Shown piece by piece: positions 1 through 64,000 of a stretch of DNA of 64,000 bases. The stretch comes from Brevibacillus choshinensis (GTDB lineage Bacteria > Bacillota > Bacilli > Brevibacillales > Brevibacillaceae). The notes under the pieces were generated by a model that saw only the letters and a program-made list of their open reading frames with translations, was not told where the DNA came from and searched no databases. Positions within the stretch are counted from its first letter, which is position 1. Every line of letters starts with the position of its first letter. Both the position numbers and the translations under genes were made by a program. The stretch lies in the NCBI RefSeq assembly GCF_016811915.1, contig NZ_CP069127.1, forward strand, positions 1,766,001-1,830,000. Reading direction: 5' to 3'.

Positions 1-982
1 TGCCTTCATAGGTACCGGTCAGCATGCCGTCCTTGATGTGCAAATCTTTGTATTTGGCGCCCAGTTCGTGGCGCAGATCCATGCTGCCGCCGTTGTCAGC
101 CAGCTGATTTGCGATGTTTTCCATGTCCAGCATAAATGCGCGATACGGAGCGGTACCTACCTGCAGCATGCCTTCCGCGTACGGCTGACGCTGCACGTTT
201 GGCACCAATTGGCCGTCCTTCATTGTGTAATAAGGAAAGCCAGGGTAGTCTGTCGGCAGCTGCTCCTTGATACGAGCCATCGTGTCAGCCGAGATCTGGT
301 CGTTTGGCATGCGAACCATCTTGCCATCCTGCCAGGTCATCACATACAGGGAGACAGGCTCAGGCTGCAGGTGAAGGAGCTTGTCGGCCAGCTCTTTTTT
401 CTCTTCTTCCGTCTCCGGCTTTTTCGCCGCTTCTTCAGGCAGAGGGAGCTCATCGGCATTTCCGTACGTAATAATCTCTTGCTTGCCGTCATTGTTCACG
501 TCGTACAAAGCCATCGGGAAATAGTCGACCCACTGACCGTTGTACAGACGGTCAGATTCGTATTTCACGGTAAAGTGGCTCAGAGCAGCGAGGGTATCGC
601 GATTAAACGTCACATTTGCGAGCAGAGCAATGACGACGAGCGAGCCTACCGCTTTCCAATTCAATCGACCGTACCATTTTGCGAGCAGGGCGATGACGAT
701 GACGGCAACCGCGCCGCCAATCAAGAGTGCCGCCGTTGTTTTGACATCGACGCGAGTGAGTGCGCGGTCGAGAATCAAGACCCCTACCGTAAACGCAAGG
801 ACTTGGCGGCGTTCATCCGGATGCACCACGTAATAGCAAAACGCGAGCAAGGGGAGAAACACCAAGAGAGCGATCCAGGTCAGGTCGAGAAACGCAGGTT
901 TGACGAGCAGATGGTAAATGAGCAGCAGAGCAATGGCGTACAATGCCCAGCCGACCGTAGTGAGAATAGGATTGCGTCGCAT
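1..982 (-). CDS. Membrane-anchored hypothetical protein, C-terminus beyond the window
   Basis: The reading frame starts at an ATG (982) five bases after the stop of the upstream O-antigen-ligase-like gene and stays open to the window edge, so it is 3'-partial. The visible ~327 residues begin with about four hydrophobic segments within the first ~150 residues. A hydrophilic domain follows, containing a DVNNDGKQEI motif that resembles the Ca-binding loop of FG-GAP/VCBS repeats, and an acidic lysine-rich stretch. I do not recognise a named family. Tight spacing makes co-transcription with the polysaccharide gene very likely, so a role at the cell surface is a reasonable inference but nothing more specific is supported. 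Confidence 0.75.
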   Translation of the reverse strand, partial: MRRNPILTTVGWALYAIALLLIYHLLVKPAFLDLTWIALLVFLPLLAFCYYVVHPDERRQVLAFTVGVLILDRALTRVDVKTTAALLIGGAVAVIVIALLAKWYGRLNWKAVGSLVVIALLANVTFNRDTLAALSHFTVKYESDRLYNGQWVDYFPMALYDVNNDGKQEIITYGNADELPLPEEAAKKPETEEEKKELADKLLHLQPEPVSLYVMTWQDGKMVRMPNDQISADTMARIKEQLPTDYPGFPYYTMKDGQLVPNVQRQPYAEGMLQVGTAPYRAFMLDMENIANQLADNGGSMDLRHELGAKYKDLHIKDGMLTGTYEG

Positions 983-987
983 GGGAT

Positions 988-2250
988 TCACCACCTTTTT
1001 GATTGTGTCTGGTCGACGAATAGTGCACAAAAGAAGCCGCCAAACAGCCAGAAGTAAAGGGCCATGAACGGCACCTCAAAAATGTTTTCAACCAGGTTGT
1101 GCAAGGCCACGGCGAACAGTCCGCCGAAGAGGCCAAGCAGAGAGAAGAAATAAGGTGATTGAGTCATGCTCCGTATCGCTTTGACTGCATACCGCAGCAT
1201 TTGGGCGACGAGGCCGATCAGCATGATGATCCCGATCAAGCCAAATTCCGCCAGGCTCTTGAAGAAATAGCTGTCTGAATAAATGGTGCCGAAGTGACGG
1301 GAAGCAACCGCTCCCCCGTGGTGGCCGAGACCGACCCCAAACAACGGCTCCACACGCATTTTGTCGTACGCTTCACCCCAGCGTCCGAGGCGTCCGCCTT
1401 CCAGACTGGACGACATGTAGTCAGCGGTAAACAGCGTGAAAATGCGATTTTTGATCGTACCCACCAATGGAACGGACTCAGGTACAAAAAACAGACCCAC
1501 GACTCCGATCACGCCGACCAGCACGAGGTAGCCAGCAATTCGCTTGTTCCAGATGTAGCAGCAAATGAACAAGGAGAAAGCCAGCGCAAACCAGGCGCCG
1601 CGCGATCCGGTCAACAGCAGGGCGAGCAATGTCGTCAGCGTCACGACAGCCCACACCAGCTTTTCTTTCCGGCTGGGCGACTTCAGGAAAAGCCCAGCGG
1701 CCACAGGTGCTATCAGAGCCATGTAGCTCCCCAGTACGTTTGGACTCGTGACAAAGGAAAAGGCGCGAGTCGTGATCGCTTCGCCTTCCTGTACCCAAGA
1801 CTCGGGTGTCTGTACGCCGATGACGACCTGCATGACACCGACCAGCCCGGCTACAAAGCCTACCAGTGCGAGCCCTTTCATGAGCTTGTCGAGCTGCTCC
1901 AGCGACTGCAGGAGGTAGAATCCCATTAAAAAGGCGATGATGTACTGATAGACTGAGCGGAAGCCTTCGACACTGGCGTCCCAATTGGCCATGTCAGTCA
2001 CCATCAAGGCAATCCCGAGAACCAGAAAGGCAATCAGAAGATGCTTGATCGGAGGCATCGTTCGCTTGCCCTGAAAATAGGCAACGAAGGTGAATGCCAA
2101 CAGGATGAGGAGCAGCGCCTCATCCCAAAAAGACGAAACGACGGGAATCGGTAGAATTTTCCGCAACACATAATCAATGACAGGATAGGCCAAAAGCAAA
2201 TACAACCATGTGGTTGACTGGCTTCCCCACTTCAACACGGTTTCTCTCAT
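988..2250 (-). CDS. O-antigen ligase / polymerase family membrane protein (Wzy_C type)
   Basis: A 420-residue polytopic protein with roughly ten hydrophobic helices. The central TGSRGAW motif (near residue 215) and the following long extracytoplasmic loop, with GVGLGHHG, are typical of the Wzy_C/RfaL family, which joins or polymerises lipid-linked glycans on the outer face of the membrane. An AGGAGG ribosome binding site lies 11 bases before the ATG. It is the first gene of a leftward unit with the anchored protein downstream and is divergent from murJ. Neighbouring flippases and csaB suggest it handles a cell-wall polysaccharide, possibly the one that anchors the S-layer. The substrate is not deducible. 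Confidence 0.82.
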   Translation of the reverse strand: MRETVLKWGSQSTTWLYLLLAYPVIDYVLRKILPIPVVSSFWDEALLLILLAFTFVAYFQGKRTMPPIKHLLIAFLVLGIALMVTDMANWDASVEGFRSVYQYIIAFLMGFYLLQSLEQLDKLMKGLALVGFVAGLVGVMQVVIGVQTPESWVQEGEAITTRAFSFVTSPNVLGSYMALIAPVAAGLFLKSPSRKEKLVWAVVTLTTLLALLLTGSRGAWFALAFSLFICCYIWNKRIAGYLVLVGVIGVVGLFFVPESVPLVGTIKNRIFTLFTADYMSSSLEGGRLGRWGEAYDKMRVEPLFGVGLGHHGGAVASRHFGTIYSDSYFFKSLAEFGLIGIIMLIGLVAQMLRYAVKAIRSMTQSPYFFSLLGLFGGLFAVALHNLVENIFEVPFMALYFWLFGGFFCALFVDQTQSKRW

Positions 2251-2418
2251 TTTGATTGTAGTCCTCCTACACGCAGGGATTAACCTGTCTATTATAATGA
2301 ATCCATCTATCCCGCCGCAACCCGGGTGGGAAAGAGGTTGGTAGGAACGGTAGAAATAAGATATGATAGCAGGGGATTACCAGCATTTCGTTGCTTTCTA
2401 GGGATAGGAGATAAGTGC

Positions 2419-3945
2419 ATGAGTTTGTTAAAAGTCGCTTCAATGATTGTTGTGCTGACACTGGTAGGTAGGCTGCTGGGCTTTTTTCGCAGTATTTACC
2501 TCTCTAGCTTGTACGGAACAGGGATGGAGTCGGATGCGTTCAATATTGCCGCGACCATCCCGCTCACGTTGTTTCTGGTAGTACCCGGTGCCGTGAACGC
2601 CATTCTGATTCCCACCATGCGCGGGCTCATGGAAAAGCAGCAGCGCACCAATGAACTGTACCACAAAATGCTCACGATCATTCTCGTTGTCTTTGTCGTG
2701 ATGGCAGGATTGGGGGTCCTCTTTTCCAGAGAATTGGCAGCCGTTTTTGGATTGACCGGGGCTAAGCTGGACTTGACGGCTGAGATGCTGCAGTGGATGT
2801 GGCCATCCGCGATTTTCATCGGCCTCACAGGCTTGTGGTCAAGCATATGTAACTCTCATCAGCATTTTTTCACCCCGACGCTGGGGACGGTGGCGAATGG
2901 GGCGGTAGTCATTGCCAGCATGTACCTGCTCGTGCCGGTATACGGTCCAAATGGACTTGCGATCGCGACCTCTCTCGGATATTTGGCAGCGATGCTGACC
3001 ATGATCCCGACCTTGCGCCGATTTGGCTACGAGCACCGGCTGTCGTTTGCCTGGGGAAAAGATGAGGCGCTAAAAGGAATGGGAGAGCGTGTCATCCCTA
3101 TCTTGATCGGTGCCGTTGTTGCGCAGGCGACGACGTTTCTGGAGCGCGGTTTCGCAGAAGGAGTGGGAACGGGCGTCATCTCTGCACTGGCAAACGCCAA
3201 TCAGATCGTGCAGATGCCCATGGCCATTTTCGTAGGTGCCTTCACACTGCCGCTGTTTCCTTTGCTTGCGACACATGTAAAGCGTGGAGAAATGAAAGAA
3301 ATGAAGCAAATTCTGCAAAAAGGGCTGGCTTACTTGCTTATCTTGCTCGTGCCTGTGACGGTAGGCCTGGCCATGTATGCGGAGCCTGTCGTGCGGCTTG
3401 CGTTTGAGCGGGGAGCCTTTGATGAACACTCCGTCGCACTGACGGCATGGGCGCTGCCGTTTTACGGACTCGGGCTGTACTTTTTGGCAGCCCGTGACCT
3501 CTTGACTCGCGCCTTTTACGCGCTGGAAAACACACGGACACCGGTCGTAATCGGTGTGATCGGGATCGGCGTATACGCTGTCGCCAACTGGCTGTTGATT
3601 CCGACAATGGGCCACGGCGGCATTGCACTCGCCAATGCCTTGTCCGCGCTCAGCCAGGCTGCTTTGCTCTTCGGTCTGCTCTGGAAGGCAGTAGGCAGCC
3701 CCGTCCAGGCAGGCTTCCTCAAAACGCTTGCCAAGACGCTGATCGCTTGCCTGATCATGGGAGGAGCCATCTTGCTGCTGGACCCTTGGCTGTCTGCATG
3801 GCCGTTATGGATCTACCTGCCTGTGGGAATCGGAGGCGCTGCCATCGTTTATTTGGCTGTACTGGGGATCCTGCGCGAGCCTCTCGTATCTGAGCTTCTG
3901 CAAAAAGTGCGGAGACGCTCTACTCCAGCGGCTGGGCGGTCGTAA
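2419..3945 (+). CDS. murJ: MurJ/MviN-family lipid II flippase
   Basis: A 508-residue integral membrane protein with about 14 helices. The N-terminus (SMIVVLTLVGRLLGFFR) and later GLYFLAARDLLTRAFYAL match the MVF/MurJ family of lipid-linked peptidoglycan precursor flippases (COG0728). I chose the ATG at 2419, which has GGATAGGAGA seven to ten bases upstream. The frame is open further upstream to 2326, but that extension is hydrophilic and non-conserved in character. It is divergent from the O-antigen-ligase-like gene. Its last 26 bases overlap the end of the convergent CapK-like gene. A second flippase-type protein lies 1.5 kb downstream, so this one may serve another wall glycan instead of lipid II. 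Confidence 0.85.
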   Translation: MSLLKVASMIVVLTLVGRLLGFFRSIYLSSLYGTGMESDAFNIAATIPLTLFLVVPGAVNAILIPTMRGLMEKQQRTNELYHKMLTIILVVFVVMAGLGVLFSRELAAVFGLTGAKLDLTAEMLQWMWPSAIFIGLTGLWSSICNSHQHFFTPTLGTVANGAVVIASMYLLVPVYGPNGLAIATSLGYLAAMLTMIPTLRRFGYEHRLSFAWGKDEALKGMGERVIPILIGAVVAQATTFLERGFAEGVGTGVISALANANQIVQMPMAIFVGAFTLPLFPLLATHVKRGEMKEMKQILQKGLAYLLILLVPVTVGLAMYAEPVVRLAFERGAFDEHSVALTAWALPFYGLGLYFLAARDLLTRAFYALENTRTPVVIGVIGIGVYAVANWLLIPTMGHGGIALANALSALSQAALLFGLLWKAVGSPVQAGFLKTLAKTLIACLIMGGAILLLDPWLSAWPLWIYLPVGIGGAAIVYLAVLGILREPLVSELLQKVRRRSTPAAGRS

Positions 3946-5296
3946 GGGGACATTCCCGAATCGCATAGCGAAATTTGCCCGACCCGGTCGGTGCGATCTG
4001 GTCGACGTACGCTACCTGAACGCTGACTTCGCCCAGGGCTGTTCGGATGCCGGTGAGCAGACGATCTTCATCGGCAGAGCGAAAACGCCCGGGTTCCTTG
4101 ACCAGCTTGAGGCTGAGTCTTTGCGGCTCATGCTGGATGATCTGAAAGGTGCGGAAGCTTTCCAGATTCCTCACGATATGATTGAAATAATGCCCGTGCA
4201 CGTACTGTCCGGACTGGGAAATAAACATGTCGTCTTCTCGACCGTCAATCGCGGCAAGAAGCGGATAGCTGATGCCGCATGAGCAAGAATCGGCGGAGAG
4301 GGCGACCATATCACCCAGCTGGTAGCGCAAGCGCGGCATGACGGTATTGTGCAGGTCGGTGACGAGCAGCACTCCGGATTCTCCCGGGTACAGCGGGAGA
4401 TTGGTGATCGGATCGACGACCTCCAAAAAGCAGTTTTCACTAAAAGCATGCATTCTTCCCTCGGGGCACTGATAAGCAATGATGCCCCCGTCACGGGCCC
4501 CGTACTCATTGATGACCGGAGCTTGAAAGGCTTCTTCTATTTTTTGGCGCTGATGCTCGTGCAGGCTTTCGGCTGTCGAGACGACGCCTTTCAGGGGGAC
4601 ACCAACCGTCCAGCCGCGGCTTAGCATCATTTCCGCCAAAGTGGACAGAGCAGAGGCGTAGCCGTACAAGTACGCAGGGCGAAAGCGTTGGATCAGGGTG
4701 AGATGCGTCTCTAGGCGACGTTCATCCAGCTCGTAGGCAGACAAGAGCAATCGATTTTTGAGCCAACGTTCCTTCCATCTGTATTTCGTGGCTTGCTGCT
4801 GATTCAGCTCCAGAGGAGATCCCCAGATCATCACACAAGGGTCGCCGATCCGGATTCCGTGCCAAGACAGTCCCAGCCAGCGGGCTGCTTCATAGCGCTC
4901 GACAGCGGGGCGGTCGAGGTAAAAGCGGGTAGGTTCTCCTGTTGACCCGCCTGTGCGATTGCCGATCAGCTTGGCCGCATTCATCCCCTCCGGCAAGTAC
5001 TCATCCGCGTGCAGGCGAAAATGCGTTTTGGTCAAGACGGGCATACGCTGCAAAAAGCGCTCGGGCGTGATCGAGCGATGTTCCCATTCACTCGCATAGG
5101 AAGCGTAGGCTGGCACTTTCCGTACGGCGTGCGAAAGCAGCTGTCCCAGCCTTTGGCTTTGCCGCTCGCGCAATTGCTCCCGCGAGATTTCCTGTGCCTG
5201 CTGCAATTCGCGGAAATAGTGTCGTGTGCGATTTTCCTTCAGCCGCTCCATCAAAGGCCACTGAATATGACGGATTAAAAAGCCGGTTACTGGCAT
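3920..5296 (-). CDS. CapK/phenylacetate-CoA-ligase-like adenylating enzyme
   Basis: A 458-residue protein resembling the PaaK/CapK branch (COG1541) of the AMP-forming acyl-adenylate superfamily. It carries the phosphate-binding loop NRTGGSTGEPTRFYLDR (about residues 112-128), the adenine-side motif NEYGARDGG and an LRYQLGDMV segment with a nearby cysteine pair (SCSCG). Family members in polysaccharide clusters probably activate a carboxylate for glycan decoration. True phenylacetate degradation is unlikely here because no paa genes are nearby. AGGAGGGG precedes the ATG. It is convergent with murJ and overlaps it by 26 bases. Confidence 0.8.
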   Translation of the reverse strand: MPVTGFLIRHIQWPLMERLKENRTRHYFRELQQAQEISREQLRERQSQRLGQLLSHAVRKVPAYASYASEWEHRSITPERFLQRMPVLTKTHFRLHADEYLPEGMNAAKLIGNRTGGSTGEPTRFYLDRPAVERYEAARWLGLSWHGIRIGDPCVMIWGSPLELNQQQATKYRWKERWLKNRLLLSAYELDERRLETHLTLIQRFRPAYLYGYASALSTLAEMMLSRGWTVGVPLKGVVSTAESLHEHQRQKIEEAFQAPVINEYGARDGGIIAYQCPEGRMHAFSENCFLEVVDPITNLPLYPGESGVLLVTDLHNTVMPRLRYQLGDMVALSADSCSCGISYPLLAAIDGREDDMFISQSGQYVHGHYFNHIVRNLESFRTFQIIQHEPQRLSLKLVKEPGRFRSADEDRLLTGIRTALGEVSVQVAYVDQIAPTGSGKFRYAIRECPLTTAQPLE

Positions 5297-5492
5297 GTTT
5301 ACCCCTCCTGTTCATGGCAGACGATTCTAAGAAGTCGATCGTATCTGTGTTTCAACAGTATTCCTGCCAAATTCCATCGTTATACCTGTTTGCTGGAAGG
5401 GGTAAATGATAGTAGGATAGAGAATGGGTTCCTGTCTACTAGGGGGCCAGACCGCTTTTTCCTTTTTACACGTTGACTAAAAGGAGTTTCCC

Positions 5493-7130
5493 ATGTTGAA
5501 AAAAAGCCATTTTCTCGCAGGCGCGTTAATTCTCGCTGTAGCGGGAATATTGTCCAAAGTGATCGGGATGTTCTATCGCATTCCTCTTCAGGAAATTGTC
5601 GGGGACAACGGACTCGGTCTCTATCAGGAAGTATATCCTCTCTACTTGACCTTTTTGATTCTCGCAACAGCAGGTGTTCCGGTAGCATTATCCCGGGTCA
5701 TTGCCGAAGCGCTGGCGGAAGGGAAGCAGGGCTCGGTCGGTCAGATTCTTGCCCGCAGCATGGTGATGATGGGAGCCATCGGGATCGCTCTGTTCGCGAT
5801 CTTGTACGTGACCTCCCCCCTGATCGCGAAGCTGATGGGGAATCCTCACTTGATTGAGCCGATTCGCGCGATATCCCTTTCCCTTTTGTTCGTTCCGTTG
5901 ATTGCTGTGATTCGCGGATTCTTTTACGGCTATCAAAAGATGATGTACGTGGGGCTTTCCCAGATTGTCGAGCAGACGCTGCGCGTGGTTTTCATTCTGG
6001 TCGCTTCGCTCTATCTGGTGTCACTAGGGGAAGATACGGATACGGTCATCACTGGAGTGAACTTCGGGACGATGATCAGTACGTTTTTGAGCCTCGGGTT
6101 TCTCGCGCTGCTCATGTGGCTGCACAACCGGAAAGATTCGGTGTTCGCAGGTGCCCAGTGGAATCGACTGGATTGGTGGTATGATCGGGCCTTCTTTGCA
6201 AACATGTGGCGGATCGCCTGGCCGATCTGCATCAGCGCCTTGGTCATTCCGATTTTCAGCTTGACCGACTCGTTCCTCGCCATCAACATTTTCCGCTACA
6301 TCTGGAATGTCGATGGACTGACGGCAGATACGTGGTTTGGCATTTACAGCCGTGGGGGTCCGCTCCTGCAAATGGCGAGCCTGTTCGGTTCTTCGATTGC
6401 GCTGTCCATCGTGCCAGCCATCGCTGAAGCTGTTAGGCAAAAAGACAGCGAACGCATCACGACATTGACCAAGCTGTCGCTGCGCTTTGCCTGGCTGATT
6501 GGTCTGCCAGCCGGTCTGGGGCTTACCGCTGTGGCGGAGGGCGCCAATCTGGCCCTGTATGGAGATATGGAAGGTACACGGGCCATGGCGATTCTCGGAA
6601 TCAGCGCGATCCCGCTTTCCTTGCTGCTTGCGACCAACGGCATTTTGCAAGGGCTCGGAAAAGAGAAGATCCCGGCGCGGCATTTGCTCTACGGCGTATT
6701 GGTAAAAGTAGCGGCTACACTCGTATTTACGTCGCTGCTGGGCATGGATGGTCTTTCCTTGTCCTGGCTGTGTGCCACTGCGTTTGTCTGCATCCTCAAT
6801 ATGAGAACGATCAGCAAGCTGGTCGTGGTGCCGATCAACTGGCGATTCGATACGCTGTACCCGCTTTTGGTAGCGAATCTGATGCTGCTGCTCGCATGGG
6901 GGGCTACGGAAGCAACCGGCTTCCTGCTTGCTGGCAAGGAGAAGGTTCGCTTGCTGGGGGCGCTGGAGACGGTCTCTGGAGTCGGTGTCGGCTTGATTAT
7001 TTACCTGGGACTGCTTTTGCTCATCCCGCTCATTGAGGACAAAGAGCTGGATTGGCTCCCGGGAGGAAACAAGCTCCGCGCACTGATGAATGCGATCCGC
7101 AAAAAACAGACGCAATCCAAGGTTCAGTAA
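5493..7130 (+). CDS. SpoVB/YtgP-type polysaccharide flippase
   Basis: A 545-residue polytopic protein of the MATE-like MVF/polysaccharide-transporter superfamily. The N-terminus (GILSKVIGMFYRIPLQEIVG, then GLGLYQEVYPLY) is the usual signature of the SpoVB/YtgP/YkvU group, which flips lipid-linked wall or cortex precursors. AAAGGAG stands eight to nine bases before the ATG. With murJ this makes two flippase-type proteins within 5 kb. The sequence alone does not say whether it serves vegetative peptidoglycan, spore cortex or the secondary wall polysaccharide, so no gene symbol is given. Confidence 0.85.
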   Translation: MLKKSHFLAGALILAVAGILSKVIGMFYRIPLQEIVGDNGLGLYQEVYPLYLTFLILATAGVPVALSRVIAEALAEGKQGSVGQILARSMVMMGAIGIALFAILYVTSPLIAKLMGNPHLIEPIRAISLSLLFVPLIAVIRGFFYGYQKMMYVGLSQIVEQTLRVVFILVASLYLVSLGEDTDTVITGVNFGTMISTFLSLGFLALLMWLHNRKDSVFAGAQWNRLDWWYDRAFFANMWRIAWPICISALVIPIFSLTDSFLAINIFRYIWNVDGLTADTWFGIYSRGGPLLQMASLFGSSIALSIVPAIAEAVRQKDSERITTLTKLSLRFAWLIGLPAGLGLTAVAEGANLALYGDMEGTRAMAILGISAIPLSLLLATNGILQGLGKEKIPARHLLYGVLVKVAATLVFTSLLGMDGLSLSWLCATAFVCILNMRTISKLVVVPINWRFDTLYPLLVANLMLLLAWGATEATGFLLAGKEKVRLLGALETVSGVGVGLIIYLGLLLLIPLIEDKELDWLPGGNKLRALMNAIRKKQTQSKVQ

Positions 7131-7145
7131 ATTCATAGGAAACAC

Positions 7146-7192
7146 AAAAAGGCGTCCCGCGGTCATTTTGACTGACGGGACACCTTTTTTTA
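7146..7192. terminator. Bidirectional intrinsic terminator
   Basis: The arms AAAAAGGCGTCCCG and CGGGACACCTTTTTT pair around an inner GTCA/TGAC stem, with A-run and T-run on opposite sides. It separates the flippase gene (+) from the methyltransferase gene (-), so it can serve both. Confidence 0.8.
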
Positions 7193-7207
7193 TCCATTCA
7201 ACACTTT

Positions 7208-8059
7208 TTACTTCTTCTGATAGACACAGACGACCATTTTGACAAAGAACTCACGGAAGGCGGGCATCTTTGCCAAGCCGCTGAGCTGCCCACGCAATGG
7301 AATCTCTTTTTGATAGACGGCAGGCTGTGTGACGCCTTGCTGAATGCGGCGGAAGCGCTTGATGGTCATGCGGTTGATGTACGAGATCGTATCGCTTCCA
7401 TCCGGACGTTTGTCAAAACGGAAGGAGATGCGGTCAGAACCATCTGGCAAATCGCGGACCAGCTCTTTGTAAGCATCAATCAATGCTTGCTCCGAGAACA
7501 GGGCGTGCACCCAAGGAATCCCGATCGCATCGGAGAGGTGGGCGCCGTACGGATGGTAGTAAGGCGGAAAGTTGATGTAGAGATGGCCGCCTGGCTTCAG
7601 AACGCGGAAGCACTCTTCCAGTGTTTTTTCCGGCTCGCCCACATGCTCCATGGCGTCGTTCATGATGATGGTGTCAAAGGTATTGTCTTCAAACGTCATG
7701 CGAGCCGCATCCCCGGTCATAAAGGAGACGACGTCAGCAAGTCCTTTTTGCTTGGCAAACTCATTTCCCTCTTCCGCGTAGTGAGGGACGATATCGATGC
7801 CGATCATTTTTTTCGGACCGTACGTCGCGTAGTAGCACGTTTTTCCGCCACCTCCGCAGCCGATATCCAGGACGGTCTTGCCTTGGAACATCTGCTCCTG
7901 GGAGTGGAAGGGGAGGAAGAATTGAATCGTCTGATCCCCTTTTTGAAATTGCCATTCGGTATAGCTCATCTCTCCGTTGTTCGCCAGATTAAACGGGTGG
8001 ACAGGGAGAGGGAACAATCGATTCATTCCTATCAACAGTTGAGAGGAGAGGGACATCAT
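7208..8059 (-). CDS. SAM-dependent class I methyltransferase
   Basis: A 283-residue protein with a Rossmann-type SAM site VLDIGCGGGGKTCYYA (about residues 60-75), the acidic strand-2 residue in MIGIDIVPH, and the later motifs DTIIMNDAMEHV and VLKPGGHLYINFPP. These place it in the Methyltransf_11/25 group of small-molecule or glycan methyltransferases. It lies 18 bases downstream of csaB on the same strand, so the pair is probably one operon. Methylation of a sugar in the pyruvylated wall polysaccharide is a plausible but unproven role. Two ATG codons occur in tandem after AAAAGGAGGACAAG; the first is used here. Confidence 0.82.
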   Translation of the reverse strand: MMSLSSQLLIGMNRLFPLPVHPFNLANNGEMSYTEWQFQKGDQTIQFFLPFHSQEQMFQGKTVLDIGCGGGGKTCYYATYGPKKMIGIDIVPHYAEEGNEFAKQKGLADVVSFMTGDAARMTFEDNTFDTIIMNDAMEHVGEPEKTLEECFRVLKPGGHLYINFPPYYHPYGAHLSDAIGIPWVHALFSEQALIDAYKELVRDLPDGSDRISFRFDKRPDGSDTISYINRMTIKRFRRIQQGVTQPAVYQKEIPLRGQLSGLAKMPAFREFFVKMVVCVYQKK

Positions 8060-8077
8060 CTTGTCCTCCTTTTCTAT

Positions 8078-9181
8078 TCAGCCTTTTTTGTGCAGCGCCT
8101 GCAATACGAGTTCGCTGCTTTTGGCTGCTTCGATTTCGAGAAGACGGGAGTGTTCGGATACCACTTCGATTTCCTTTTCGAGGCGGTCGAGCCTCGCGGA
8201 CAGCAAGGTGAGCAAAGAGGTTTCATCTAGCTGAGTAATGTGTCCGGCATTCGGCATTCCGGCACGCTCCACAAAACGATCGATTTTCGGATCGTAGGAT
8301 ATTCCAATAAAGGGTATCCGCAGCATGCAAGCGAGAATCAAAGAGTGCAGGCGCATGCCCACGACGTAGTCGCATTGCTTGAGAACAGACATGATATCAT
8401 GGAAGGTGACAGGCGCATCGAGGAGCCGTGCACCCGGTTGGTTCATTTGCTCCATGATCTCGCTGGAGGGAGCCAGATCGCTCGGTACGTGCATAGGTAA
8501 AAACAGCACGTTCCAGCCTCTCTGAATAAACCAGTCAGAAGCTCGCGCAATGACCTTTTTAAATGCCTGCTCCTGCTTCCAATTGCGCACGGATACGGCA
8601 ACAAGGGGCTTCGTTGGGTCAGCAAACAGACCGTGAAGCAGCTCTTTGCCGCGCTTGTCCGAAATGTCCTCCGGAGAGATAGTCAGAGCAGGATCAGCTG
8701 TTATATGAATGGGAGCTTTTTTTACCCCGCAGGCTTTAAAGTCTTCGCCCGATTCGTAATCGCGTACGGTGATGACATCTACCCGATTGACCACCCGTTT
8801 GATCATCGATCGGCTGAGCGGTTTAAGGATCGGCCCAAACCCTTGTGCGTAAAAGACGACAGGTTTGCCCAGCAGCTTGGCGATCGTGACGATGCCCAAA
8901 TAGTAGAGGACACTGCGCGGACTCGTTACGTCTTGCATCAGTGTACCGCCACCCATCACCAGCATGTCGCTTCGCATCAGCTCGCGGACGATGGTACCGA
9001 AGCTCCAGCGGTCATACGCCTCAATCCCAAACAATTCCGCTGTGCGATCTGGTTGGTTGGACAAAACGGCCAGGGAAAGATTGGGTTGTTCCCTCTTGAG
9101 GGAGCTGATGATGCCGTACAGGACCACATCGTCTCCGGCATTGTTGAAGCCGTAGTACCCGGAGATGAGAATTCGCGACAT
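8078..9181 (-). CDS. csaB: Polysaccharide pyruvyl transferase CsaB
   Basis: A 367-residue CsaB-family protein. The N-terminus SGYYGFNNAGDDVVLYGI and the mid-protein VMGGGTLMQDVTSPRS and ITVRDYES motifs are characteristic. In B. anthracis and Thermus, CsaB adds ketal-pyruvate to the secondary cell wall polysaccharide, which is the ligand of SLH domains, so it is needed for S-layer anchoring. An S-layer lifestyle fits Brevibacillus. It is followed after 18 bases by a methyltransferase gene and sits near flippases and an O-antigen ligase, suggesting a wall polysaccharide locus. Confidence 0.93.
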   Translation of the reverse strand: MSRILISGYYGFNNAGDDVVLYGIISSLKREQPNLSLAVLSNQPDRTAELFGIEAYDRWSFGTIVRELMRSDMLVMGGGTLMQDVTSPRSVLYYLGIVTIAKLLGKPVVFYAQGFGPILKPLSRSMIKRVVNRVDVITVRDYESGEDFKACGVKKAPIHITADPALTISPEDISDKRGKELLHGLFADPTKPLVAVSVRNWKQEQAFKKVIARASDWFIQRGWNVLFLPMHVPSDLAPSSEIMEQMNQPGARLLDAPVTFHDIMSVLKQCDYVVGMRLHSLILACMLRIPFIGISYDPKIDRFVERAGMPNAGHITQLDETSLLTLLSARLDRLEKEIEVVSEHSRLLEIEAAKSSELVLQALHKKG

Positions 9182-9330
9182 GGAGTGAACCTTCTTTCTA
9201 TATCAAACGTACATGAAAAATACATTCTCAAGTATAATCGAGTAAACAAGGGAAGTAAAGCAACCCTAGTAAAAACTTGATATCCCTACATGGCGCAAGG
9301 CGAAAGTAGGGTATAATGTAAGGGTTGCGA

Positions 9331-9450
9331 TTACGAAAACATATAGAGGAAACCCATTGCGAACATCCCGATTCCGAGTATGATCAGGGCAATCATCGTG
9401 TAAAGCAGCCCTTTATTTTTGCGGCGTCGATAAAAAAACTCGTCAAACAT
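9331..9450 (-). CDS. 39-residue single-span membrane protein
   Basis: A short frame with a near-ideal ribosome binding site (GTAGGAGGTTTACC before ATG at 9450) encodes 39 residues. The N-terminus is charged (MFDEFFYRRRKNKG), a hydrophobic helix of about 20 residues follows (LLYTMIALIILGIGMF) and the tail is short (GFLYMFS). Positive charge before the helix predicts an N-in orientation. It lies between csaB and the PrmA-like gene, both read in directions that leave it as a separate leftward unit or the start of the csaB transcript. Function unknown. Short length makes this a prediction, but the ribosome binding site and the clean membrane profile argue for a real gene. Confidence 0.65.
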   Translation of the reverse strand: MFDEFFYRRRKNKGLLYTMIALIILGIGMFAMGFLYMFS

Positions 9451-9615
9451 GGTAAACCTCCTACATGCAAATTAGTCCATTCTATGATCATACCACGCTC
9501 GCTACTATCCTTCCATCGGCATATGGATACAAGACGTGGCAATACAAGTACTCTTTTAGAAAGAAAAAGACGTGCCGATTCGTTCAGGGAGGCGGCACAC
9601 AGAAAGGAGAAAGCA

Positions 9616-10542
9616 ATGACGGAAAACATGTGGCTGAAATACACACTATTGGTGGAGAGGGAAACAGAGGACGCGTTCGTAGCGGAAGTGCTGGCGAGTC
9701 CCTATACGCTTGGGTGGATCGAACCCCAAATAGAAGTGTTGACCACGGAAAACGGATACGACTACGCGGAAAATACAGACGGGCCGGCTGTCGGCTACTT
9801 GTTCGAGCCCATGCAGGATAGCGAAGGGGCGCATACGGAGCGCCTTCTGTCATACATTCTCAGATGGAATGGCCAAGTTTCTCTCAAAGAGGTGGAACAG
9901 GTACCGGAAGAAAATGACTCATGGAAAGAAGAGTTTCGCGAGGTGCAGGTTGGCGATTGGTGGATCGCTCCGACATGGACCGACCCTGGGGCATTGGAGA
10001 CGGCCCAGCATATTTTGTGGATTGATCCGGGCGCGGCTTTCGGGACAGGCTATCATGGCACCACCCAGGATATGCTTCTCTTCCTCCAGGAGATGTCTCT
10101 CACAGGCAAAAAGGTCTTGGACATCGGGACAGGCTCAGGCATCCTTTCTCTGTACTGCGTCCTGAACGGGGCGAGTCTGCCGGTCTGCGCAGTCGATATC
10201 AATCCGCAAAGCGAGTATCAGGTCCTGGTGAACGTGTCCAACAACCACTTGCCGGAGTCGGCGGTGAATGTGGTGATCGGGGATGCGCAGGAGCCCTCTG
10301 TCGAGGAACGCCTCCCGAAGCTGTCTGACCTGATTTTGCTGAACATCGGGGGAGATGAAGACGTCGCCATGCTTCCCGTGGTGGAAAGGCATATCGCACA
10401 GGGTGGAGTGCTCCTGCTCTCCGGCATTGTGGAATGGAATCGAGATCATGTGGTTGCCGCCTACGAACAAGCTGGCTACCAGCTGGAAAAAGAACGGAAA
10501 TCGGACGAATGGATCACGGTCATGCTGAGAAAACGCACCTAG
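9616..10542 (+). CDS. PrmA-like (ribosomal protein L11) methyltransferase
   Basis: A 308-residue protein with the PrmA layout: an alpha/beta N-terminal substrate domain, then DPGAAFGTGYHGTTQ (about residue 140) and the SAM loop VLDIGTGSGILSLYC. The catalytic-region motif usually read as N-I-L in PrmA is LLNIGGDEDV here, so it is a divergent member. The start at 9616 follows AAAGGAGA by six bases; the frame extends upstream to 9325 but that part overlaps the small-protein region and lacks a ribosome binding site. True PrmA usually sits next to dnaJ or rsmE; here it stands before a thiolase. The substrate could therefore differ from L11. Confidence 0.78.
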   Translation: MTENMWLKYTLLVERETEDAFVAEVLASPYTLGWIEPQIEVLTTENGYDYAENTDGPAVGYLFEPMQDSEGAHTERLLSYILRWNGQVSLKEVEQVPEENDSWKEEFREVQVGDWWIAPTWTDPGALETAQHILWIDPGAAFGTGYHGTTQDMLLFLQEMSLTGKKVLDIGTGSGILSLYCVLNGASLPVCAVDINPQSEYQVLVNVSNNHLPESAVNVVIGDAQEPSVEERLPKLSDLILLNIGGDEDVAMLPVVERHIAQGGVLLLSGIVEWNRDHVVAAYEQAGYQLEKERKSDEWITVMLRKRT

Positions 10543-10614
10543 CTTTTTCAGCATGATCATTTGTAACTGACATATGCGACAATAGAGAAAATACGAAAAG
10601 CGGAGGGGAAGCAA

Positions 10615-11790
10615 ATGGAGAAAGTGGTCATTGCCGCTGCTGGACGTACACCAATCGGCTCGTTCGGTGGTGTACTGAGAGATGTAAGCGCTCGCAAGCT
10701 GGCTGAAACGGTTATCCGTGGTGTTCTGGACAGGGCAGGAATGGACGGGAGTCAGATCGACGAAGTGATTCTTGGGAACTGCATACAGCGAAGCGATGAA
10801 GCGAATATCGCGCGCGTAGCCGCTCTCGACGCCGGTCTGGGCAAGGAAGTAACGGGCTTTACCGTGCAGCGGCAATGCGCTTCCGGCATGCAGGCGATTG
10901 CCAGCGCGGCATCGGAAATTTTGCTCGGAGACAGCCAGATTGTGATTGCAGGCGGAGTGGAGAGCATGAGCAATGCGCCCTACGTACTGAAAAATGCACG
11001 CTGGGGCAAACGTCTGACCCACGGGGAAATGACCGATGCGATGTGGGAGCTGCTGACGGACCCGCATCACCAGATTCTGATGGGGGAAACAGCAGAGAGA
11101 TTGGTCGACCGCTACCACATCAGTCGCGAGGAGCAGGACGAAATAGCCCTGCGCAGTCAGCAAAATGCGATACGCGCGATCGACGGCGGCCTGTTCGCGG
11201 AAGAAATCATCGGGGTTCCTGTGAAAAAGCGGGGAGAGGAAACGCTGGTGACAACGGACGAATTCCCACGCCGCGACGTGACTCTCGAAGGTCTCGCCAA
11301 GCTGAAGCCCGGCTTCCGAGCAAATGGCACGGTGACAGCCGGCAATGCTTCGGGCCTCAATGACGGAGCATCTGCCGCTGTTCTGATGTCAGAAGGAAAG
11401 GCGCAGGAGCTCGGGATCCAGCCGCTGGGGAAAATCGTATCGTGGGCATGGGCCGGTGTCGAGCCTGACCTGATGGGCTACGGTCCCGTACCGGCTGTCA
11501 AAAAGGCGCTCGCAAAAGCGGGCCTGTCCCTCTCCGATATCGAGCTCATCGAAGTCAATGAAGCCTTTGCCGCACAATATCTCGCGGTCGAGAAGCTGCT
11601 GGGGCTCCCGCGGGAAATCACGAACGTGAATGGAAGCGGAATCTCCCTGGGTCATCCTGTCGGCTCGACTGGATGCCGGATTGTCATCACCCTGCTGCAC
11701 GAAATGCGGCGCCGTCAGCTGAAGCGCGGTTTGGCATGCTTGTGCGTCGGTGGCGGCATGGGAATGGCGATGGTCGTTGAACGCGACTAA
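10615..11790 (+). CDS. Acetyl-CoA C-acetyltransferase (thiolase)
   Basis: A 391-residue thiolase of the usual length. The nucleophilic Cys is in QRQCASGMQA (about residue 88), followed by the SMSNAPY motif, the NEAFAAQ motif, the catalytic His in SGISLGHPVGSTGCR and the second Cys in LACLCVGGGMGMA. It catalyses the reversible condensation or cleavage of acyl-CoA with acetyl-CoA. CGGAGGGG lies seven bases upstream of the ATG. The fadD-fadB-etf beta-oxidation genes begin 1.3 kb downstream, so it may complete that pathway, but an LCP gene intervenes. Confidence 0.92.
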   Translation: MEKVVIAAAGRTPIGSFGGVLRDVSARKLAETVIRGVLDRAGMDGSQIDEVILGNCIQRSDEANIARVAALDAGLGKEVTGFTVQRQCASGMQAIASAASEILLGDSQIVIAGGVESMSNAPYVLKNARWGKRLTHGEMTDAMWELLTDPHHQILMGETAERLVDRYHISREEQDEIALRSQQNAIRAIDGGLFAEEIIGVPVKKRGEETLVTTDEFPRRDVTLEGLAKLKPGFRANGTVTAGNASGLNDGASAAVLMSEGKAQELGIQPLGKIVSWAWAGVEPDLMGYGPVPAVKKALAKAGLSLSDIELIEVNEAFAAQYLAVEKLLGLPREITNVNGSGISLGHPVGSTGCRIVITLLHEMRRRQLKRGLACLCVGGGMGMAMVVERD

Positions 11791-11837
11791 AATGCCTTGA
11801 TCCCTCAAGAATTTGCCGTTTGCATAAGGTTTAAATC

Positions 11838-11916
11838 AAGCCTCCCCTGTAAAGAATGGAAGCAAGTCCCTGTCGATGCCAAGCCTTGACGGGGGTTTTG
11901 CACGAAGGGGAGGCTT
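11838..11916 (+). promoter_or_regulatory. Terminator-like hairpin that contains the LCP ribosome binding site
   Basis: The arms AAGCCTCCCCT (11838-11848) and AGGGGAGGCTT (11906-11916) form an 11-bp perfect stem, with a nested stem CCCTGTC/GACGGGG (11868-11874/11888-11894). The outer 3' arm runs into a T tract and also supplies AGGGGAGG, nine bases before the ATG of the LCP gene. Folding would both stop transcription and hide the ribosome binding site. The nested architecture suggests a regulated leader, not only a terminator for the thiolase gene. Confidence 0.65.
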
Positions 11917-11922
11917 TTTGCT

Positions 11923-12912
11923 ATGATGCTATTTTCATTTTTGAAGAAACATGGGAAAAAGATCGCATTTCACACGATATCGTGCCTGGCTATTGGAGCT
12001 CTGGTGGCGGTAGCGTACACAGCCTATCAGTACAAACAGATGACGCAAAAATGGTATGCACCCATCGAGGGAAGTGCAGGGACCGTGCAGCAAACAGCGG
12101 CAGTGTTGCCGCCCCGCGATTTGTTGACGGCAAGCGAGCCTGTAAAGCCGTTTCTGATGCTCCTGCTCGGCGTAGACAGCAGGGATGGCGAAAGTGCGCG
12201 CTCAGATACCATCATGCTGGCTGCCGTCCACCCATCCAAGCAGTCCGCCTACCTGATCTCTATCCCTCGAGACAGCTATATGGAGCTGAGCGGAAAGGGC
12301 TATGATAAAGTCAATCACGCCATGGCATTCGGTGGTCCGAAAATGGTCAAGGAATCGCTGGAGAAATTTCTGGATGTCAAAATCGATCGCTACATGTCTG
12401 TCGATTTTGACGGCTTCCGCCAAATCGTCGACGAACTGGGCGGTGTGCCTGTAGATGTCAAGAAACGGATGAAGTACAGCGATCCAAGCGATGACACGTA
12501 CATCGATATCAAGCCAGGGCTGCAGAACCTTTCAGGAGAGCAGGCTCTCGATTATGCCCGTTACCGCAAAAGTGATCTGGGCAAAGAAGACAGTGATTAT
12601 CAGCGCATCAACCGTCAGCAGGAAATCGTTCGAGCCCTAGCGGCCAAAGGGGCTACCGTACAAGCGTACGCAAAAGCGTTTTCCTTGATGGAAATCGTAG
12701 GAAACCATGTCAAAACCGATTTGACTGAAGGGGAGATTGCTTCTCTTCTCTTGTCCTATGGCGATCCGACTCCAAACGAGATCCGTACCGATACGCTCAT
12801 CGGACAGGACGAGCGAATCTGGCACAACGGCATCCTCGGGTGGTATCACTTGGTTCCGAGTACGGAGAGGGAGCGCGTCCATCAGCAAATCGTGCAGGCC
12901 TTGGCCCAATGA
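11923..12912 (+). CDS. LytR-CpsA-Psr (LCP) family cell-wall glycopolymer ligase
   Basis: A 329-residue type II membrane protein. A cytoplasmic N-terminus and one hydrophobic helix (about residues 13-35) precede the LCP domain, with LLGVDSRDGESARSDTIML and SIPRDSYMEL, which contain the conserved Asp and Arg residues that bind the polyprenyl pyrophosphate and Mg. Family members transfer teichoic acids or other anionic polymers from lipid carrier to peptidoglycan. Translation begins directly after a stem that contains its ribosome binding site, so expression may be attenuated. It fits the wall-polymer theme of the first 12 kb. Confidence 0.9.
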   Translation: MMLFSFLKKHGKKIAFHTISCLAIGALVAVAYTAYQYKQMTQKWYAPIEGSAGTVQQTAAVLPPRDLLTASEPVKPFLMLLLGVDSRDGESARSDTIMLAAVHPSKQSAYLISIPRDSYMELSGKGYDKVNHAMAFGGPKMVKESLEKFLDVKIDRYMSVDFDGFRQIVDELGGVPVDVKKRMKYSDPSDDTYIDIKPGLQNLSGEQALDYARYRKSDLGKEDSDYQRINRQQEIVRALAAKGATVQAYAKAFSLMEIVGNHVKTDLTEGEIASLLLSYGDPTPNEIRTDTLIGQDERIWHNGILGWYHLVPSTERERVHQQIVQALAQ

Positions 12913-12928
12913 TAGCTGAGTTATCGCG

Positions 12929-12962
12929 AGGAAGGCTCGCGCAAAAAGAGCCTTCCTTTTTG
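12929..12962 (+). terminator. Intrinsic terminator after the LCP gene
   Basis: AGGAAGGCTC pairs with GAGCCTTCCT across a nine-base loop and is followed by a T tract. It begins 16 bases after the LCP stop codon. Confidence 0.8.
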
Positions 12963-13127
12963 TCGTCCATTCTCCATGGTTGTGATTTCCGCCCAATAAA
13001 ATTTGGATTGGATTATGCAAATTAGTTGTAAAATTATCTATTTTTAGAATAGAATGTAGGAAGGAAGAGCTTATGAATGTAGATCATACGGGAGAGGGAA
13101 GGCCACATAGGGATGGAGGGAATGCCC

Positions 13128-14831
13128 ATGTCAGATGCCAAGCCTTGGATTGCCAATTACCCGCCCGAAACTGCAGCGTCACTGGAATACCCCCGTGTTC
13201 CGCTGACGTATTTTCTGGAGCAGTCTGCCCAGGACTATCCAGACAGTTACGCGATCTATTTTATGGGAAAGCGCATTACATATCGTGAGCTATTGCAGAT
13301 GTCGTATCAATTTGCCCATGCATTGATGAGTCGCGGTGTGAAAAAAGGCGATCGTGTCGCCATCATGCTGCCGAATACTCCGCAAGCGGTCATCAGCTAT
13401 TACGGTGCTTTGTTTGCGGGTGCCACAGTCGTCATGACCAATCCTCTTTACACGGAGCGGGAGCTGATCCATCAGCTGAACGATTCCGGTGCTGAGACGA
13501 TCATCACGCTGGACCTGCTTTACAAGCGAGTTTCTTCCATAAAGGCATCTACTCCATTGAAACGGATCATTGTGACAAGTATTGGCGATTTCCTTCCCTT
13601 TATCAAAAAGCTACTCTACCCATTGGTTCAAAAGAAAGAAGGGCACAATCCGCAGGTCCCATACGGCAGCGAAGTTGAGCCTTTTCTTTCTATATTAAAA
13701 GAAAGCGCTGCCAATCCTGTTCAACCAGAAGTCGATCCGGTAGAAGACATCGCTCTGCTGCAATACACAGGCGGTACAACCGGAGTGGCGAAAGGTGTCA
13801 TGCTGACCCATGGCAATCTCATTGCCAACGCATTTCAATGCCAGGCGGTCCTCTATAAGCTGAAAAAGGGAAAAGAGCGCATTCTCGGTGCATTGCCTCT
13901 TTTTCATGTGTACGGGATGACGACCGTCATGAACAAAGGCATCTCGATAGCCGCAGAAATAATCCTCGTACCCAAATACGATGTGAAGAAAATCTTTGAA
14001 ATGATCGACAAGATGAAGCCCACGCTGTTTCCGGGCGCACCGACGATGTATATCGCCTTGATCAACCATCCGGATCTGAAAAATCACGACTTGTCCTCGA
14101 TCGAAGCCTGTGTGAGCGGGTCCGCGCCACTGCCTATCGAGGTGCAAAACAAATTCGAGGAGCTCACCCGAGGCAGGCTCGTGGAAGGCTACGGTCTGAC
14201 AGAGGCATCTCCGGTGACCCATTCCAATCCCATCTGGGGCAAGCGCATCACTGGCAGCATCGGTCTGCCGTGGCCGGATACGGATTGCCGCATTCTCGAT
14301 CCTGCTACAGGTGAAGCGTTGCCCCAAGGCGAGGTCGGCGAGCTGGCAGTCAAAGGTCCGCAAGTGATGAGGGGCTATTGGAACCGGCCGGAAGAGACGG
14401 CGGCAGTATTGCGCGACGGCTGGCTTTTGACCGGAGACATGGGTTACATGGATCAAGAGGGGTACTTTTACATCGTGGATCGGAAAAAGGACATGATTAT
14501 TGCAGGTGGATTCAACATCTATCCGCGTGAAGTGGAAGAAGTCCTGTTTGAGCACCCGGCCATACAAGAAGCAGCCGTCATCGGGGTGCCCGATGCCTAT
14601 CGCGGTGAGACCGTCAAGGCGTTCGTCGTGTTCAAGCAGGGACAGCAGGCGAGCGAGGAAGAGCTGGAAAAGCATTGCAGACAGCGGTTGGCTGCCTATA
14701 AAATCCCACGCCAGTACGAGGTTCGAGTGGATCTCCCCAAGACGATGGTCGGGAAGGTTCTTCGAAGGCAGCTGCAGGATGAAGACAAAAAACGGCGAGA
14801 GGCCGAAGATAATCAAATAAAATCCAGCTAG
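13128..14831 (+). CDS. fadD: Long-chain fatty acid-CoA ligase
   Basis: A 567-residue AMP-forming acyl-CoA synthetase. Visible motifs are the P-loop YTGGTTGVAKGVML (about residues 212-225), GYGLTEASPVTH, the LLTGDMGYMD hinge region, and DMIIAGGFNIYPREVEE with the conserved C-terminal lysine in PKTMVGKVLRR. It activates fatty acids for beta-oxidation. I place the start at 13128, seven bases after GATGGAGGG; an in-frame ATG at 13113 would add five residues. The order fadD-fadR-fadB-etfB-etfA matches the B. subtilis lcfA operon. A TTGTAA-N18-TAGAAT promoter-like pair occurs just upstream, around 13025-13054. Confidence 0.93.
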   Translation: MSDAKPWIANYPPETAASLEYPRVPLTYFLEQSAQDYPDSYAIYFMGKRITYRELLQMSYQFAHALMSRGVKKGDRVAIMLPNTPQAVISYYGALFAGATVVMTNPLYTERELIHQLNDSGAETIITLDLLYKRVSSIKASTPLKRIIVTSIGDFLPFIKKLLYPLVQKKEGHNPQVPYGSEVEPFLSILKESAANPVQPEVDPVEDIALLQYTGGTTGVAKGVMLTHGNLIANAFQCQAVLYKLKKGKERILGALPLFHVYGMTTVMNKGISIAAEIILVPKYDVKKIFEMIDKMKPTLFPGAPTMYIALINHPDLKNHDLSSIEACVSGSAPLPIEVQNKFEELTRGRLVEGYGLTEASPVTHSNPIWGKRITGSIGLPWPDTDCRILDPATGEALPQGEVGELAVKGPQVMRGYWNRPEETAAVLRDGWLLTGDMGYMDQEGYFYIVDRKKDMIIAGGFNIYPREVEEVLFEHPAIQEAAVIGVPDAYRGETVKAFVVFKQGQQASEEELEKHCRQRLAAYKIPRQYEVRVDLPKTMVGKVLRRQLQDEDKKRREAEDNQIKSS

Positions 14832-14842
14832 GCGCAGCAAAA

Positions 14843-14876
14843 AAGGTCCGTTTCCTCACGAGGAAATGGGCCTTCC
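14843..14876 (+). terminator. Possible terminator after fadD
   Basis: AAGGTCCGTTTCCTC pairs with GAGGAAATGGGCCTT with two wobble pairs. The stem is strong but only a weak T-rich stretch follows, so read-through into fadR is possible. Confidence 0.4.
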
Positions 14877-14972
14877 GCTTTGATGGAAGACTGCTGATTG
14901 AACTGTACAAACAATTCTGCAAATAGCCGTGAGCACGATTGACATGGACCAAAGACTGATATACACTAATCA

Positions 14973-14990
14973 TGAATGAACGGTCATTCA
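14973..14990. promoter_or_regulatory. FadR-type operator
   Basis: TGAATGAACGGTCATTCA is an 18-bp palindrome with perfect 7-base arms. It matches the known B. subtilis FadR (YsiA) operator TGAATGA-N4-TCATTCA. It sits 36 bases before the fadR start, so autoregulation and release by long-chain acyl-CoA are expected from the family. Confidence 0.8.
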
Positions 14991-15025
14991 TTTTATCGTC
15001 ACTGCTAGTAAACATGGAGGTATGT

Positions 15026-15613
15026 ATGGCAAAGAAAACGGGGGAAAAGTATCAAGCCATTATCGATGCTGCTGTTCGCGTCATCGCTCGGCAGGGCTAT
15101 CACAGCGCCCAGGTATCCAAGATTGCAAAAGAGGCGAAGGTAGCGGACGGCACCATATACCTCTATTTTGAAAACAAGGATGATATCTTGATTTCTCTGT
15201 TCAACGAAAAAATGGGCAATTTTGTTGAAACAAACCGGAGACATATCGCAGAAGCGTCATCCATCGAGCAAAAATTGTATGTACTCGTGCATGCGCACTT
15301 TCGTCAGCTGTCATTGGACCATGACTTCGCGAGAGTGACGCAGATCGAGCTGCGCCAGTCCAATCCGCAGATCAGCGAGGGTATCGGCAATGTCATGAAG
15401 CTGTACTTTGACCTGATCGACGAAGTGATTCGGGAAGGGATCGACAAAGGCGTTTTCCATCCGAATCTTGATGTGCGGGTGGCGCGGAAAATGATTTTTG
15501 GTACGCTGGATGAAGTGACGACGTCTTGGGTGATGAAACAGTGCAAGTACGACCTTGTCTCTCACACTGACTCCGTTCATAACCTCTTCCTGTACGGTAT
15601 GAAGGGAAAATGA
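15026..15613 (+). CDS. fadR: TetR-family fatty acid degradation repressor FadR
   Basis: A 195-residue TetR regulator. The N-terminal helix-turn-helix is VIARQGYHSAQVSKIAKEA followed by VADGTIYLYFENKDDIL, and the C-terminal all-helical domain is the ligand pocket. In Bacillus the orthologue represses beta-oxidation genes and is released by long-chain acyl-CoA. Position between fadD and the enoyl-CoA hydratase gene and a matching operator upstream support the name. ATG 15026 is preceded by ATGGAGGT; an upstream in-frame ATG at 14972 lies within the operator and lacks a ribosome binding site. Confidence 0.9.
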   Translation: MAKKTGEKYQAIIDAAVRVIARQGYHSAQVSKIAKEAKVADGTIYLYFENKDDILISLFNEKMGNFVETNRRHIAEASSIEQKLYVLVHAHFRQLSLDHDFARVTQIELRQSNPQISEGIGNVMKLYFDLIDEVIREGIDKGVFHPNLDVRVARKMIFGTLDEVTTSWVMKQCKYDLVSHTDSVHNLFLYGMKGK

Positions 15614-15667
15614 TGAAAGAAAAAGCTTTTTTTGCTGGGTCAGCTTTGCTACAATGAGATTATAAGA

Positions 15668-15683
15668 CTGAGCGTTCGCTCAG
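15668..15683. promoter_or_regulatory. Palindromic operator before the enoyl-CoA hydratase gene
   Basis: CTGAGCGTTCGCTCAG is a perfect 16-bp palindrome 90 bases before the gene and just after TACAAT and TATAAG, which look like -10 elements. It shares the TGA...TCA ends of the FadR site but differs inside. It could be a variant FadR site or the target of another TetR protein. Confidence 0.55.
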
Positions 15684-15772
15684 AAATGAATTGCAAATGG
15701 TAGCAACGATAGGCTCTGCCGTAGTTTTGGCGTAGCCGAGTTTTCGAGTAAATACAGTTTGGGGGGAGAGAA

Positions 15773-16546
15773 ATGGATTCGCGTTGGAATGTGCAGATCA
15801 CAGGTCGTGTAGCCGTGGCCACCATTACCAACCCGCCCGCCAATGCGCTGGGCAAGCCTGTGCTTGCGCAGCTGAGCGAGCTGTTGGATCAATGGGAGAA
15901 CGACGAGAAGATCAAAGCGATCGTCTTGACTGGAGAAGGACGCTTCTTCATTGCAGGTGCCGATATCAAGGAATTTACGGAGCTGCAGTCCGCAGATGCC
16001 GAAGCGATGGCGAAATATGGCCAAGCGCTGTTCGATCGTCTGGAGAACTTTCCAAAGCCGATCATCGCTGCCATCAACGGCGCATGCTTGGGTGGCGGTC
16101 TGGAACTGGCAATGGCCTGCCACATCCGCTTGGCAGCTCAAGAAGCCAAGCTGGGTCTTCCTGAGCTGAATCTGGGGCTGATCCCAGGCTACGGCGGAAC
16201 ACAGCGCCTGCCTCGCTTGGTCGGTCGTGGAGTGGCTACGCAGCTGATTCTCACCTCCGACATGATCGGTGGAGAAGAAGCATTGCGCATCGGACTTGTG
16301 GAAGCGATTTATCCGGCAGAGCAGCTGCTGGATGAGGCCATGAAGCTCGCTTCAGCCATTGCGACAAAGAGCGCAGTGACACTCAAGCTGGCGCTAGCTG
16401 CCATCCAAGGAACCGTGGAGCTCTCCTTGCCTGAGGGACTGGCAAAGGAAGCAAAGCTGTTTGGCGAAGCATTTGCCTCAGAAGATGTAAAAGAAGGCGT
16501 AGGTGCCTTTTTGGAAAAACGCAAGCCGAATTTCGCTGACCGCTAA
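15773..16546 (+). CDS. fadB: Enoyl-CoA hydratase
   Basis: A 257-residue crotonase-fold protein. The oxyanion hole segments are FIAGADIKEF (about residue 62) and NGACLGGGLELAMACH (about 102), and the two catalytic glutamates correspond to LPELNLGLIPGYGGTQRLPR. It hydrates trans-2-enoyl-CoA in beta-oxidation. The symbol follows B. subtilis usage for the gene next to fadR, not the E. coli multifunctional FadB. A GGGGGGAGAG ribosome binding site is close to the ATG. It is followed after 42 bases by etfB. Confidence 0.92.
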   Translation: MDSRWNVQITGRVAVATITNPPANALGKPVLAQLSELLDQWENDEKIKAIVLTGEGRFFIAGADIKEFTELQSADAEAMAKYGQALFDRLENFPKPIIAAINGACLGGGLELAMACHIRLAAQEAKLGLPELNLGLIPGYGGTQRLPRLVGRGVATQLILTSDMIGGEEALRIGLVEAIYPAEQLLDEAMKLASAIATKSAVTLKLALAAIQGTVELSLPEGLAKEAKLFGEAFASEDVKEGVGAFLEKRKPNFADR

Positions 16547-16588
16547 CAAGGTCATTCGAGCATTACCACTCAGGGGGAGGTAAACGTA

Positions 16589-17356
16589 ATGAATATCCTG
16601 GTTGTGTTGAAGCAAACGTTTGACACGGAAGAAAAAATCGTCATCCAAAACGGAAAAATTTCCGAAGATGGTGTGGAATTTATCATCAACCCGTACGACG
16701 AGTACGCAGTAGAAGAAGCGATCAAGCTCAAAGAAGAACACGGCGGAGAAGTGACAGTCATCAGCATCGGTCCAGACCGCGCTGAAACGGCACTTCGCAC
16801 GGCTTTGGCTATGGGAGCTGACAAAGCCGTACTGGTGGATGACGAAGAGCTGTTTGGTGACGAGTTCACGACGGCGAAAGTTCTTGCAGCGGTCGCGAAA
16901 AAAGTCGGCTATGACATCATTATCGGCGGTCAAATGGCGGTGGATTCCGGTGCAGGCCAAGGCGGTCCGCGTCTGGCAGAAGAGCTGGGGATCAACCACA
17001 TTTCCACCGCTGTAAAATTGGAGCTGGATGGTACGACAGTGCGCGTGGAACGCGATGTAGAGGGTGACCTCGAAGTGGTGGAAACCAGCCTGCCTGTCCT
17101 GATCACCGCACAACAAGGGCTGAATGAACCACGTTATCCTTCCCTTCCCGGGATCATGAAAGCAAAGAAAAAACCGTTGGATCGTCTTTCCGCAGATGAC
17201 TTGGGTCTGAGAGTGGAAGAGGTAAAAGCCAAGACCGAAATCGTCGATCAAACGTTGCCGCCGAAGAAACAGGCGGGGCGTATTCTCTCCGGCGAGCTGT
17301 CGGCTCAAGCGTCTGAACTGGTGCAATTGTTGCGCAACGAAGCGAAAGTGATCTAA
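16589..17356 (+). CDS. etfB: Electron transfer flavoprotein beta subunit
   Basis: A 255-residue EtfB with the AMP-binding region motifs VLVDDEELFGDEFTTA, IIGGQMAVDSGAGQGGPRLAE and the family signature VETSLPVLITAQQGLNEPRYPSLPGIMKAKKK (only the order is noted here). With EtfA it passes electrons from acyl-CoA dehydrogenases to the quinone pool. AGGGGGAGGT precedes the ATG. It is 20 bases upstream of etfA and downstream of fadB, so the fad-etf genes form one functional set. Confidence 0.95.
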   Translation: MNILVVLKQTFDTEEKIVIQNGKISEDGVEFIINPYDEYAVEEAIKLKEEHGGEVTVISIGPDRAETALRTALAMGADKAVLVDDEELFGDEFTTAKVLAAVAKKVGYDIIIGGQMAVDSGAGQGGPRLAEELGINHISTAVKLELDGTTVRVERDVEGDLEVVETSLPVLITAQQGLNEPRYPSLPGIMKAKKKPLDRLSADDLGLRVEEVKAKTEIVDQTLPPKKQAGRILSGELSAQASELVQLLRNEAKVI

Positions 17357-17376
17357 GCGAGGAGGAGAGGATATCC

Positions 17377-18336
17377 ATGAAAAAAGTACTGGTATTGGCA
17401 GAAGTTCGTGACGGACAACTTCGCAATGTGTCGCTGGAAGCTTTGGCTGCAGCACAGACATTGGCAGAAGGCGGAGAAGTGACAGCAGCCGTTTTTGGAA
17501 CAAATGCTGCGCAGCTGGCAGTAACTCTCGGACAACATGGAGCGAGCACGGTTTATACCGCTGACCATAGCGCTCTTTCTCAATACACACCGGATGCTTT
17601 CACGCAGGCGTTGACCCAATTGATCGACCTGGCAAATCCGGATGCGATCGTTCTCGGTCATACCGCAATCGGCCGCGACGTCGCACCGCGAGTTGCTGCA
17701 CGTCTGGGATATGGACTGATATCTGACGTGACCGGTTTGGAAGCGGGTCCTGTGTTCGTACGCCCCATCTACGCTGGAAAAGCTTTTCAACAACGTAAAT
17801 TTGTTGATGGAAAAACTTTCGTTACTATACGACCAAACAATATCGCGATCGCAGAGGCGGATGCCTCCAAGACCGCTACGATTGTTCCGGTTGAACTGGA
17901 GATCAAAGACCTGCGTTCCATCGTGAAGGAAGTCGTGCGCAAAACCAGCGGCAAAGTGGATCTTTCCGAGGCGAAGGTGATCATTTCCGGCGGCCGCGGC
18001 GTGAAGAGTGCGGAAGGCTTCAAGACCTTGTATGAGCTGGCAGATGTACTGGGTGCTGCCGTAGGTGCATCACGAGGGGCGTGCGATGCAGACTATTGCG
18101 ATTACTCCATGCAAATCGGGCAGACAGGGAAGGTAGTGACACCGGATCTGTACATCGCGTGCGGTATTTCCGGTGCTATCCAGCACTTGGCTGGGATGTC
18201 CAGCTCCAGAGTGATCGTGGCGATCAACAAAGACCCGGAAGCTCCTATCTTCCAGGTAGCCGATTACGGCATCGTCGGCGATTTGTTCGAAGTCGTACCG
18301 CTTCTGACTGCTGAATTCAAAAAAGTACTGGTATAG
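17377..18336 (+). CDS. etfA: Electron transfer flavoprotein alpha subunit
   Basis: A 319-residue EtfA. The C-terminal FAD domain shows [53 protein letters not shown] and [21 protein letters not shown] in the canonical order. It binds FAD and forms the heterodimer with EtfB. GAGGAGAGG lies upstream of the ATG. A terminator follows within 20 bases, ending the beta-oxidation unit. Confidence 0.95.
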
Positions 18337-18355
18337 CCGCCAATAGGGATTGCAC

Positions 18356-18384
18356 AAAAAAGCGTCGGTTCAGGCGCTTTTTTT
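18356..18384 (+). terminator. Intrinsic terminator after etfA
   Basis: AAAAAGCG pairs with CGCTTTTT (with further pairing inside the loop CCTG/CGGG region) and ends in a seven-base T run. Confidence 0.8.
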
Positions 18385-18543
18385 GTTGCCGGTCACCGTT
18401 CGAAATAAGGCGGCATAAGACTGGATAGACTAATCGTGAAGTGCGCACAAAGTGTCCGGCGCCATAGTCATTTTCGGTATGGAATGATATACTGATGCGT
18501 GTGGAACCTTTTTCCGTAATTGAAAACAAGGAGGTAACTTCTC

Positions 18544-18861
18544 ATGGCAATCGTAAATGGTACTGACCAAAACTTTTCCCAGGAAGTAGAGCAAGGCGGT
18601 ACAGTCCTGGTTGACTTCTGGGCTCCATGGTGCGGCCCTTGCAAAATGATCGCTCCCGTTTTGGAACAAATGGATAGCGAAGTGGGCTCCAAGCTCAAAA
18701 TCGTGAAAGTAAACGTGGATGACAACCCAGATTCTGCTGGTCGCTTCGGCGTAATGTCCATCCCTACCCTGATCGTTTTCAAAGACGGTCAGCCAGTTGA
18801 CAAAGTCATCGGCTTCCAACCAAAAGAAGCTTTGATGGCAACTGTTGGCAAACACCTGTAA
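18544..18861 (+). CDS. trxA: Thioredoxin
   Basis: A 105-residue thioredoxin with the redox motif WAPWCGPCKM (about residues 26-35) and the conserved cis-proline segment MSIPTLIVF. It is a cytoplasmic disulfide reductase that serves ribonucleotide reductase and others. AAGGAGGT stands six to seven bases before the ATG. The etfA-trxA-uvrC order of Bacillus is preserved except that the liv operon lies between trxA and uvrC here. Confidence 0.96.
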   Translation: MAIVNGTDQNFSQEVEQGGTVLVDFWAPWCGPCKMIAPVLEQMDSEVGSKLKIVKVNVDDNPDSAGRFGVMSIPTLIVFKDGQPVDKVIGFQPKEALMATVGKHL

Positions 18862-18879
18862 GAAAAAAGCAGCAAATGG

Positions 18880-18912
18880 GAAACGGCATCTACTTGTAGA
18901 TGTCGTTTTTTA
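18880..18912 (+). terminator. Intrinsic terminator after trxA
   Basis: AACGGCATCTAC pairs with GTAGATGTCGTT across a two-base centre, followed by six T. The ~250 bases from here to livJ are AT-rich and I see no gene there. Confidence 0.8.
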
Positions 18913-19161
18913 ATGTGAGTAAAATGTTAAAAATATCCTTTTTTATGCTTTCGAAAGGCAAAAAGAAGCGTGATGGTGGCAGGAGGTACGTTTTGCGAAG
19001 AACCCAGAAACCCCAACAGGACAAGCAATATTCTGAACGATCGTTTGCCAAAAAACAAAGTTTAAAGAGAGAAAATTGTTTGCGTTTTCGTAATACATTG
19101 ATTAAAATTCATATATTCAATTTTTTAGAAAGATTTATAAAAAATTAAGGGAGGATTTTCG

Positions 19162-20358
19162 ATGAAAGGGTTCAGTCTTGTAAAGTCACTGGCAACAATT
19201 TCATTAGGTGCCGTATTGATGGTTGGCTGCTCAAGCGGTAACAATGCAGCGCCAGCAGCAAACGGAGGAGGTTCGGCTCCTGCACAGGCACCAGCAGCGG
19301 AAGCAGGCGGAGGAGAATTTACAGCACAGATCGGTGTGGTCGGGTTCTTGTCCGGTTCTGGCGCAGCTTACGGCGAAGCGCAAAAAGCAGGTCTGGAATT
19401 GGCTTTGGGCGAGCTGAACGAAGCGAACAAAGGCAAACTCAAGATGGAATTGAAGTTTGAAGATTCTGGCGGAGAAAAAGAAGGGGCCATTAACGCAGTA
19501 AATAAACTGATAAATCAGGATAATGTGGTAGCGATTATCGGACCGACTCTCTCTGGTGAAATGTTCGCAGCGGGTCCAGTTGCAAACGAAGCAGAAGTTC
19601 CGATCTTCGGCATCTCCAATACATCCGAGGGCATCAACGACATCGGGGAGTACGTATTCCGCAACTCTCTTCCTGAATCCATCGCAATCCCGACAGCGAT
19701 GAAAGCAGCGGTCGAGAAAAAAGGAATCAAAAAGGTTGCTCTGATCTATGCAGCCAATGACGACTTCTCCGTTAACGGCTACAAAGTCATGAAGGCGACT
19801 GCGGAAAAAATGGGTCTGGAAATCACGGGCGAAGCGACTTTCTCCAATGGCGATGTTGACTTCTCCGCTCAGCTGACCAAGCTGAAGCAGACCAACCCGG
19901 ATGCTCTTTTGGTATCTGCACTGTACAAAGAAGGCTCCATGGTCGTGAAAAAAGCCCGCGAGCTGGGCATCACGGCAACAATCCTGGGCGGAAATGGCTT
20001 CAACAACCCGAAAGTATTTGAAATCGCAGGTCCTGCAGCTGATGGTCTGATCGTAGCTACTCCTTTCAGCCCTGAAAAGCAAGACGAAAAAGTACAAGCC
20101 TTCGTAAAAGCGTTCGAAGCGAAATACAACAAAAAGCCTGACCAATTCGCAGCACAAGCGTACGACTCTCTCTACATCATGTCTCAATCCCTGCTGGGCG
20201 CTGGCAAAGCTGACCGTGAAGAACTGCGCGGCCAACTGGCACAGTTGAAAGACTTCGCTGGCGTATCCGGTAAGCTGTCCTTTGACGAGAAGCGCAATCC
20301 AATCGGTGATGCAGTCGTAGTCGTAGCAAAAGACGGCAAATTCGTACCATTCGAATAA
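19162..20358 (+). CDS. livJ: Branched-chain amino acid ABC transporter substrate-binding lipoprotein
   Basis: A 398-residue secreted lipoprotein. The signal peptide ends in the lipobox LMVGC (Cys at about residue 23), then comes a low-complexity Ala/Gly/Pro linker. The mature part is a type I periplasmic-binding fold (Peripla_BP_6) with GFLSGSGAAYGEAQKAGLEL and IIGPTLSGEMFAAGPVANE. It captures leucine, isoleucine, valine or a related ligand and delivers it to LivHM. It begins a five-gene unit. A run of hairpins separates it from livH, which would let the binding protein be made in excess. Confidence 0.93.
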   Translation: MKGFSLVKSLATISLGAVLMVGCSSGNNAAPAANGGGSAPAQAPAAEAGGGEFTAQIGVVGFLSGSGAAYGEAQKAGLELALGELNEANKGKLKMELKFEDSGGEKEGAINAVNKLINQDNVVAIIGPTLSGEMFAAGPVANEAEVPIFGISNTSEGINDIGEYVFRNSLPESIAIPTAMKAAVEKKGIKKVALIYAANDDFSVNGYKVMKATAEKMGLEITGEATFSNGDVDFSAQLTKLKQTNPDALLVSALYKEGSMVVKKARELGITATILGGNGFNNPKVFEIAGPAADGLIVATPFSPEKQDEKVQAFVKAFEAKYNKKPDQFAAQAYDSLYIMSQSLLGAGKADREELRGQLAQLKDFAGVSGKLSFDEKRNPIGDAVVVVAKDGKFVPFE

Positions 20359-20367
20359 GGGGAGGCT

Positions 20368-20535
20368 GCCCGGGGAATCCCGGGCTCTTCTTTCAGCTAA
20401 TGAAGTAAGAAAACCACGTTCGTCATCAAGAAACGCATGTCCTAACCTCAAGAAAGGGCTCCGTCGATATGGCGGAGCCAAGTTTTCTAACTGGATCAGG
20501 AAGTATAAACACCGACGTTTTACTTGCTGATCCAG
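20368..20535 (+). promoter_or_regulatory. Three successive hairpins between livJ and livH
   Basis: Hairpin 1 is GCCCGGG/CCCGGGC (20368-20385) followed by TCTTCTTT and looks like a leaky terminator. Hairpin 2 is GGCTCCG/CGGAGCC (20457-20479) followed by AAGTTTTCT. Hairpin 3 is CTGGATCAG/CTGATCCAG (20491-20535) with a 27-base loop. The 269-base gap has no gene. Such an arrangement typically reduces transcription into the transporter genes or protects the livJ mRNA. Confidence 0.6.
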
Positions 20536-20627
20536 CCAGAATAACTTTCCGCAATCCAGCGGTCTGACCAGGACTTTAGGCGTGTGTCTCGAAAATGATG
20601 GAACCACTTTACAGTGAGGTGAGGCAG

Positions 20628-21494
20628 TTGTTTTGGCAGCAATTAGTCAATGGCTTGACAGTAGGTAGTACCTATTCATTGATCGCATTGGGCTATACGC
20701 TCATTTTCGGTGTCCTGGGCATCATCAACATGGCGCATGGACAGATCTTTATTTTCGGTTCGCTGGTAGGACTCGTCCTGATGACGAGCATGCAGATGCC
20801 GCTAGGAGTTGCACTGGTTGCATCTATCGTCATTTCTGCAATCCTGGGACTTATATTGGAATATGCGGCTTTGCGTCCCCTTCGCAAAAAGAACGTTCCC
20901 CACTTGGCGTCCTTGATCAGTACGATTGGTTTTGCCATTCTCGTCGAAGAGGCGATGCACAAAATCTTCGGTGCAGACTCTCGCGCATTTCCGCAATCCT
21001 TCGGTGACAAGACGTTTGATTTAGGCATCATTCAAGTACGCAGTGTGGATCTCATCATTCTCGGCATTTCACTGATCCTGATGTTTGTCCTGCACTTCTG
21101 GATTCAAAAGACCAAAATGGGGAAAGCGATTCGTGCCACTGCGGAAAATGCGGATACCGCCAATATCCTGGGGATCAACACGAACATGGTCATCATCGTT
21201 ACCGTCATGCTGGCTTCTGCTCTCGGGGGCGTAGCGGGTATTCTGATCGGAATGGCGTACTCTGCATTGATTCCTACCATGGGGATGACTCTTGGATTCA
21301 AAGGGTTGGCTGTGCTGATTCTGGGTGGAGTCGGCAGCATTCCGGGGGCCATGGTATGTGGCGTACTGCTCGGGGTAATCGAGGTGTTCACGGTAGCGTA
21401 CGGCGACTCCTCGTATCGGGACGCTGTCGCATTCGGCTTGATCATCATCATTTTGCTGCTGAAACCTGAAGGACTATTCGGACGAAAAGCGTAA
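20628..21494 (+). CDS. livH: Branched-chain amino acid ABC permease LivH
   Basis: A permease of about 288 residues with eight or so hydrophobic helices. The N-terminus WQQLVNGLTVGSTYSLIALGYTLIFGVL and the later GIAYSAL-type and GGVGSIPGAM segments are typical of LivH. I prefer a TTG start at 20628, because AGGTGAGG lies five to six bases upstream and the resulting MFWQQLVNGL fits the family start. The in-frame ATG at 20595 has no ribosome binding site. It pairs with LivM in the membrane. Confidence 0.92.
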   Translation: MFWQQLVNGLTVGSTYSLIALGYTLIFGVLGIINMAHGQIFIFGSLVGLVLMTSMQMPLGVALVASIVISAILGLILEYAALRPLRKKNVPHLASLISTIGFAILVEEAMHKIFGADSRAFPQSFGDKTFDLGIIQVRSVDLIILGISLILMFVLHFWIQKTKMGKAIRATAENADTANILGINTNMVIIVTVMLASALGGVAGILIGMAYSALIPTMGMTLGFKGLAVLILGGVGSIPGAMVCGVLLGVIEVFTVAYGDSSYRDAVAFGLIIIILLLKPEGLFGRKA

Positions 21495-21509
21495 GGAGGT
21501 GCACACGAG

Positions 21510-22469
21510 ATGGATATATTGAATCCCTACAATTTACAAGTATTCACGTTTATTTTGCTAAACAGCATTCTTGCGATTAGTATCTATATCACACTCTCGA
21601 CGGGCCAGCTCTCGTTGGGACATGCTGGATTTATGAGTATCGGAGCCTTCACGGCCAGTATTTTGTCCAAGCAAGCGGACATGCCGATGTTCATCGCAAT
21701 CATCATCGGTGGACTGGCAGCCGGAATCGTCGCTTTGCTGATCGGAGCACCGACATTGAAGCTGCACGGATTGTATTTGGCCATTGCCACGCTCGGTTTT
21801 GGTGAAGTGATTCGCGTTATTTTGCTGAACATGAAAATTACGAACGGTGCACTGGGACTTACCGGTCTGCAGTCCATCGGGAACTATTTATATGATTTCG
21901 AAAAAGCGATGGGGTTGAAAGCTCAGTCGCTCGGTATCTCTGTCATCCAGATGAAGTCCTTGACGACATTCGTGTTTATGCTGCTGCTGTTTGCTGTTGT
22001 GCTGTTCCTGACTTTGCGTTTGAACCGCTCGAGACTGGGCCGTGCCTTTGAAGCGATCAAAGCGGACGAAACAGCTGCTCGCGCGATGGGATTGCAAGTG
22101 GCGTATTACAAGATGCTCGCCTTTATCATCGGCTCGGTACTGGCAGGGGTTTGCGGCGGATTGTATGCGCACATCACGACGACGATCACACCAGACGACT
22201 TTAACTATCACAAAGTCGTAGAGATTTTGTCCTATGCCGTTATCGGGGGAAGCGAAGTGGTTTGGGGTCCTCTGTTCGGTGCGCTTGTGCTGACGGCTCT
22301 GCCGGAGGTGCTGCGCGGATTGGCGGAGTACAAAATGCTGATGTACGGTTTGATCATGGTCGGCGTCATGGCATTCCGTCCACACGGCTTGATCGGTACG
22401 GATACGTTCCAAAAGCTTTTCCGCCGCCGCAAGGGCAAGCCGGGAAATGAAGCGAAGGAGGGAATGTGA
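21510..22469 (+). CDS. livM: Branched-chain amino acid ABC permease LivM
   Basis: A 319-residue permease with about nine helices, the STGQLSLGHAGFMSIGAF motif near the N-terminus and the coupling-helix region RLGRAFEAIKADETAARAMG that contacts the ATPases. GAGGTG lies upstream of the ATG, 15 bases after livH. Its stop codon lies one base before the GTG start of livG, indicating translational coupling. Confidence 0.94.
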   Translation: MDILNPYNLQVFTFILLNSILAISIYITLSTGQLSLGHAGFMSIGAFTASILSKQADMPMFIAIIIGGLAAGIVALLIGAPTLKLHGLYLAIATLGFGEVIRVILLNMKITNGALGLTGLQSIGNYLYDFEKAMGLKAQSLGISVIQMKSLTTFVFMLLLFAVVLFLTLRLNRSRLGRAFEAIKADETAARAMGLQVAYYKMLAFIIGSVLAGVCGGLYAHITTTITPDDFNYHKVVEILSYAVIGGSEVVWGPLFGALVLTALPEVLRGLAEYKMLMYGLIMVGVMAFRPHGLIGTDTFQKLFRRRKGKPGNEAKEGM

Positions 22470-22470
22470 C

Positions 22471-23232
22471 GTGCTGTTAGAACTGAAGAATGTAGGCAAA
22501 AGCTTCGGTGGGATCACGGCCTTGCGTGACGTTTCCTTTGGTGTAAAGGAAGGCGAAATCGTCGGCTTGATCGGCCCGAACGGAGCTGGGAAAACGACCA
22601 TTTTTAACATGGCAACGGGTATTTTTGCACCGACGACGGGCACTTTTTCGTTTGCAGGGCAGGAGTTGAACGGTGTCGCTCCAAACAAGATTACGGAAAT
22701 GGGCGTTGCTCGGACGTTTCAGAACATTCGGCTCTTTGGGCACATGAGCGCGTTGGATAATGTCAAGATCGGCTGCCATTCCCGGATGAAGGCTGGCTTT
22801 TGGGCAGCTTTGCTCCGCACGCCGAGTCAACGAAAAGAAGAACGGGAAGTGGAGAAAAAGGCAGAGGCACTGCTTGAATTTGTAGGCTTGTCCGACGTGC
22901 GTGATGTCCGCTCCGATACGCTGGCATACGGTCAGCAGCGTCGCTTGGAAATTGCGCGAGCGCTCGCTACCGAGCCGAAGCTGCTCTTGCTGGACGAGCC
23001 TGCCGCAGGGATGATCGAAAGTGAAACGAAGTCCTTGACAGAGTTGGTCCGTAAAATTCGCGACAGCGGTATTACCGTGCTTTTGGTGGAGCACGACATG
23101 GGACTCGTCATGAACCTGTGCGATAAAGTCGTCTGCATCAACTTTGGCGTAAAGATTGCGGATGGAACGCCGGCAGAAGTGCAGACCAACCCGGACGTAA
23201 TTGAGGCCTACCTCGGCAAGGAGGAGGAATAA
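22471..23232 (+). CDS. livG: Branched-chain amino acid ABC ATPase LivG
   Basis: A 253-residue ATPase with Walker A GPNGAGKTT (about residue 36), the LivG-specific RTFQNIRLFGHMSALDN segment, signature AYGQQRRLEIARAL and Walker B LLLLDEPAAGM. I choose the GTG at 22471, eight bases after AAGGAGGG; the frame is open further upstream inside livM. It forms the ATPase heterodimer with LivF. Confidence 0.94.
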   Translation: MLLELKNVGKSFGGITALRDVSFGVKEGEIVGLIGPNGAGKTTIFNMATGIFAPTTGTFSFAGQELNGVAPNKITEMGVARTFQNIRLFGHMSALDNVKIGCHSRMKAGFWAALLRTPSQRKEEREVEKKAEALLEFVGLSDVRDVRSDTLAYGQQRRLEIARALATEPKLLLLDEPAAGMIESETKSLTELVRKIRDSGITVLLVEHDMGLVMNLCDKVVCINFGVKIADGTPAEVQTNPDVIEAYLGKEEE

Positions 23233-23234
23233 GC

Positions 23235-23948
23235 ATGCTGAGCATTCAAAACCTGACGACTTCCTACGGGCAGATCAAAGCGATTCGGGGAATTTCCCTG
23301 GAAGTGCCGGAGGGAAAAATCGTCTCCTTGATCGGAGCAAACGGCGCTGGGAAAACGACAACGATGAGAACCATTGCGGGTCAGCTGAAGCCGCAGGGCG
23401 GGAGCATCGTTTTCCGTGGACAAAAGATTGATGGCTCCAAGCCGCATCAGATCGTGAAGAGCGGTCTGGCGCTAGTTCCGGAAGGCCGTCAGATTCTCGG
23501 GAAAATGACGGTGCTGGAAAACCTGGAGATGGGCGCTTTCCAGCGGAACGACGCACAAGGCATTAAAGACGATATGGAAAAAATGATGAACTGGTTTCCG
23601 ATATTGCGGGAACGCTTGTCTCAGCTCGGCGGAACCATGTCGGGGGGACAACAGCAGATGCTGGCGATCGCCCGTGCGTTGATGTCACGCCCGAAGCTGC
23701 TCCTTTTAGACGAGCCGTCCATGGGTCTCGCTCCGATTGTCGTATCGGATATTTTTAAAGTCATCAAAGAGATCAATGCGGAAGGCACGACGGTTCTGAT
23801 CGTCGAGCAAAACGTCAAGCAGGCGTTGAAAATTGCCGATTACGGCTACGTTTTGGAAGCCGGGCAAATCGTACTCGATGGCACTGCCGAGTCGCTCTTG
23901 AATGACGAACGGGTCAAAGAAGCGTATTTGGGTGGCCGCAAGCATTAA
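23235..23948 (+). CDS. livF: Branched-chain amino acid ABC ATPase LivF
   Basis: A 237-residue ATPase with Walker A GANGAGKTTTMRTI, LVPEGRQILGKMTVLENLEMGAF (the LivF Q-loop region), signature MSGGQQQMLAIARALM and Walker B LLLLDEPSMGLAP. AAGGAGGAGG from the end of livG serves as its ribosome binding site. It closes the liv unit. Confidence 0.94.
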   Translation: MLSIQNLTTSYGQIKAIRGISLEVPEGKIVSLIGANGAGKTTTMRTIAGQLKPQGGSIVFRGQKIDGSKPHQIVKSGLALVPEGRQILGKMTVLENLEMGAFQRNDAQGIKDDMEKMMNWFPILRERLSQLGGTMSGGQQQMLAIARALMSRPKLLLLDEPSMGLAPIVVSDIFKVIKEINAEGTTVLIVEQNVKQALKIADYGYVLEAGQIVLDGTAESLLNDERVKEAYLGGRKH

Positions 23949-24085
23949 CCGAACCTGCATCGAAGAAACTGTCGCTCGTACCAATGGGCGGCAGTTTTTT
24001 TCATGTACGATCCGTGGTAACATGGATGAAGGAACGTATATTCTTATCTTTGAGAATAGGCAGTAGGAAGGATGCTATCAATCCC

Positions 24086-24337
24086 ATGACAGATAAAATG
24101 TCCCGAGAGCAGAAGGAATTTCTCGTCCACCAGGTACAGCGCTTTTTTCACGAGCAGCGCGCGGAGGATTTGGGGAATCTGGAGGCGGAAGAGATGATTG
24201 AATTCTTTTGGAAGCAATTAGGACCCATCCTCTACAATCAGGGAGTCCAGGATTGCCGGAAGCTGATGACGGAGAGATTTGCTTCTCTGGAAGACGAACT
24301 GTACGTATTGGAAAAACCTACAGCCTCTCGTCGGTAA
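24086..24337 (+). CDS. DUF2164 family protein
   Basis: An 83-residue soluble protein. The segment [19 protein letters not shown] and [18 protein letters not shown] match the DUF2164 pattern of small cytoplasmic proteins of unknown function. ATG 24086 is used because it gives the usual family length; a GTAGGAAGGAT stretch lies 14-24 bases upstream, so the ribosome binding site is not ideal and ATG 24098 remains possible. It lies directly before uvrC. Confidence 0.72.
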
Positions 24338-24375
24338 AATTACGAAAGATTATGAAGGCAAGGGAGGGAGCGGCA

Positions 24376-26157
24376 CTGAACAGCTCCTTGAAAGATAAAC
24401 TGGCTGTTTTGCCTGAGAAGCCGGGCTGCTACCTGATGAAAAACAAGAGCGGCGAAATCATCTACGTGGGAAAGGCAAAAGTGCTGAAAAACCGCGTCCG
24501 TTCTTATTTCACCGGCAGCCATGATGGAAAGACACAGCTGTTGGTCAGCGAGATCGTCGATTTTGAATATATCGTCGTCTCATCTGCGATCGAGGCGCTG
24601 GTCCTGGAGTGCAATCTGATCAAGCAGCACAATCCTCGCTACAATGTCATGCTGCGGGATGACAAGACCTATCCCTATATCAAGATTACGAATGAGGCTC
24701 AGCCTCGCCTCGAGATCACCCGCAAGGTCATTAAGGACAAGGCACGTTATTTCGGTCCGTATCCGAATGCAGGGGCAGCCTCCGAAGTGAAAAAACTGCT
24801 GGATCGGCTGTATCCGCTGCGCAAATGCCGCACGATGCCCAAGCAGGTTTGTCTGTATTACCACATGGGGCAATGTCTGGCGCCTTGTGTGGAGGAGGTA
24901 TCTGCAGCTGAAAATCAGCGGCTTGTGGAAGAGATCAGCAAGTTTCTCGATGGCGGCCACGAGGAAATGAAGAAGCAGCTGACGGAGAAAATGATGCAAG
25001 CGGCCGAAAGCATGGAGTTTGAGCGTGCCAAAGAGTACCGCGACCAGATCAAAAATATCGAAGCGGTGATGGAAAAGCAAAAAGTCACGCTGACCGATAC
25101 GGTAGACAGGGACATCATCGGCTATGCCGTAGAAAAAGGCTGGATGTGCGTCCAGGTCTTTTACATGCGCCAGGGCAAAATGATCGAGCGGGATACCACA
25201 TCGTTCCCGTATTACGGCGATGAAGACGAGGATTTCATGTCGTACGTGAGTCAATTTTACTACGACAAGCAAAACGCGCTCCCAAAGGAAGTCTTGCTGC
25301 CTGAGCAGAGTGACACGGAGCTGCTGGGAGAGTGGCTGGGGATCAAGGTGCTTGCGCCGAAGCGAAGCAAAAAGCGGGAGCTAGTGCAGATGGCCTCGGA
25401 GAATGCCCGCATTGCCCTGCAGGAAAAGTTCGCGCTGATGTCCAAGGACGATGCACGCACCGTTCAGGCTGTCCACAATCTGGGGCATATTCTCGGGATC
25501 GGCACACCGAATCGAATCGAGGCGTTTGACAACTCGAATATCCAGGGGACGGAGCCTGTATCGGCGATGATTGTCTTTACCGATGGAAGGCCCGATAAAA
25601 AGGAATACCGCAAATTTAAAATCAAGACAGTGGAAGGGCCGGATGATTACGGCTCGATGCGGGAAGTCATTCGACGCCGTTATTCGCGGCTGCTCAAAGA
25701 AAATGGGACCATGCCCGACCTGATCGTCATCGACGGCGGAAAGGGCCAAATCAGCGCGGCTATGGACGTGCTGGAGAACGAGCTGGGTCTATTTATCCCT
25801 GTCTGCGGTCTCGCCAAGGATGAGAAGCATAGAACCGCCCAGCTCATGTTTGGAGACCCTCCGGAGCCGATCGAGCTGAAAAGGGACAGCTATGAATTCT
25901 ACCTCCTGCAGCGTGTCCAGGATGAGGTGCACCGGTTTGCGATCACATTCCACCGCCAGTCTCGCACGAAGACCATGCTGTCCTCGCAGCTCGACGAGAT
26001 TCCGGGCATCGGGGAAAAGCGCCGCAAGCTGTTGTTTACGCACTTTGGTTCCTTGAAAAAAATGCGGGAAGCGACGGTTGAAGATTTCCGGCAGCTGGGG
26101 ATCGGCGACAAGCTGGCCAAGGAGATTATTTCCCACTTGCGCAAGCTGGAATCCTGA
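24376..26157 (+). CDS. uvrC: UvrABC excision nuclease subunit C, probable CTG start
   Basis: About 593 residues. The N-terminal GIY-YIG nuclease is [19 protein letters not shown], with [15 protein letters not shown] motif ([11 protein letters not shown]) lies near residue 215, the RNase H-like domain has [12 protein letters not shown] and [11 protein letters not shown], and C-terminal helix-hairpin-helix repeats include [12 protein letters not shown]. It makes both incisions in nucleotide excision repair. AGGGAGGG at 24361-24368 is correctly spaced from a CTG at 24376, giving [21 protein letters not shown], which resembles the B. subtilis start. An in-frame ATG at 24352 lacks a ribosome binding site. 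Confidence 0.9.
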
Positions 26158-26224
26158 AGCTTGGAAAAAGTCATTGAACCACTCGCTGGTCCATGTTATA
26201 ATCCGATTCAAACAGAATAGTTAG

Positions 26225-26426
26225 CCTCACTTCCATGATGGAGTGAGGTAGAGGCGCGAAAACCAAGAGTACCTCCCTGAGATCGGGAATCTGTGAAGGG
26301 TATGGGAAAGGGGAATTCGCCGAAGTGTGGAGGAAAACCCGATTTTCTTCATGCTGGGTCTGCGTTGAACAAACGCAGGACTGTCATCTGCGCAATCACC
26401 AGTTGCCAGATGGAGTGCTATCTCAC
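26225..26426 (+). promoter_or_regulatory. Lysine riboswitch (L box) aptamer
   Basis: The conserved core is present in order: P1 5' strand GTGAGGTAG (26243-26251), AGGCGCGA, AAGAGTA, GGAATTCGCCGAAG, the GGACTGTCAT segment, and TGGAGTGCTATCTCAC, whose CTATCTCAC closes P1. The family binds lysine and represses lysine biosynthesis, here lysC. A 5' hairpin, CCTCACTTCCATGATGGAGTGAGG (26225-26248, given as the pairing of CCTCACT with AGTGAGG), would compete for the same P1 strand. Confidence 0.93.
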
Positions 26427-26518
26427 GGTGTGTCAGTGTGAGTCATGACGGTTGGTTTTGTCATGCTGTGCGCTGTCCGTGTGTATTGGAAGGGAGGAAC
26501 CGGGATGTCGAAACAATA

Positions 26519-26557
26519 GGCAGCGGCGGGGACTATTCCTTGTCGGTGCCTTTTCTT
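26519..26557 (+). terminator. Expression-platform terminator of the lysine riboswitch
   Basis: GGCAGCGGCGGGG pairs with CCTTGTCGGTGCC (one mismatch, several wobbles) around ACTATT and is followed by TTTTCTT. Lysine binding is expected to favour this stem and stop transcription before lysC. Confidence 0.7.
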
Positions 26558-26662
26558 ATACCATACACGAAGACCGAATGAACATAGAGAAAAATGAAAA
26601 CCATACGAGTACAGGATAAAACCACCAATGAATTGGATAAAAGGAAAAGGGAGAGAAGCCGC

Positions 26663-27904
26663 ATGGGGTTGATCGTGCAGAAATACGGAGGCACTTCCGT
26701 TGGTACCATTGAGCGAATTTTGCGAGTTGCGGACCGAATTATCAGCTACAAAGAAGAAGGACATGATGTAGTCGTAGTCGTCTCGGCCATGGGCAAATCG
26801 ACAGACGTGCTGGTCGACATGGCCAAGCAGATTACGGCCTACCCATCGGAGCGGGAGATGGATATGCTGCTGACCACGGGGGAGCAGGTATCGATCGCGC
26901 TATTGTCGATGGCGCTGCACACAAAAGGCTACGATGCCATCTCCTTGACGGGCTGGCAGGCAGGTGTGACGACTGAAGACATCCACGGCAGAGCGCGGAT
27001 CCAGCAAATCAACACCGAACGCATTCAAGCGGAATTGGGTCGAGGCCGTGTGGTGATCGTGGCAGGTTTTCAAGGCATCAGTGCCGAAGGAGAAATCACC
27101 ACATTGGGGCGCGGCGGCTCGGATACGTCCGCAGTCGCACTGGCAGCGAGCCTGAATGCCGAGAAATGTGAGATTTTCACAGATGTATCCGGTGTGTATA
27201 CCGCAGATCCGCGGGTCGTTCCTGCCGCAAGCAAGCTGGACAGCATTTCCTACGATGAGATGCTGGAGCTGGCGAACCTCGGAGCAGGCGTCTTGCATCC
27301 GCGGTCGGTAGAAGCCGCCAAAAAATACAAAGTACGGCTGGTGGTCCGCTCCAGCTTTACTGCTGAAGATGGTACGTACGTAGAGGAGGTTGCCAACATG
27401 GAAACAGGAAGAGTGGTAAGTGGAGTCGCGCATGATGAAGATGTATCAAAAGTAACCGTAGTCGGGATGCCTGCAAAAGTAGGGACACTCTCTCGCCTTT
27501 TCAATACGCTGGCTGACAACCAGGTCAATGTGGACATCATCATTCAGAGCTCTTACGATGCAGCGGAGACAAACATTTCCTTCACAGTCGCATCCGCTGA
27601 CCTGAAAAAGGCTTTGGACACTCTTGCAGCGAACCAAGAGACGCTTGGCTTTGAAAAAGTGGATCATGAAGAAGGCTTGACCAAAGTATCGATCGTCGGC
27701 TCCGGCATGGTGAACAACCCGGGTGTCGCCGCGGAAATGTTCCGCGTTTTGGCTGAACAAGAAATTTCCATTAAAATGGTGTCCACTTCCGATATCAAGG
27801 TTTCTTGCGTGATTCCTGCCCATTTGACTGAGCTGGCGGTTCGCAGCCTGCATACCGCTTATGGCTTGGACGTGGCTGAAACCGCAGTCGTGCATGGTCT
27901 GTAG
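26663..27904 (+). CDS. lysC: Aspartokinase, lysine-type (alpha subunit)
   Basis: A 413-residue aspartate kinase. The N-terminal amino acid kinase domain starts with LIVQKYGGTSVGTIERI and contains TTGEQVSIALLSMAL and GRGGSDTSAVALAASL. Two ACT domains follow from about residue 260. It phosphorylates aspartate at the head of the lysine, diaminopimelate and threonine pathways. ATG 26663 follows GGGAGAG; the frame is open from 26594 without a ribosome binding site. A lysine riboswitch lies upstream. yslB follows on the opposite strand. Confidence 0.95.
   Translation: MGLIVQKYGGTSVGTIERILRVADRIISYKEEGHDVVVVVSAMGKSTDVLVDMAKQITAYPSEREMDMLLTTGEQVSIALLSMALHTKGYDAISLTGWQAGVTTEDIHGRARIQQINTERIQAELGRGRVVIVAGFQGISAEGEITTLGRGGSDTSAVALAASLNAEKCEIFTDVSGVYTADPRVVPAASKLDSISYDEMLELANLGAGVLHPRSVEAAKKYKVRLVVRSSFTAEDGTYVEEVANMETGRVVSGVAHDEDVSKVTVVGMPAKVGTLSRLFNTLADNQVNVDIIIQSSYDAAETNISFTVASADLKKALDTLAANQETLGFEKVDHEEGLTKVSIVGSGMVNNPGVAAEMFRVLAEQEISIKMVSTSDIKVSCVIPAHLTELAVRSLHTAYGLDVAETAVVHGL
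27398..27904 (+). other. lysC: Internal in-frame start giving the aspartokinase beta subunit
   Basis: Inside lysC, AGAGGAGG (27382-27389) precedes an in-frame ATG at 27398 by eight bases. Translation from it yields a 168-residue protein consisting of the ACT regulatory domains and beginning METGRVVSGVAHDED. In B. subtilis aspartokinase II the beta subunit arises in exactly this way, from an internal start at the equivalent place, so the enzyme is probably alpha2beta2. Confidence 0.8.
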
Positions 27905-27938
27905 TAGAATAGACTCGTCTGTTTATTCTTCAACCACT

Positions 27939-27965
27939 CCCCTCTTCCCCAGCGAGGAAGAGGGG
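27939..27965. terminator. Hairpin between lysC and yslB
   Basis: CCCCTCTTCC pairs with GGAAGAGGGG across a seven-base loop, followed by TTCTC. It is a strong stem with a weak T tract between two convergent genes. Confidence 0.55.
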
Positions 27966-27970
27966 TTCTC

Positions 27971-28012
27971 CATGTCTGCCGCGGGGTTATCCATGTCTGC
28001 CGCGGGGTTATC
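27971..28012. repeat. 21-bp tandem duplication at the yslB stop codon
   Basis: Two exact copies of a 21-base unit (27971-27991 and 27992-28012, beginning CATGTCTGCCGC) lie side by side, with partial matches on both flanks. The yslB stop codon is within the second copy. Confidence 0.9.
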
Positions 28013-28457
28013 CATGACTGGCGATAATCCGGATGTCACTTTTCCCTTCCAGCACGAGCTCGGCGGTTGTTTCTTGTCCTCTCCACCGCTCGATTGCTCC
28101 AGCGATGATTCCGCATTCTAATGAAAGGGAACGACTGAGCCGTTGGTCGGTCATGTAGGGAAAGATCGCATGGGAGAGTTTATAGTGAATGCGCAGCTTT
28201 GTCTCTTCGATGAGGTCCAATTGCCCAAGGCCGAGCCGCATGAAAGGCAGGACAATTCCGGCAGATGACTGGATCGGTATCTTCTCGCCGATTTCTTTTC
28301 CCAGCCAATAGAGGATTGGACTCTCACTATCACCTAGCAAGTGGTTTGTCAGCGTCTCTCGCAAAAGGTGATAGCCGAGGTATGGCATGTTCATCCGTTC
28401 CGCATAGGCAATCGCTTGCTGCGGCAGCAAGGCGGACAGTTGATCCGTCTCTTTCAT
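28008..28457 (-). CDS. yslB: YslB-like DUF2507 protein
   Basis: A 149-residue soluble protein. It resembles B. subtilis YslB (DUF2507, a V4R/heme-NO-like fold): MPYLGYHLLRETLTNHLLGD, then ILYWLGKEIGEKIP, and the C-terminal LECGIIAGAIERWRG. In Bacillus the gene lies between lysC and sdhC, as here, although on this strand it is divergent from sdhC. GGAGGGGAAC precedes the ATG. Function is unknown. Confidence 0.8.
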   Translation of the reverse strand: MKETDQLSALLPQQAIAYAERMNMPYLGYHLLRETLTNHLLGDSESPILYWLGKEIGEKIPIQSSAGIVLPFMRLGLGQLDLIEETKLRIHYKLSHAIFPYMTDQRLSRSLSLECGIIAGAIERWRGQETTAELVLEGKSDIRIIASHG

Positions 28458-28577
28458 TGTGTTCCCCTCCTGTCTGTACTAGATTATGAGGAAGCGCTAT
28501 TGGTTATGACGGAATAGTAGGAAAATATCGGCTTTAGGAAAGTTTGATCTATCAATGGATTTAGTCTATTCACTGTC

Positions 28578-28606
28578 TTGACGCTCCCCGAGTACAGGAG
28601 TACAAT
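28578..28606 (+). promoter_or_regulatory. Sigma-A promoter for sdhCAB
   Basis: TTGACG (28578-28583), a 17-base spacer and TACAAT (28601-28606). It implies a leader of about 240 bases before sdhC. Confidence 0.7.
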
Positions 28607-28664
28607 TGTTTTGGTCAAAGTTTTGCCCGACTTTTTTCCGTGTTCTGACACGTTTCGACGCTAA

Positions 28665-28813
28665 TAGACATTTTGGTGGAGAGAACCATGCATGTCTAAT
28701 GGACGGGGCAATGGGTTAGGATATGGGAGAGGTCTATCAAAACGGTCACGACCGTTTTGACGACCGCTTGCGGTCACATTAAATTTTCATGAAAAACGTC
28801 GAGACGTTTTTCA
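28665..28813 (+). promoter_or_regulatory. Palindrome-rich sdhC leader
   Basis: Four inverted repeats lie within the transcribed leader. They are TAGACAT/ATGTCTA (28665-28698), CAAAACGGTC/GACCGTTTTG (28738-28759, perfect with a two-base centre), GACCGC/GCGGTC (28762-28775) and TGAAAAACGTC/GACGTTTTTCA (28790-28813, perfect with a two-base centre). None is followed by a T run, so they are not terminators. They may be operators or mRNA structures. The ~395-base gap has no gene. Confidence 0.65.
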
Positions 28814-28853
28814 CAGAATCGAGCGTTACATACATTGAAAGGGGGACCATAGT

Positions 28854-29465
28854 ATGGCGAAAGGCAATAGCTTTCTCAGTCACAAGCTGCATTCACTTCT
28901 TGGATTGTTTCCAATCGGGCTGTTTCTGCTGTTCCACTTGACAGCAAACTATCAAGCAACCCGTGGAGCGGAAGCCTTCAACACTACGGTCGGCGCAATT
29001 GAATCCGTTCCTATTCTACTAGTAGTTGAATTCGTTTTCATCTACATCCCGATCCTGTTTCACGCGATTTACGGTATCTACATTGCTTTCCAAGCGAAGC
29101 AAAATGTAGGGAACTTCGGCTACTTCCGGAACCATATGTTCCTGTGGCAACGGGTAACAGGTATCATTACGCTCATTTTCATTGTTTGGCACGTATGGGA
29201 AACCCGCATTGCGAAAGCGATGGGAGCAACTGTTGACTTCGACATGATGGCGAACATCTTCAGCAGCCCTGCGATGATCGTGTTCTATACGATTGGGATC
29301 ATCAGCACTGTTTTCCACTTCTCCAACGGTATCTGGTCGTTCCTGGTTCACTGGGGAATTACAGTCGGACCACGTTCCCAACGTATCGCTACTTACTTCA
29401 CATTGATCGTTTTCGTAGTTGTGACTTACATCGGCTTGCGTGCGATGTCAGCTTTCATTGTATAG
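28854..29465 (+). CDS. sdhC: Succinate dehydrogenase cytochrome b558 subunit
   Basis: A 203-residue protein with five hydrophobic helices, as in the B. subtilis SdhC diheme anchor. Conserved histidines occur in LLFHLTANYQ, ILFHAIYGIY, IVWHVWETR and TVFHFSNGIW, which are the expected heme axial ligands. It anchors SdhAB to the membrane and reduces menaquinone. GAAAGGGGG precedes the ATG. sdhA begins 18 bases downstream. Confidence 0.94.
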   Translation: MAKGNSFLSHKLHSLLGLFPIGLFLLFHLTANYQATRGAEAFNTTVGAIESVPILLVVEFVFIYIPILFHAIYGIYIAFQAKQNVGNFGYFRNHMFLWQRVTGIITLIFIVWHVWETRIAKAMGATVDFDMMANIFSSPAMIVFYTIGIISTVFHFSNGIWSFLVHWGITVGPRSQRIATYFTLIVFVVVTYIGLRAMSAFIV

Positions 29466-29483
29466 GGATAGGGGGACTTCACT

Positions 29484-31235
29484 ATGGCAAAAGGTAAACT
29501 AATCATTGTCGGTGGTGGTTTGGCCGGCTTGATGGCTACCATCAAAGCAGCAGAAAAAGGCGTTCCCGTCCAGCTATTCTCCCTGGTTCCGGTGAAACGG
29601 TCTCACTCTGTCTGTGCCCAAGGCGGTATTAACGGCGCTGTAAATACGAAAGGGGAAGGCGACTCCACCTGGATTCACTTCGACGACACCGTATACGGCG
29701 GCGACTTCCTGGCGAACCAACCGCCAGTAAAAGCTATGTGTGACGCAGCACCTGGCATCATCTACATGCTGGACCGCATGGGTGTTATGTTCAACCGTAC
29801 ACCTGAGGGTCTCTTGGACTTCCGTCGTTTCGGGGGAACGCAGCACCACCGTACAGCGTTTGCCGGTGCGACCACTGGCCAACAGCTCCTGTACGCTTTG
29901 GACGAACAAGTACGTCGTTACGAAGCAGAAGGACTGGTTACCAAGTATGAATATTGGGATTTCCTCGGAGCCGTTTTGGACGATACCGGTACCTGTAAAG
30001 GGATCACGGCGCAAAACATGCGTTCCGGCGAAATTCAATCCTTCCGCGCAGATGCCGTCATCCTGGCGACTGGCGGACCTGGTATCATCTTCGGTAAATC
30101 GACCAACTCGATTATCAACACAGGTACAGCAGCATCTGCGGCTTACCAGCAAGGCGTAATCTACGCGAACGGCGAAATGATCCAAATTCACCCGACTGCG
30201 ATCCCAGGCGACGACAAGCTGCGCCTGATGTCCGAGTCTGCTCGTGGTGAAGGTGGACGCGTATGGACATACAAAGACGGTAAACCTTGGTACTTCCTGG
30301 AGGAAAAATATCCAGCGTATGGTAACCTGGTGCCTCGTGACATCGCAACACGTGAAATCTTCAGTGTGTGCGTAGACATGAAGCTGGGTGTAAACGGCGA
30401 AAATACAGTTTACCTCGACCTGTCTCACAAAGATCCAAAAGAGCTCGATGTCAAGTTGGGCGGAATCATCGAGATCTACGAGAAATTCGTAGGGGATGAC
30501 CCACGTAAAGTTCCAATGAAAATCTTCCCTGCTGTTCACTACTCGATGGGCGGTATGTGGGTAGATTACAACCAAATGACCAACATCCCTGGTCTGTTCG
30601 CTGCAGGTGAGTGCGATTATTCCCAACACGGTGCAAACCGCCTGGGTGCAAACTCCCTCCTGTCTGCGATCTTCGGCGGTATGGTAGCAGGGCCAAAAGC
30701 AATCGAATACATCGAAGGTCTGAAGCAATCCGCGGATGATCTGTCCTCGACGCTCTATGATGGTTTCACCAGCCAAGAGCAAGCGAAATACGACAACATC
30801 CGGAAAATGGATGGTACCGAAAATGCTTACCTGATCCACAAAGAGCTGGGTGAGTGGATGACGGACAACGTAACCGTTGTTCGTTACAACGATCGTCTGC
30901 AAAAAACAGACGACAAAATCCAAGAGTTGATGGAGCGCTACAAAAAAATCAACATCAACGATACAAACAAATTCAGCAACGCGGGAGCTTCGTTCACTCG
31001 TCACCTGTGGAACATGCTGGTCCTGTCCCGTGCCATCACGATCGGCGCGCTCAAGCGTGACGAGAGCCGCGGTGCGCACTACAAACCAGATTTCCCTGAG
31101 CGCGATGACGAGAACTTCATGAAGACAACCATGGCGAAGTTCAATGCAGAAACGACTGCGCCAGAGATCTACTACGAAGAAATCGACGTTTCCCTGATCG
31201 CTCCACGTAAGCGTGACTATACGACAAAGCATTAA
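29484..31235 (+). CDS. sdhA: Succinate dehydrogenase flavoprotein subunit
   Basis: A 583-residue flavoprotein. The FAD dinucleotide motif is IIVGGGLAGLMATIKA. The FAD-histidyl attachment region is KRSHSVCAQGGINGA, the substrate-site segment is PTAIPGDDKLRLMSESARGEGG, and the HYSMGGMWVDYN motif follows. It oxidises succinate to fumarate in the TCA cycle and respiratory complex II. Between sdhC and sdhB with short gaps, it is clearly one operon. Confidence 0.96.
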   Translation: MAKGKLIIVGGGLAGLMATIKAAEKGVPVQLFSLVPVKRSHSVCAQGGINGAVNTKGEGDSTWIHFDDTVYGGDFLANQPPVKAMCDAAPGIIYMLDRMGVMFNRTPEGLLDFRRFGGTQHHRTAFAGATTGQQLLYALDEQVRRYEAEGLVTKYEYWDFLGAVLDDTGTCKGITAQNMRSGEIQSFRADAVILATGGPGIIFGKSTNSIINTGTAASAAYQQGVIYANGEMIQIHPTAIPGDDKLRLMSESARGEGGRVWTYKDGKPWYFLEEKYPAYGNLVPRDIATREIFSVCVDMKLGVNGENTVYLDLSHKDPKELDVKLGGIIEIYEKFVGDDPRKVPMKIFPAVHYSMGGMWVDYNQMTNIPGLFAAGECDYSQHGANRLGANSLLSAIFGGMVAGPKAIEYIEGLKQSADDLSSTLYDGFTSQEQAKYDNIRKMDGTENAYLIHKELGEWMTDNVTVVRYNDRLQKTDDKIQELMERYKKININDTNKFSNAGASFTRHLWNMLVLSRAITIGALKRDESRGAHYKPDFPERDDENFMKTTMAKFNAETTAPEIYYEEIDVSLIAPRKRDYTTKH

Positions 31236-31255
31236 TAGATAGGAGGTAACTGATC

Positions 31256-32005
31256 ATGGCAGAAAAATTAGTACATCTGATTATTACTCGTCAAGATAGC
31301 CCTGACAGCACTCCGTACAAGGAAGAGTTCAAAATTCCTTACCGTCCGAACATGAACGTCATCGGGGCGCTGATGGAAATTCAGCGTAATCCTTTGACTG
31401 CACAAGGTCAAAAAACGGCTCCGGTAAACTGGGAATCGAACTGCCTGGAAGAAGTATGTGGTGCGTGCTCGATGGTCATCAACGGAAGACCACGTCAAGC
31501 TTGCTCTGCGTTGATCGATAAACTCGAACAGCCGATTCGTCTCGAACCTATGAGCACTTTCCCGGTGCAGCGCGACTTGTCCGTTGACCGTAGCCGTATG
31601 TTCGACGCACTCAAGCGTGTAAAAGCATGGATCCCAATCGATGGTACGCATGACCTCGGTCCTGGTCCTCGCATGCCTGAGGTAGATCGCCAATGGGCGT
31701 ACGAGCTGTCCAAGTGCATGACTTGCGGTGTATGTCTGGAAGCATGCCCGAACGTAAATGCGAAATCCGAATTTATCGGTCCTTTCGCGATTTCCCAAGT
31801 TCGTTTGTTCAACGAGCATCCAACTGGTAAAATGAACAGACATGAGCGTCTGGATGCATTGATGGGAGACGGCGGTATCGGCGATTGCGGTAACTCGCAA
31901 AACTGCGTACAGGCTTGCCCGAAAGGCATTCCACTCACTACTTCCATCGCTCACATGAACAAAGAAACAACCAAACATGCTGTGAAGAAGTTCTTCTTCT
32001 CCTAA
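31256..32005 (+). CDS. sdhB: Succinate dehydrogenase iron-sulfur subunit
   Basis: A 249-residue protein with three cluster sites. The [2Fe-2S] ligands are in NCLEEVCGACSMVINGR with a later RQAC. The 4Fe-4S and 3Fe-4S cysteines lie in KCMTCGVCLEACPN and in DCGNSQNCVQACPKGIPL. It passes electrons from SdhA to the cytochrome. AGGAGGT precedes the ATG. Confidence 0.96.
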   Translation: MAEKLVHLIITRQDSPDSTPYKEEFKIPYRPNMNVIGALMEIQRNPLTAQGQKTAPVNWESNCLEEVCGACSMVINGRPRQACSALIDKLEQPIRLEPMSTFPVQRDLSVDRSRMFDALKRVKAWIPIDGTHDLGPGPRMPEVDRQWAYELSKCMTCGVCLEACPNVNAKSEFIGPFAISQVRLFNEHPTGKMNRHERLDALMGDGGIGDCGNSQNCVQACPKGIPLTTSIAHMNKETTKHAVKKFFFS

Positions 32006-32019
32006 TCGCATGGATAAAG

Positions 32020-32056
32020 AAGCGTGCAATCCCACTCAGGGTTGCACGCTTTTTTG
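32020..32056. terminator. Terminator of sdhCAB overlapping the MFS gene end
   Basis: AAGCGTGCAA pairs with TTGCACGCTT around a 12-base loop and is followed by a T run. The stop codon of the convergent MFS gene (32036-32038) lies in the loop, so the 3' arm doubles as the end of that coding region. Confidence 0.85.
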
Positions 32057-33226
32057 CTTTTGCAAAAGGATGGGCTGCTGTTGCTTGTTCAGGGCAAAAG
32101 AGACGAGGCCAAGGCTTGCACCAATGACGAGCGACAGCGCAGATCCCCACGGATTATAGGCAACGGTAGAAGTGGAATGGATGAGCACGCCTCCAATCGC
32201 AGCGCCGCTCGCCAGTCCGAGCTGGATAAAGGAGGTGTTCACGCTGAGCAGCAGTTCTGCCGATGGAGGCGATAGCTGTATGAGAGAGGTCTGCACGGCT
32301 GGAGATAGGAAGAAGAGACCTCCCATCATGAGAGCGAGCAACGCGATAGCGACGACAGGTGTGACAGTGACGAGCGGGAGCAGGGTGAGAGCAAGAACAA
32401 GAACGAGCATGGAGAAAACGATGATGCGCTTGCTGCCCCACTTGTCAGTGGCATGCCCGCCGATTCGTGAACCTGCGATGCCGAATAGACCGAAAATAAA
32501 CATGATCACGCTGGTTTGGGATACGCCGAAATGCAATATTTCGACCAGATAAGGCGTCACATACGAATTCAGGATGGAAATGCCCGACTCCCGAAAATAG
32601 GTGAACAGGAAGGTCAGCAGCAGAATGGGATGTGTCAGAAGCTGCAGCTGCCGCTTGAACGAGACAGGGGGGCTTCCCTCCATGCGAGGTAGGAACCGAA
32701 ACAGTCCTAGCAGTAGGAAGAAGCCGGCTATCGCGAGCAAGAGAAAGGTGAGCTTCCAGTTCATCCAGCCGGAAAGTGTGATGCCAAGTGGGATTCCAAG
32801 CACGATGGCTGTGCTGAATCCGAGGATCAGTGTCCCGATGGCACTGCCGATTTTATCTGGAGCGACGAGCCGTGAAACGGTACTGAAAGAAACGACGAGA
32901 AACACCCCGGCGCTCACTCCTGTCAAGATACGGGAACCGATCAGCACGAGAAACTGAGAGCACCACAGTGCAAACAAGCAGCCGAAAATGAATGCGAGCA
33001 GGGAGCCAATAAGGAGCTTCTTTCGTTCCATCCGCGAGGTCAGGGTGACGACAATGGGCGTGCCAATCGCGTAAGCAAGTGAAAAAGCCGTGATAAGCTG
33101 ACCCGCCAGCGCCACTGAAAGCTGCAAATCGTCTGCAATGATTGGCAGGATGCCCCCGACGATAAGCTCGGAAGTAGCGGTCAAAAATACACCGATTGTG
33201 AGTAAATACAAGATCGTGCAGTTCAT
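32036..33226 (-). CDS. MFS drug/metabolite exporter (DHA1 type)
   Basis: A 396-residue transporter with about 12 helices. The N-terminal TATSELIVGGILPIIADDL and AYAIGTPIVVTLTSRMERKKLL (motif A region: loop between helices 2 and 3) place it in the YdhP/AraJ-like DHA1 efflux group. I start at ATG 33226, which follows GGAAGGAAGG; the frame is open upstream to 33337 without support. It is divergent from an HxlR regulator, which probably controls it. Confidence 0.87.
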   Translation of the reverse strand: MNCTILYLLTIGVFLTATSELIVGGILPIIADDLQLSVALAGQLITAFSLAYAIGTPIVVTLTSRMERKKLLIGSLLAFIFGCLFALWCSQFLVLIGSRILTGVSAGVFLVVSFSTVSRLVAPDKIGSAIGTLILGFSTAIVLGIPLGITLSGWMNWKLTFLLLAIAGFFLLLGLFRFLPRMEGSPPVSFKRQLQLLTHPILLLTFLFTYFRESGISILNSYVTPYLVEILHFGVSQTSVIMFIFGLFGIAGSRIGGHATDKWGSKRIIVFSMLVLVLALTLLPLVTVTPVVAIALLALMMGGLFFLSPAVQTSLIQLSPPSAELLLSVNTSFIQLGLASGAAIGGVLIHSTSTVAYNPWGSALSLVIGASLGLVSFALNKQQQPILLQKQKSVQP

Positions 33227-33365
33227 GGATACCTTCCTTCCGATTGCCTCCCCTATGCCCTTTTTGGGGAGGGGAACGCGATGTGCTGTTGATGATTGAC
33301 AGTATAAAACGCTTCCTAACATAATGTAAGGAGGCAAATTAATTGGATATTGTCCTGATAATTTG

Positions 33366-33386
33366 ACTAACTAACTTTTAGTTAGT
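33366..33386. promoter_or_regulatory. Likely HxlR operator
   Basis: ACTAAC-TAACTTTTA-GTTAGT is an inverted repeat placed 18 bases before the hxlR-type start, in the divergent region with the MFS gene. Its position and symmetry suit autoregulation and control of the transporter. Confidence 0.5.
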
Positions 33387-33403
33387 GAAATGGGGTGGCT
33401 AAC

Positions 33404-33754
33404 GTGGCGCAAAGTCTGTCAGTGAAAGGCACAGGCGGGGAGGATGAATCTGGAAATTCGGGGATTTGTGATGTTCTGCGGATTCTCGGGGCAAAATGGG
33501 CCTTTCTCGTACTTGACGAACTGATGGAAGGACCGCAACGATTTAATGAATTGAAGCGACGAGTCTCCATCATCAAGACCCAATCGCTTACCGATACCCT
33601 TCGCCACCTGGAGCAAAATGGTCTCGTTCACAGAGAAGTCTTTCCGACCGTTCCGGTTACGGTGCAGTATTCGTTGACCGAGAAGGGAAGCGACTTTCAG
33701 GCAGCGTTGAGAGAGATGGAGAAGTGGGCACAAAAATGGGGAAGCAAGGAGTAA
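33404..33754 (+). CDS. HxlR-family transcriptional regulator
   Basis: A 116-residue winged-helix protein. It has ICDVLRILGAKWAFLVLDEL and GPQRFNELKRRVSIIKTQSLTDTLRHLEQNGLV, the core HxlR arrangement in which a GxKW segment precedes the recognition helix. HxlR proteins sense aldehydes, electrophiles or redox state. A GTG at 33404 is preceded by GGGGTGG; a GTG at 33395 is also in frame and would add three residues. Divergent from the MFS exporter. Confidence 0.85.
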   Translation: MAQSLSVKGTGGEDESGNSGICDVLRILGAKWAFLVLDELMEGPQRFNELKRRVSIIKTQSLTDTLRHLEQNGLVHREVFPTVPVTVQYSLTEKGSDFQAALREMEKWAQKWGSKE

Positions 33755-33759
33755 GCATG

Positions 33760-33795
33760 AAAAAGCCAGCGGCTCACATCGAGCGGCTGGCTTTT
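33760..33795. terminator. Bidirectional terminator after the HxlR gene
   Basis: AAAAGCCAGC pairs with GCTGGCTTTT around a 14-base loop; A and T runs flank it, so it can serve the convergent DHA2 exporter as well. Confidence 0.75.
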
Positions 33796-33803
33796 CTTTG
33801 TCA

Positions 33804-35390
33804 TTAGGCTTCAATTTCCTGTGTTTCTTGTTTTTTAGCAGGCTTGCTGATGGAGATTTTTCCGAGGAAAAACGTGCACACCGCCCCGATCAGTACGAAG
33901 ACCATGCCGTACATGAACACATGGTGCAAGGACTCTACCATGGAAGTCTTCAGGATCGGCAAGAGCGTATCGCGAATCGCTGCTGGAATCTGTGCGAGTG
34001 TCTCCGGACTGTACAGCATCGAATATAGCCCTTGGGGATTCGTAGCGATCATGCCTTCCATCTGATCTACCATCTCATGCGATTGTTCGGGAAGCTTCTC
34101 CAGAAACGGTACGAGCTTTGTGCCGAGCAGGCCGCTGGATTGCACATTCATGACGGCTCCAAGGATCGTCATCCCGAAAGTCCCGCCGATCTGACGGAAA
34201 AATTGGCTGGAGGAGGTGACGACACCGAGCTCGGATTTCGGAAAGGATTCCTGCAGGGCAATGGTGATCAATGGCATCACAAGCCCCATTCCGAGACCGA
34301 GGACAACCATGTAGGTCATCGCGCTAAGCTTCGTCGTATCCATTCCCATGCCTGAAAGCAGCCAGAATCCGACGCTCATGGCGAGCATCCCGATCAGCAT
34401 TTGTGTACGCAGCCCGAGCTTGTGCACCAATCGTCCGCCAAAAATGCTGGTCAGCATCATGGACAGCATCATGGGGATCATCACGGTACCGGACTCCGAT
34501 GCGCTAATGCCGATTACCCCTTGCATGAACAGGGGAACAAACATGATCGCACCGAACATTCCGACTGACATCAGGAAGCCGATCCCTGACAGCAGAGAGA
34601 ACGTCTTGTTTTTAAACAGGCGCAAGGGCAGGATCGGTTCACTGACTTTGGATTCAATCAGGATGAAGCTGGTCAAGAAGATGATCGCGGCTGCAAACAG
34701 CGAAAGAATCTGCCAGGATCCCCACGGATAATCCTTTCCTCCGAACGTGAGACCGAGCAGGAGACTAACGACCCCGGCGACCATGGTGAACATGCCCCAG
34801 ATATCGATTTTGACTGGGCCAGTCGCTTTGTAGCTTCTCAAGGCAACGGAAATCAAAACCGTAGCGAGGATCCCTACCGGCAGATTGATGTAGAATACCC
34901 AACGCCAGTTGAGGGAGTCGACGATCCAGCCGCCGACCTGAGGACCCACAATCGAGGAGAGTCCAAAAATGGCGCCAAACACGCCTTGCCATTTGGCACG
35001 CTGCTCTCCGGTAAACACATCCCCGATGATAATCATCGCCATTGGCATCATGATCCCCCCGCCAATCCCTTGCAGGGCGCGGAAGAAAATCAATTGGTTC
35101 ATCGTTTGGGCCATACCGCAAAGCATGGACCCTATCATGAAAATGATCAGCCCTGTCACATAGACTGATTTTCGTCCGATCATATCAGCGAGCTTACCGG
35201 CGATCGGCACAACGGTAGTCGAGGTCAGCATATAGGCGGTGGTGAGCCAAGTCATGACTCCGAGTCCGCCGAGTTCACCGACGATGCGGGGCATTGCAGT
35301 CCCGACAATCGTTCCATCTAAAGCGGCAAAGAGCATGGCCACGAGTAAGCCAGTAATCAATAACCCTCGGTTTTTCATTTGTTCTTCCAA
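33804..35390 (-). CDS. MFS multidrug exporter (DHA2, EmrB/QacA type)
   Basis: A 528-residue, probable 14-helix drug:H+ antiporter. Motif A is GKLADMIGRKSVYV, motif C is GPQVGGWIVDSLNWRWVFYINLPVG and motif D1 is LDGTIVGTAMPRIVGELGG. It exports cationic or amphipathic drugs. A TTG start at 35390 with AGGAGTG eight bases upstream is better supported than the ATG at 35378, which has no clear ribosome binding site. It lies 92 bases downstream of a MarR gene on the same strand, a typical regulator-exporter operon. Confidence 0.92.
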   Translation of the reverse strand: MEEQMKNRGLLITGLLVAMLFAALDGTIVGTAMPRIVGELGGLGVMTWLTTAYMLTSTTVVPIAGKLADMIGRKSVYVTGLIIFMIGSMLCGMAQTMNQLIFFRALQGIGGGIMMPMAMIIIGDVFTGEQRAKWQGVFGAIFGLSSIVGPQVGGWIVDSLNWRWVFYINLPVGILATVLISVALRSYKATGPVKIDIWGMFTMVAGVVSLLLGLTFGGKDYPWGSWQILSLFAAAIIFLTSFILIESKVSEPILPLRLFKNKTFSLLSGIGFLMSVGMFGAIMFVPLFMQGVIGISASESGTVMIPMMLSMMLTSIFGGRLVHKLGLRTQMLIGMLAMSVGFWLLSGMGMDTTKLSAMTYMVVLGLGMGLVMPLITIALQESFPKSELGVVTSSSQFFRQIGGTFGMTILGAVMNVQSSGLLGTKLVPFLEKLPEQSHEMVDQMEGMIATNPQGLYSMLYSPETLAQIPAAIRDTLLPILKTSMVESLHHVFMYGMVFVLIGAVCTFFLGKISISKPAKKQETQEIEA

Positions 35391-35482
35391 TTTCTTTCAC
35401 TCCTACTCATGTTAGAAAAGCTTCTCGTTGTTTGGATGAAGGGATTGGGACAGTAACAAACGCAGCACAGGATGTAAGCGAG

Positions 35483-35926
35483 CTATTCTTTTTTCGGTGG
35501 AGGAGCCACCCGTGCGAGCTTTTCAAAGACATGGATCATGCTTTCGAGCTCTTCATAAGTCAGATGAGACAAGTAATGCTGTAAAATTCCCTGCCTGTGT
35601 TTTTTCACCTGCTTCAAGGTGTCGCGACCGAACTCAGTGAGTCGAATGTGAACGACCCGGCGATCTGTGTCATCTCTGTCACGAAGGACAAATTCGTGCT
35701 TATCCAATCGGTCGATCATCGCCGTAATGGCACTCGGTTTGACTGCCATGGAATCTGCCAATTCTCCGACCGTACATTTTCCTTTCAGATCAAGCTGGTG
35801 AAGAATGTAAAACTGGGGCCCTGTCAATCCTAAGACGGGCTCGGACAATTGTGGGCCCAGGACTCGCATGGTAGACCGAACCGCCTCCTGCAGGCGCTCC
35901 ACGGCTTGGGTGGTATCGAGTTGCAT
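35483..35926 (-). CDS. MarR-family transcriptional regulator
   Basis: A 147-residue winged-helix regulator. The helix-turn-helix and wing read GKCTVGELADSMAVKPSAIT, then MIDRLDKHEFVLRDRDDTDRR and VHIRLTEFGRD, which is the standard MarR wing. It probably represses the DHA2 exporter and itself, with drug binding relieving repression. ATG 35926 follows TTAGGAGCTGAGG; the frame is open to 35959 but that start lacks a ribosome binding site. Confidence 0.9.
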   Translation of the reverse strand: MQLDTTQAVERLQEAVRSTMRVLGPQLSEPVLGLTGPQFYILHQLDLKGKCTVGELADSMAVKPSAITAMIDRLDKHEFVLRDRDDTDRRVVHIRLTEFGRDTLKQVKKHRQGILQHYLSHLTYEELESMIHVFEKLARVAPPPKKE

Positions 35927-35987
35927 AGCCTCAGCTCCTAATCGATTTCCTACATACATTTTCTCGCCCTAATATTTCACGAATAAA

Positions 35988-36008
35988 ATATTTAACGTCA
36001 TTAAATAT
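35988..36008. promoter_or_regulatory. Likely MarR operator
   Basis: ATATTTAA-CGTCA-TTAAATAT is an inverted repeat with perfect 8-base arms, 62 bases upstream of the marR start. Its spacing suits a MarR dimer. Confidence 0.6.
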
Positions 36009-36119
36009 ATACAGAAACGAATGGCTTGTCAACCACACATTTTCACTTTGGAGAATACCTTCGGGGTTCCCAGTGAAAACTTATATACAATGGAAGCTTT
36101 TCCAAAAAGGGGGCAAACG

Positions 36120-39100
36120 ATGAGAAAACAAATAGGCAGCATTGGGTTGGCGTTGGTTTTGCTTCCCGCGACGGCAGTGAACATTCATCCAGTGAAAGCA
36201 GGTTACGAGGCCGGTTCCTCTGCTTTTTACAATCAGGTCATGCAGGACGTACGAGAATCAAAGTGGCAATCCTTTTCAGGGAGCTTGGCTGCAGCTATTC
36301 GGAATGAAGCGCGGTCTTCTGCGGATGAATGGTCGCGAGCGAGCCATTCCTTTTTTGGTGAGAAGGTACAATCCACTTCGATGTCGACTTTGGACATGAT
36401 AGAGGCGCCAAAGGCATGGGAGGAGGCAGGTGTAAAAGGCGAGGGGATGCTAGTTTCCGTCGTGGACACCGGTGTAAATCCGAAACACCCCGATATGCCG
36501 GCGCCTCGGGATAAACGACTCGCCCAACAAAAATCAGGCTCAACGCAAAAGGTGATCCCCGGCTTTAACTGGGCGGACCGCAATCCCATTACCGTCGATG
36601 TAGGAGAATCGCAGCACGGTGTACATGTCTCCGGCATCATTGCAGCCAATGGGAAGCTGAAAGGCGTAGCGCCGGAAGCACAGATCATGAGTCAAAAGGT
36701 CTTCTCCAATTATCAGGGGGAGGTGCCCGGCCTCAGTGAGTCGATTTTATTCGCCATCAACGATTCTATCACCAAAAAGGCCGACGTGATTAACCTGAGC
36801 CTAGGTTCCTCCGCAGGCTATGTGGACGAGACGAATACGGAGCAATACGCTGTAAAGAAAGCCGTAGACAACGGAGTCATCGTGGTTGCAGCGGCCGGGA
36901 ATGATGCTTACTTTGGAAGCGACAAGGTGCGTGAGAAAAATCCGGATGTAGCGATGATCGGTTCGCCCGGATTGACACCGGATGCGTTATCTGTGGCTTC
37001 TGTCAATGCCACCACTCTGGCGGGCTACAGCTTTGGCGTTCAAGGGGTATCCGGTTTGGAGCGCGTGGTTTATTTGCATGGACATGTGGATTCCGGTCCG
37101 GTGATCACGCCTGTCTCTGCACTGCTAAAGCCCTATCAGCTAGTCTATATGGGGAAAGGCAAGAAAGAGGACTACAATGTGTCGGTAAAGGGCAAGGTCG
37201 TGCTGCTGGAACGGGGCGATATCTCGTTTGACGAGAAACTGCGGCTGGCCAAGGAAGCGGGGGCAGTCGGTGCCGTCATCTACAATAACGAATCCGGCCC
37301 TCTCTTAATCAGTGCGGAGCATTTGAAGCAGGTCCCGGCGGTGTCCGTTTTGAAGCATATGGGGGAGCAGCTGGCTCAGGCGCTGAAAAAGGGAAAGAAA
37401 GTCACGATCACGTTTGATGGACAGTACGGGCAGAATCCGATGCCGTACCCGGACGGCGGGACGATGTCCGCTTTTTCCTCGTGGGGTCCCACGCCTGATT
37501 TGCAATTCAAGCCGGAGATTTCGGCCCCAGGCGGAGGCATTTTATCGACCGTGCGTGAATCAGAGTATGCGGTAAAGAGCGGAACCTCGATGGCCACTCC
37601 TCACGTTGCAGGAGGCATGGCTTTATTGAAAGAGGCCTATCAAAAACAAGGGAGGGTGCTTCAGGGGAGGGCGCTGGTAGAGACATTGAAGGCGGCGGCT
37701 ATGAACACGGCTGAGCCCATCATTGACCCGCAGCAGGCTGTCTCTGTGCTCGCGGAAAAGGCAAAGAAAAAGATGCCGTACAGCCCCCGTGTGCAAGGGG
37801 CAGGGCTGATGCAGATCGCCAAAGCGATCAAGACTCCCGTCATCGTGACTGATCGCAAAGGAAAAGCAGGAGTGTCGTTGGGAGAAGTGGGAGCGAAAAC
37901 CGAGTTCTCCTTGTTTGTGGACAACAAGTTCGGGAAAAAGCCGATTACCTATACGCTCCAGGACGAGTTTGGCGTGCTGACGGACTTGCGCAGGAACGGC
38001 CTGAATCTGCTGACAGAGACTTCGCTTGAGGGGGCGCAGCTGCAGTTTTCCAAGCAACAGGTCACGGTAGCACCAGGGACGAAGGCAGAGGTCAAAGTGA
38101 CGCTGACCATACCAAAGGACACGGCTCGCAATCTATTTGCTGAAGGCTTCATCGCTCTATTGCCTGACGACAATGAGCTTCCCAAGCTGCGTGTTCCTTA
38201 CTACGGCTTTTACGGCGATTGGGATGAACCGCGCGTGATGGATGAACCGATGTGGAATGCAGGCAGTCAGGAAAAGCGGACGGGCATCAAGACGACCTGG
38301 TACCATGACAAGCAAAACGACAAGTGGAAATACCGCGATTATCTCGGTGTTACGGGGGTTGGGGAGGACGGCGGCGTTCAGATTGATCCGACCAAAATCG
38401 CTTTTTCACCGAATGGAGACGGTCATTACGATACGGCTGCACCGTCGATTACGTTCTTGCGCAATGCTCGCCAGGTCGTGGTGGACGTCACCGATCCTTC
38501 AGGCAAGCTGATCCGCTCTTTGACTCGGGTGGACAGAATCAGCAAATTCGATCAGTCCAAGCTGGGAACACCTTATTACTACACGGAGCGAGAGGAATGG
38601 AGCTGGGACGGTAAAACCTATTCCCCACAGAAAGGAACCTATGAAAAAGTTCCGGACGGCGCTTATCAATTTGTGATCAAAGCAAAAATCGATGGGCGAA
38701 ACGCCAACTGGCAGACCCTCACTCTGCCGATTCGCGTGGATACCAAGGCTCCGGTCATTTCAGCTTCCTTGTCAGGCAATCGTGTGCAATGGAGCAGCAG
38801 GGACAAGGACGTCCAGGGCTACATCCTGTATGTGAATGGCAAAAAAGCCGGTGGGCCATATTCCAGCAATGTGACCAGCACGCTCATCAACCAGCCAGAG
38901 AAACGAATGAGTGTCGTCGCTTACGATTTTGCAGGGAACATCAGCGTGGCGGACATTAATGGCAAAAGCGATACCGTGCCGCCGTTCGTGGAATTCCCTG
39001 ACGACCTGTTCACGTACGTGAAAGTATCCAGGCAGCCCGATGTCGCCATACGCGGGAAGGTTACGGGTGAAGACATGCTGGATCGGGTGCGTCTGTCCAT

Positions 39101-39878
39101 CAACAAGAATCCTGTAAAGGTGGAAGCGGATGGAGCCTTTGAGACGATCATGCGCCTTCCGGAAGGGCTCAATTACATCCACTACAGCGTGCAGGACATG
39201 TACGGGAATACGCGTCAGTTTACGCAACGGGTGATTGTGGATACCACCCCTCCCATTCTTCAATTCCAAAATGACGGGACGGAAGACGTCTTGTTTGATT
39301 CAGCGGCGAAGAAGGTCATGGTTCCGATCCGCTTCATGTACCAGGATCAGACGTATAAGGGCCAGGTGAGTGTCAATGGACAGATCGTCTCCAGCTTTGA
39401 AGAGGACCAATTGGAGAAGCCAGTCCAGAGGAATGCGACGCAGACGCTCTCTCTGGGGCAAGGGGAGAATCGAATCTTGCTGGAGGGCAAGGATGGCGCG
39501 GGAAATCAAAATTCTCTCGTGGTGTACGGCTACGTAGACGCCAATGCAGGCTCTGTTGTCCTGCATCACGGGGAACAACGCTACACCTATCAGGCAAGAA
39601 CGATACCGGCGCCTACAGTGACACTCGGACAAAAGCAGGTAGAGGCGAAGGCTGGCGAGTCCATCCCCATCAGCGGGAAAATGACGGGAACCGGTGCTCT
39701 TTCCATGACGGTTACCTACGGAGAAAGCAAATTTCAAGCCGACATCAACGATCGCGGAGAATTTCGGTTTGTGCTCGATCAGGTATTGGATGGCAAACAT
39801 AAACTGAGTATCCAGGCCACAGATGCTTTAGGGAGAGAAGCAAGAGCGGAAATGACGGTAAACGGGAAAAAACGGTAA
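36120..39878 (+). CDS. Large secreted subtilase (S8) with PA insert and C-terminal repeat domains
   Basis: A 1252-residue secreted protease. The signal peptide occupies about residues 1-26 (VKAGYE cleavage region). The catalytic triad is Asp116 (SVVDTGVN), His166 (QHGVHVSGIIAA, with Val where HGTH usually has Thr) and Ser490 (SGTSMATPHVAGG). A protease-associated domain is inserted near residues 330-430 (VLLERGDISFDEKLRLAKEAGAVGAV in outline). After the catalytic domain come an Fn3-like domain and several Ig-like modules. The plan resembles Vpr, lactocepin and C5a peptidases. I see no LPXTG or SLH anchor. The start has AAAGGGGGC upstream. Confidence 0.93.
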   Translation: MRKQIGSIGLALVLLPATAVNIHPVKAGYEAGSSAFYNQVMQDVRESKWQSFSGSLAAAIRNEARSSADEWSRASHSFFGEKVQSTSMSTLDMIEAPKAWEEAGVKGEGMLVSVVDTGVNPKHPDMPAPRDKRLAQQKSGSTQKVIPGFNWADRNPITVDVGESQHGVHVSGIIAANGKLKGVAPEAQIMSQKVFSNYQGEVPGLSESILFAINDSITKKADVINLSLGSSAGYVDETNTEQYAVKKAVDNGVIVVAAAGNDAYFGSDKVREKNPDVAMIGSPGLTPDALSVASVNATTLAGYSFGVQGVSGLERVVYLHGHVDSGPVITPVSALLKPYQLVYMGKGKKEDYNVSVKGKVVLLERGDISFDEKLRLAKEAGAVGAVIYNNESGPLLISAEHLKQVPAVSVLKHMGEQLAQALKKGKKVTITFDGQYGQNPMPYPDGGTMSAFSSWGPTPDLQFKPEISAPGGGILSTVRESEYAVKSGTSMATPHVAGGMALLKEAYQKQGRVLQGRALVETLKAAAMNTAEPIIDPQQAVSVLAEKAKKKMPYSPRVQGAGLMQIAKAIKTPVIVTDRKGKAGVSLGEVGAKTEFSLFVDNKFGKKPITYTLQDEFGVLTDLRRNGLNLLTETSLEGAQLQFSKQQVTVAPGTKAEVKVTLTIPKDTARNLFAEGFIALLPDDNELPKLRVPYYGFYGDWDEPRVMDEPMWNAGSQEKRTGIKTTWYHDKQNDKWKYRDYLGVTGVGEDGGVQIDPTKIAFSPNGDGHYDTAAPSITFLRNARQVVVDVTDPSGKLIRSLTRVDRISKFDQSKLGTPYYYTEREEWSWDGKTYSPQKGTYEKVPDGAYQFVIKAKIDGRNANWQTLTLPIRVDTKAPVISASLSGNRVQWSSRDKDVQGYILYVNGKKAGGPYSSNVTSTLINQPEKRMSVVAYDFAGNISVADINGKSDTVPPFVEFPDDLFTYVKVSRQPDVAIRGKVTGEDMLDRVRLSINKNPVKVEADGAFETIMRLPEGLNYIHYSVQDMYGNTRQFTQRVIVDTTPPILQFQNDGTEDVLFDSAAKKVMVPIRFMYQDQTYKGQVSVNGQIVSSFEEDQLEKPVQRNATQTLSLGQGENRILLEGKDGAGNQNSLVVYGYVDANAGSVVLHHGEQRYTYQARTIPAPTVTLGQKQVEAKAGESIPISGKMTGTGALSMTVTYGESKFQADINDRGEFRFVLDQVLDGKHKLSIQATDALGREARAEMTVNGKKR

Positions 39879-39883
39879 TGAAA

Positions 39884-39924
39884 AACACCCGGGGTAGCGT
39901 GGCAGCGCTAGTCCGGGTGTTCAA
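39884..39924 (+). terminator. Hairpin after the subtilase gene
   Basis: AACACCCGG pairs with CCGGGTGTT, with an inner AGCG/CGCT stem. The T tract is short, so it may be a leaky terminator. Confidence 0.55.
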
Positions 39925-39943
39925 TTGCACGGAGGAAAAAATC

Positions 39944-40339
39944 ATGTTTTATCACGGGATAAAATGGGAATATGTGTGTAGGGAGTTTCCGTTGCTCTCG
40001 CCAAGACGCACAGTAAAAAACAAAAAGCAGGAGCAATTGCTTGATCGGCTGCATTTGCTGCAACAGTTTGGCTTGGAACCCATTCATTTATTGGAATCCG
40101 ACGAGAGTTATCCACCCTCCCGCTGCATTCAAGAATGCCTGGCGTTTGGAGATACCGTGTTCGCCTTTGATCGGCTCAGTCTCCCGATGTGGCAATTAAG
40201 CAGTCATGAGGTAGGGGTGGAGGTGCTGGATTTACGCACTTCCGTGTATATTTTCACGATCGCTCCTGAGGCGAAAGTCGAGGTGCTTTTTCCCGGTATT
40301 CCTGGTTACCGTGACCAAATTCCTACAAAGTTTTTGTGA
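39944..40339 (+). CDS. Hypothetical protein
   Basis: A 131-residue soluble protein with no family I recognise. GGAGG at 39931-39935 is nine bases before the ATG at 39944. The body has LDRLHLLQQFGLEPIHLLES and a later hydrophobic beta-rich part (GVEVLDLRTSVYIFTIAP). It lies between the subtilase and cheX, with little space to the latter, so co-transcription with cheX is possible. Confidence 0.6.
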   Translation: MFYHGIKWEYVCREFPLLSPRRTVKNKKQEQLLDRLHLLQQFGLEPIHLLESDESYPPSRCIQECLAFGDTVFAFDRLSLPMWQLSSHEVGVEVLDLRTSVYIFTIAPEAKVEVLFPGIPGYRDQIPTKFL

Positions 40340-40418
40340 GACTCTTGCTTCTGCCAAAAATCGACATTATGATAAGGCTATTACAGAGATAATTGCCCGG
40401 GAAAGGAAGATAGCTCAG

Positions 40419-40880
40419 ATGAAAGACCATGATTTCTTGGATCCATTTCTTGAATCAGCTTCGTCCGTGATTCAGCAAGTCTGCAATGTCGGCATATCTC
40501 GTGGAGAAATGGCTGAAAAGGACTGGGTTTATACGGAAAACCACACTTGGATTCGAATTGGTATGACAGGCCAATTGCAGGGAACCGTATTTTTTGGGCT
40601 CCAGGAAGAGTTGGCTTTGCGCATCGTTTCCGCCATGATGGGAGGTTTCCCCATTCAGGAAATGGATGAGATGGGGAAGAGTGCGATATCTGAACTAGGC
40701 AACATGATTTCCGGGAATGCTAGCACGATCCTATCCAGTCGGGGAGTGACTGTTGATATTACTCCGCCGCTCTTTTTATTGCAGCAAGAGATGCAAAAAA
40801 TAACGGGAACCGCACTTTCGGCTCCGCTCGATCTGCACGATATGGGGCGGATGGAAATTCAAATGGTGGTAGTAGAATAG
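40419..40880 (+). CDS. cheX: Chemotaxis phosphatase CheX-like protein
   Basis: A 153-residue CheX/CheC-family protein. The phosphatase consensus is in AISELGNMISGNAS (E-x2-N), typical of the CheX phosphatase helix. The flanking GLQEELALRIVSAMMGG and C-terminal beta strands also fit. It dephosphorylates CheY-P or a similar receiver. The ATG at 40419 follows AAAGGAAG by 11 bases; the longer frame from 40311 overlaps the preceding gene. No other chemotaxis gene is near, so it works in trans. Confidence 0.82.
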   Translation: MKDHDFLDPFLESASSVIQQVCNVGISRGEMAEKDWVYTENHTWIRIGMTGQLQGTVFFGLQEELALRIVSAMMGGFPIQEMDEMGKSAISELGNMISGNASTILSSRGVTVDITPPLFLLQQEMQKITGTALSAPLDLHDMGRMEIQMVVVE

Positions 40881-40904
40881 GACGGCAAATGGCCGTCTTT
40901 TTTT
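40881..40904 (+). terminator. Intrinsic terminator after cheX
   Basis: GACGGC pairs with GCCGTC across a five-base loop, followed by seven T, directly after the stop codon. Confidence 0.8.
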
Positions 40905-41098
40905 GTTATCCGAGTCATCCTCTTTTACTGTGATACTCAGCGAATGGTAGTGGCCCTATTATCGAGAATCTGGAAGAGGGAAGCCGTGTTGGAGAGCGGC
41001 CGTTATCTGAAATATAAAAAAACATAAAATATTTTTGATTGTCTGGATGAATTTTTTTAGATAGTGTATTGTTGGAAATAGCAAGGGGGTATGAATGC

Positions 41099-41962
41099 TT
41101 GTCATATGTGAAACAACTGCTGGGGATGTTTTTCCTGGTCATCGCCGTCTGTGGCGGGCCGTTCATGCTGTATACCGTGAAAGAAGAAATCGTGTTCGCC
41201 CCGGAGAATGTCGTGGTGCGGACCGTATACCTGCTTCAGCAGATTGGCGGGGGCTCTCTCGGAACCTACTATTTGGGAGAAAATGAGAGAAGCATTGCCG
41301 AAGATATTGTTCCTTTTGCTGTGAGTACGTTCGAGCTCCTCTTTTCCAGTGTGCTCATCGCGGTGGTCGCGAGTCTCGTGTTTGGTCTGTTCCTGCAGCG
41401 GTTCGGGGTGGTTCGCCATTTCCAAAAGGTATTGAATCTGGTCGCGACGATTCCTGATTTTATTCTGATTTTTGTGGCGATTCTAGCGGCGATCGGATTT
41501 TACAAGCTGACCAACATCCGGATTATCACTCTTTCCCCGACGAGCGACGCGGATAACAACTGGTTTCCGATGACGCTCTTGGCGATTGGCCCCACAATCT
41601 TTCTCATGAAGGTCATCAGTCTGAAATACACGCAGATCGGCGGAGAGGATTACATCAAGACAGCGCTGGCCAAAGGCATGGGGATCTGGCATGTCCTGAT
41701 CCATCACGTGTACAAAAACATCAAGCCGTTTTTGCTCGCTGACCTGAAAAAGACGATTGCCATTACGGTGGCCAACTTGTTCATTGTAGAGTATTTGCTC
41801 AACGTAGTCGGGCTGACCCGATTTATTTTCAGTAAAAGCGGGGGCTATCAGTTCAACGCGGCGGTCATGGGGCTCTTGGGGATCATTTTGCTGTCCATTC
41901 TCGTCTATCTCCTGATTCGTTTCATTTTGTACATGTTCGAACGTGCGGTCGTTTATAAATAG
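41099..41962 (+). CDS. Oligopeptide-type ABC permease, first subunit
   Basis: A 287-residue permease of the DppB/OppB-type binding-protein-dependent family (BPD_transp_1). It has about six helices and an EAA-loop region GGEDYIKTALAKGMG-IWHVLIHHVYKN. TTG at 41099 follows AAGGGGG by nine bases and gives MSYVKQLLGMFFLVIAV; the frame is open from 41069. It is paired with a DppC/OppC-type permease 34 bases downstream. No substrate-binding protein or ATPase gene adjoins, so it must borrow them from elsewhere. Confidence 0.8.
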   Translation: MSYVKQLLGMFFLVIAVCGGPFMLYTVKEEIVFAPENVVVRTVYLLQQIGGGSLGTYYLGENERSIAEDIVPFAVSTFELLFSSVLIAVVASLVFGLFLQRFGVVRHFQKVLNLVATIPDFILIFVAILAAIGFYKLTNIRIITLSPTSDADNNWFPMTLLAIGPTIFLMKVISLKYTQIGGEDYIKTALAKGMGIWHVLIHHVYKNIKPFLLADLKKTIAITVANLFIVEYLLNVVGLTRFIFSKSGGYQFNAAVMGLLGIILLSILVYLLIRFILYMFERAVVYK

Positions 41963-41996
41963 GCATTACTTTTATTGTCATGAGTGAGGTTGTCTT

Positions 41997-42920
41997 ATGC
42001 AGAAACGAATGAATTGGTCATTATGGATTGGCTCGATCCTGGTAATAATCCTGGTCATCACCGGAGTAGTGGGCCCATCCATCGCTCCCTACGAGCTGGA
42101 TTTTCAAGAAAAGCTGCGCAATGAGGTAGTAAACGGCAAGACGGTCATTACTTCCCCTCCGCTGCCCCCCTCGGATGAACACATTTTTGGGACGGACAAG
42201 TGGGGGTACGATATGCTGACCCTCTTGCTGCACGGCGCACCCTATACGGTTTTCGTGACGCTGGCAGTGGCCCTCGTCCGTTTGCTCATCGGTACCGTCA
42301 TCGGCTTGTATATCGGTGTGCAGGACAAGCCGCAGCGCTGGTGGGTGGCGATTGAAAATGCATGGAGCTACATGCCCATTTTCATTCCTGTCTACTTCCT
42401 CCTCAAAGGTGTGAGCATCAATCCGCTCATGCCCACCTCGACGCTTGTCGCACTGTTTATCGGTGTGGTCGCTGTGTTGGGAGCTCCGAGTGTCGCTTCG
42501 TCTATACGGCAAAAGACGGAGCAGATCAAGGAGACCCAGTATGTACTGGCTGCGACCTCCTTGGGAGCGGGGCGTGAGCAGATCATCTTCCGCCACATTT
42601 TGCCTCATCTAAAAGAACAGCTGATCATCATCTTGGTGACAGAAATGGTCGCGATCATGACCTTGATGGGGCTTTTAGGGATGTTCGACCTGTTTGTGGG
42701 CGGCACGAAAATGACCATGGACCCTGTGCTGTACCATTCCATCACTCACGAATGGGCAGGTTTGCTTGGTTCGTATCGCGGGTTTGTTTACAGCAACTAT
42801 ACATGGATCTTCCTGACGCCATTGGTAGCGTTTGTCTGGGCGATCGGTTCCTTCACCTTACTTGCGAAAGGACTCCGGGAAAAATTCGAGCAGACCTACC
42901 ATCGCACGCCTTTCATTTAA
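41997..42920 (+). CDS. Oligopeptide-type ABC permease, second subunit
   Basis: A 307-residue DppC/OppC-like permease. After the first helix it has the long extracytoplasmic segment with PPSDEHIFGTDKWGYDML, which closely matches the OppC consensus (LGTDxxGRDVL). The EAA loop is LAATSLGAGREQIIFRHILPH. It pairs with the preceding permease as a heterodimer for peptide or related ligands. GTGAGGTTG is the probable ribosome binding site. Confidence 0.83.
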   Translation: MQKRMNWSLWIGSILVIILVITGVVGPSIAPYELDFQEKLRNEVVNGKTVITSPPLPPSDEHIFGTDKWGYDMLTLLLHGAPYTVFVTLAVALVRLLIGTVIGLYIGVQDKPQRWWVAIENAWSYMPIFIPVYFLLKGVSINPLMPTSTLVALFIGVVAVLGAPSVASSIRQKTEQIKETQYVLAATSLGAGREQIIFRHILPHLKEQLIIILVTEMVAIMTLMGLLGMFDLFVGGTKMTMDPVLYHSITHEWAGLLGSYRGFVYSNYTWIFLTPLVAFVWAIGSFTLLAKGLREKFEQTYHRTPFI

Positions 42921-42925
42921 AGGGA

Positions 42926-42965
42926 ACGCCCCTGATCCTCCACGGATGAGGGGCGCTTTTTTATT
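42926..42965 (+). terminator. Intrinsic terminator after the permease pair
   Basis: ACGCCCCT and AGGGGCGC form the stem with inner ATCC/GGAT pairs, followed by a T run. Confidence 0.8.
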
Positions 42966-43311
42966 CAGACAAGAATGGCAGAGTATGCAAATCGGTGGTT
43001 AAACAAGGGTGAAATTATGTGTAAAAGATCGGGAGCAGTACAGGTGTCACGTGAATAGACTGAAGTGTCGGGGGCGGTGTTGGCCTTGGGTTCCGACGCC
43101 AGATCCTGATATACTGGCGGCCATCGTCGTCCTGGCATGCAACGTGTTCGCGGCGCCTGCCGAACTTTTTCCCAAAACGGTACTTGTACGATTCCAAGGC
43201 TCGAAACATGGTTCTCGAAAATGAGTCAGCAGAGAAGTAGGTGTTCGGAACCCATTGCCCATTTTTTGAATAGGATGTATGGCAAAAGCCTAAAATCCTT
43301 GAAATTCCGGC
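42966..43311. other. Intergenic region without a recognised gene
   Basis: Between the permease terminator and the gerE promoter I see no supported gene. A 71-codon frame on the + strand and a 102-codon frame on the - strand overlap each other, have no ribosome binding site and resemble nothing known to me. Confidence 0.5.
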
Positions 43312-43339
43312 ACCATCACCCACCCCCCATCATAGGATA
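43312..43339 (+). promoter_or_regulatory. Sigma-K-like promoter for gerE
   Basis: ACC (43312-43314), a 16-base spacer and CATAGGATA (43331-43339) match the sigma-K consensus AC-N16/17-CATANNNTA. In B. subtilis gerE is a sigma-K-dependent late mother-cell gene, so a match here is expected. Confidence 0.65.
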
Positions 43340-43399
43340 AGGTGACTCTGTAATCCCTCAACCTTGTTCCTGTAGAGCCCACAAGGAGGGGTGGCACGA

Positions 43400-43621
43400 T
43401 TGAAGGGTAGCGACCAAACCAAGCCGTTGTTAACGAATCGCGAAAGAGAAGTGTTTGAACTCTTGGTCCAAGATAAGACAACCAAAGAGATTGCCGGACA
43501 ACTCTTCATCAGCGAAAAGACTGTACGCAATCACATTAGCAATGTCATGCAAAAATTAGGTGTCAAAGGTCGATCTCAGGCAGTAGTCGAACTCGTTCGA
43601 CTTGGTGAACTAGAGATTTGA
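43400..43621 (+). CDS. gerE: Spore coat regulator GerE
   Basis: A 73-residue stand-alone LuxR-type helix-turn-helix protein. The domain reads LLTNREREVFELLVQDKTT, KEIAGQLFISEKTVRNHISN and VMQKLGVKGRSQAVVEL, nearly identical to the B. subtilis GerE pattern. It activates and represses late sigma-K coat and germination genes in the mother cell. TTG 43400 follows AAGGAGGGG by nine bases and gives the GerE-like start MKGSDQTKPLLT; a GTG at 43391 overlaps the ribosome binding site. Confidence 0.93.
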   Translation: MKGSDQTKPLLTNREREVFELLVQDKTTKEIAGQLFISEKTVRNHISNVMQKLGVKGRSQAVVELVRLGELEI

Positions 43622-43636
43622 ACCCAGTCCACCCAG

Positions 43637-43677
43637 CCTCCCTTTTCTTCCCATGGTCGGAAGGGAGGGTTTTTTTA
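43637..43677 (+). terminator. Intrinsic terminator after gerE
   Basis: CCTCCCTT pairs with AAGGGAGG across a 16-base loop and is followed by a long T run. Confidence 0.8.
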
Positions 43678-43682
43678 TTTCT

Positions 43683-44519
43683 TCACACATCAGGTACTTT
43701 TACATAGCGCCCATAATCGGGAACAGCGACTCGGTCAAAATCACGAACCAGTTTATCCAAGCCAGGCGAGAGCATTTCGCCGGACAAGGGGAGACCATGC
43801 CCTGTAATCGCTACAGCTGGCTTTACCTCTGCGAGCTTCCGAACGGATTCCCGAGCGGCTTCCCAATCCGTCGTTAAGTATCGGGGAGGCCCGCTCAGCT
43901 CCTGGGTTTGGGTAACGACCTTGAACAAGGAATCTTGTCTGACGTTAATGAAAGCATCTCCGGCAACCAGTGAGCGGTCAGACTCGCGGAAAAAGGATAC
44001 ATGACCCGGGGAGTGGCCAGGAGTGTGAATCCAGCGCCATTCTGGCAATCCCGGAATGCTGCCGTCTGAAGGAAGCTTTTGCAAATGCTGCCCGACGTCG
44101 ATGGCTTCGTTTGGAAAGAGGGGGGACAGCTTGGCTACCATTCCTCCTTCCACCGTAGGGTCTGGCTCTGGGTAGTTGGATTGTCCCGTCAGGTAAGGGA
44201 ACTCCAGCTCGTGCGCATAAACAGGTACATCCCAATGCGCTGCCAAATCAAGCAATGCGCCCACGTGATCGAAGTGGCCATGGGTGAGAAGAATGGCGGA
44301 AGGTGGACGGTTGGCTCCAAATCTTGCTTCGGCCGCCGCGAGAATTTCGTTCGTGGATTTTGGCATGCCTGCATCAACCAGGACCCATCCATCTGTTCCA
44401 TCTACATGACCGATGAAGCAGACGTTGACGACTTGGATGCAATAACAGTACAGATCCGGGGTCACATTTTGTCCCACACCGCTCGAGACCGAAGTGACCG
44501 GAATATATGAACGCTCCAT
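43683..44519 (-). CDS. MBL-fold metallo-hydrolase
   Basis: A 278-residue metallo-beta-lactamase-fold enzyme. The zinc motif is LLTHGHFDHVGALLDL (HxHxDH), the second metal histidine is in IHTPGHSPGHVSFF, the third metal region has LVAGDAFIN and the last is AITGHGLPLSGE. It belongs to the glyoxalase II/AHL-lactonase-like superfamily; the substrate is unknown. The start at 44519 has CAGGAGGTCAG upstream; the frame is open to 44546 without support. Confidence 0.88.
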   Translation of the reverse strand: MERSYIPVTSVSSGVGQNVTPDLYCYCIQVVNVCFIGHVDGTDGWVLVDAGMPKSTNEILAAAEARFGANRPPSAILLTHGHFDHVGALLDLAAHWDVPVYAHELEFPYLTGQSNYPEPDPTVEGGMVAKLSPLFPNEAIDVGQHLQKLPSDGSIPGLPEWRWIHTPGHSPGHVSFFRESDRSLVAGDAFINVRQDSLFKVVTQTQELSGPPRYLTTDWEAARESVRKLAEVKPAVAITGHGLPLSGEMLSPGLDKLVRDFDRVAVPDYGRYVKVPDV

Positions 44520-44695
44520 GCTCTGACCTCCTGACAAATCTTTCATGTACTCCGTTACTGTTTGCCAAGATAGGCGGAAATATGTCGAAATCCTGTCATG
44601 CCGGGCTTCGAAAAGCGGCTACCAAACCGAAGCGAGGGGAACATTGAAAGAGGGAAGGGAAGCGTCCCTATTTTGTCATAGCAAGGAGCTGCCTG

Positions 44696-45661
44696 ATGAA
44701 TCACCAAATGATTGTTCATTTCAGCGATAAGGACTTGGATGGAGAGTCGTGTGCGATTCTGAGCCGTCTTGCATTTTCCAGCCAAGAGGTGGATTCACGA
44801 GGAGTAACCCCATACACAGTGAATCTGGAAGTCCAAAAGTTTATAGAAGAAGAGCTAGTCCAGGGAATGTTTGTCGTGATAACGGATGTCAGTGTGAACG
44901 AAGAAGTAGCCGCCATGATCGAGGAGAAAGTGAATCGGGGGCATGCGGTTGTCTTGATCGATCATCATCCGACGGCTCTACCTTTGGCAGAAAAGCATGG
45001 ATGGGCAAAGGTCATCACAGAAGAAGCAGGGAAAAAGACTTCGGCAACCAGCCTCTATTATGACTATCTGGTTCATCAGGGATACCTGACCCCGACCGGT
45101 GTTCTGTCTGACTATGTGGAGCTGGTTCGTTCCTTTGATACATGGGACTGGGAGGCGACTGGCAATACGCAAGCGAATCAATTGAACATCTTGTTCTATA
45201 TGGTGGAGAAGGAAATGTTTATCCAGAATGTGATCCGACGGTTGCGGGGAGAAGGTGCCCATACGGATCAATTCGTTTTTGAGGAAGTAGAATCCATTCT
45301 CATCTATACGGAAGAGAAGAGAATGGGTGAATTTGAACAGAAAAAGCTGAAGCAGATGAAGCGAATAGCTGTTGAAGTGGATTTGCAGGAGCCCAAAACA
45401 TTTCAGGTGGGTGTGGTATTTCTCGAACAATATCACTCCACCACAGGGAATTACTTGTGCAAAAACGACGAGACGATCGATTTCGTCGCCATGCTCGATC
45501 CCGGGAAAGGGCGAATCAGCTTTCGGACGATTCGAGACGATGTGGATCTGTCTGTGATCGCTCACCATTACGGCGGAGGCGGTCATCCGAAGTCAGCCGG
45601 TTGTTCGTTTACTGGCATCACGGTGAAAGACTATGTTTACCCAGCACTGCGAGTCCATTAA
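44696..45661 (+). CDS. DHH-family phosphoesterase, NrnB-like
   Basis: A 321-residue protein. Motif I is HFSDKDLDGESCAILSRLAF, motif III is LIDHHPTA (the DHH triad) and the C-terminal DHHA1 domain ends with GGGGHPKSAGCSF. It resembles B. subtilis NrnB/YngD, which degrades short RNA oligonucleotides, but is shorter (321 versus about 400). A pAp phosphatase or c-di-nucleotide role is also possible. AAGGAGC precedes the ATG. Confidence 0.82.
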   Translation: MNHQMIVHFSDKDLDGESCAILSRLAFSSQEVDSRGVTPYTVNLEVQKFIEEELVQGMFVVITDVSVNEEVAAMIEEKVNRGHAVVLIDHHPTALPLAEKHGWAKVITEEAGKKTSATSLYYDYLVHQGYLTPTGVLSDYVELVRSFDTWDWEATGNTQANQLNILFYMVEKEMFIQNVIRRLRGEGAHTDQFVFEEVESILIYTEEKRMGEFEQKKLKQMKRIAVEVDLQEPKTFQVGVVFLEQYHSTTGNYLCKNDETIDFVAMLDPGKGRISFRTIRDDVDLSVIAHHYGGGGHPKSAGCSFTGITVKDYVYPALRVH

Positions 45662-45666
45662 AACCG

Positions 45667-45703
45667 AAAAAGAGCCGAACCGCTGCTGTTTCGGCTCTTT
45701 TTC
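45667..45703. terminator. Bidirectional terminator
   Basis: AAAAAGAGCCGAA pairs with TTCGGCTCTTTTT around a ten-base loop. It lies between the DHH gene (+) and the ABC-F gene (-). Confidence 0.85.
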
Positions 45704-45722
45704 CTTGATACGTATAAGCATG

Positions 45723-47201
45723 TTAGAGTTCCACGATCTTTGTAGCAATATGGTTGCAGAACTCGCGGTCATGCTCCACAAACAATATTGTGGGAGCGTG
45801 CTCGAGCAGCAGCTCTTCTATTTGCATGCGGGAAATGACATCGATAAAATTGAGCGGCTCATCCCAAATGTGCAGATGCACTTTCTCGGACAAGCTTTTG
45901 GCAATGAGGACTTTCTTCTTTTGTCCCCCGCTATAAGCGGCCATGTTCTTCTCGAATTGATCTCTGGAGAAATCCAGTTTTCTCAGAATCGCTTTGAACA
46001 GGCTCTCATCAATCCCGTTCTGTCTCGCATAGTCCGTCAGACTGCCTTGCAAATGGGAGGTGTCCTGCGATACATAGGAAACTTTCAGCTGGCTTCCCTT
46101 TCTGAAGGTTCCCGTATAGGTCATGTTTTCTCCACAAATCAGCTTGATCAGGCTGGATTTCCCGGAGCCGTTTTTTCCTGAAAGCGCGATACGCTCACCT
46201 TGGGCAATCGAAAAACTGATGTCTGAGCAAACCGTTCTGTCTCCGTAATAGATCGATACGTGCTCAAGTTCAGCGAGTTGGTTTTTATGGTAAGCCAGCT
46301 GTGAGATCTTCAAGCTATCCTGGTTTTCGATATTTTTCAGGAGCTTTGATTTCTCATCAATGGCCGAATGCTGTCTCTGCTCGATCGATTTGGAGCGCTG
46401 CATCATTTTCGCAGCCTTGTGGCCAATATATCCTTTATCGACCTTGGAACCGGAATTTCTGGTTCCGTTTTTCGTTTTTTCTACTTCGTGCGACCAGTTG
46501 CTCGTGCGTTTGGCAGCATCAGACAGGCGTTTGATGTCTTTTTTCAGCTTTTCGTTCTCTGCCAGCTCAAATTGATCCTGTCTCTGCTTATTTTCCCACC
46601 AATCGGAGAAATTGCCTTTTTGAATTTCGATATTGGTCCTGTTGATGGATAAGATGTGATCCACGCAGTTATCGAGAAAGGATCTGTCATGGGACACCAG
46701 AATAAAGCCGCTCTTGGTGCGGAGATAATCACTGACCAGCTTGCGGGCGTGCATGTCAAGGTGATTGGTCGGTTCATCGATCAACAGAAAGCTGTTTTCC
46801 TTCAGAAACAAGGCAGCCAACAGCACTTTCGTCTGCTCGCCGTTGGACAGGGAAGCAAAAGGGCGATATAAGACATCCTCGGAAACCTGCAGCAGGGATA
46901 GCTCGCGCATGAGCTCCCATTGGAGGTAGTCCGGAATGATGTCGCCGATGACATCCAGTGTCTGGTTTTCCTTTTGTTCCACGACGAATGGAAAGTATTC
47001 GAACTGGACCGTGGATGTGATCGTACCGCTGTAATCGTATTTACCGAGCAGCAGGTTGAGAAAGGTAGTCTTCCCCCTGCCGTTCCGTCCTGTAAATCCC
47101 AGCTTCCAATCTGTGTCAATCTGGAAGCTGACGTTTTCAAAAATGTTATCGAAACTGCCTTCGTAGGCGAATGTCAGATTGGTAACTTTTATCAATGACA
47201 T
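45723..47201 (-). CDS. ABC-F ribosomal protection protein, Lsa-like
   Basis: A 492-residue duplicated ATPase without membrane segments, the length of Lsa/Vga proteins. The first domain has Walker A TGRNGRGKTTF, signature LSNGEQTK and Walker B FLLIDEPTNHLD. An inter-domain linker of about 80 residues follows. The second has SGKNGSGKSSL, YSGGQKKKVLIAKSL and LHIWDEPLNFID. Proteins of this group bind the ribosomal E site and displace lincosamides, streptogramin A and pleuromutilins. AGGAGGG precedes the ATG. A leader with a terminator/antiterminator pair controls it (47238-47474). It is divergent from a TetR-ABC exporter operon. Confidence 0.9.
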   Translation of the reverse strand: MSLIKVTNLTFAYEGSFDNIFENVSFQIDTDWKLGFTGRNGRGKTTFLNLLLGKYDYSGTITSTVQFEYFPFVVEQKENQTLDVIGDIIPDYLQWELMRELSLLQVSEDVLYRPFASLSNGEQTKVLLAALFLKENSFLLIDEPTNHLDMHARKLVSDYLRTKSGFILVSHDRSFLDNCVDHILSINRTNIEIQKGNFSDWWENKQRQDQFELAENEKLKKDIKRLSDAAKRTSNWSHEVEKTKNGTRNSGSKVDKGYIGHKAAKMMQRSKSIEQRQHSAIDEKSKLLKNIENQDSLKISQLAYHKNQLAELEHVSIYYGDRTVCSDISFSIAQGERIALSGKNGSGKSSLIKLICGENMTYTGTFRKGSQLKVSYVSQDTSHLQGSLTDYARQNGIDESLFKAILRKLDFSRDQFEKNMAAYSGGQKKKVLIAKSLSEKVHLHIWDEPLNFIDVISRMQIEELLLEHAPTILFVEHDREFCNHIATKIVEL

Positions 47202-47232
47202 GAAGAGCCCTCCTGTATGAAAAAAATAGAAA

Positions 47233-47261
47233 AGCTACAAGAAAGTTACTTTCTTGTAGCT
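47233..47261 (-). terminator. Leader terminator (attenuator) of the ABC-F gene
   Basis: On the minus strand the 13-base arms AGCTACAAGAAAG and CTTTCTTGTAGCT pair perfectly over a three-base loop, followed by TTTTCTATTTTTTT. It lies 32 bases before the start codon, so it would stop transcription unless prevented. Confidence 0.8.
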
Positions 47262-47327
47262 CAAATACATACAGCAAATCCAACCCGAGACAGGGCTAGA
47301 TAAGGATATCGTTTGAGGGTAAGAGGT

Positions 47328-47340
47328 AGTAACTTTCTTG
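47328..47340 (-). promoter_or_regulatory. Antiterminator strand of the ABC-F leader
   Basis: In the minus-strand RNA this segment reads CAAGAAAGTTACT. It is the exact complement of 47238-47250 (AGTAACTTTCTTG), which is loop plus 3' arm of the terminator. Pairing here would prevent terminator formation, a classic attenuation switch. Confidence 0.75.
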
Positions 47341-47382
47341 CGTATCAAAAGAATAAAACAGGCGAAAAAATCGCTTTTCGTT

Positions 47383-47433
47383 TTATTTTTTATCAGCAAG
47401 AAAAATTACATGTTCCTCTTCAACTCCAGTCAT
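47383..47433 (-). CDS. Possible 16-residue leader peptide of the ABC-F gene
   Basis: An ATG at 47433, just after the inferred transcription start, opens a 16-codon frame (MTGVEEEHVIFLADKK) that ends directly before a hairpin AATAAAAC/GTTTTATT (47352-47387). There is no clear ribosome binding site. An alternative is an ATG-TAA start-stop pair at 47411-47406 behind GAAGAGG. Either could let a drug-stalled ribosome set the switch. Confidence 0.35.
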   Translation of the reverse strand: MTGVEEEHVIFLADKK

Positions 47434-47445
47434 TAAAGTACACCC

Positions 47446-47474
47446 ATCTTACCATACCCCTCTGTACAATTCAA
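47446..47474 (-). promoter_or_regulatory. Sigma-A promoter of the ABC-F gene
   Basis: On the minus strand TTGAAT, a 17-base spacer and TAAGAT. It predicts a leader of about 240 bases. Confidence 0.6.
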
Positions 47475-47509
47475 CATACCCTTTCTCACCTAGTGGATGT
47501 CTCGACCTA

Positions 47510-47558
47510 TTGACACAACCAGAAGAGAGGATTATATTTTGACTGACAAGAGAGTCAA
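47510..47558 (+). promoter_or_regulatory. Promoter and TetR operator of the exporter operon
   Basis: TTGACA (47510-47515), a 17-base spacer and TATATT (47533-47538). The inverted repeat TTGACT-GACAAGAG-AGTCAA (47539-47558) lies directly after the -10 element, the expected place for repression by the downstream TetR protein. Confidence 0.7.
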
Positions 47559-47590
47559 TCAAAAAAGACAGAAGCGGGAGGGAAGGAATC

Positions 47591-48250
47591 GTGCCTCGCA
47601 CGAAGGAGCAGAACGAAGAAATACGTCTTCGGCGAAAAGAAGCCATCATGAAAGGCGCACTGAGCGTCTACGTGGAGAATGGCTACGCTGCGGCTGATAT
47701 CGGGGATGTCGCTGAAAGAGCCGGGGTTGCCAGAGGATTGGTGTATTACTACTACAAGGATAAGCGATCGCTGTTTCGTGATCTGTTTTTGCATATGTTT
47801 CAATTGTCCAACCTGCACACCCGAAAGCATTTTTCGCAGGAAGGAACGGCAGTCGAGCTGTGCGCGAAATTTGCGACGGTCATGTATCAAAACTTATTTG
47901 AGAACTCGGAGCACGTCCTGTTCTTTTTCCGAATGCGGCTGGATCTGCATGAGCTTTTCACACACGAAGAATTGCACAACCTCTTGTGGCGGGACAACAA
48001 TTTGCAGGTAGTCGTGGAAACGCTCCGGAAAGGGATGGAGGCAGGGGATGTTCGGCAGATGTCTCCTGAGATGCTCACGGAACAGTATTGGGGAGCCATT
48101 ATGCAAGGAATGGGCTATTTGAAAAGGAAGAGGGAAGCGCTGCTGAAACAAGGCAAAACGCTGGTGGATGCAGAGCAGCTCCTCAAATCGGAAGTAGAGG
48201 ATGCGACCAAGACCTGCGTCGCCATGCTCAGCCGGAATGCGCGGCCCTGA
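47591..48250 (+). CDS. TetR-family regulator of the ABC exporter
   Basis: A 219-residue TetR protein with helix-turn-helix YVENGYAAADIGDVAERAGV followed by ARGLVYYYYKDKRSLFRDL and a helical ligand domain. A GTG start at 47591 follows GGGAGGGAAGG. It is 27 bases upstream of the ABC exporter genes and probably represses them through the operator at 47539-47558. Confidence 0.88.
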   Translation: MPRTKEQNEEIRLRRKEAIMKGALSVYVENGYAAADIGDVAERAGVARGLVYYYYKDKRSLFRDLFLHMFQLSNLHTRKHFSQEGTAVELCAKFATVMYQNLFENSEHVLFFFRMRLDLHELFTHEELHNLLWRDNNLQVVVETLRKGMEAGDVRQMSPEMLTEQYWGAIMQGMGYLKRKREALLKQGKTLVDAEQLLKSEVEDATKTCVAMLSRNARP

Positions 48251-48277
48251 TTCAATCCATACCGGAGGGTGGTACGT

Positions 48278-50008
48278 TTGCTAAAATTACTGCGTTTCTT
48301 GCGGCCTTACCGGTATATGGTCATCATGACCATGGTATTTGTGCTGCTTCAATCGATTGCGAATCTGTATTTGCCGACGTTGATGTCTGATATCGTCAAC
48401 GAAGGGATCATCAAGGAAAACACAGGCTACATATGGAGAATCGGCGGTCTGATGCTGCTCGTCTCAGCGTTAGGCGCCGTTCTGTCTGTAGCGGCTAGCT
48501 ATTTGTCTTCCCGTGCGGCTTCGGGTTTTGGGAAACGTCTGCGCAGCAGTGTGTTCAGCCACATCGAGAGCTTCACGCTGCAGGAATTTGACAAGCTGAG
48601 CACAGCGTCGCTCATTACCCGGACGACGAATGATATTACGCAAGTCCAACAAGTCTTGAACATGATGCTGCGGATGATGGTGATGGCACCGATGATGTGC
48701 ATCGGCGGGATCATCATGGCGTTGTCCAAAGATGCCCACCTTTCTCTCGTCATCATCGTGGCCATCCCGATTCTGGCTTTGGCGATTTTTTTGATCGGTT
48801 CGAAAGGAATCCCGTATTTTAAAGCGATGCAGACCAAGATCGACAAGCTGAACCTGGTTTTGCGCGAATATTTGACGGGGATGCGGGTCGTTCGTGCCTT
48901 TAATCGGACTCGGCACGAGCAGGACCGATTCAACCAGGCAAATGAAGACCTGACCGCGACTGCAATCAAAGCCAATCAGATCATGGCAGGGATGATGCCG
49001 ATCATGATGCTGATGATGAACGCGACGCAGCTCGCCATCATTTGGTTTGGCGGCTTGCGCATCAGCACCGGTCACATGCAGGTAGGGGATCTCATGGCCT
49101 TCTTGCAATATGCCATGCAAATTCTCTTTTCCCTCATGATGGCTTCCATGATGTTCAGCATGGTGCCGAGGGCTTCCGCATCTGCTCTGCGGATTCATGA
49201 AGTGCTCGCGACAGACCCCGTGATTTTGGACAGGAAAGAGGCTGCCGCCGTGCAAGGCGGGAACCGAGCGAAAGTGACGTTTGATCAAGTGACGTTCCGC
49301 TATCCTGGTGCGGAAAAGCCTGCGTTGTCGTCAATTTCCTTTACCGCGATGCCGGGTCAAGTCACGGCCATCATCGGGGGGACGGGTTCCGGTAAATCGA
49401 CACTTGTCAGCCTCATCCCGCGTTTCTATGACGTCGAGAGCGGAAGTGTCAAAATCGGCGATGTGGATGTGCGCGATCTGCCGCAGGAGTCGCTACGCTC
49501 CAAGATCGGCTTCGTACCGCAAAAGGCTCTGCTCTTCACGGGCACGATCGCGGAAAACATCCGCTATGGGAAGGAAGAGGCGACTGAGGAAGAAGTCCAT
49601 CATGCTTTGCAGGTAGCGCAGGCTGCGGATTTTGTGGCGGGTATGGAGGATGGGATCGGGACCTTGCTTGCCCAAGGCGGGGCCAATCTGTCCGGCGGTC
49701 AAAAGCAGCGCCTATCCATCGCCCGTGCCCTCGTTCGCAGACCGGACGTGTACGTGTTCGACGACAGCTTTTCGGCTCTGGATTTCAAGACAGATGCCAA
49801 GCTGCGCGCTGCACTGAAGCATGAGACCGAAAAAGCGACCGTGATTATCGTTGCACAGCGAGTGAATACGGTCATGGATGCGGACCAGATTGTCGTGCTG
49901 GACGAAGGCGAGGTTGCGGGGATCGGTACCCATCAGGAATTGCTTGCGACCTGCAGTGTGTATCAGGAAATCGTGAAATCCCAGCTGACGGAGGAGGAAA
50001 TCGCATGA
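48278..50008 (+). CDS. Heterodimeric ABC exporter, subunit 1 (degenerate NBD)
   Basis: A 576-residue half transporter with a six-helix transmembrane domain and an NBD. Walker A is GGTGSGKSTL, signature LSGGQKQRLSIARAL, and Walker B VYVFDDSFSALD, where the catalytic Glu is replaced by Asp. That change is typical of the inactive site in BmrC/LmrC/YheI-type heterodimers. TTG 48278 follows GGAGGGTGG; the frame is open to a GTG at 48269 that overlaps the ribosome binding site. Its stop overlaps the start of the partner gene. Confidence 0.9.
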   Translation: MLKLLRFLRPYRYMVIMTMVFVLLQSIANLYLPTLMSDIVNEGIIKENTGYIWRIGGLMLLVSALGAVLSVAASYLSSRAASGFGKRLRSSVFSHIESFTLQEFDKLSTASLITRTTNDITQVQQVLNMMLRMMVMAPMMCIGGIIMALSKDAHLSLVIIVAIPILALAIFLIGSKGIPYFKAMQTKIDKLNLVLREYLTGMRVVRAFNRTRHEQDRFNQANEDLTATAIKANQIMAGMMPIMMLMMNATQLAIIWFGGLRISTGHMQVGDLMAFLQYAMQILFSLMMASMMFSMVPRASASALRIHEVLATDPVILDRKEAAAVQGGNRAKVTFDQVTFRYPGAEKPALSSISFTAMPGQVTAIIGGTGSGKSTLVSLIPRFYDVESGSVKIGDVDVRDLPQESLRSKIGFVPQKALLFTGTIAENIRYGKEEATEEEVHHALQVAQAADFVAGMEDGIGTLLAQGGANLSGGQKQRLSIARALVRRPDVYVFDDSFSALDFKTDAKLRAALKHETEKATVIIVAQRVNTVMDADQIVVLDEGEVAGIGTHQELLATCSVYQEIVKSQLTEEEIA

Positions 50009-51915
50009 GTGAAGAACAACGGCGGACAACACCTCCCGGACCACAAGGGGCTGGACCAGGGCCGGGACCCCAAAGGCCGATGGGATTTGGCGGTGGGCCA
50101 GGGATGCTGACCATGCCGGGCCAGAAAGCGAAAAACTTCAAGGGAACGCTGCGGCGTTTGCTCGGATATTTGAAACCGTATCGGCTGAAGCTGATCATCG
50201 TGTTTTTGACGGCTGCGCTCAGCACAGTCTTTAGCATCCTCAGCCCGAAGCTGCTGGGGAATGCGACGACGACGATTTTCGAGGGCTTCATGGGGAAATG
50301 GAAGGGAGTGCCTGGTGCGACGTTCGATTTCTCGGCCGTCTGGCAGATCGTTCTGACCTTGATCGTGCTCTATCTCTTCTCCTCGCTGTTTGCCTATATC
50401 CAGCAGTACCTCATGGCTGGCGTCGCGCAAAAGATCGTCTATGCGTTGCGCAAAGAAGTGAATGAAAAGCTGGCGCGGCTGCCTCTCAAATATTTCGATG
50501 GGCGCACGCACGGGGAAGTGATGAGCCGTGTCGTCAACGATGTCGATACGATCAGCGGAACCCTGCAGCAAAGTTTGACGCAGATGATCACCTCCGTAAT
50601 CACATTGCTTGGTGTCATCATCATGATGCTCACCATCAGCCCTCTGATGACGCTCATTGTGCTGGTGACGCTGCCTCTCAGCTTTGTCGTCATCAAGCAG
50701 GTAGCGTCTCGTTCCATGCCGCATTTTAAAGGACAACAGCAGGCACTGGGCGCTCTGAACGGCCACGTGGAAGAAATGTACACCGGCCATAAGATTGTCA
50801 AAGCGTTTGGCCGTGAAAAGAGGGCTATTGAAAAGTTCGACGAGATCAACGAGAAGCTGTATGAATCCGGCTGGAAGGCCCAATTTATCGCAGGAATCAT
50901 GATGCCGCTCATGATGTTCGTAGGGAATATCGGGTACGTGCTCGTCAGCGTGGTGGGAGGAGTCCTCGTCACCAGGGGCAGTATATCCATCGGGGATGTT
51001 CAGGCATTTATCCAGTACGCTCAGCAGTTTTCACAGCCGATCACGCAAACGGCCAACATCGCCAACATCATACAGTCCACCCTGGTCTCGGCCGAGCGAA
51101 TCTTCGAAGTGCTCGACGAACAGGAGGAAACGGAAGAAGGGGACGCATCTGCTGTCACATCTGGCCAAAAAGGGCATGTGCGATTTGAGAATGTTTCCTT
51201 TGGATACAAGGAAGGCGAACCGCTCATCCGAGGCATGAACATCGATGTGAGCCCGGGCATGAAGGTCGCGATCGTCGGGCCGACGGGTGCGGGCAAGACG
51301 ACGCTGGTCAATCTGCTCATGCGTTTCTATGAGATCGGAGATGGGCGAATCACGATCGACGGACAGGACATCCGCAGCATGCCGCGGGCGGAGCTGAGGA
51401 GGCAGTTCGGAATGGTGCTCCAGGACACGTGGCTGTTCAATGGCACGATCAAGGAAAACATCGCGTACGGCCTTGAGGGAGCGAGTGAAGCGGAGATTGC
51501 CCAATCTGCGAGAGCCGCTCATGCGGACCATTTTGTACGCACGCTGCCGGATGGATACGAGACCGTCCTCAATGAAGAAGCGTCCAACATCTCGCAGGGA
51601 CAGAAGCAGCTGCTGACCATTGCACGTGCTTTTCTCGCTGACCCGGCCATCCTGATTCTCGACGAGGCGACGAGCAGTGTCGACACGCGGACCGAGCTGT
51701 TGATCCAAAAGGCGATGGAAGATCTGATGAAAGGCAGAACGAGCTTTGTCATTGCTCACCGTCTCTCTACCATTCGGGATGCGGATCTGATTCTCGTCAT
51801 GAATCAGGGAACAGTGATCGAGCAGGGAAATCACGAGGAGCTGCTCAAGCAGGACGGATTCTATGCCGATTTGTACAACAGCCAGTTTTCGCAAGAGCAG
51901 CAGCAAGTTAGCTAG
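50005..51915 (+). CDS. Heterodimeric ABC exporter, subunit 2
   Basis: A 636-residue half transporter. A Gly/Pro-rich N-terminal extension of about 40 residues (GPQGAGPGPGPQRPMGFGGG) precedes six helices and an NBD with Walker A PTGAGKTTLVNLL, Walker B ILILDEATSSVD with the catalytic Glu, and the altered signature ISQGQKQLLTIARAF. The altered signature completes the degenerate site formed with subunit 1. The ATG overlaps the preceding stop by four bases. Multidrug or lipid export is likely. Confidence 0.92.
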   Translation: MSEEQRRTTPPGPQGAGPGPGPQRPMGFGGGPGMLTMPGQKAKNFKGTLRRLLGYLKPYRLKLIIVFLTAALSTVFSILSPKLLGNATTTIFEGFMGKWKGVPGATFDFSAVWQIVLTLIVLYLFSSLFAYIQQYLMAGVAQKIVYALRKEVNEKLARLPLKYFDGRTHGEVMSRVVNDVDTISGTLQQSLTQMITSVITLLGVIIMMLTISPLMTLIVLVTLPLSFVVIKQVASRSMPHFKGQQQALGALNGHVEEMYTGHKIVKAFGREKRAIEKFDEINEKLYESGWKAQFIAGIMMPLMMFVGNIGYVLVSVVGGVLVTRGSISIGDVQAFIQYAQQFSQPITQTANIANIIQSTLVSAERIFEVLDEQEETEEGDASAVTSGQKGHVRFENVSFGYKEGEPLIRGMNIDVSPGMKVAIVGPTGAGKTTLVNLLMRFYEIGDGRITIDGQDIRSMPRAELRRQFGMVLQDTWLFNGTIKENIAYGLEGASEAEIAQSARAAHADHFVRTLPDGYETVLNEEASNISQGQKQLLTIARAFLADPAILILDEATSSVDTRTELLIQKAMEDLMKGRTSFVIAHRLSTIRDADLILVMNQGTVIEQGNHEELLKQDGFYADLYNSQFSQEQQQVS

Positions 51916-51938
51916 CAGATTCACCTGAAAGAATGAGC

Positions 51939-51973
51939 AAAAAAACCACCCTTTTAAAAGAGGGTGGTTTTTT
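51939..51973. terminator. Bidirectional terminator
   Basis: AAAAAACCACCCTTTT pairs with AAAAGAGGGTGGTTTTTT with one bulge. It lies between the ABC exporter gene (+) and the next leftward gene. Confidence 0.85.
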
Positions 51974-51996
51974 CGCTGCTTACTTCGAGCAGCCGA

Positions 51997-52875
51997 TTAT
52001 TTTGTTTCGGTGTCAGCGTCTGTATCTGCGTCCTCAGTGGAGCTAGAAGATTCGTCCTTTTTGTTATCTTCATCTGCTGCCTGCAGGTCGTCGATAATCA
52101 CGATTTTTCCTTCTTCTTGCCAGTTTACATTGGCTTTCAGTTGCTCACTGATAAAGCGCAGTGGAAGGAAAACGCGGCCATTTTTCAAGACCGGTGCGAT
52201 GTCCAGTGCCACAGTCTTGCCGTCTACGGTTGCTTCTTTTTTATCCAGGTACAGCGTAATGGACTGTTCGCCACGAATGATGACAACTGTGCGAGAGCCT
52301 GCATCCCATTTCACATCCGCTTTCAATGCAGCGCTAATGGCGCGTACAGGTACCAAAGCACGGCCGCCTTGGAGGAAAGGAGCTACATCCGTTTGCACCA
52401 AATTTCCATCAACAAAAGCTTTGATCTCTTTTTCGCCCGTAGCTTCCAGCAATTCGCCGAGCTTTTTGAACGGAGCATGATCACCTTTTTGATAGGTGCG
52501 CTGGAGAAGCTCCAATTGCACTTCCAGAGCTGAGTGCTTGTACGAAGTCTTTTCCAGATCGGCAACCAACTGCTCATACTCCGCTTTTTGCTCGTCCGTG
52601 ATGTCCGGCGTATGCTTCAGCTCTTGGCGAAGGTCGATCAACTGCTTTTTCAGTTTCACGTCTTTAATGGCGATGTCTATCGCAGTGTCTTCGGAATCAT
52701 CCGTTTGGGTGTCAGAGGATTCAGTTGTTTCAGAATCTGTAGTTGCCTTTGCTTCTGCTTTTACCTCTGCCTTGGTATGTCCTTTTCCTTTTGTCTCCGT
52801 GTCAGCTGCAAATGCAGCCGGGATGCTGGCAGCAAGAATAGTAGCGACCAGTGTAGTGGATACGAGCTTTTTCAT
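51997..52875 (-). CDS. Secreted protein with copper amine oxidase N-terminal-like domain
   Basis: A 292-residue secreted protein. The signal peptide covers about residues 1-23 (ILAASIPAAFA). A Lys/Glu/Thr/Asp-rich linker and a helical segment follow. A C-terminal PF07833-type domain comes next, with ALVPVRAISAALKADVKWD and the repeat GRVFLPLRFISEQLKANVNW. The acidic tail is rich in Asp, Glu and Ser. Such domains are common in surface proteins of Paenibacillaceae and bind cell wall or ligand; the exact role is unknown. The start at 52875 has GAAGGAGAGG upstream. Confidence 0.82.
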   Translation of the reverse strand: MKKLVSTTLVATILAASIPAAFAADTETKGKGHTKAEVKAEAKATTDSETTESSDTQTDDSEDTAIDIAIKDVKLKKQLIDLRQELKHTPDITDEQKAEYEQLVADLEKTSYKHSALEVQLELLQRTYQKGDHAPFKKLGELLEATGEKEIKAFVDGNLVQTDVAPFLQGGRALVPVRAISAALKADVKWDAGSRTVVIIRGEQSITLYLDKKEATVDGKTVALDIAPVLKNGRVFLPLRFISEQLKANVNWQEEGKIVIIDDLQAADEDNKKDESSSSTEDADTDADTETK

Positions 52876-52991
52876 CCCCGATTCCTCTCCTTCTAGGTGC
52901 GTATGTATGCGTTTTGTGCATATACCAGACGGGGGAAGAGAGGGAAAGGTTGCATCGGTGGTTGTCGAATTTGGAAGATTTTTTTCACCTG

Positions 52992-53345
52992 CTAATACTC
53001 GCAAACTTCCAGACGATTTCCGTCAAGGTCGTAGAAGGCAAAGTACTTGGCCCCGTATTCGCTGATCTCTTCTACTTTCACGCCATGAGAGACCAAGTGG
53101 CGATAGGAGGCTTCGGCACTCGGCGCGTAAAAGTTGAAGGAGCAATGTCTGGGCTGGTACTCATTTGGATCATGGGTCAAGAAAAGCGTGATGGACGTAT
53201 CGGAAAAAGTAACGCTTTGATACTCGCCCTTTTCGCTTCGCCATCCCGGTGTACCTCCCAGAACGGTGATATACCAGTCTAGCGCTTTGTCGACATCGCG
53301 GGTAGGGACAAAAACCGTATCGATGCGTTTGAATAGAACAGACAT
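52992..53345 (-). CDS. VOC/glyoxalase superfamily protein
   Basis: A 117-residue single vicinal-oxygen-chelate domain. It begins RIDTVFVPTRDVDKALDWYI and ends YFAFYDLDGNRLEVCEY, the usual beta-alpha-beta-beta-beta arrangement with the metal-site Glu near the end. It could be a dioxygenase-like or resistance protein; the substrate is unknown. ATG 53345 lies eight bases after AGGAG, a better fit than ATG 53351. Confidence 0.82.
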   Translation of the reverse strand: MSVLFKRIDTVFVPTRDVDKALDWYITVLGGTPGWRSEKGEYQSVTFSDTSITLFLTHDPNEYQPRHCSFNFYAPSAEASYRHLVSHGVKVEEISEYGAKYFAFYDLDGNRLEVCEY

Positions 53346-53509
53346 TGCCATCGCTCCTTTCGTTGTTTGGGGAAGGTGATTTTTGCACAACCCTACTCTT
53401 CTATATACGGAGCAGTGAGGTAGTTTCCTTTTTTATGTGTTGTCACAATGGAAGTTTCTGTTAAAGTAAGACTGCTTGGGAAAATCGGTAAAGGAAAAGG
53501 AGAATTTCG

Positions 53510-53980
53510 ATGCAGCTACATCCGCTGACAGAAGCAGAGGCGAAAGAAATCGTGACCTGGGTGTACCCCGAGCCGTATTCCTTTTACAATGTTGAAGAAA
53601 GCGAAGAAGTCATGCGGGAGTTCCTCGATGGTACGTATTTTTCGCTGCGGGACGGGGAGGATCAGCTGATGGGCTTTTTCTGTTATGGAAAAAACGCGCA
53701 GGTACCGGCGGGGAGAACGGCAGGCATGTACGAAGGGGAAGACGTGTGGGACATTGGTCTCGGGATGAAGCCGGAATTAACAGGCCGAGGCTTTGGCCGG
53801 TCCTTTCTGCAGAAGGGGATCGAGTTTGCCGTGCAGAGATACTCGCCGAGACAGCTGCGGCTAAGTATAGCGTCGTTCAATAAAAGGGCGATCAAACTGT
53901 ACGAAAACATGGGCTTTCGGGAAGTGGGGTCATTTCCGAGCAAAGAGGTCACGTTTCGGGTGATGACAAAGGATGTGTAG
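53510..53980 (+). CDS. GNAT family N-acetyltransferase
   Basis: A 156-residue GNAT. The acetyl-CoA loop is LTGRGFGRSFLQKGIEFAV (Q/RxxGxG/A pattern). LRLSIASFNKRAIKLYENMGF is the typical motif B helix. AAAGGAG is upstream of the ATG. The substrate is unknown. Confidence 0.88.
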   Translation: MQLHPLTEAEAKEIVTWVYPEPYSFYNVEESEEVMREFLDGTYFSLRDGEDQLMGFFCYGKNAQVPAGRTAGMYEGEDVWDIGLGMKPELTGRGFGRSFLQKGIEFAVQRYSPRQLRLSIASFNKRAIKLYENMGFREVGSFPSKEVTFRVMTKDV

Positions 53981-54139
53981 CTTGGGGGAAATCTATCAAA
54001 AGAGCCAATCCGACTCGATTATTGGCCTTTCGACTCATAGGGTTTCCCCATGCTCTTCATGTATGATGGTGATATGGTACCATTTGGCAAGCGAAACGGG
54101 TCGAATGGGGGAGAAAGAGGAGGGTAAGGGGTCACAAGC

Positions 54140-55189
54140 ATGCGCGCGAAAACGAACAACAAAAACAAAATCACGATGCTCATCATCGCTCTAGTCGTGC
54201 TGGCAGCCGCTGGATTTATCGGGAGCCGGCTGTTTGGAGGGGTGTCCGTCGCAGAAGGTTACTTGTATGAAGAAGAGAACCGCATGATCTTTGCTACGGT
54301 AACACCAGGACAGGATCAGACAAAGGTAGAGGTCATCGACACATACGTAGAGACAGATGACAGCGTCCCGGTCCTCAAAACCGATACATATGCGTACACA
54401 GGAGCAATAGACGGTGAAAAGCTGGCGCTCCGTACGCAGTCCAAGGAAACGGTAACCGCCACGGTCAGTGCGAAGGAACTGGTTTTCCAAAGCCCCTTGA
54501 AGGAGGGCGGACAAGCTGCGCCCACTCTCGCAGCAAGCCAGAAAGCCATCTACCAGACGCAGCTTGCGGCTATGACGAAGCGCATCAATGAACTGGCAGA
54601 GGTGAAGAAAAAAGAGGTTGCCGAGAAACGCGCAAAGGAAGAAGCGAGGGTCCAATTCGCCAAGAAAGTGGAAAAGACGGACAGACTCGGAGCCGACCTC
54701 GTAGAAAATGCGCAATATTTGACAGATCTGCAGTTCTCCGATGAGGCTTCGGTGTACCAAGACCATGCCACCGAGCTCCAGGGGCTCTTGGAGGAGATCA
54801 AGCTGTACGCGGGTCAGCCGGCGTTGCAAAAAACAGAGTATGAGCTCATGAAAGAAACCGTCGGGGCGATGAAGGTTCTCGTTGATGGCGTGAGCGCGAT
54901 GGACGCGAGCATCAGCGACAAGAAAAAGCGCATGACGGACATCATGGGCGTGCTGGAAACAGACGTGGCGGATGCAAAAGCGACCTGGGAGGAGATCAAG
55001 GCGAGCGCCCCCAAATCCGATGAGCGCCAAAAGGCGTTTGATGCAGCCGTGAAAGCGGCCACAGATGCCATGGAGCAGGCGAAAAAACGGATGTCCGCCA
55101 TCGAAAGCGAAAAGGCCGCGGCTGCGCAAAAAGCCGCGAAGCTTTACGGAGAGGCAAGTGCACTGCTGAAGAAGGCAGCGCCGAAATAG
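54140..55189 (+). CDS. Membrane-anchored coiled-coil protein of unknown function
   Basis: A 349-residue protein with one N-terminal hydrophobic helix (about residues 12-32) and an extracytoplasmic part. A beta-rich region near residues 40-110 is followed by long Lys/Glu/Ala-rich heptad-like helices (KKKEVAEKRAKEEARVQFAK). I do not recognise the family. GGAGGGTAAGGGG precedes the ATG. The gene is flanked by a GNAT gene and cysK with no functional link that I see. Confidence 0.7.
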   Translation: MRAKTNNKNKITMLIIALVVLAAAGFIGSRLFGGVSVAEGYLYEEENRMIFATVTPGQDQTKVEVIDTYVETDDSVPVLKTDTYAYTGAIDGEKLALRTQSKETVTATVSAKELVFQSPLKEGGQAAPTLAASQKAIYQTQLAAMTKRINELAEVKKKEVAEKRAKEEARVQFAKKVEKTDRLGADLVENAQYLTDLQFSDEASVYQDHATELQGLLEEIKLYAGQPALQKTEYELMKETVGAMKVLVDGVSAMDASISDKKKRMTDIMGVLETDVADAKATWEEIKASAPKSDERQKAFDAAVKAATDAMEQAKKRMSAIESEKAAAAQKAAKLYGEASALLKKAAPK

Positions 55190-55198
55190 GAGTGGGTA

Positions 55199-55238
55199 CC
55201 CCTTTCTTGCAGCAGTTGATCAAGAAAGGGGTTTTTTC
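55199..55238 (+). terminator. Intrinsic terminator before cysK
   Basis: CCCCTTTCTTG pairs with CAAGAAAGGGG across an 11-base loop and is followed by TTTTTTCTT. Confidence 0.85.
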
Positions 55239-55331
55239 TTGCATTGATAGAGGGTTTTCAGATCAACTTACTTGTATTATCCTAAAGAGAGAACAATGAG
55301 TCTCAACCAGCGTCTTCCTAGGAGGTTCACA

Positions 55332-56246
55332 ATGAGCGTCTATCAAAATATAACCGAGCTGATCGGAAATACCCCTCTTGTAAGGCTGAGCAGGATTGTT
55401 CCGTCTGGCGCAGCAAACGTATATGTAAAGCTGGAAAAGCTGAATCCTTCAGGCAGTGTAAAGGACCGCGCTGCCTACAATCTGATCCTGACGGCTGAGC
55501 AGGCAGGGCTGATCGAGCCGGGGGATACCATTATCGAGCCGACCAGTGGGAATACAGGCATCGGGCTGGCCATGAACGCAGCGGCGAAAGGCTATAAAGC
55601 GATTCTCGTTATGCCGGACAACATGTCCAAGGAGCGAATCAACCTGTTGAAAGCGTATGGGGCGCAGGTCGTACTGACTCCGAGTGAGCTGCGGATGCCA
55701 GGTGCGATCGCCAAGGCAGAGGAGCTGCAAAAGGAAATCCCGCGCAGCTTCATTCCCCAGCAATTTGAAAACAAAGCCAACCCCGATATACACCGCGTGA
55801 CGACCGCAAAGGAAATCTATGCGCAGATGGATGGCCAATTGGATGCATTCGTTGCGACAGCGGGAACGGGAGGAACGATTACAGGCACGGGGGAAGCGCT
55901 CAGAGAAAAACTCCCGGATCTTTACATCGCCGTAGTCGAACCAAAAGGCTCTCCGGTCTTGTCGGGTGGCAAGCCGGGGCCGCACAAGCTGGTCGGCACC
56001 AGCCCGGGCTTTGTCCCTAAAATTCTCAACACCAGCATCTACGACGAAATCATGCAAATTGCCGACGAGGATGCGCTGGAGACCATGAAGCTGTTGGGGG
56101 CCAAAGAAGGCATCCTGGTAGGGCCGTCCTCGGGTGCGTCTGTATTCGCGGCTATTGAAGTGGCGAAGCGTTTGGGCGAGGGGAAACGAGTCGTGTGCAT
56201 CGCCCCGGATTCGGGAGAGCGTTACTTGAGCATGAATTTCTTCTAA
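55332..56246 (+). CDS. cysK: Cysteine synthase A
   Basis: A 304-residue PLP-dependent O-acetylserine sulfhydrylase. The PLP lysine is in LNPSGSVKDRAAYN, and the substrate and phosphate-binding motifs are PTSGNTGIGLAMNAA and TAGTGGTITGTGEAL. It joins sulfide and O-acetylserine to make cysteine. ATG 55332 follows AGGAGG by five to six bases and gives the CysK-like MSVYQNITELIGNTP; an in-frame ATG at 55296 is less likely. Confidence 0.93.
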   Translation: MSVYQNITELIGNTPLVRLSRIVPSGAANVYVKLEKLNPSGSVKDRAAYNLILTAEQAGLIEPGDTIIEPTSGNTGIGLAMNAAAKGYKAILVMPDNMSKERINLLKAYGAQVVLTPSELRMPGAIAKAEELQKEIPRSFIPQQFENKANPDIHRVTTAKEIYAQMDGQLDAFVATAGTGGTITGTGEALREKLPDLYIAVVEPKGSPVLSGGKPGPHKLVGTSPGFVPKILNTSIYDEIMQIADEDALETMKLLGAKEGILVGPSSGASVFAAIEVAKRLGEGKRVVCIAPDSGERYLSMNFF

Positions 56247-56251
56247 CAAAA

Positions 56252-56300
56252 AGAACGGGCAGGGAGCCGCGAAGCTCTTTTGCCCGTTCTTCTTTTTCTT
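56252..56300 (+). terminator. Intrinsic terminator after cysK
   Basis: AGAACGGGCA pairs with TGCCCGTTCT, with an inner GGAGC/GCTCT stem, followed by a T-rich run. Confidence 0.75.
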
Positions 56301-56336
56301 GTATCCGAAGGGAGCTGCGCCGAGGCGCACTCTTTT

Positions 56337-57539
56337 TTAATTCGTAACGACTGCTTCCTGATTGCGCTCCTGATAGGCGAGCAGAGCACCGATGAACAGT
56401 TGCCCGGTCTGCAGCATGGAGCGCTCATCCACATCGAATTTCGGATGGTGATGCGGATAGTTCGCTTGAATGTCCGGGTTGCGTCCTCCTACCATGAAGA
56501 AGGTAGCAGGTCGTTCCAGAGCAAAGTACGAGAAGTCTTCTCCCCCCATACCTGGAGGCATGTGGATGACGCCTTCTTCACCGAACAGTTTTTTCGCCTC
56601 GGACACCACATGAGCGGTTTCCGTCGGATCGTTGTAGGTCGCAGGATAGCCGCGCTGATAGTTGATTTCTGCGCGAGCCCCGACAGCCTGGCAGCTGGCT
56701 TCGACGATGCGGATGAGGGAGGCTTCGACTGCGTCGCGCACTTCTTCATCGTAGGTGCGGACCGTACCTTTGAGCCGTACCTGATCGGGAATGACGTTGA
56801 ACGCTTCTCCGCCACCGACGAAGGAGCAGACCGACAGGACCACCTGCTTCAGCGGATCGACCTGGCGGCTGGCGACTTGCTGGAGGTTCATGACCACCTG
56901 ACTGCCGAGAACGATTGGATCGATGGAGGTATGCGGGTAAGCACCATGGCCGCCTTTTCCATAGAGGGTGATCTCAAAACCGTCAGCGGCTGCCGTCACA
57001 TGTCCGGTACCGATGCCGACCTGTCCCACAGGCAGATCGGAGGCGACGTGTGCACCGTACACGACATCGACACCTTCGAGGCAGCCTGCCGCGACCATGG
57101 CTTTGGCACCGCCAGGAGGGAGCTCTTCGGCAAACTGATGGAGGAACACGACGTTGCCAGGCAGCTCGTCGCGAATCTCGCTCAGGACCTGCGCCACACC
57201 CAAAAGTCCGGCGGTATGAATGTCGTGTCCGCACGCGTGCATGACACCTGGGATGCGGGACTTGTACTCCACTTCTTTCTCGTCCTGGATAGGCAGAGCG
57301 TCAAAATCGGCACGTAGAGCAACCGTTTTCCCAGGCTTGCCGCCGCGAAGCAATCCGACGACACCCATGCCACCTACGCCGGTCTTGACTTCAAGGCCAA
57401 ACGATGCCAGCTTGTCAGCCACTTTTTTCGCCGTGTTTTCCTCTTGAAAGGAAAGCTCCGGGTACATGTGCAAATCACGTCTGAATTGAACGAGCTCGGG
57501 ATAAATCTCCTGCAATCGGGCAAAAAGCTTTTCACGCAC
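56337..57539 (-). CDS. M20 family amidohydrolase (N-acyl amino acid deacylase type)
   Basis: A 400-residue M20D peptidase-like enzyme. It has RRDLHMYPELSFQEENT, ALRADFDALPI and HACGHDIHTAGLLGVA with the metal-binding His and Asp residues, HQFAEELPPGGAKAM and a C-terminal GMGGEDFSYFA with the last ligand His near the end. Family members hydrolyse N-acyl amino acids, hippurate or indole-3-acetyl conjugates. GTG 57539 is preceded by AAAGGAG with eight-base spacing; a GTG at 57548 is too close to it. Confidence 0.9.
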   Translation of the reverse strand: MREKLFARLQEIYPELVQFRRDLHMYPELSFQEENTAKKVADKLASFGLEVKTGVGGMGVVGLLRGGKPGKTVALRADFDALPIQDEKEVEYKSRIPGVMHACGHDIHTAGLLGVAQVLSEIRDELPGNVVFLHQFAEELPPGGAKAMVAAGCLEGVDVVYGAHVASDLPVGQVGIGTGHVTAAADGFEITLYGKGGHGAYPHTSIDPIVLGSQVVMNLQQVASRQVDPLKQVVLSVCSFVGGGEAFNVIPDQVRLKGTVRTYDEEVRDAVEASLIRIVEASCQAVGARAEINYQRGYPATYNDPTETAHVVSEAKKLFGEEGVIHMPPGMGGEDFSYFALERPATFFMVGGRNPDIQANYPHHHPKFDVDERSMLQTGQLFIGALLAYQERNQEAVVTN

Positions 57540-57601
57540 GCTACCCACTCCTTTTGGCAGAAAAAGATTTATGTAACGCCTCCATTATAGGAATATTCAG
57601 A

Positions 57602-57838
57602 AATGGTTTTCAATCTATATTTGTTGTGCATAGACTTGTCCATATCGCGGTGCAAACGCAATTGCTGTCGAAGTAAACAGATAATTGCAAAAGTTGCACG
57701 ATAGATGGGGAAACGAGCATCATCGGGGTCATGTCACTCGCGGTGGCAAAGGGACAGTCCGTCACCCTGACGGCAGACGGGGCGGATGCGGCGGAGGCCT
57801 TGGATGCGCTGGAGCAAGTCTTGGCGGCCGCAGAATAG
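57602..57838 (+). pseudogene. ptsH: Decayed ptsH (HPr) remnant
   Basis: The last 46 residues before the stop at 57836-57838 read as HPr: IDGETSIIGVMSLAVAKG, then TLTADGADAAEALDALEQV. They hold the Ser46 region but lack His15, the phosphoacceptor. In the same frame the upstream part carries faint HPr-like traces (IFVVH, AVQT) and a TAA at 57674-57676, so the N-terminal half has decayed. There is no ribosome binding site. It sits between the M20 gene and the kinase. Confidence 0.75.
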
Positions 57839-57925
57839 GGCTGGAGGTAGCCGGTTCTCCTCAAAGTGGACATATTCAAAACAGATAGACTAGAATGGAG
57901 TGGTGCCGATTTTAGAAGAAAGGCA

Positions 57926-59266
57926 ATGGTCGAGGAGAACATGGTTACTTCCTGTAAGAAAAACAATCGGGTTCTGATTATCTTGCTAGTGTCTGGAATG
58001 CTGATCTTTACGATGACGTGTGTGAGCATTGCAGCATCCTACTACAATACGATTCAATCCGTCCGCCTTTCCGTTGCTAACCAGAGCATGAAGGCGGCTT
58101 CTTTTGTGGCGAGTCGTCTGGATACAGGTGCCTATCAATCCTTTCTCAAAAAACCTGTGAAGGATACCGAAGCATTTAGGCGGCTGGAGCAACAGCTGGC
58201 AGAGGCGAGAGAGCAATTCGGGGCACTGTACATTTACATCTCAAAGATCGATGCAGATCTCCAAGGCGGGCGAGTCATGGCGGCGGCACTGCCCCCAGGG
58301 CAAATCTTGCAAATCGGCGAGCCCTGCTACATCAACGCGCAGCAAATCAGCTTGATCAAGAGCGGGCAAACCTACTATTCTGACATCATTTCCGATCCTG
58401 TCTACGGAGAATACATGTCCGCAGGCGCACCTCTGCTGGGCGAACAAGGGCAGCTTCTAGGGATCGTAGGGGTGGACATGGACCTTCAATCCGTGAACAG
58501 CATCGGAAGTGATGTCGTGAAACGCAGTCTTCCCATTTTTCTATTTCAAGGATTGTTTGTCGCCGTGCTTGTATTTGTCATCTTGGGGCTGCAGCGTTGG
58601 TATCAACGTGAGCTGAAGGCGGCTGTAGGGGACGCGGAGCAGACGTACCAGGATGAACTGCGCTCCGTGATCGCGTCGATTCGCTCCATCCGCCACGACT
58701 TCGTGAATCACATGCAGGTGCTGTACGGGTTGATAGAATGCGGATATTTCGATAAGGCACGCGAGTACGTCCAGTCGCTCATCAAAGAGACAAAGGTGCT
58801 GGATATCACGGTCCGCGTTTCCCATCCAGCCTTGATGGTCTTGTTCCATACGAAATGGGAGCAGGCCAAGTCACGTCATATCGTCATGCAATTTGCCGAA
58901 TGCCCGGATGCATTTGAGCAGATCCCGTCGATTGACCTGGTGAAAATCCTTTCCAACCTGATCGATAATGCAATGGAAGCGGCTGCTGGAGCGAGCCAGG
59001 AAAAATGGATTCGAATCAGCTGCAGGCAAGAGGAGAACGAGTACGTCTTTGAGGTCGAAAACACGGGGCCGGACATTTCACCAGAACAGATGGACAAGTT
59101 GTTTGAGTATGGCTTTTCCACCAAATCGGCTAGCAAAGGCACTACCCGAGGCGCTGGACTTTGCATCGTTTCGGGAGCGGTAAAAAAGCACAAAGGGACC
59201 ATACAGGTGCAATCAAACGCAGGGATCACGAAGTTTACGGTACGCTTGCCGATCCGTTACAGTTAG
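57926..59266 (+). CDS. Orphan sensor histidine kinase with Spo0B/GHKL-type kinase core
   Basis: A 446-residue membrane kinase. Helix 1 is near residues 12-38, then an extracytoplasmic Cache-like sensor of about 155 residues (ends near GIVGVDMDLQSV) and helix 2 (IFLFQGLFVAVLVFVILGL). The phosphoacceptor is in SIRHDFVNHMQVLYGLI. The ATP-binding domain has N box NLIDNAMEAA and G box TTRGAGLCIVSGAVKKH. No response regulator lies nearby, so its partner is elsewhere. ATG 57941 is an alternative start; both have weak ribosome binding sites. Confidence 0.85.
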   Translation: MVEENMVTSCKKNNRVLIILLVSGMLIFTMTCVSIAASYYNTIQSVRLSVANQSMKAASFVASRLDTGAYQSFLKKPVKDTEAFRRLEQQLAEAREQFGALYIYISKIDADLQGGRVMAAALPPGQILQIGEPCYINAQQISLIKSGQTYYSDIISDPVYGEYMSAGAPLLGEQGQLLGIVGVDMDLQSVNSIGSDVVKRSLPIFLFQGLFVAVLVFVILGLQRWYQRELKAAVGDAEQTYQDELRSVIASIRSIRHDFVNHMQVLYGLIECGYFDKAREYVQSLIKETKVLDITVRVSHPALMVLFHTKWEQAKSRHIVMQFAECPDAFEQIPSIDLVKILSNLIDNAMEAAAGASQEKWIRISCRQEENEYVFEVENTGPDISPEQMDKLFEYGFSTKSASKGTTRGAGLCIVSGAVKKHKGTIQVQSNAGITKFTVRLPIRYS

Positions 59267-59577
59267 ATCAGCGACGTGATTCGATAAGTGGAATAGTTCG
59301 AACGAATGGGATATTCGTGCTAACACGACTTGTTTCGACAATAACGAGCTAGGACTTTTGGGGGGAACGCCCTGAAAGGATTTGTCAGACCCGTTTCTGG
59401 TCTGCTCGTCGAGATAGGTCGTGTTTCACATGGATAAAAATCGTTCTAGTTGAGAAGTGTTTTTTGTCGAATAAAAAAATTTGGTAATATTCATGTATCA
59501 TGTGATAATTGTGAATAGTCGGACTGGGGGAACTTGAAATTCCGGCAAATCACTAGATAGAGAAGAGGGTGAACGCA
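59267..59577 (+). other. Gap between the kinase gene and the M6 protease gene
   Basis: It contains a CAGACC/GGTCTG hairpin (about 59391-59410) and an AT-rich segment with TTGTCG and TAATAT that may be part of the protease promoter. No gene is seen. Confidence 0.45.
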
Positions 59578-61295
59578 GTGAAGAAAGGCAAGAAGCTATT
59601 ATCCATCCTATTTTCTTCCTCACTGGTCCTGAGCGGCATTGCGGCGGTTCCAGCGACAGGGATGGCCAAGTCAAAGGACAAGCCGCCGCTTGAAGTGGAT
59701 TTGTCCACAGTGAACATGGATCGTTTGGTTAAAGCCTTGATCGACCAAGGTGAAATCGACGAGGACGCCGACCAGGAAGAGATCAACAAAGCTGTGGAGA
59801 AGTTTTTGAGAGACAAGAAAGTTCCCCACGGCATTGATGACTCCAGCTCCTTCGGGAAAAAAGCAAGCAAAACCCAGCTTTCGGCAGTATCAAAGGCAGC
59901 AAGCAAAGTATCCAAGCTCAAAGATGACAAGCAAGTGCGCGCTTCCAAGCGGGTACATACGGATAATCTGGTGATTGCCCTGGTCGAGTTCAATGATCTG
60001 GAGCACAACCAGGTGCCAAAACAAAGCGATTCCTTGTGGACGGCAGACTTCGACCAAAAGCACTACGAGGAAATGCTGTTCGATCGTAAAGGCTATACGA
60101 CTCCTGAAGGGATAAGCATGACCACGATGGCCAAGTACTACTACGAGCAATCGGGTGAGACATGGACCGTGGATGGGGTTGTCACTCCGTGGTTGACTGC
60201 CGAAAAAGATAAGAAATTCTACGGTGGAAACGATGAAAACGGCAACGATGCCAACCCACGCGATCTGGTCGTCGAGACACTGGAATCTGTAGGGGATGCC
60301 ATCAAGGGTCATGAAGAAGAATACGACCAACGCGACCCGTATGACTTGGATGGAGACAGCGATCTGATGGAGCCGGATGGCATGCTGGACAACCTGATGC
60401 TGGTTCACTCCGGTATTGGTGAAGAGACTGGGGAAGATGCGGATGCGATCTGGTCTCACCGCTGGACTCTGAAAAAGCCGACAGAAATTCCAGGCACCAG
60501 CCTGAAAGCTTACGACTACATGATTCAGCCTGAAGATGGCGCACCCGGCGTATTCGCACATGAATACGGACACAACCTGGGACTGCCAGATCTGTATGAC
60601 ACGACAAGACTGGGACATGATTCGCCGGTTGGCGCATGGTCGCTGATGTCTTCCGGAAGCCATACAGGTAAGATCTTCCAAACCCAACCAACCGGATTTG
60701 ATCCTTGGTCCAAAATGATGCTGCAGGAAATGTATGGGGGCAAGTGGATTGAGCCGCAAGTCATCAATTACGGAGACCTGAAAAAACGGAAAAAGCAGGC
60801 TTCGCTCTACGATGGCAGCAGCCTCGATGAAGATGGCAAAGTCATCAAGCTGAATATGCCGCAAGTAGAGAAGACACCGCCGGTTCAACCGAAAGACGGC
60901 GATTATTCTTACTTCTCCGATGAGGGCGACAATCTGAACACGAAGATGACTTCGGAAGTGATCGACCTGACAGGCGCCAGCTCCGCATCGATGAGCTTCG
61001 ACTCCTGGAGAGCGATCGAGACCGGGTACGACTACCTGTACGTGAACGTGATTGATGTCGACTCAGGTGAGAGCACAACAGTAAAAGAGTACGATGACGA
61101 AACCAAAGGCTGGGATAAGGAAGAAATCAGCCTGAACGATTTCGCTGGCAAAAAGATTCAAGTCGAGTTCAACTACGTGACGGATGGCGGCTTGGCGATG
61201 TCCGGCTTCTATCTGGATAATTTTGCAGTCACAGCAGACGGCGAAGTAGTCTTCTCGGATGATGCAGAAGGCGACCAGGGATCCGATTATCGCGA

Positions 61296-61343
61296 GAAGT
61301 TCCTATACTTTCTAGAGAATAGGAACTTCGGAATAGGAACTTC
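61296..61343. other. Perfect 48-bp FRT site (FLP recombination target)
   Basis: The inverted 13-base FLP elements GAAGTTCCTATAC (61296-61308) and GAATAGGAACTTC (61317-61329) flank the core TTTCTAGA, and the extra repeat GAATAGGAACTTC (61331-61343) follows after one base. This is the complete yeast 2-micron FRT sequence used in marker-excision cassettes. It is not expected in a natural Firmicute chromosome. Confidence 0.99.
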
Positions 61344-61350
61344 GATATCA

Positions 61351-61389
61351 AAGGGCGAATTCCAGCACACTGGCGGCCGTTACTAGTGG
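61351..61389. other. TOPO/pCR-type cloning-vector polylinker remnant
   Basis: Immediately after the FRT and a GATATC site come AAGGGCGAATTCCAGCACAC, then TGGCGGCCGTTACTAGTGG. This matches in order the TOPO joint, EcoRI site, BstXI-type region and SpeI site of pCR2.1-family vectors (reverse orientation). Native sequence resumes at or just before 61388. Confidence 0.97.
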
Positions 61390-61727
61390 CGTAGTCGATG
61401 CGCATCAGGAAGTTCGTTACTGGAATAACGATGAGGGCAACGAGGAGGCCATTGCCGACTCCCGTTACCAAGTGAACGATGCGGCATTCAGCCCGAACAA
61501 AACCTCCGGCATGGATCTCGACTACATTCTCGGCACGATGGATTACGAGCCGCTGAAAGGCATTACCGTATTCAAAGACAGTGATGATTACACGATGCCG
61601 GAAGTTCCGGAAATCGGAAAAATCCTGCCGAAGATCGGTCTGCAAATCAAATTAATTCGTGTGTCCAAGAAATTCACGAACGCACAGGTCGAGTTCTCCA
61701 TCAAAAAATAAGAGGTCAATCGCAGAG

Positions 61728-61766
61728 GAGGATACAGCGCCCATCCGCGGGCTTGTATCCTCTTTT
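61728..61766 (+). terminator. Intrinsic terminator of the M6 protease gene
   Basis: GAGGATACA pairs with TGTATCCTC around a GC-rich loop, followed by TTTT. Confidence 0.75.
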
Positions 61767-62175
61767 GCATTTCTTTACGAATCGCTTTTACGAATCTAGC
61801 AGCCTTTCCGCATCCTGCTCCAATTGATAGGTAACAGCTTGTTTTTTTGATAGCCTATGGCATGTCTTCCTTTCTCTCATATAATACAGCATCCAAAGAG
61901 AAGACATGTTTCGCAGTCTGCCTAGTAAATAGATGGAATGGCACCAAAAAATAAGATGAAATGTTCCCCCCTGCTGCGGCAGGGGGTTTTTGCTGAGAGT
62001 GATTGGCCAAAATCAACTGAGCGAAGGGCTTGGTCATTGGTCTAAGCCCGGATTTTTCGCAATAGGTTATATCAATGAACGACAAGCTGCCAAAAGGAAT
62101 CGCGTGAAAAGGAGACAACCATTTGAACGAGCACAAACGAGCCTTCGCGACTCGGCGGCTGGGGGGGAATGGTAC
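61767..62175 (+). promoter_or_regulatory. Leader region of the second etf pair, with a terminator-like hairpin
   Basis: The ~410-base gap has no gene. CCCCCTGC pairs with GCAGGGGG (61967-61986), followed by five T, 190 bases before the etfB start. It could be an attenuator or the end of a short transcript. A TATAAT at about 61880 has no convincing -35 element. Confidence 0.45.
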
Positions 62176-63006
62176 ATGCTGCACATTGTCGCTTGTATTA
62201 AACAAGTGCCGGACACGAAGATCATCAAAATGAATCCGAAGACCAACACGATGGATCGTGCAAGTGCACCCGCGATCCTAAACCCGTATGATGCGCATGC
62301 GGTCGAGGAAGCAGTGAGGCTGAAGCATAGGTATGGCGGTGTGGTCTCCGTCGTGACGATGGGACCGCCGCCAGCAGTCAAGGCGATACGGAAGTGCATC
62401 GAGATCGGGGCTGATGCCGGCTACCTGATCACCGACAGGGCTTTTGCCGGGGCGGATACACTCGCTACGAGCTATGCAATCACCAAGGCGATTGAAAAGA
62501 TATCTGAGACGCAGCCTGTAGACCTGGTGATTTGCGGCAAGATGACGATCGACGGAGACACAGGGCAGGTAGGCCCGGGCATCGCGAGGAGACTTGATAT
62601 TCCCCCGCTGACCAGTGTCAAAAAAGTCGTGGAAGTGAACAAGGCGGAAGGATACGCGATCGTCCACCGCAAGCTGGAGGATGGCTACGAAGTCATTCAA
62701 TCCTCTTTGCCGTGTCTCTTTTCCGTGGAAAAGGAAATCAACGAAGTCCCGTATTCGCCATTGCCCAATATGCTCAGGGCTGCTCGCTACAACCCCGTCA
62801 TATGGGCAGTGGATGATCTGGGGGAAATCGACCGGACCCTTCTCGGCCTAAAAGGCTCGCCAACGATTGTGGCAAAGGTATGGCCGCCAGAAAAGCCAAA
62901 AGGGGGAGAGATGCTGGACGGTTTGCCGAAGGAGCAGGTGTCGCGCCTCATGGAGATCCTGCAGGAGAAACAACGATTGTTCCGTGTTAAGGAGGGGCAG
63001 GTATGA
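62176..63006 (+). CDS. Electron transfer flavoprotein beta subunit, second copy (FixA/EtfB)
   Basis: A 276-residue EtfB-type protein. It has IVACIKQVPDTKIIKMNP, LNPYDAHAVEEAVRLK, the AMP-region LVICGKMTIDGDTGQVGPGIAR and LEDGYEVIQSSLPCLFSVEKEINEVPYSPL in outline. These resemble the FixA/bifurcating ETF branch more than the fad-linked EtfB at 16.6 kb. The ATG at 62176 follows a GGGGGGAATGG stretch; an upstream frame to 61990 lacks support. Its stop overlaps the etfA2 start. Confidence 0.88.
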   Translation: MLHIVACIKQVPDTKIIKMNPKTNTMDRASAPAILNPYDAHAVEEAVRLKHRYGGVVSVVTMGPPPAVKAIRKCIEIGADAGYLITDRAFAGADTLATSYAITKAIEKISETQPVDLVICGKMTIDGDTGQVGPGIARRLDIPPLTSVKKVVEVNKAEGYAIVHRKLEDGYEVIQSSLPCLFSVEKEINEVPYSPLPNMLRAARYNPVIWAVDDLGEIDRTLLGLKGSPTIVAKVWPPEKPKGGEMLDGLPKEQVSRLMEILQEKQRLFRVKEGQV

Positions 63007-64000
63007 ATCTGGAGGAATATTGCGGCATCTGGGTGTACTTGGAGGTGAACGATGGGAGGATTGCGCCAGTATCCCTTGAGCTTTTGGGGGCAGGGCGCCA
63101 GATGGCAGACAAAAGGGGCGTGCCTCTCGCCGGCCTCTTGATCGGTGATGGCGTGAGGGAGCTTGCCAAGACTGTCTTTCCTTATGGCGCAGACCAGGTC
63201 TACGTGTACGATGAGCCGATTTTTCACGATTACCGGACAGAATCCTACATGCGTGCCGTCATTGAATGCGTGAACAAGCACAAACCGGAAATCATTCTGT
63301 ACGGAGCGACTTCTACAGGAAAGGACCTGGCGAGCGCAGTCGCTACAGACCTCGAGACAGGACTCACAGCAGATACGACGATGCTCGATGTCAATGCAGA
63401 AACAGGTCTTTTGGAAGCCAGCCGACCTGCGTTTGGCGGCAATATCATGGCGACCATCCTATGCAAGAAGCATCGTCCGCAGATGGCGACGGTCCGTCCA
63501 AAAGTGATGAAGGCATTGGAAGCGGATCCTTCCCGAACGGGGGAAATCTTCGAAGAAAGGATCTCGCTGAAGGAAGATGACATCCGTACGAAAGTGCTGA
63601 AGATCGTCCGAGAGACCAAGGAGAAAGTGCGGCTGGATGAGGCGGATGTGATCGTTGCTGGCGGAAAAGGACTCGGCAGCAAGGAAGGCTTTGCCCTGAT
63701 CCACCGCTTTGCAGAGAAGATCGGGGCCACGGTGGGGGCCAGCCGGGATGCCGTCGAAGCCGGATGGATCGACCATGCGCATCAGGTTGGGCAGACGGGA
63801 GTGACCGTCACGCCGAAAATTTATTTCGCCATCGGAATATCGGGAGCGATTCAACATTTGGTCGGGATGCGAAATTCCGGACTGATCATTGCAATCAATA
63901 AAGATCCAGACGCGCTCATTTTCCAATCGTGCCACTACGGAATTGTAGGCGATGCTTTTGAAATCGTGCCTTTATTAATGGAAGCGTTTCAAACGGAGCC
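63003..64000 (+). CDS. Electron transfer flavoprotein alpha subunit, second copy, 3'-partial
   Basis: 332 residues of an EtfA/FixB-type protein to the window edge; the end is missing. The FAD domain has VAGGKGLGSKEGFALIHRFA, VGASRDAVEAGWIDHAHQVGQTG and SGAIQHLVGMRNSGLIIAINKD. The N-terminal part contains GATSTGKDLASAVATDLETG. It starts with an ATGA overlap with etfB2. This pair may serve a different dehydrogenase, or flavin-based electron bifurcation, from the beta-oxidation ETF. Confidence 0.88.
   Translation, partial: MNLEEYCGIWVYLEVNDGRIAPVSLELLGAGRQMADKRGVPLAGLLIGDGVRELAKTVFPYGADQVYVYDEPIFHDYRTESYMRAVIECVNKHKPEIILYGATSTGKDLASAVATDLETGLTADTTMLDVNAETGLLEASRPAFGGNIMATILCKKHRPQMATVRPKVMKALEADPSRTGEIFEERISLKEDDIRTKVLKIVRETKEKVRLDEADVIVAGGKGLGSKEGFALIHRFAEKIGATVGASRDAVEAGWIDHAHQVGQTGVTVTPKIYFAIGISGAIQHLVGMRNSGLIIAINKDPDALIFQSCHYGIVGDAFEIVPLLMEAFQTE

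Follow-up and report, generated by a model that had tools for sequence, protein, structure and literature searches.

The window analyzed here, 64,000 nucleotides of the Brevibacillus choshinensis genome (contig NZ_CP069127.1, positions 1,766,001 to 1,830,000), carries near its right-hand end a gene for an M6 metalloprotease that is interrupted by a short run of foreign DNA (Table 1). Pfam domains identify the catalytic and MAM regions of the protein, which is probably secreted, judging from a signal-like N-terminus and from its family, and by name the gene would be emp. At the center of the interruption is an exact FRT site, complete in its 13-bp arms and 8-bp core, the minimal 34 bp of which was matched 0 times in 100 shuffles. 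The FRT is followed by GATATC and then by AAGGGCGAATTCCAGCACACTGGCGGCCGTTACTAGTGG (61351-61389; 39 bp), the reverse complement of the pCR2.1/pCRII-TOPO left polylinker arm. A pCRII-TOPO homology primer is in print, GTAACGGCCGCCAGTGTGCTGGAATTCGCCCTT, and the left arm is its reverse complement (PMC12366255). Leftward of the FRT are a BamHI site (GGATCC) and an NruI site (TCGCGA), both of which were absent from the aligned relatives.

Table 1. Features of the interrupted M6 protease locus, and the second scarred gene with its intact homologue. Positions are those of the window unless another locus is named.
Feature	Position	Strand	Remark
M6 (immune inhibitor A-like) metalloprotease gene, probably secreted and probably emp, 5' remnant	59569..61278	+	Residues 1-570; catalytic and MAM domains
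Synthetic linker GGATCCGATTA with BamHI site	61279..61289	.	Non-native: relatives are without the linker
NruI site TCGCGA	61290..61295	.	Cassette edge common to all three scars
Full-length 48-bp FRT	61296..61343	-	Exact match; minimal 34 bp at 61296-61329
EcoRV site GATATC	61344..61349	.	Opposite cassette edge
pCR2.1/pCRII-TOPO left polylinker arm	61350..61389	-	39 bp from 61351; final GG may be native
Premature TAG stop	61384..61386	+	Within vector SpeI site
M6 gene 3' remnant	61388..61711	+	Out of frame; 77 native codons gone ahead of remnant
Scarred HETAGHD...DETASD gene	L002:1508-2191, genome 2193952	-	
Intact homologue of HETAGHD...DETASD gene	L053:674-2035	-	

Comparison of the locus with that of relatives revealed what the foreign DNA had displaced. 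A close and full-length M6 homologue, in a single open frame of 754-799 residues, was found in 17 other genomes of the genus. In 17/17 of these, 77 residues lie between the point at which the upstream remnant ends and the motif GVVD[AS]HQ, with which the downstream remnant begins. In the window the scar stands in their place, and ~231 bp of native M6 sequence have been removed. By this comparison, the scar is a deletion-replacement and not a plain insertion. The scarred protein ends at residue 605, at the vector-derived TAG, and has lost its VEG domain. Apart from this truncated copy, the genome has no close M6 gene of the InhA-like type.

A first-pass annotation of the window had reported a 48-bp FRT, GATATC, and about 39 bp of pCR2.1/TOPO polylinker, with a frame change and a stop inside a secreted protease gene. 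The parts of the scar were found exactly as described, and the M6 reading frame does stop within the vector sequence; the foreign DNA, at 61279 to ~61387, is slightly longer than first noted. The annotation had also proposed that a resistance cassette was inserted and then excised by FLP, and that this explained the broken gene. Engineering was upheld by the FRT, the TOPO sequence, and two further scars (below), which together argue for it more strongly than a single scar would, but plain insertion was not, as native DNA has been replaced. The truncation of the gene likewise stands, given that it is intact in the relatives; the catalytic domain that remains is, however, complete, and the truncated protein is likely, rather than certain, to be inactive.

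Exactly three FRT sites are present in the genome (6,166,741 bp, one contig), at positions 1827296 (the M6 gene), 2193952, and 2426984. The second is in a putative cytoplasmic metalloprotease gene with the motif HETAGHD. There, the scar breaks a ~453-residue protein directly after HETAGHDILHADTGLLGE, and ~42 codons are gone, including those for DETASD, a conserved motif that could plausibly supply the third zinc ligand. This scar is bordered by half sites of EcoRV, which is what blunt ligation of an EcoRV fragment would leave. By name this gene would be imp. The protein had no relative in Pfam, NCBIfam, or the PDB, and was present in just 2/118 genera of its class. We tentatively suggest that it could belong to an undescribed metalloprotease family, marked by HETAGHD and DETASD and confined to Brevibacillus and one near relative.

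The third scar is in spoIIAC, the third gene of spoIIAA-spoIIAB-spoIIAC, which encodes sigma-F. Approximately 33 codons are missing from this gene (sigF), with the cut in sigma region 3 and region 4 lost. The intact homologue of the gene passes TIGR02885 SigF.

All three scars have an NruI-FRT-EcoRV unit in common, and their vector ends vary by target. The left TOPO arm is present at two of the three loci and the right arm, AAGGGCGAATTCTGCAGAT, at two; the scar in the window has the left arm only, and that in spoIIAC retained both. Each arm matches published pCRII-TOPO primers (PMC12366255). This combination of a shared unit and target-specific vector ends is the mark of one cassette that was recycled three times. 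At each locus there is a single FRT copy and no marker, and native codons have been replaced relative to unmodified relatives. We also considered FLP-driven rearrangement among the three FRT sites and rejected it, as each scar is flanked by the halves of its own gene. Gene order and strand, emp(+), imp(-), and sigF(+), agree with those of a relative (G008), indicating that no FLP-driven inversion or deletion between the scars was fixed.

FRT is a natural sequence of the yeast 2-micron, and beyond this source nothing speaks for the sites in B. choshinensis being natural FRT-like sequences or remnants of a mobile element. When up to one mismatch was allowed, FRT was found in 0/198 related genomes (25 in the same genus), and in the window an exact 48-bp FRT adjoins TOPO polylinker and cloning sites. 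The adjoining vector polylinker already rules out a natural origin, the probability of which we regard as negligible.

The same FRT is also present in database entries for plasmids, phages, and laboratory E. coli, within what seem to be laboratory constructs. The TOPO polylinker arm was observed at differing positions in three T7 phage records (PP384393.1, PP384395.1, and PP384397.1), which are presumably engineered phages. Among the contigs of GTDB species genomes, in a scan that may omit the window's own record, there was a single exact FRT match, filed under Collinsella. The contig concerned, from the species representative of Collinsella aerofaciens (NZ_SPFO01000040.1), is 3,026 bp long with 3.8-fold coverage, has its FRT at L006:1509-1542, and contains a 184-bp stretch identical to the integrase region of a laboratory K-12 record. 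This contig is probably contamination.

Vector sequence is a frequent contaminant, and the low-coverage Collinsella contig resembles such a case. By analogy, the scars in B. choshinensis might have been created during assembly, either as an artefact or through the in silico joining of contaminating vector to the chromosome, yet this is very improbable. This is because three scars lie on one contig, each between the halves of one gene from which codons have been removed, and their vector ends are different. In addition, the T7 promoter of the TOPO backbone was looked for and was not found.

Our data therefore support, with high confidence, deliberate gene disruption at three targets using a TOPO-cloned FRT marker and FLP excision, in a strain that is most likely B. 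choshinensis HPD31-SP3 or a direct derivative. The scar in the window is thus ordinary, documented strain engineering and not biologically novel. The scar sequences, the missing native codons, the three target genes, and the co-linearity with a relative were observed directly, and the scars most likely arose as follows. An FRT-flanked marker would have been cloned into a TOPO vector, and the marker cassette would then have been cut out via polylinker sites and set between two arms of the M6 protease gene. Crossing of the cassette into the chromosome would have replaced the ~231 bp, and removal of the marker by FLP recombinase would have left polylinker and a single 48-bp FRT behind. Repeating this procedure on spoIIAC and on the gene for the putative intracellular protease would have allowed one marker to serve in three rounds. 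A search for leftover FLP with Flp_C gave no match, although no control matched either.

The identity of the strain rests on the match of genotypes. An acetolactate decarboxylase with a solved structure, which might have served to name the genus, has no gene in this genome. Of the Takara host SP3 it has been written that "imp emp and genes relating to sporulation have been disrupted" (PMC4438461), and the strain is described as non-sporulating and low in protease (PMC3582527). The first-pass annotation had tentatively named a B. choshinensis HPD31-type host, and this suggestion has gained in strength, as all three disruptions correspond to the genotype published for SP3. In the open literature we found brief descriptions of SP3 but no paper on its FLP/FRT construction or giving emp or imp sequences, and the absence of such a report leaves some room for a different FLP/FRT-engineered Brevibacillus, an in-house strain that is neither SP3 nor a derivative. 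We consider that unlikely, however, as FRT scars were found in all three SP3 gene classes and nowhere else.

That the strain is engineered has consequences for the use of its genome. A single-contig genome that represents its species in the reference set is that of an engineered production strain, so that the damage to emp, imp, and sigF does not reflect loss in nature. Comparative studies based on this genome would wrongly treat sigma-F and the two proteases, the InhA-like and the putative intracellular one, as naturally lost. The three scars also offer a PCR signature by which the host can readily be recognized, and they reveal how it was built.

In comparison to known systems, the closest solved structure to the intact M6 homologue is the M6 metallopeptidase immune inhibitor A (PDB 4YU5, top match, E 1.5e-126), and the homologue likewise has M6, MAM, and VEG domains, whereas the copy in the window is truncated and is without 77 codons of the VEG region. 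The scars resemble those of FLP/FRT marker-recycling knockouts, which likewise leave one full-length 48-bp FRT at the deleted locus; they differ in that the FRT is flanked by TOPO polylinker and by NruI and EcoRV sites that stem from restriction cloning, and in that the host is Gram-positive. The genome as a whole is like the expression host SP3 in that the extracellular protease, the putative intracellular protease, and the sporulation sigma factor are all disrupted, and no difference from the published genotype of that strain was seen.
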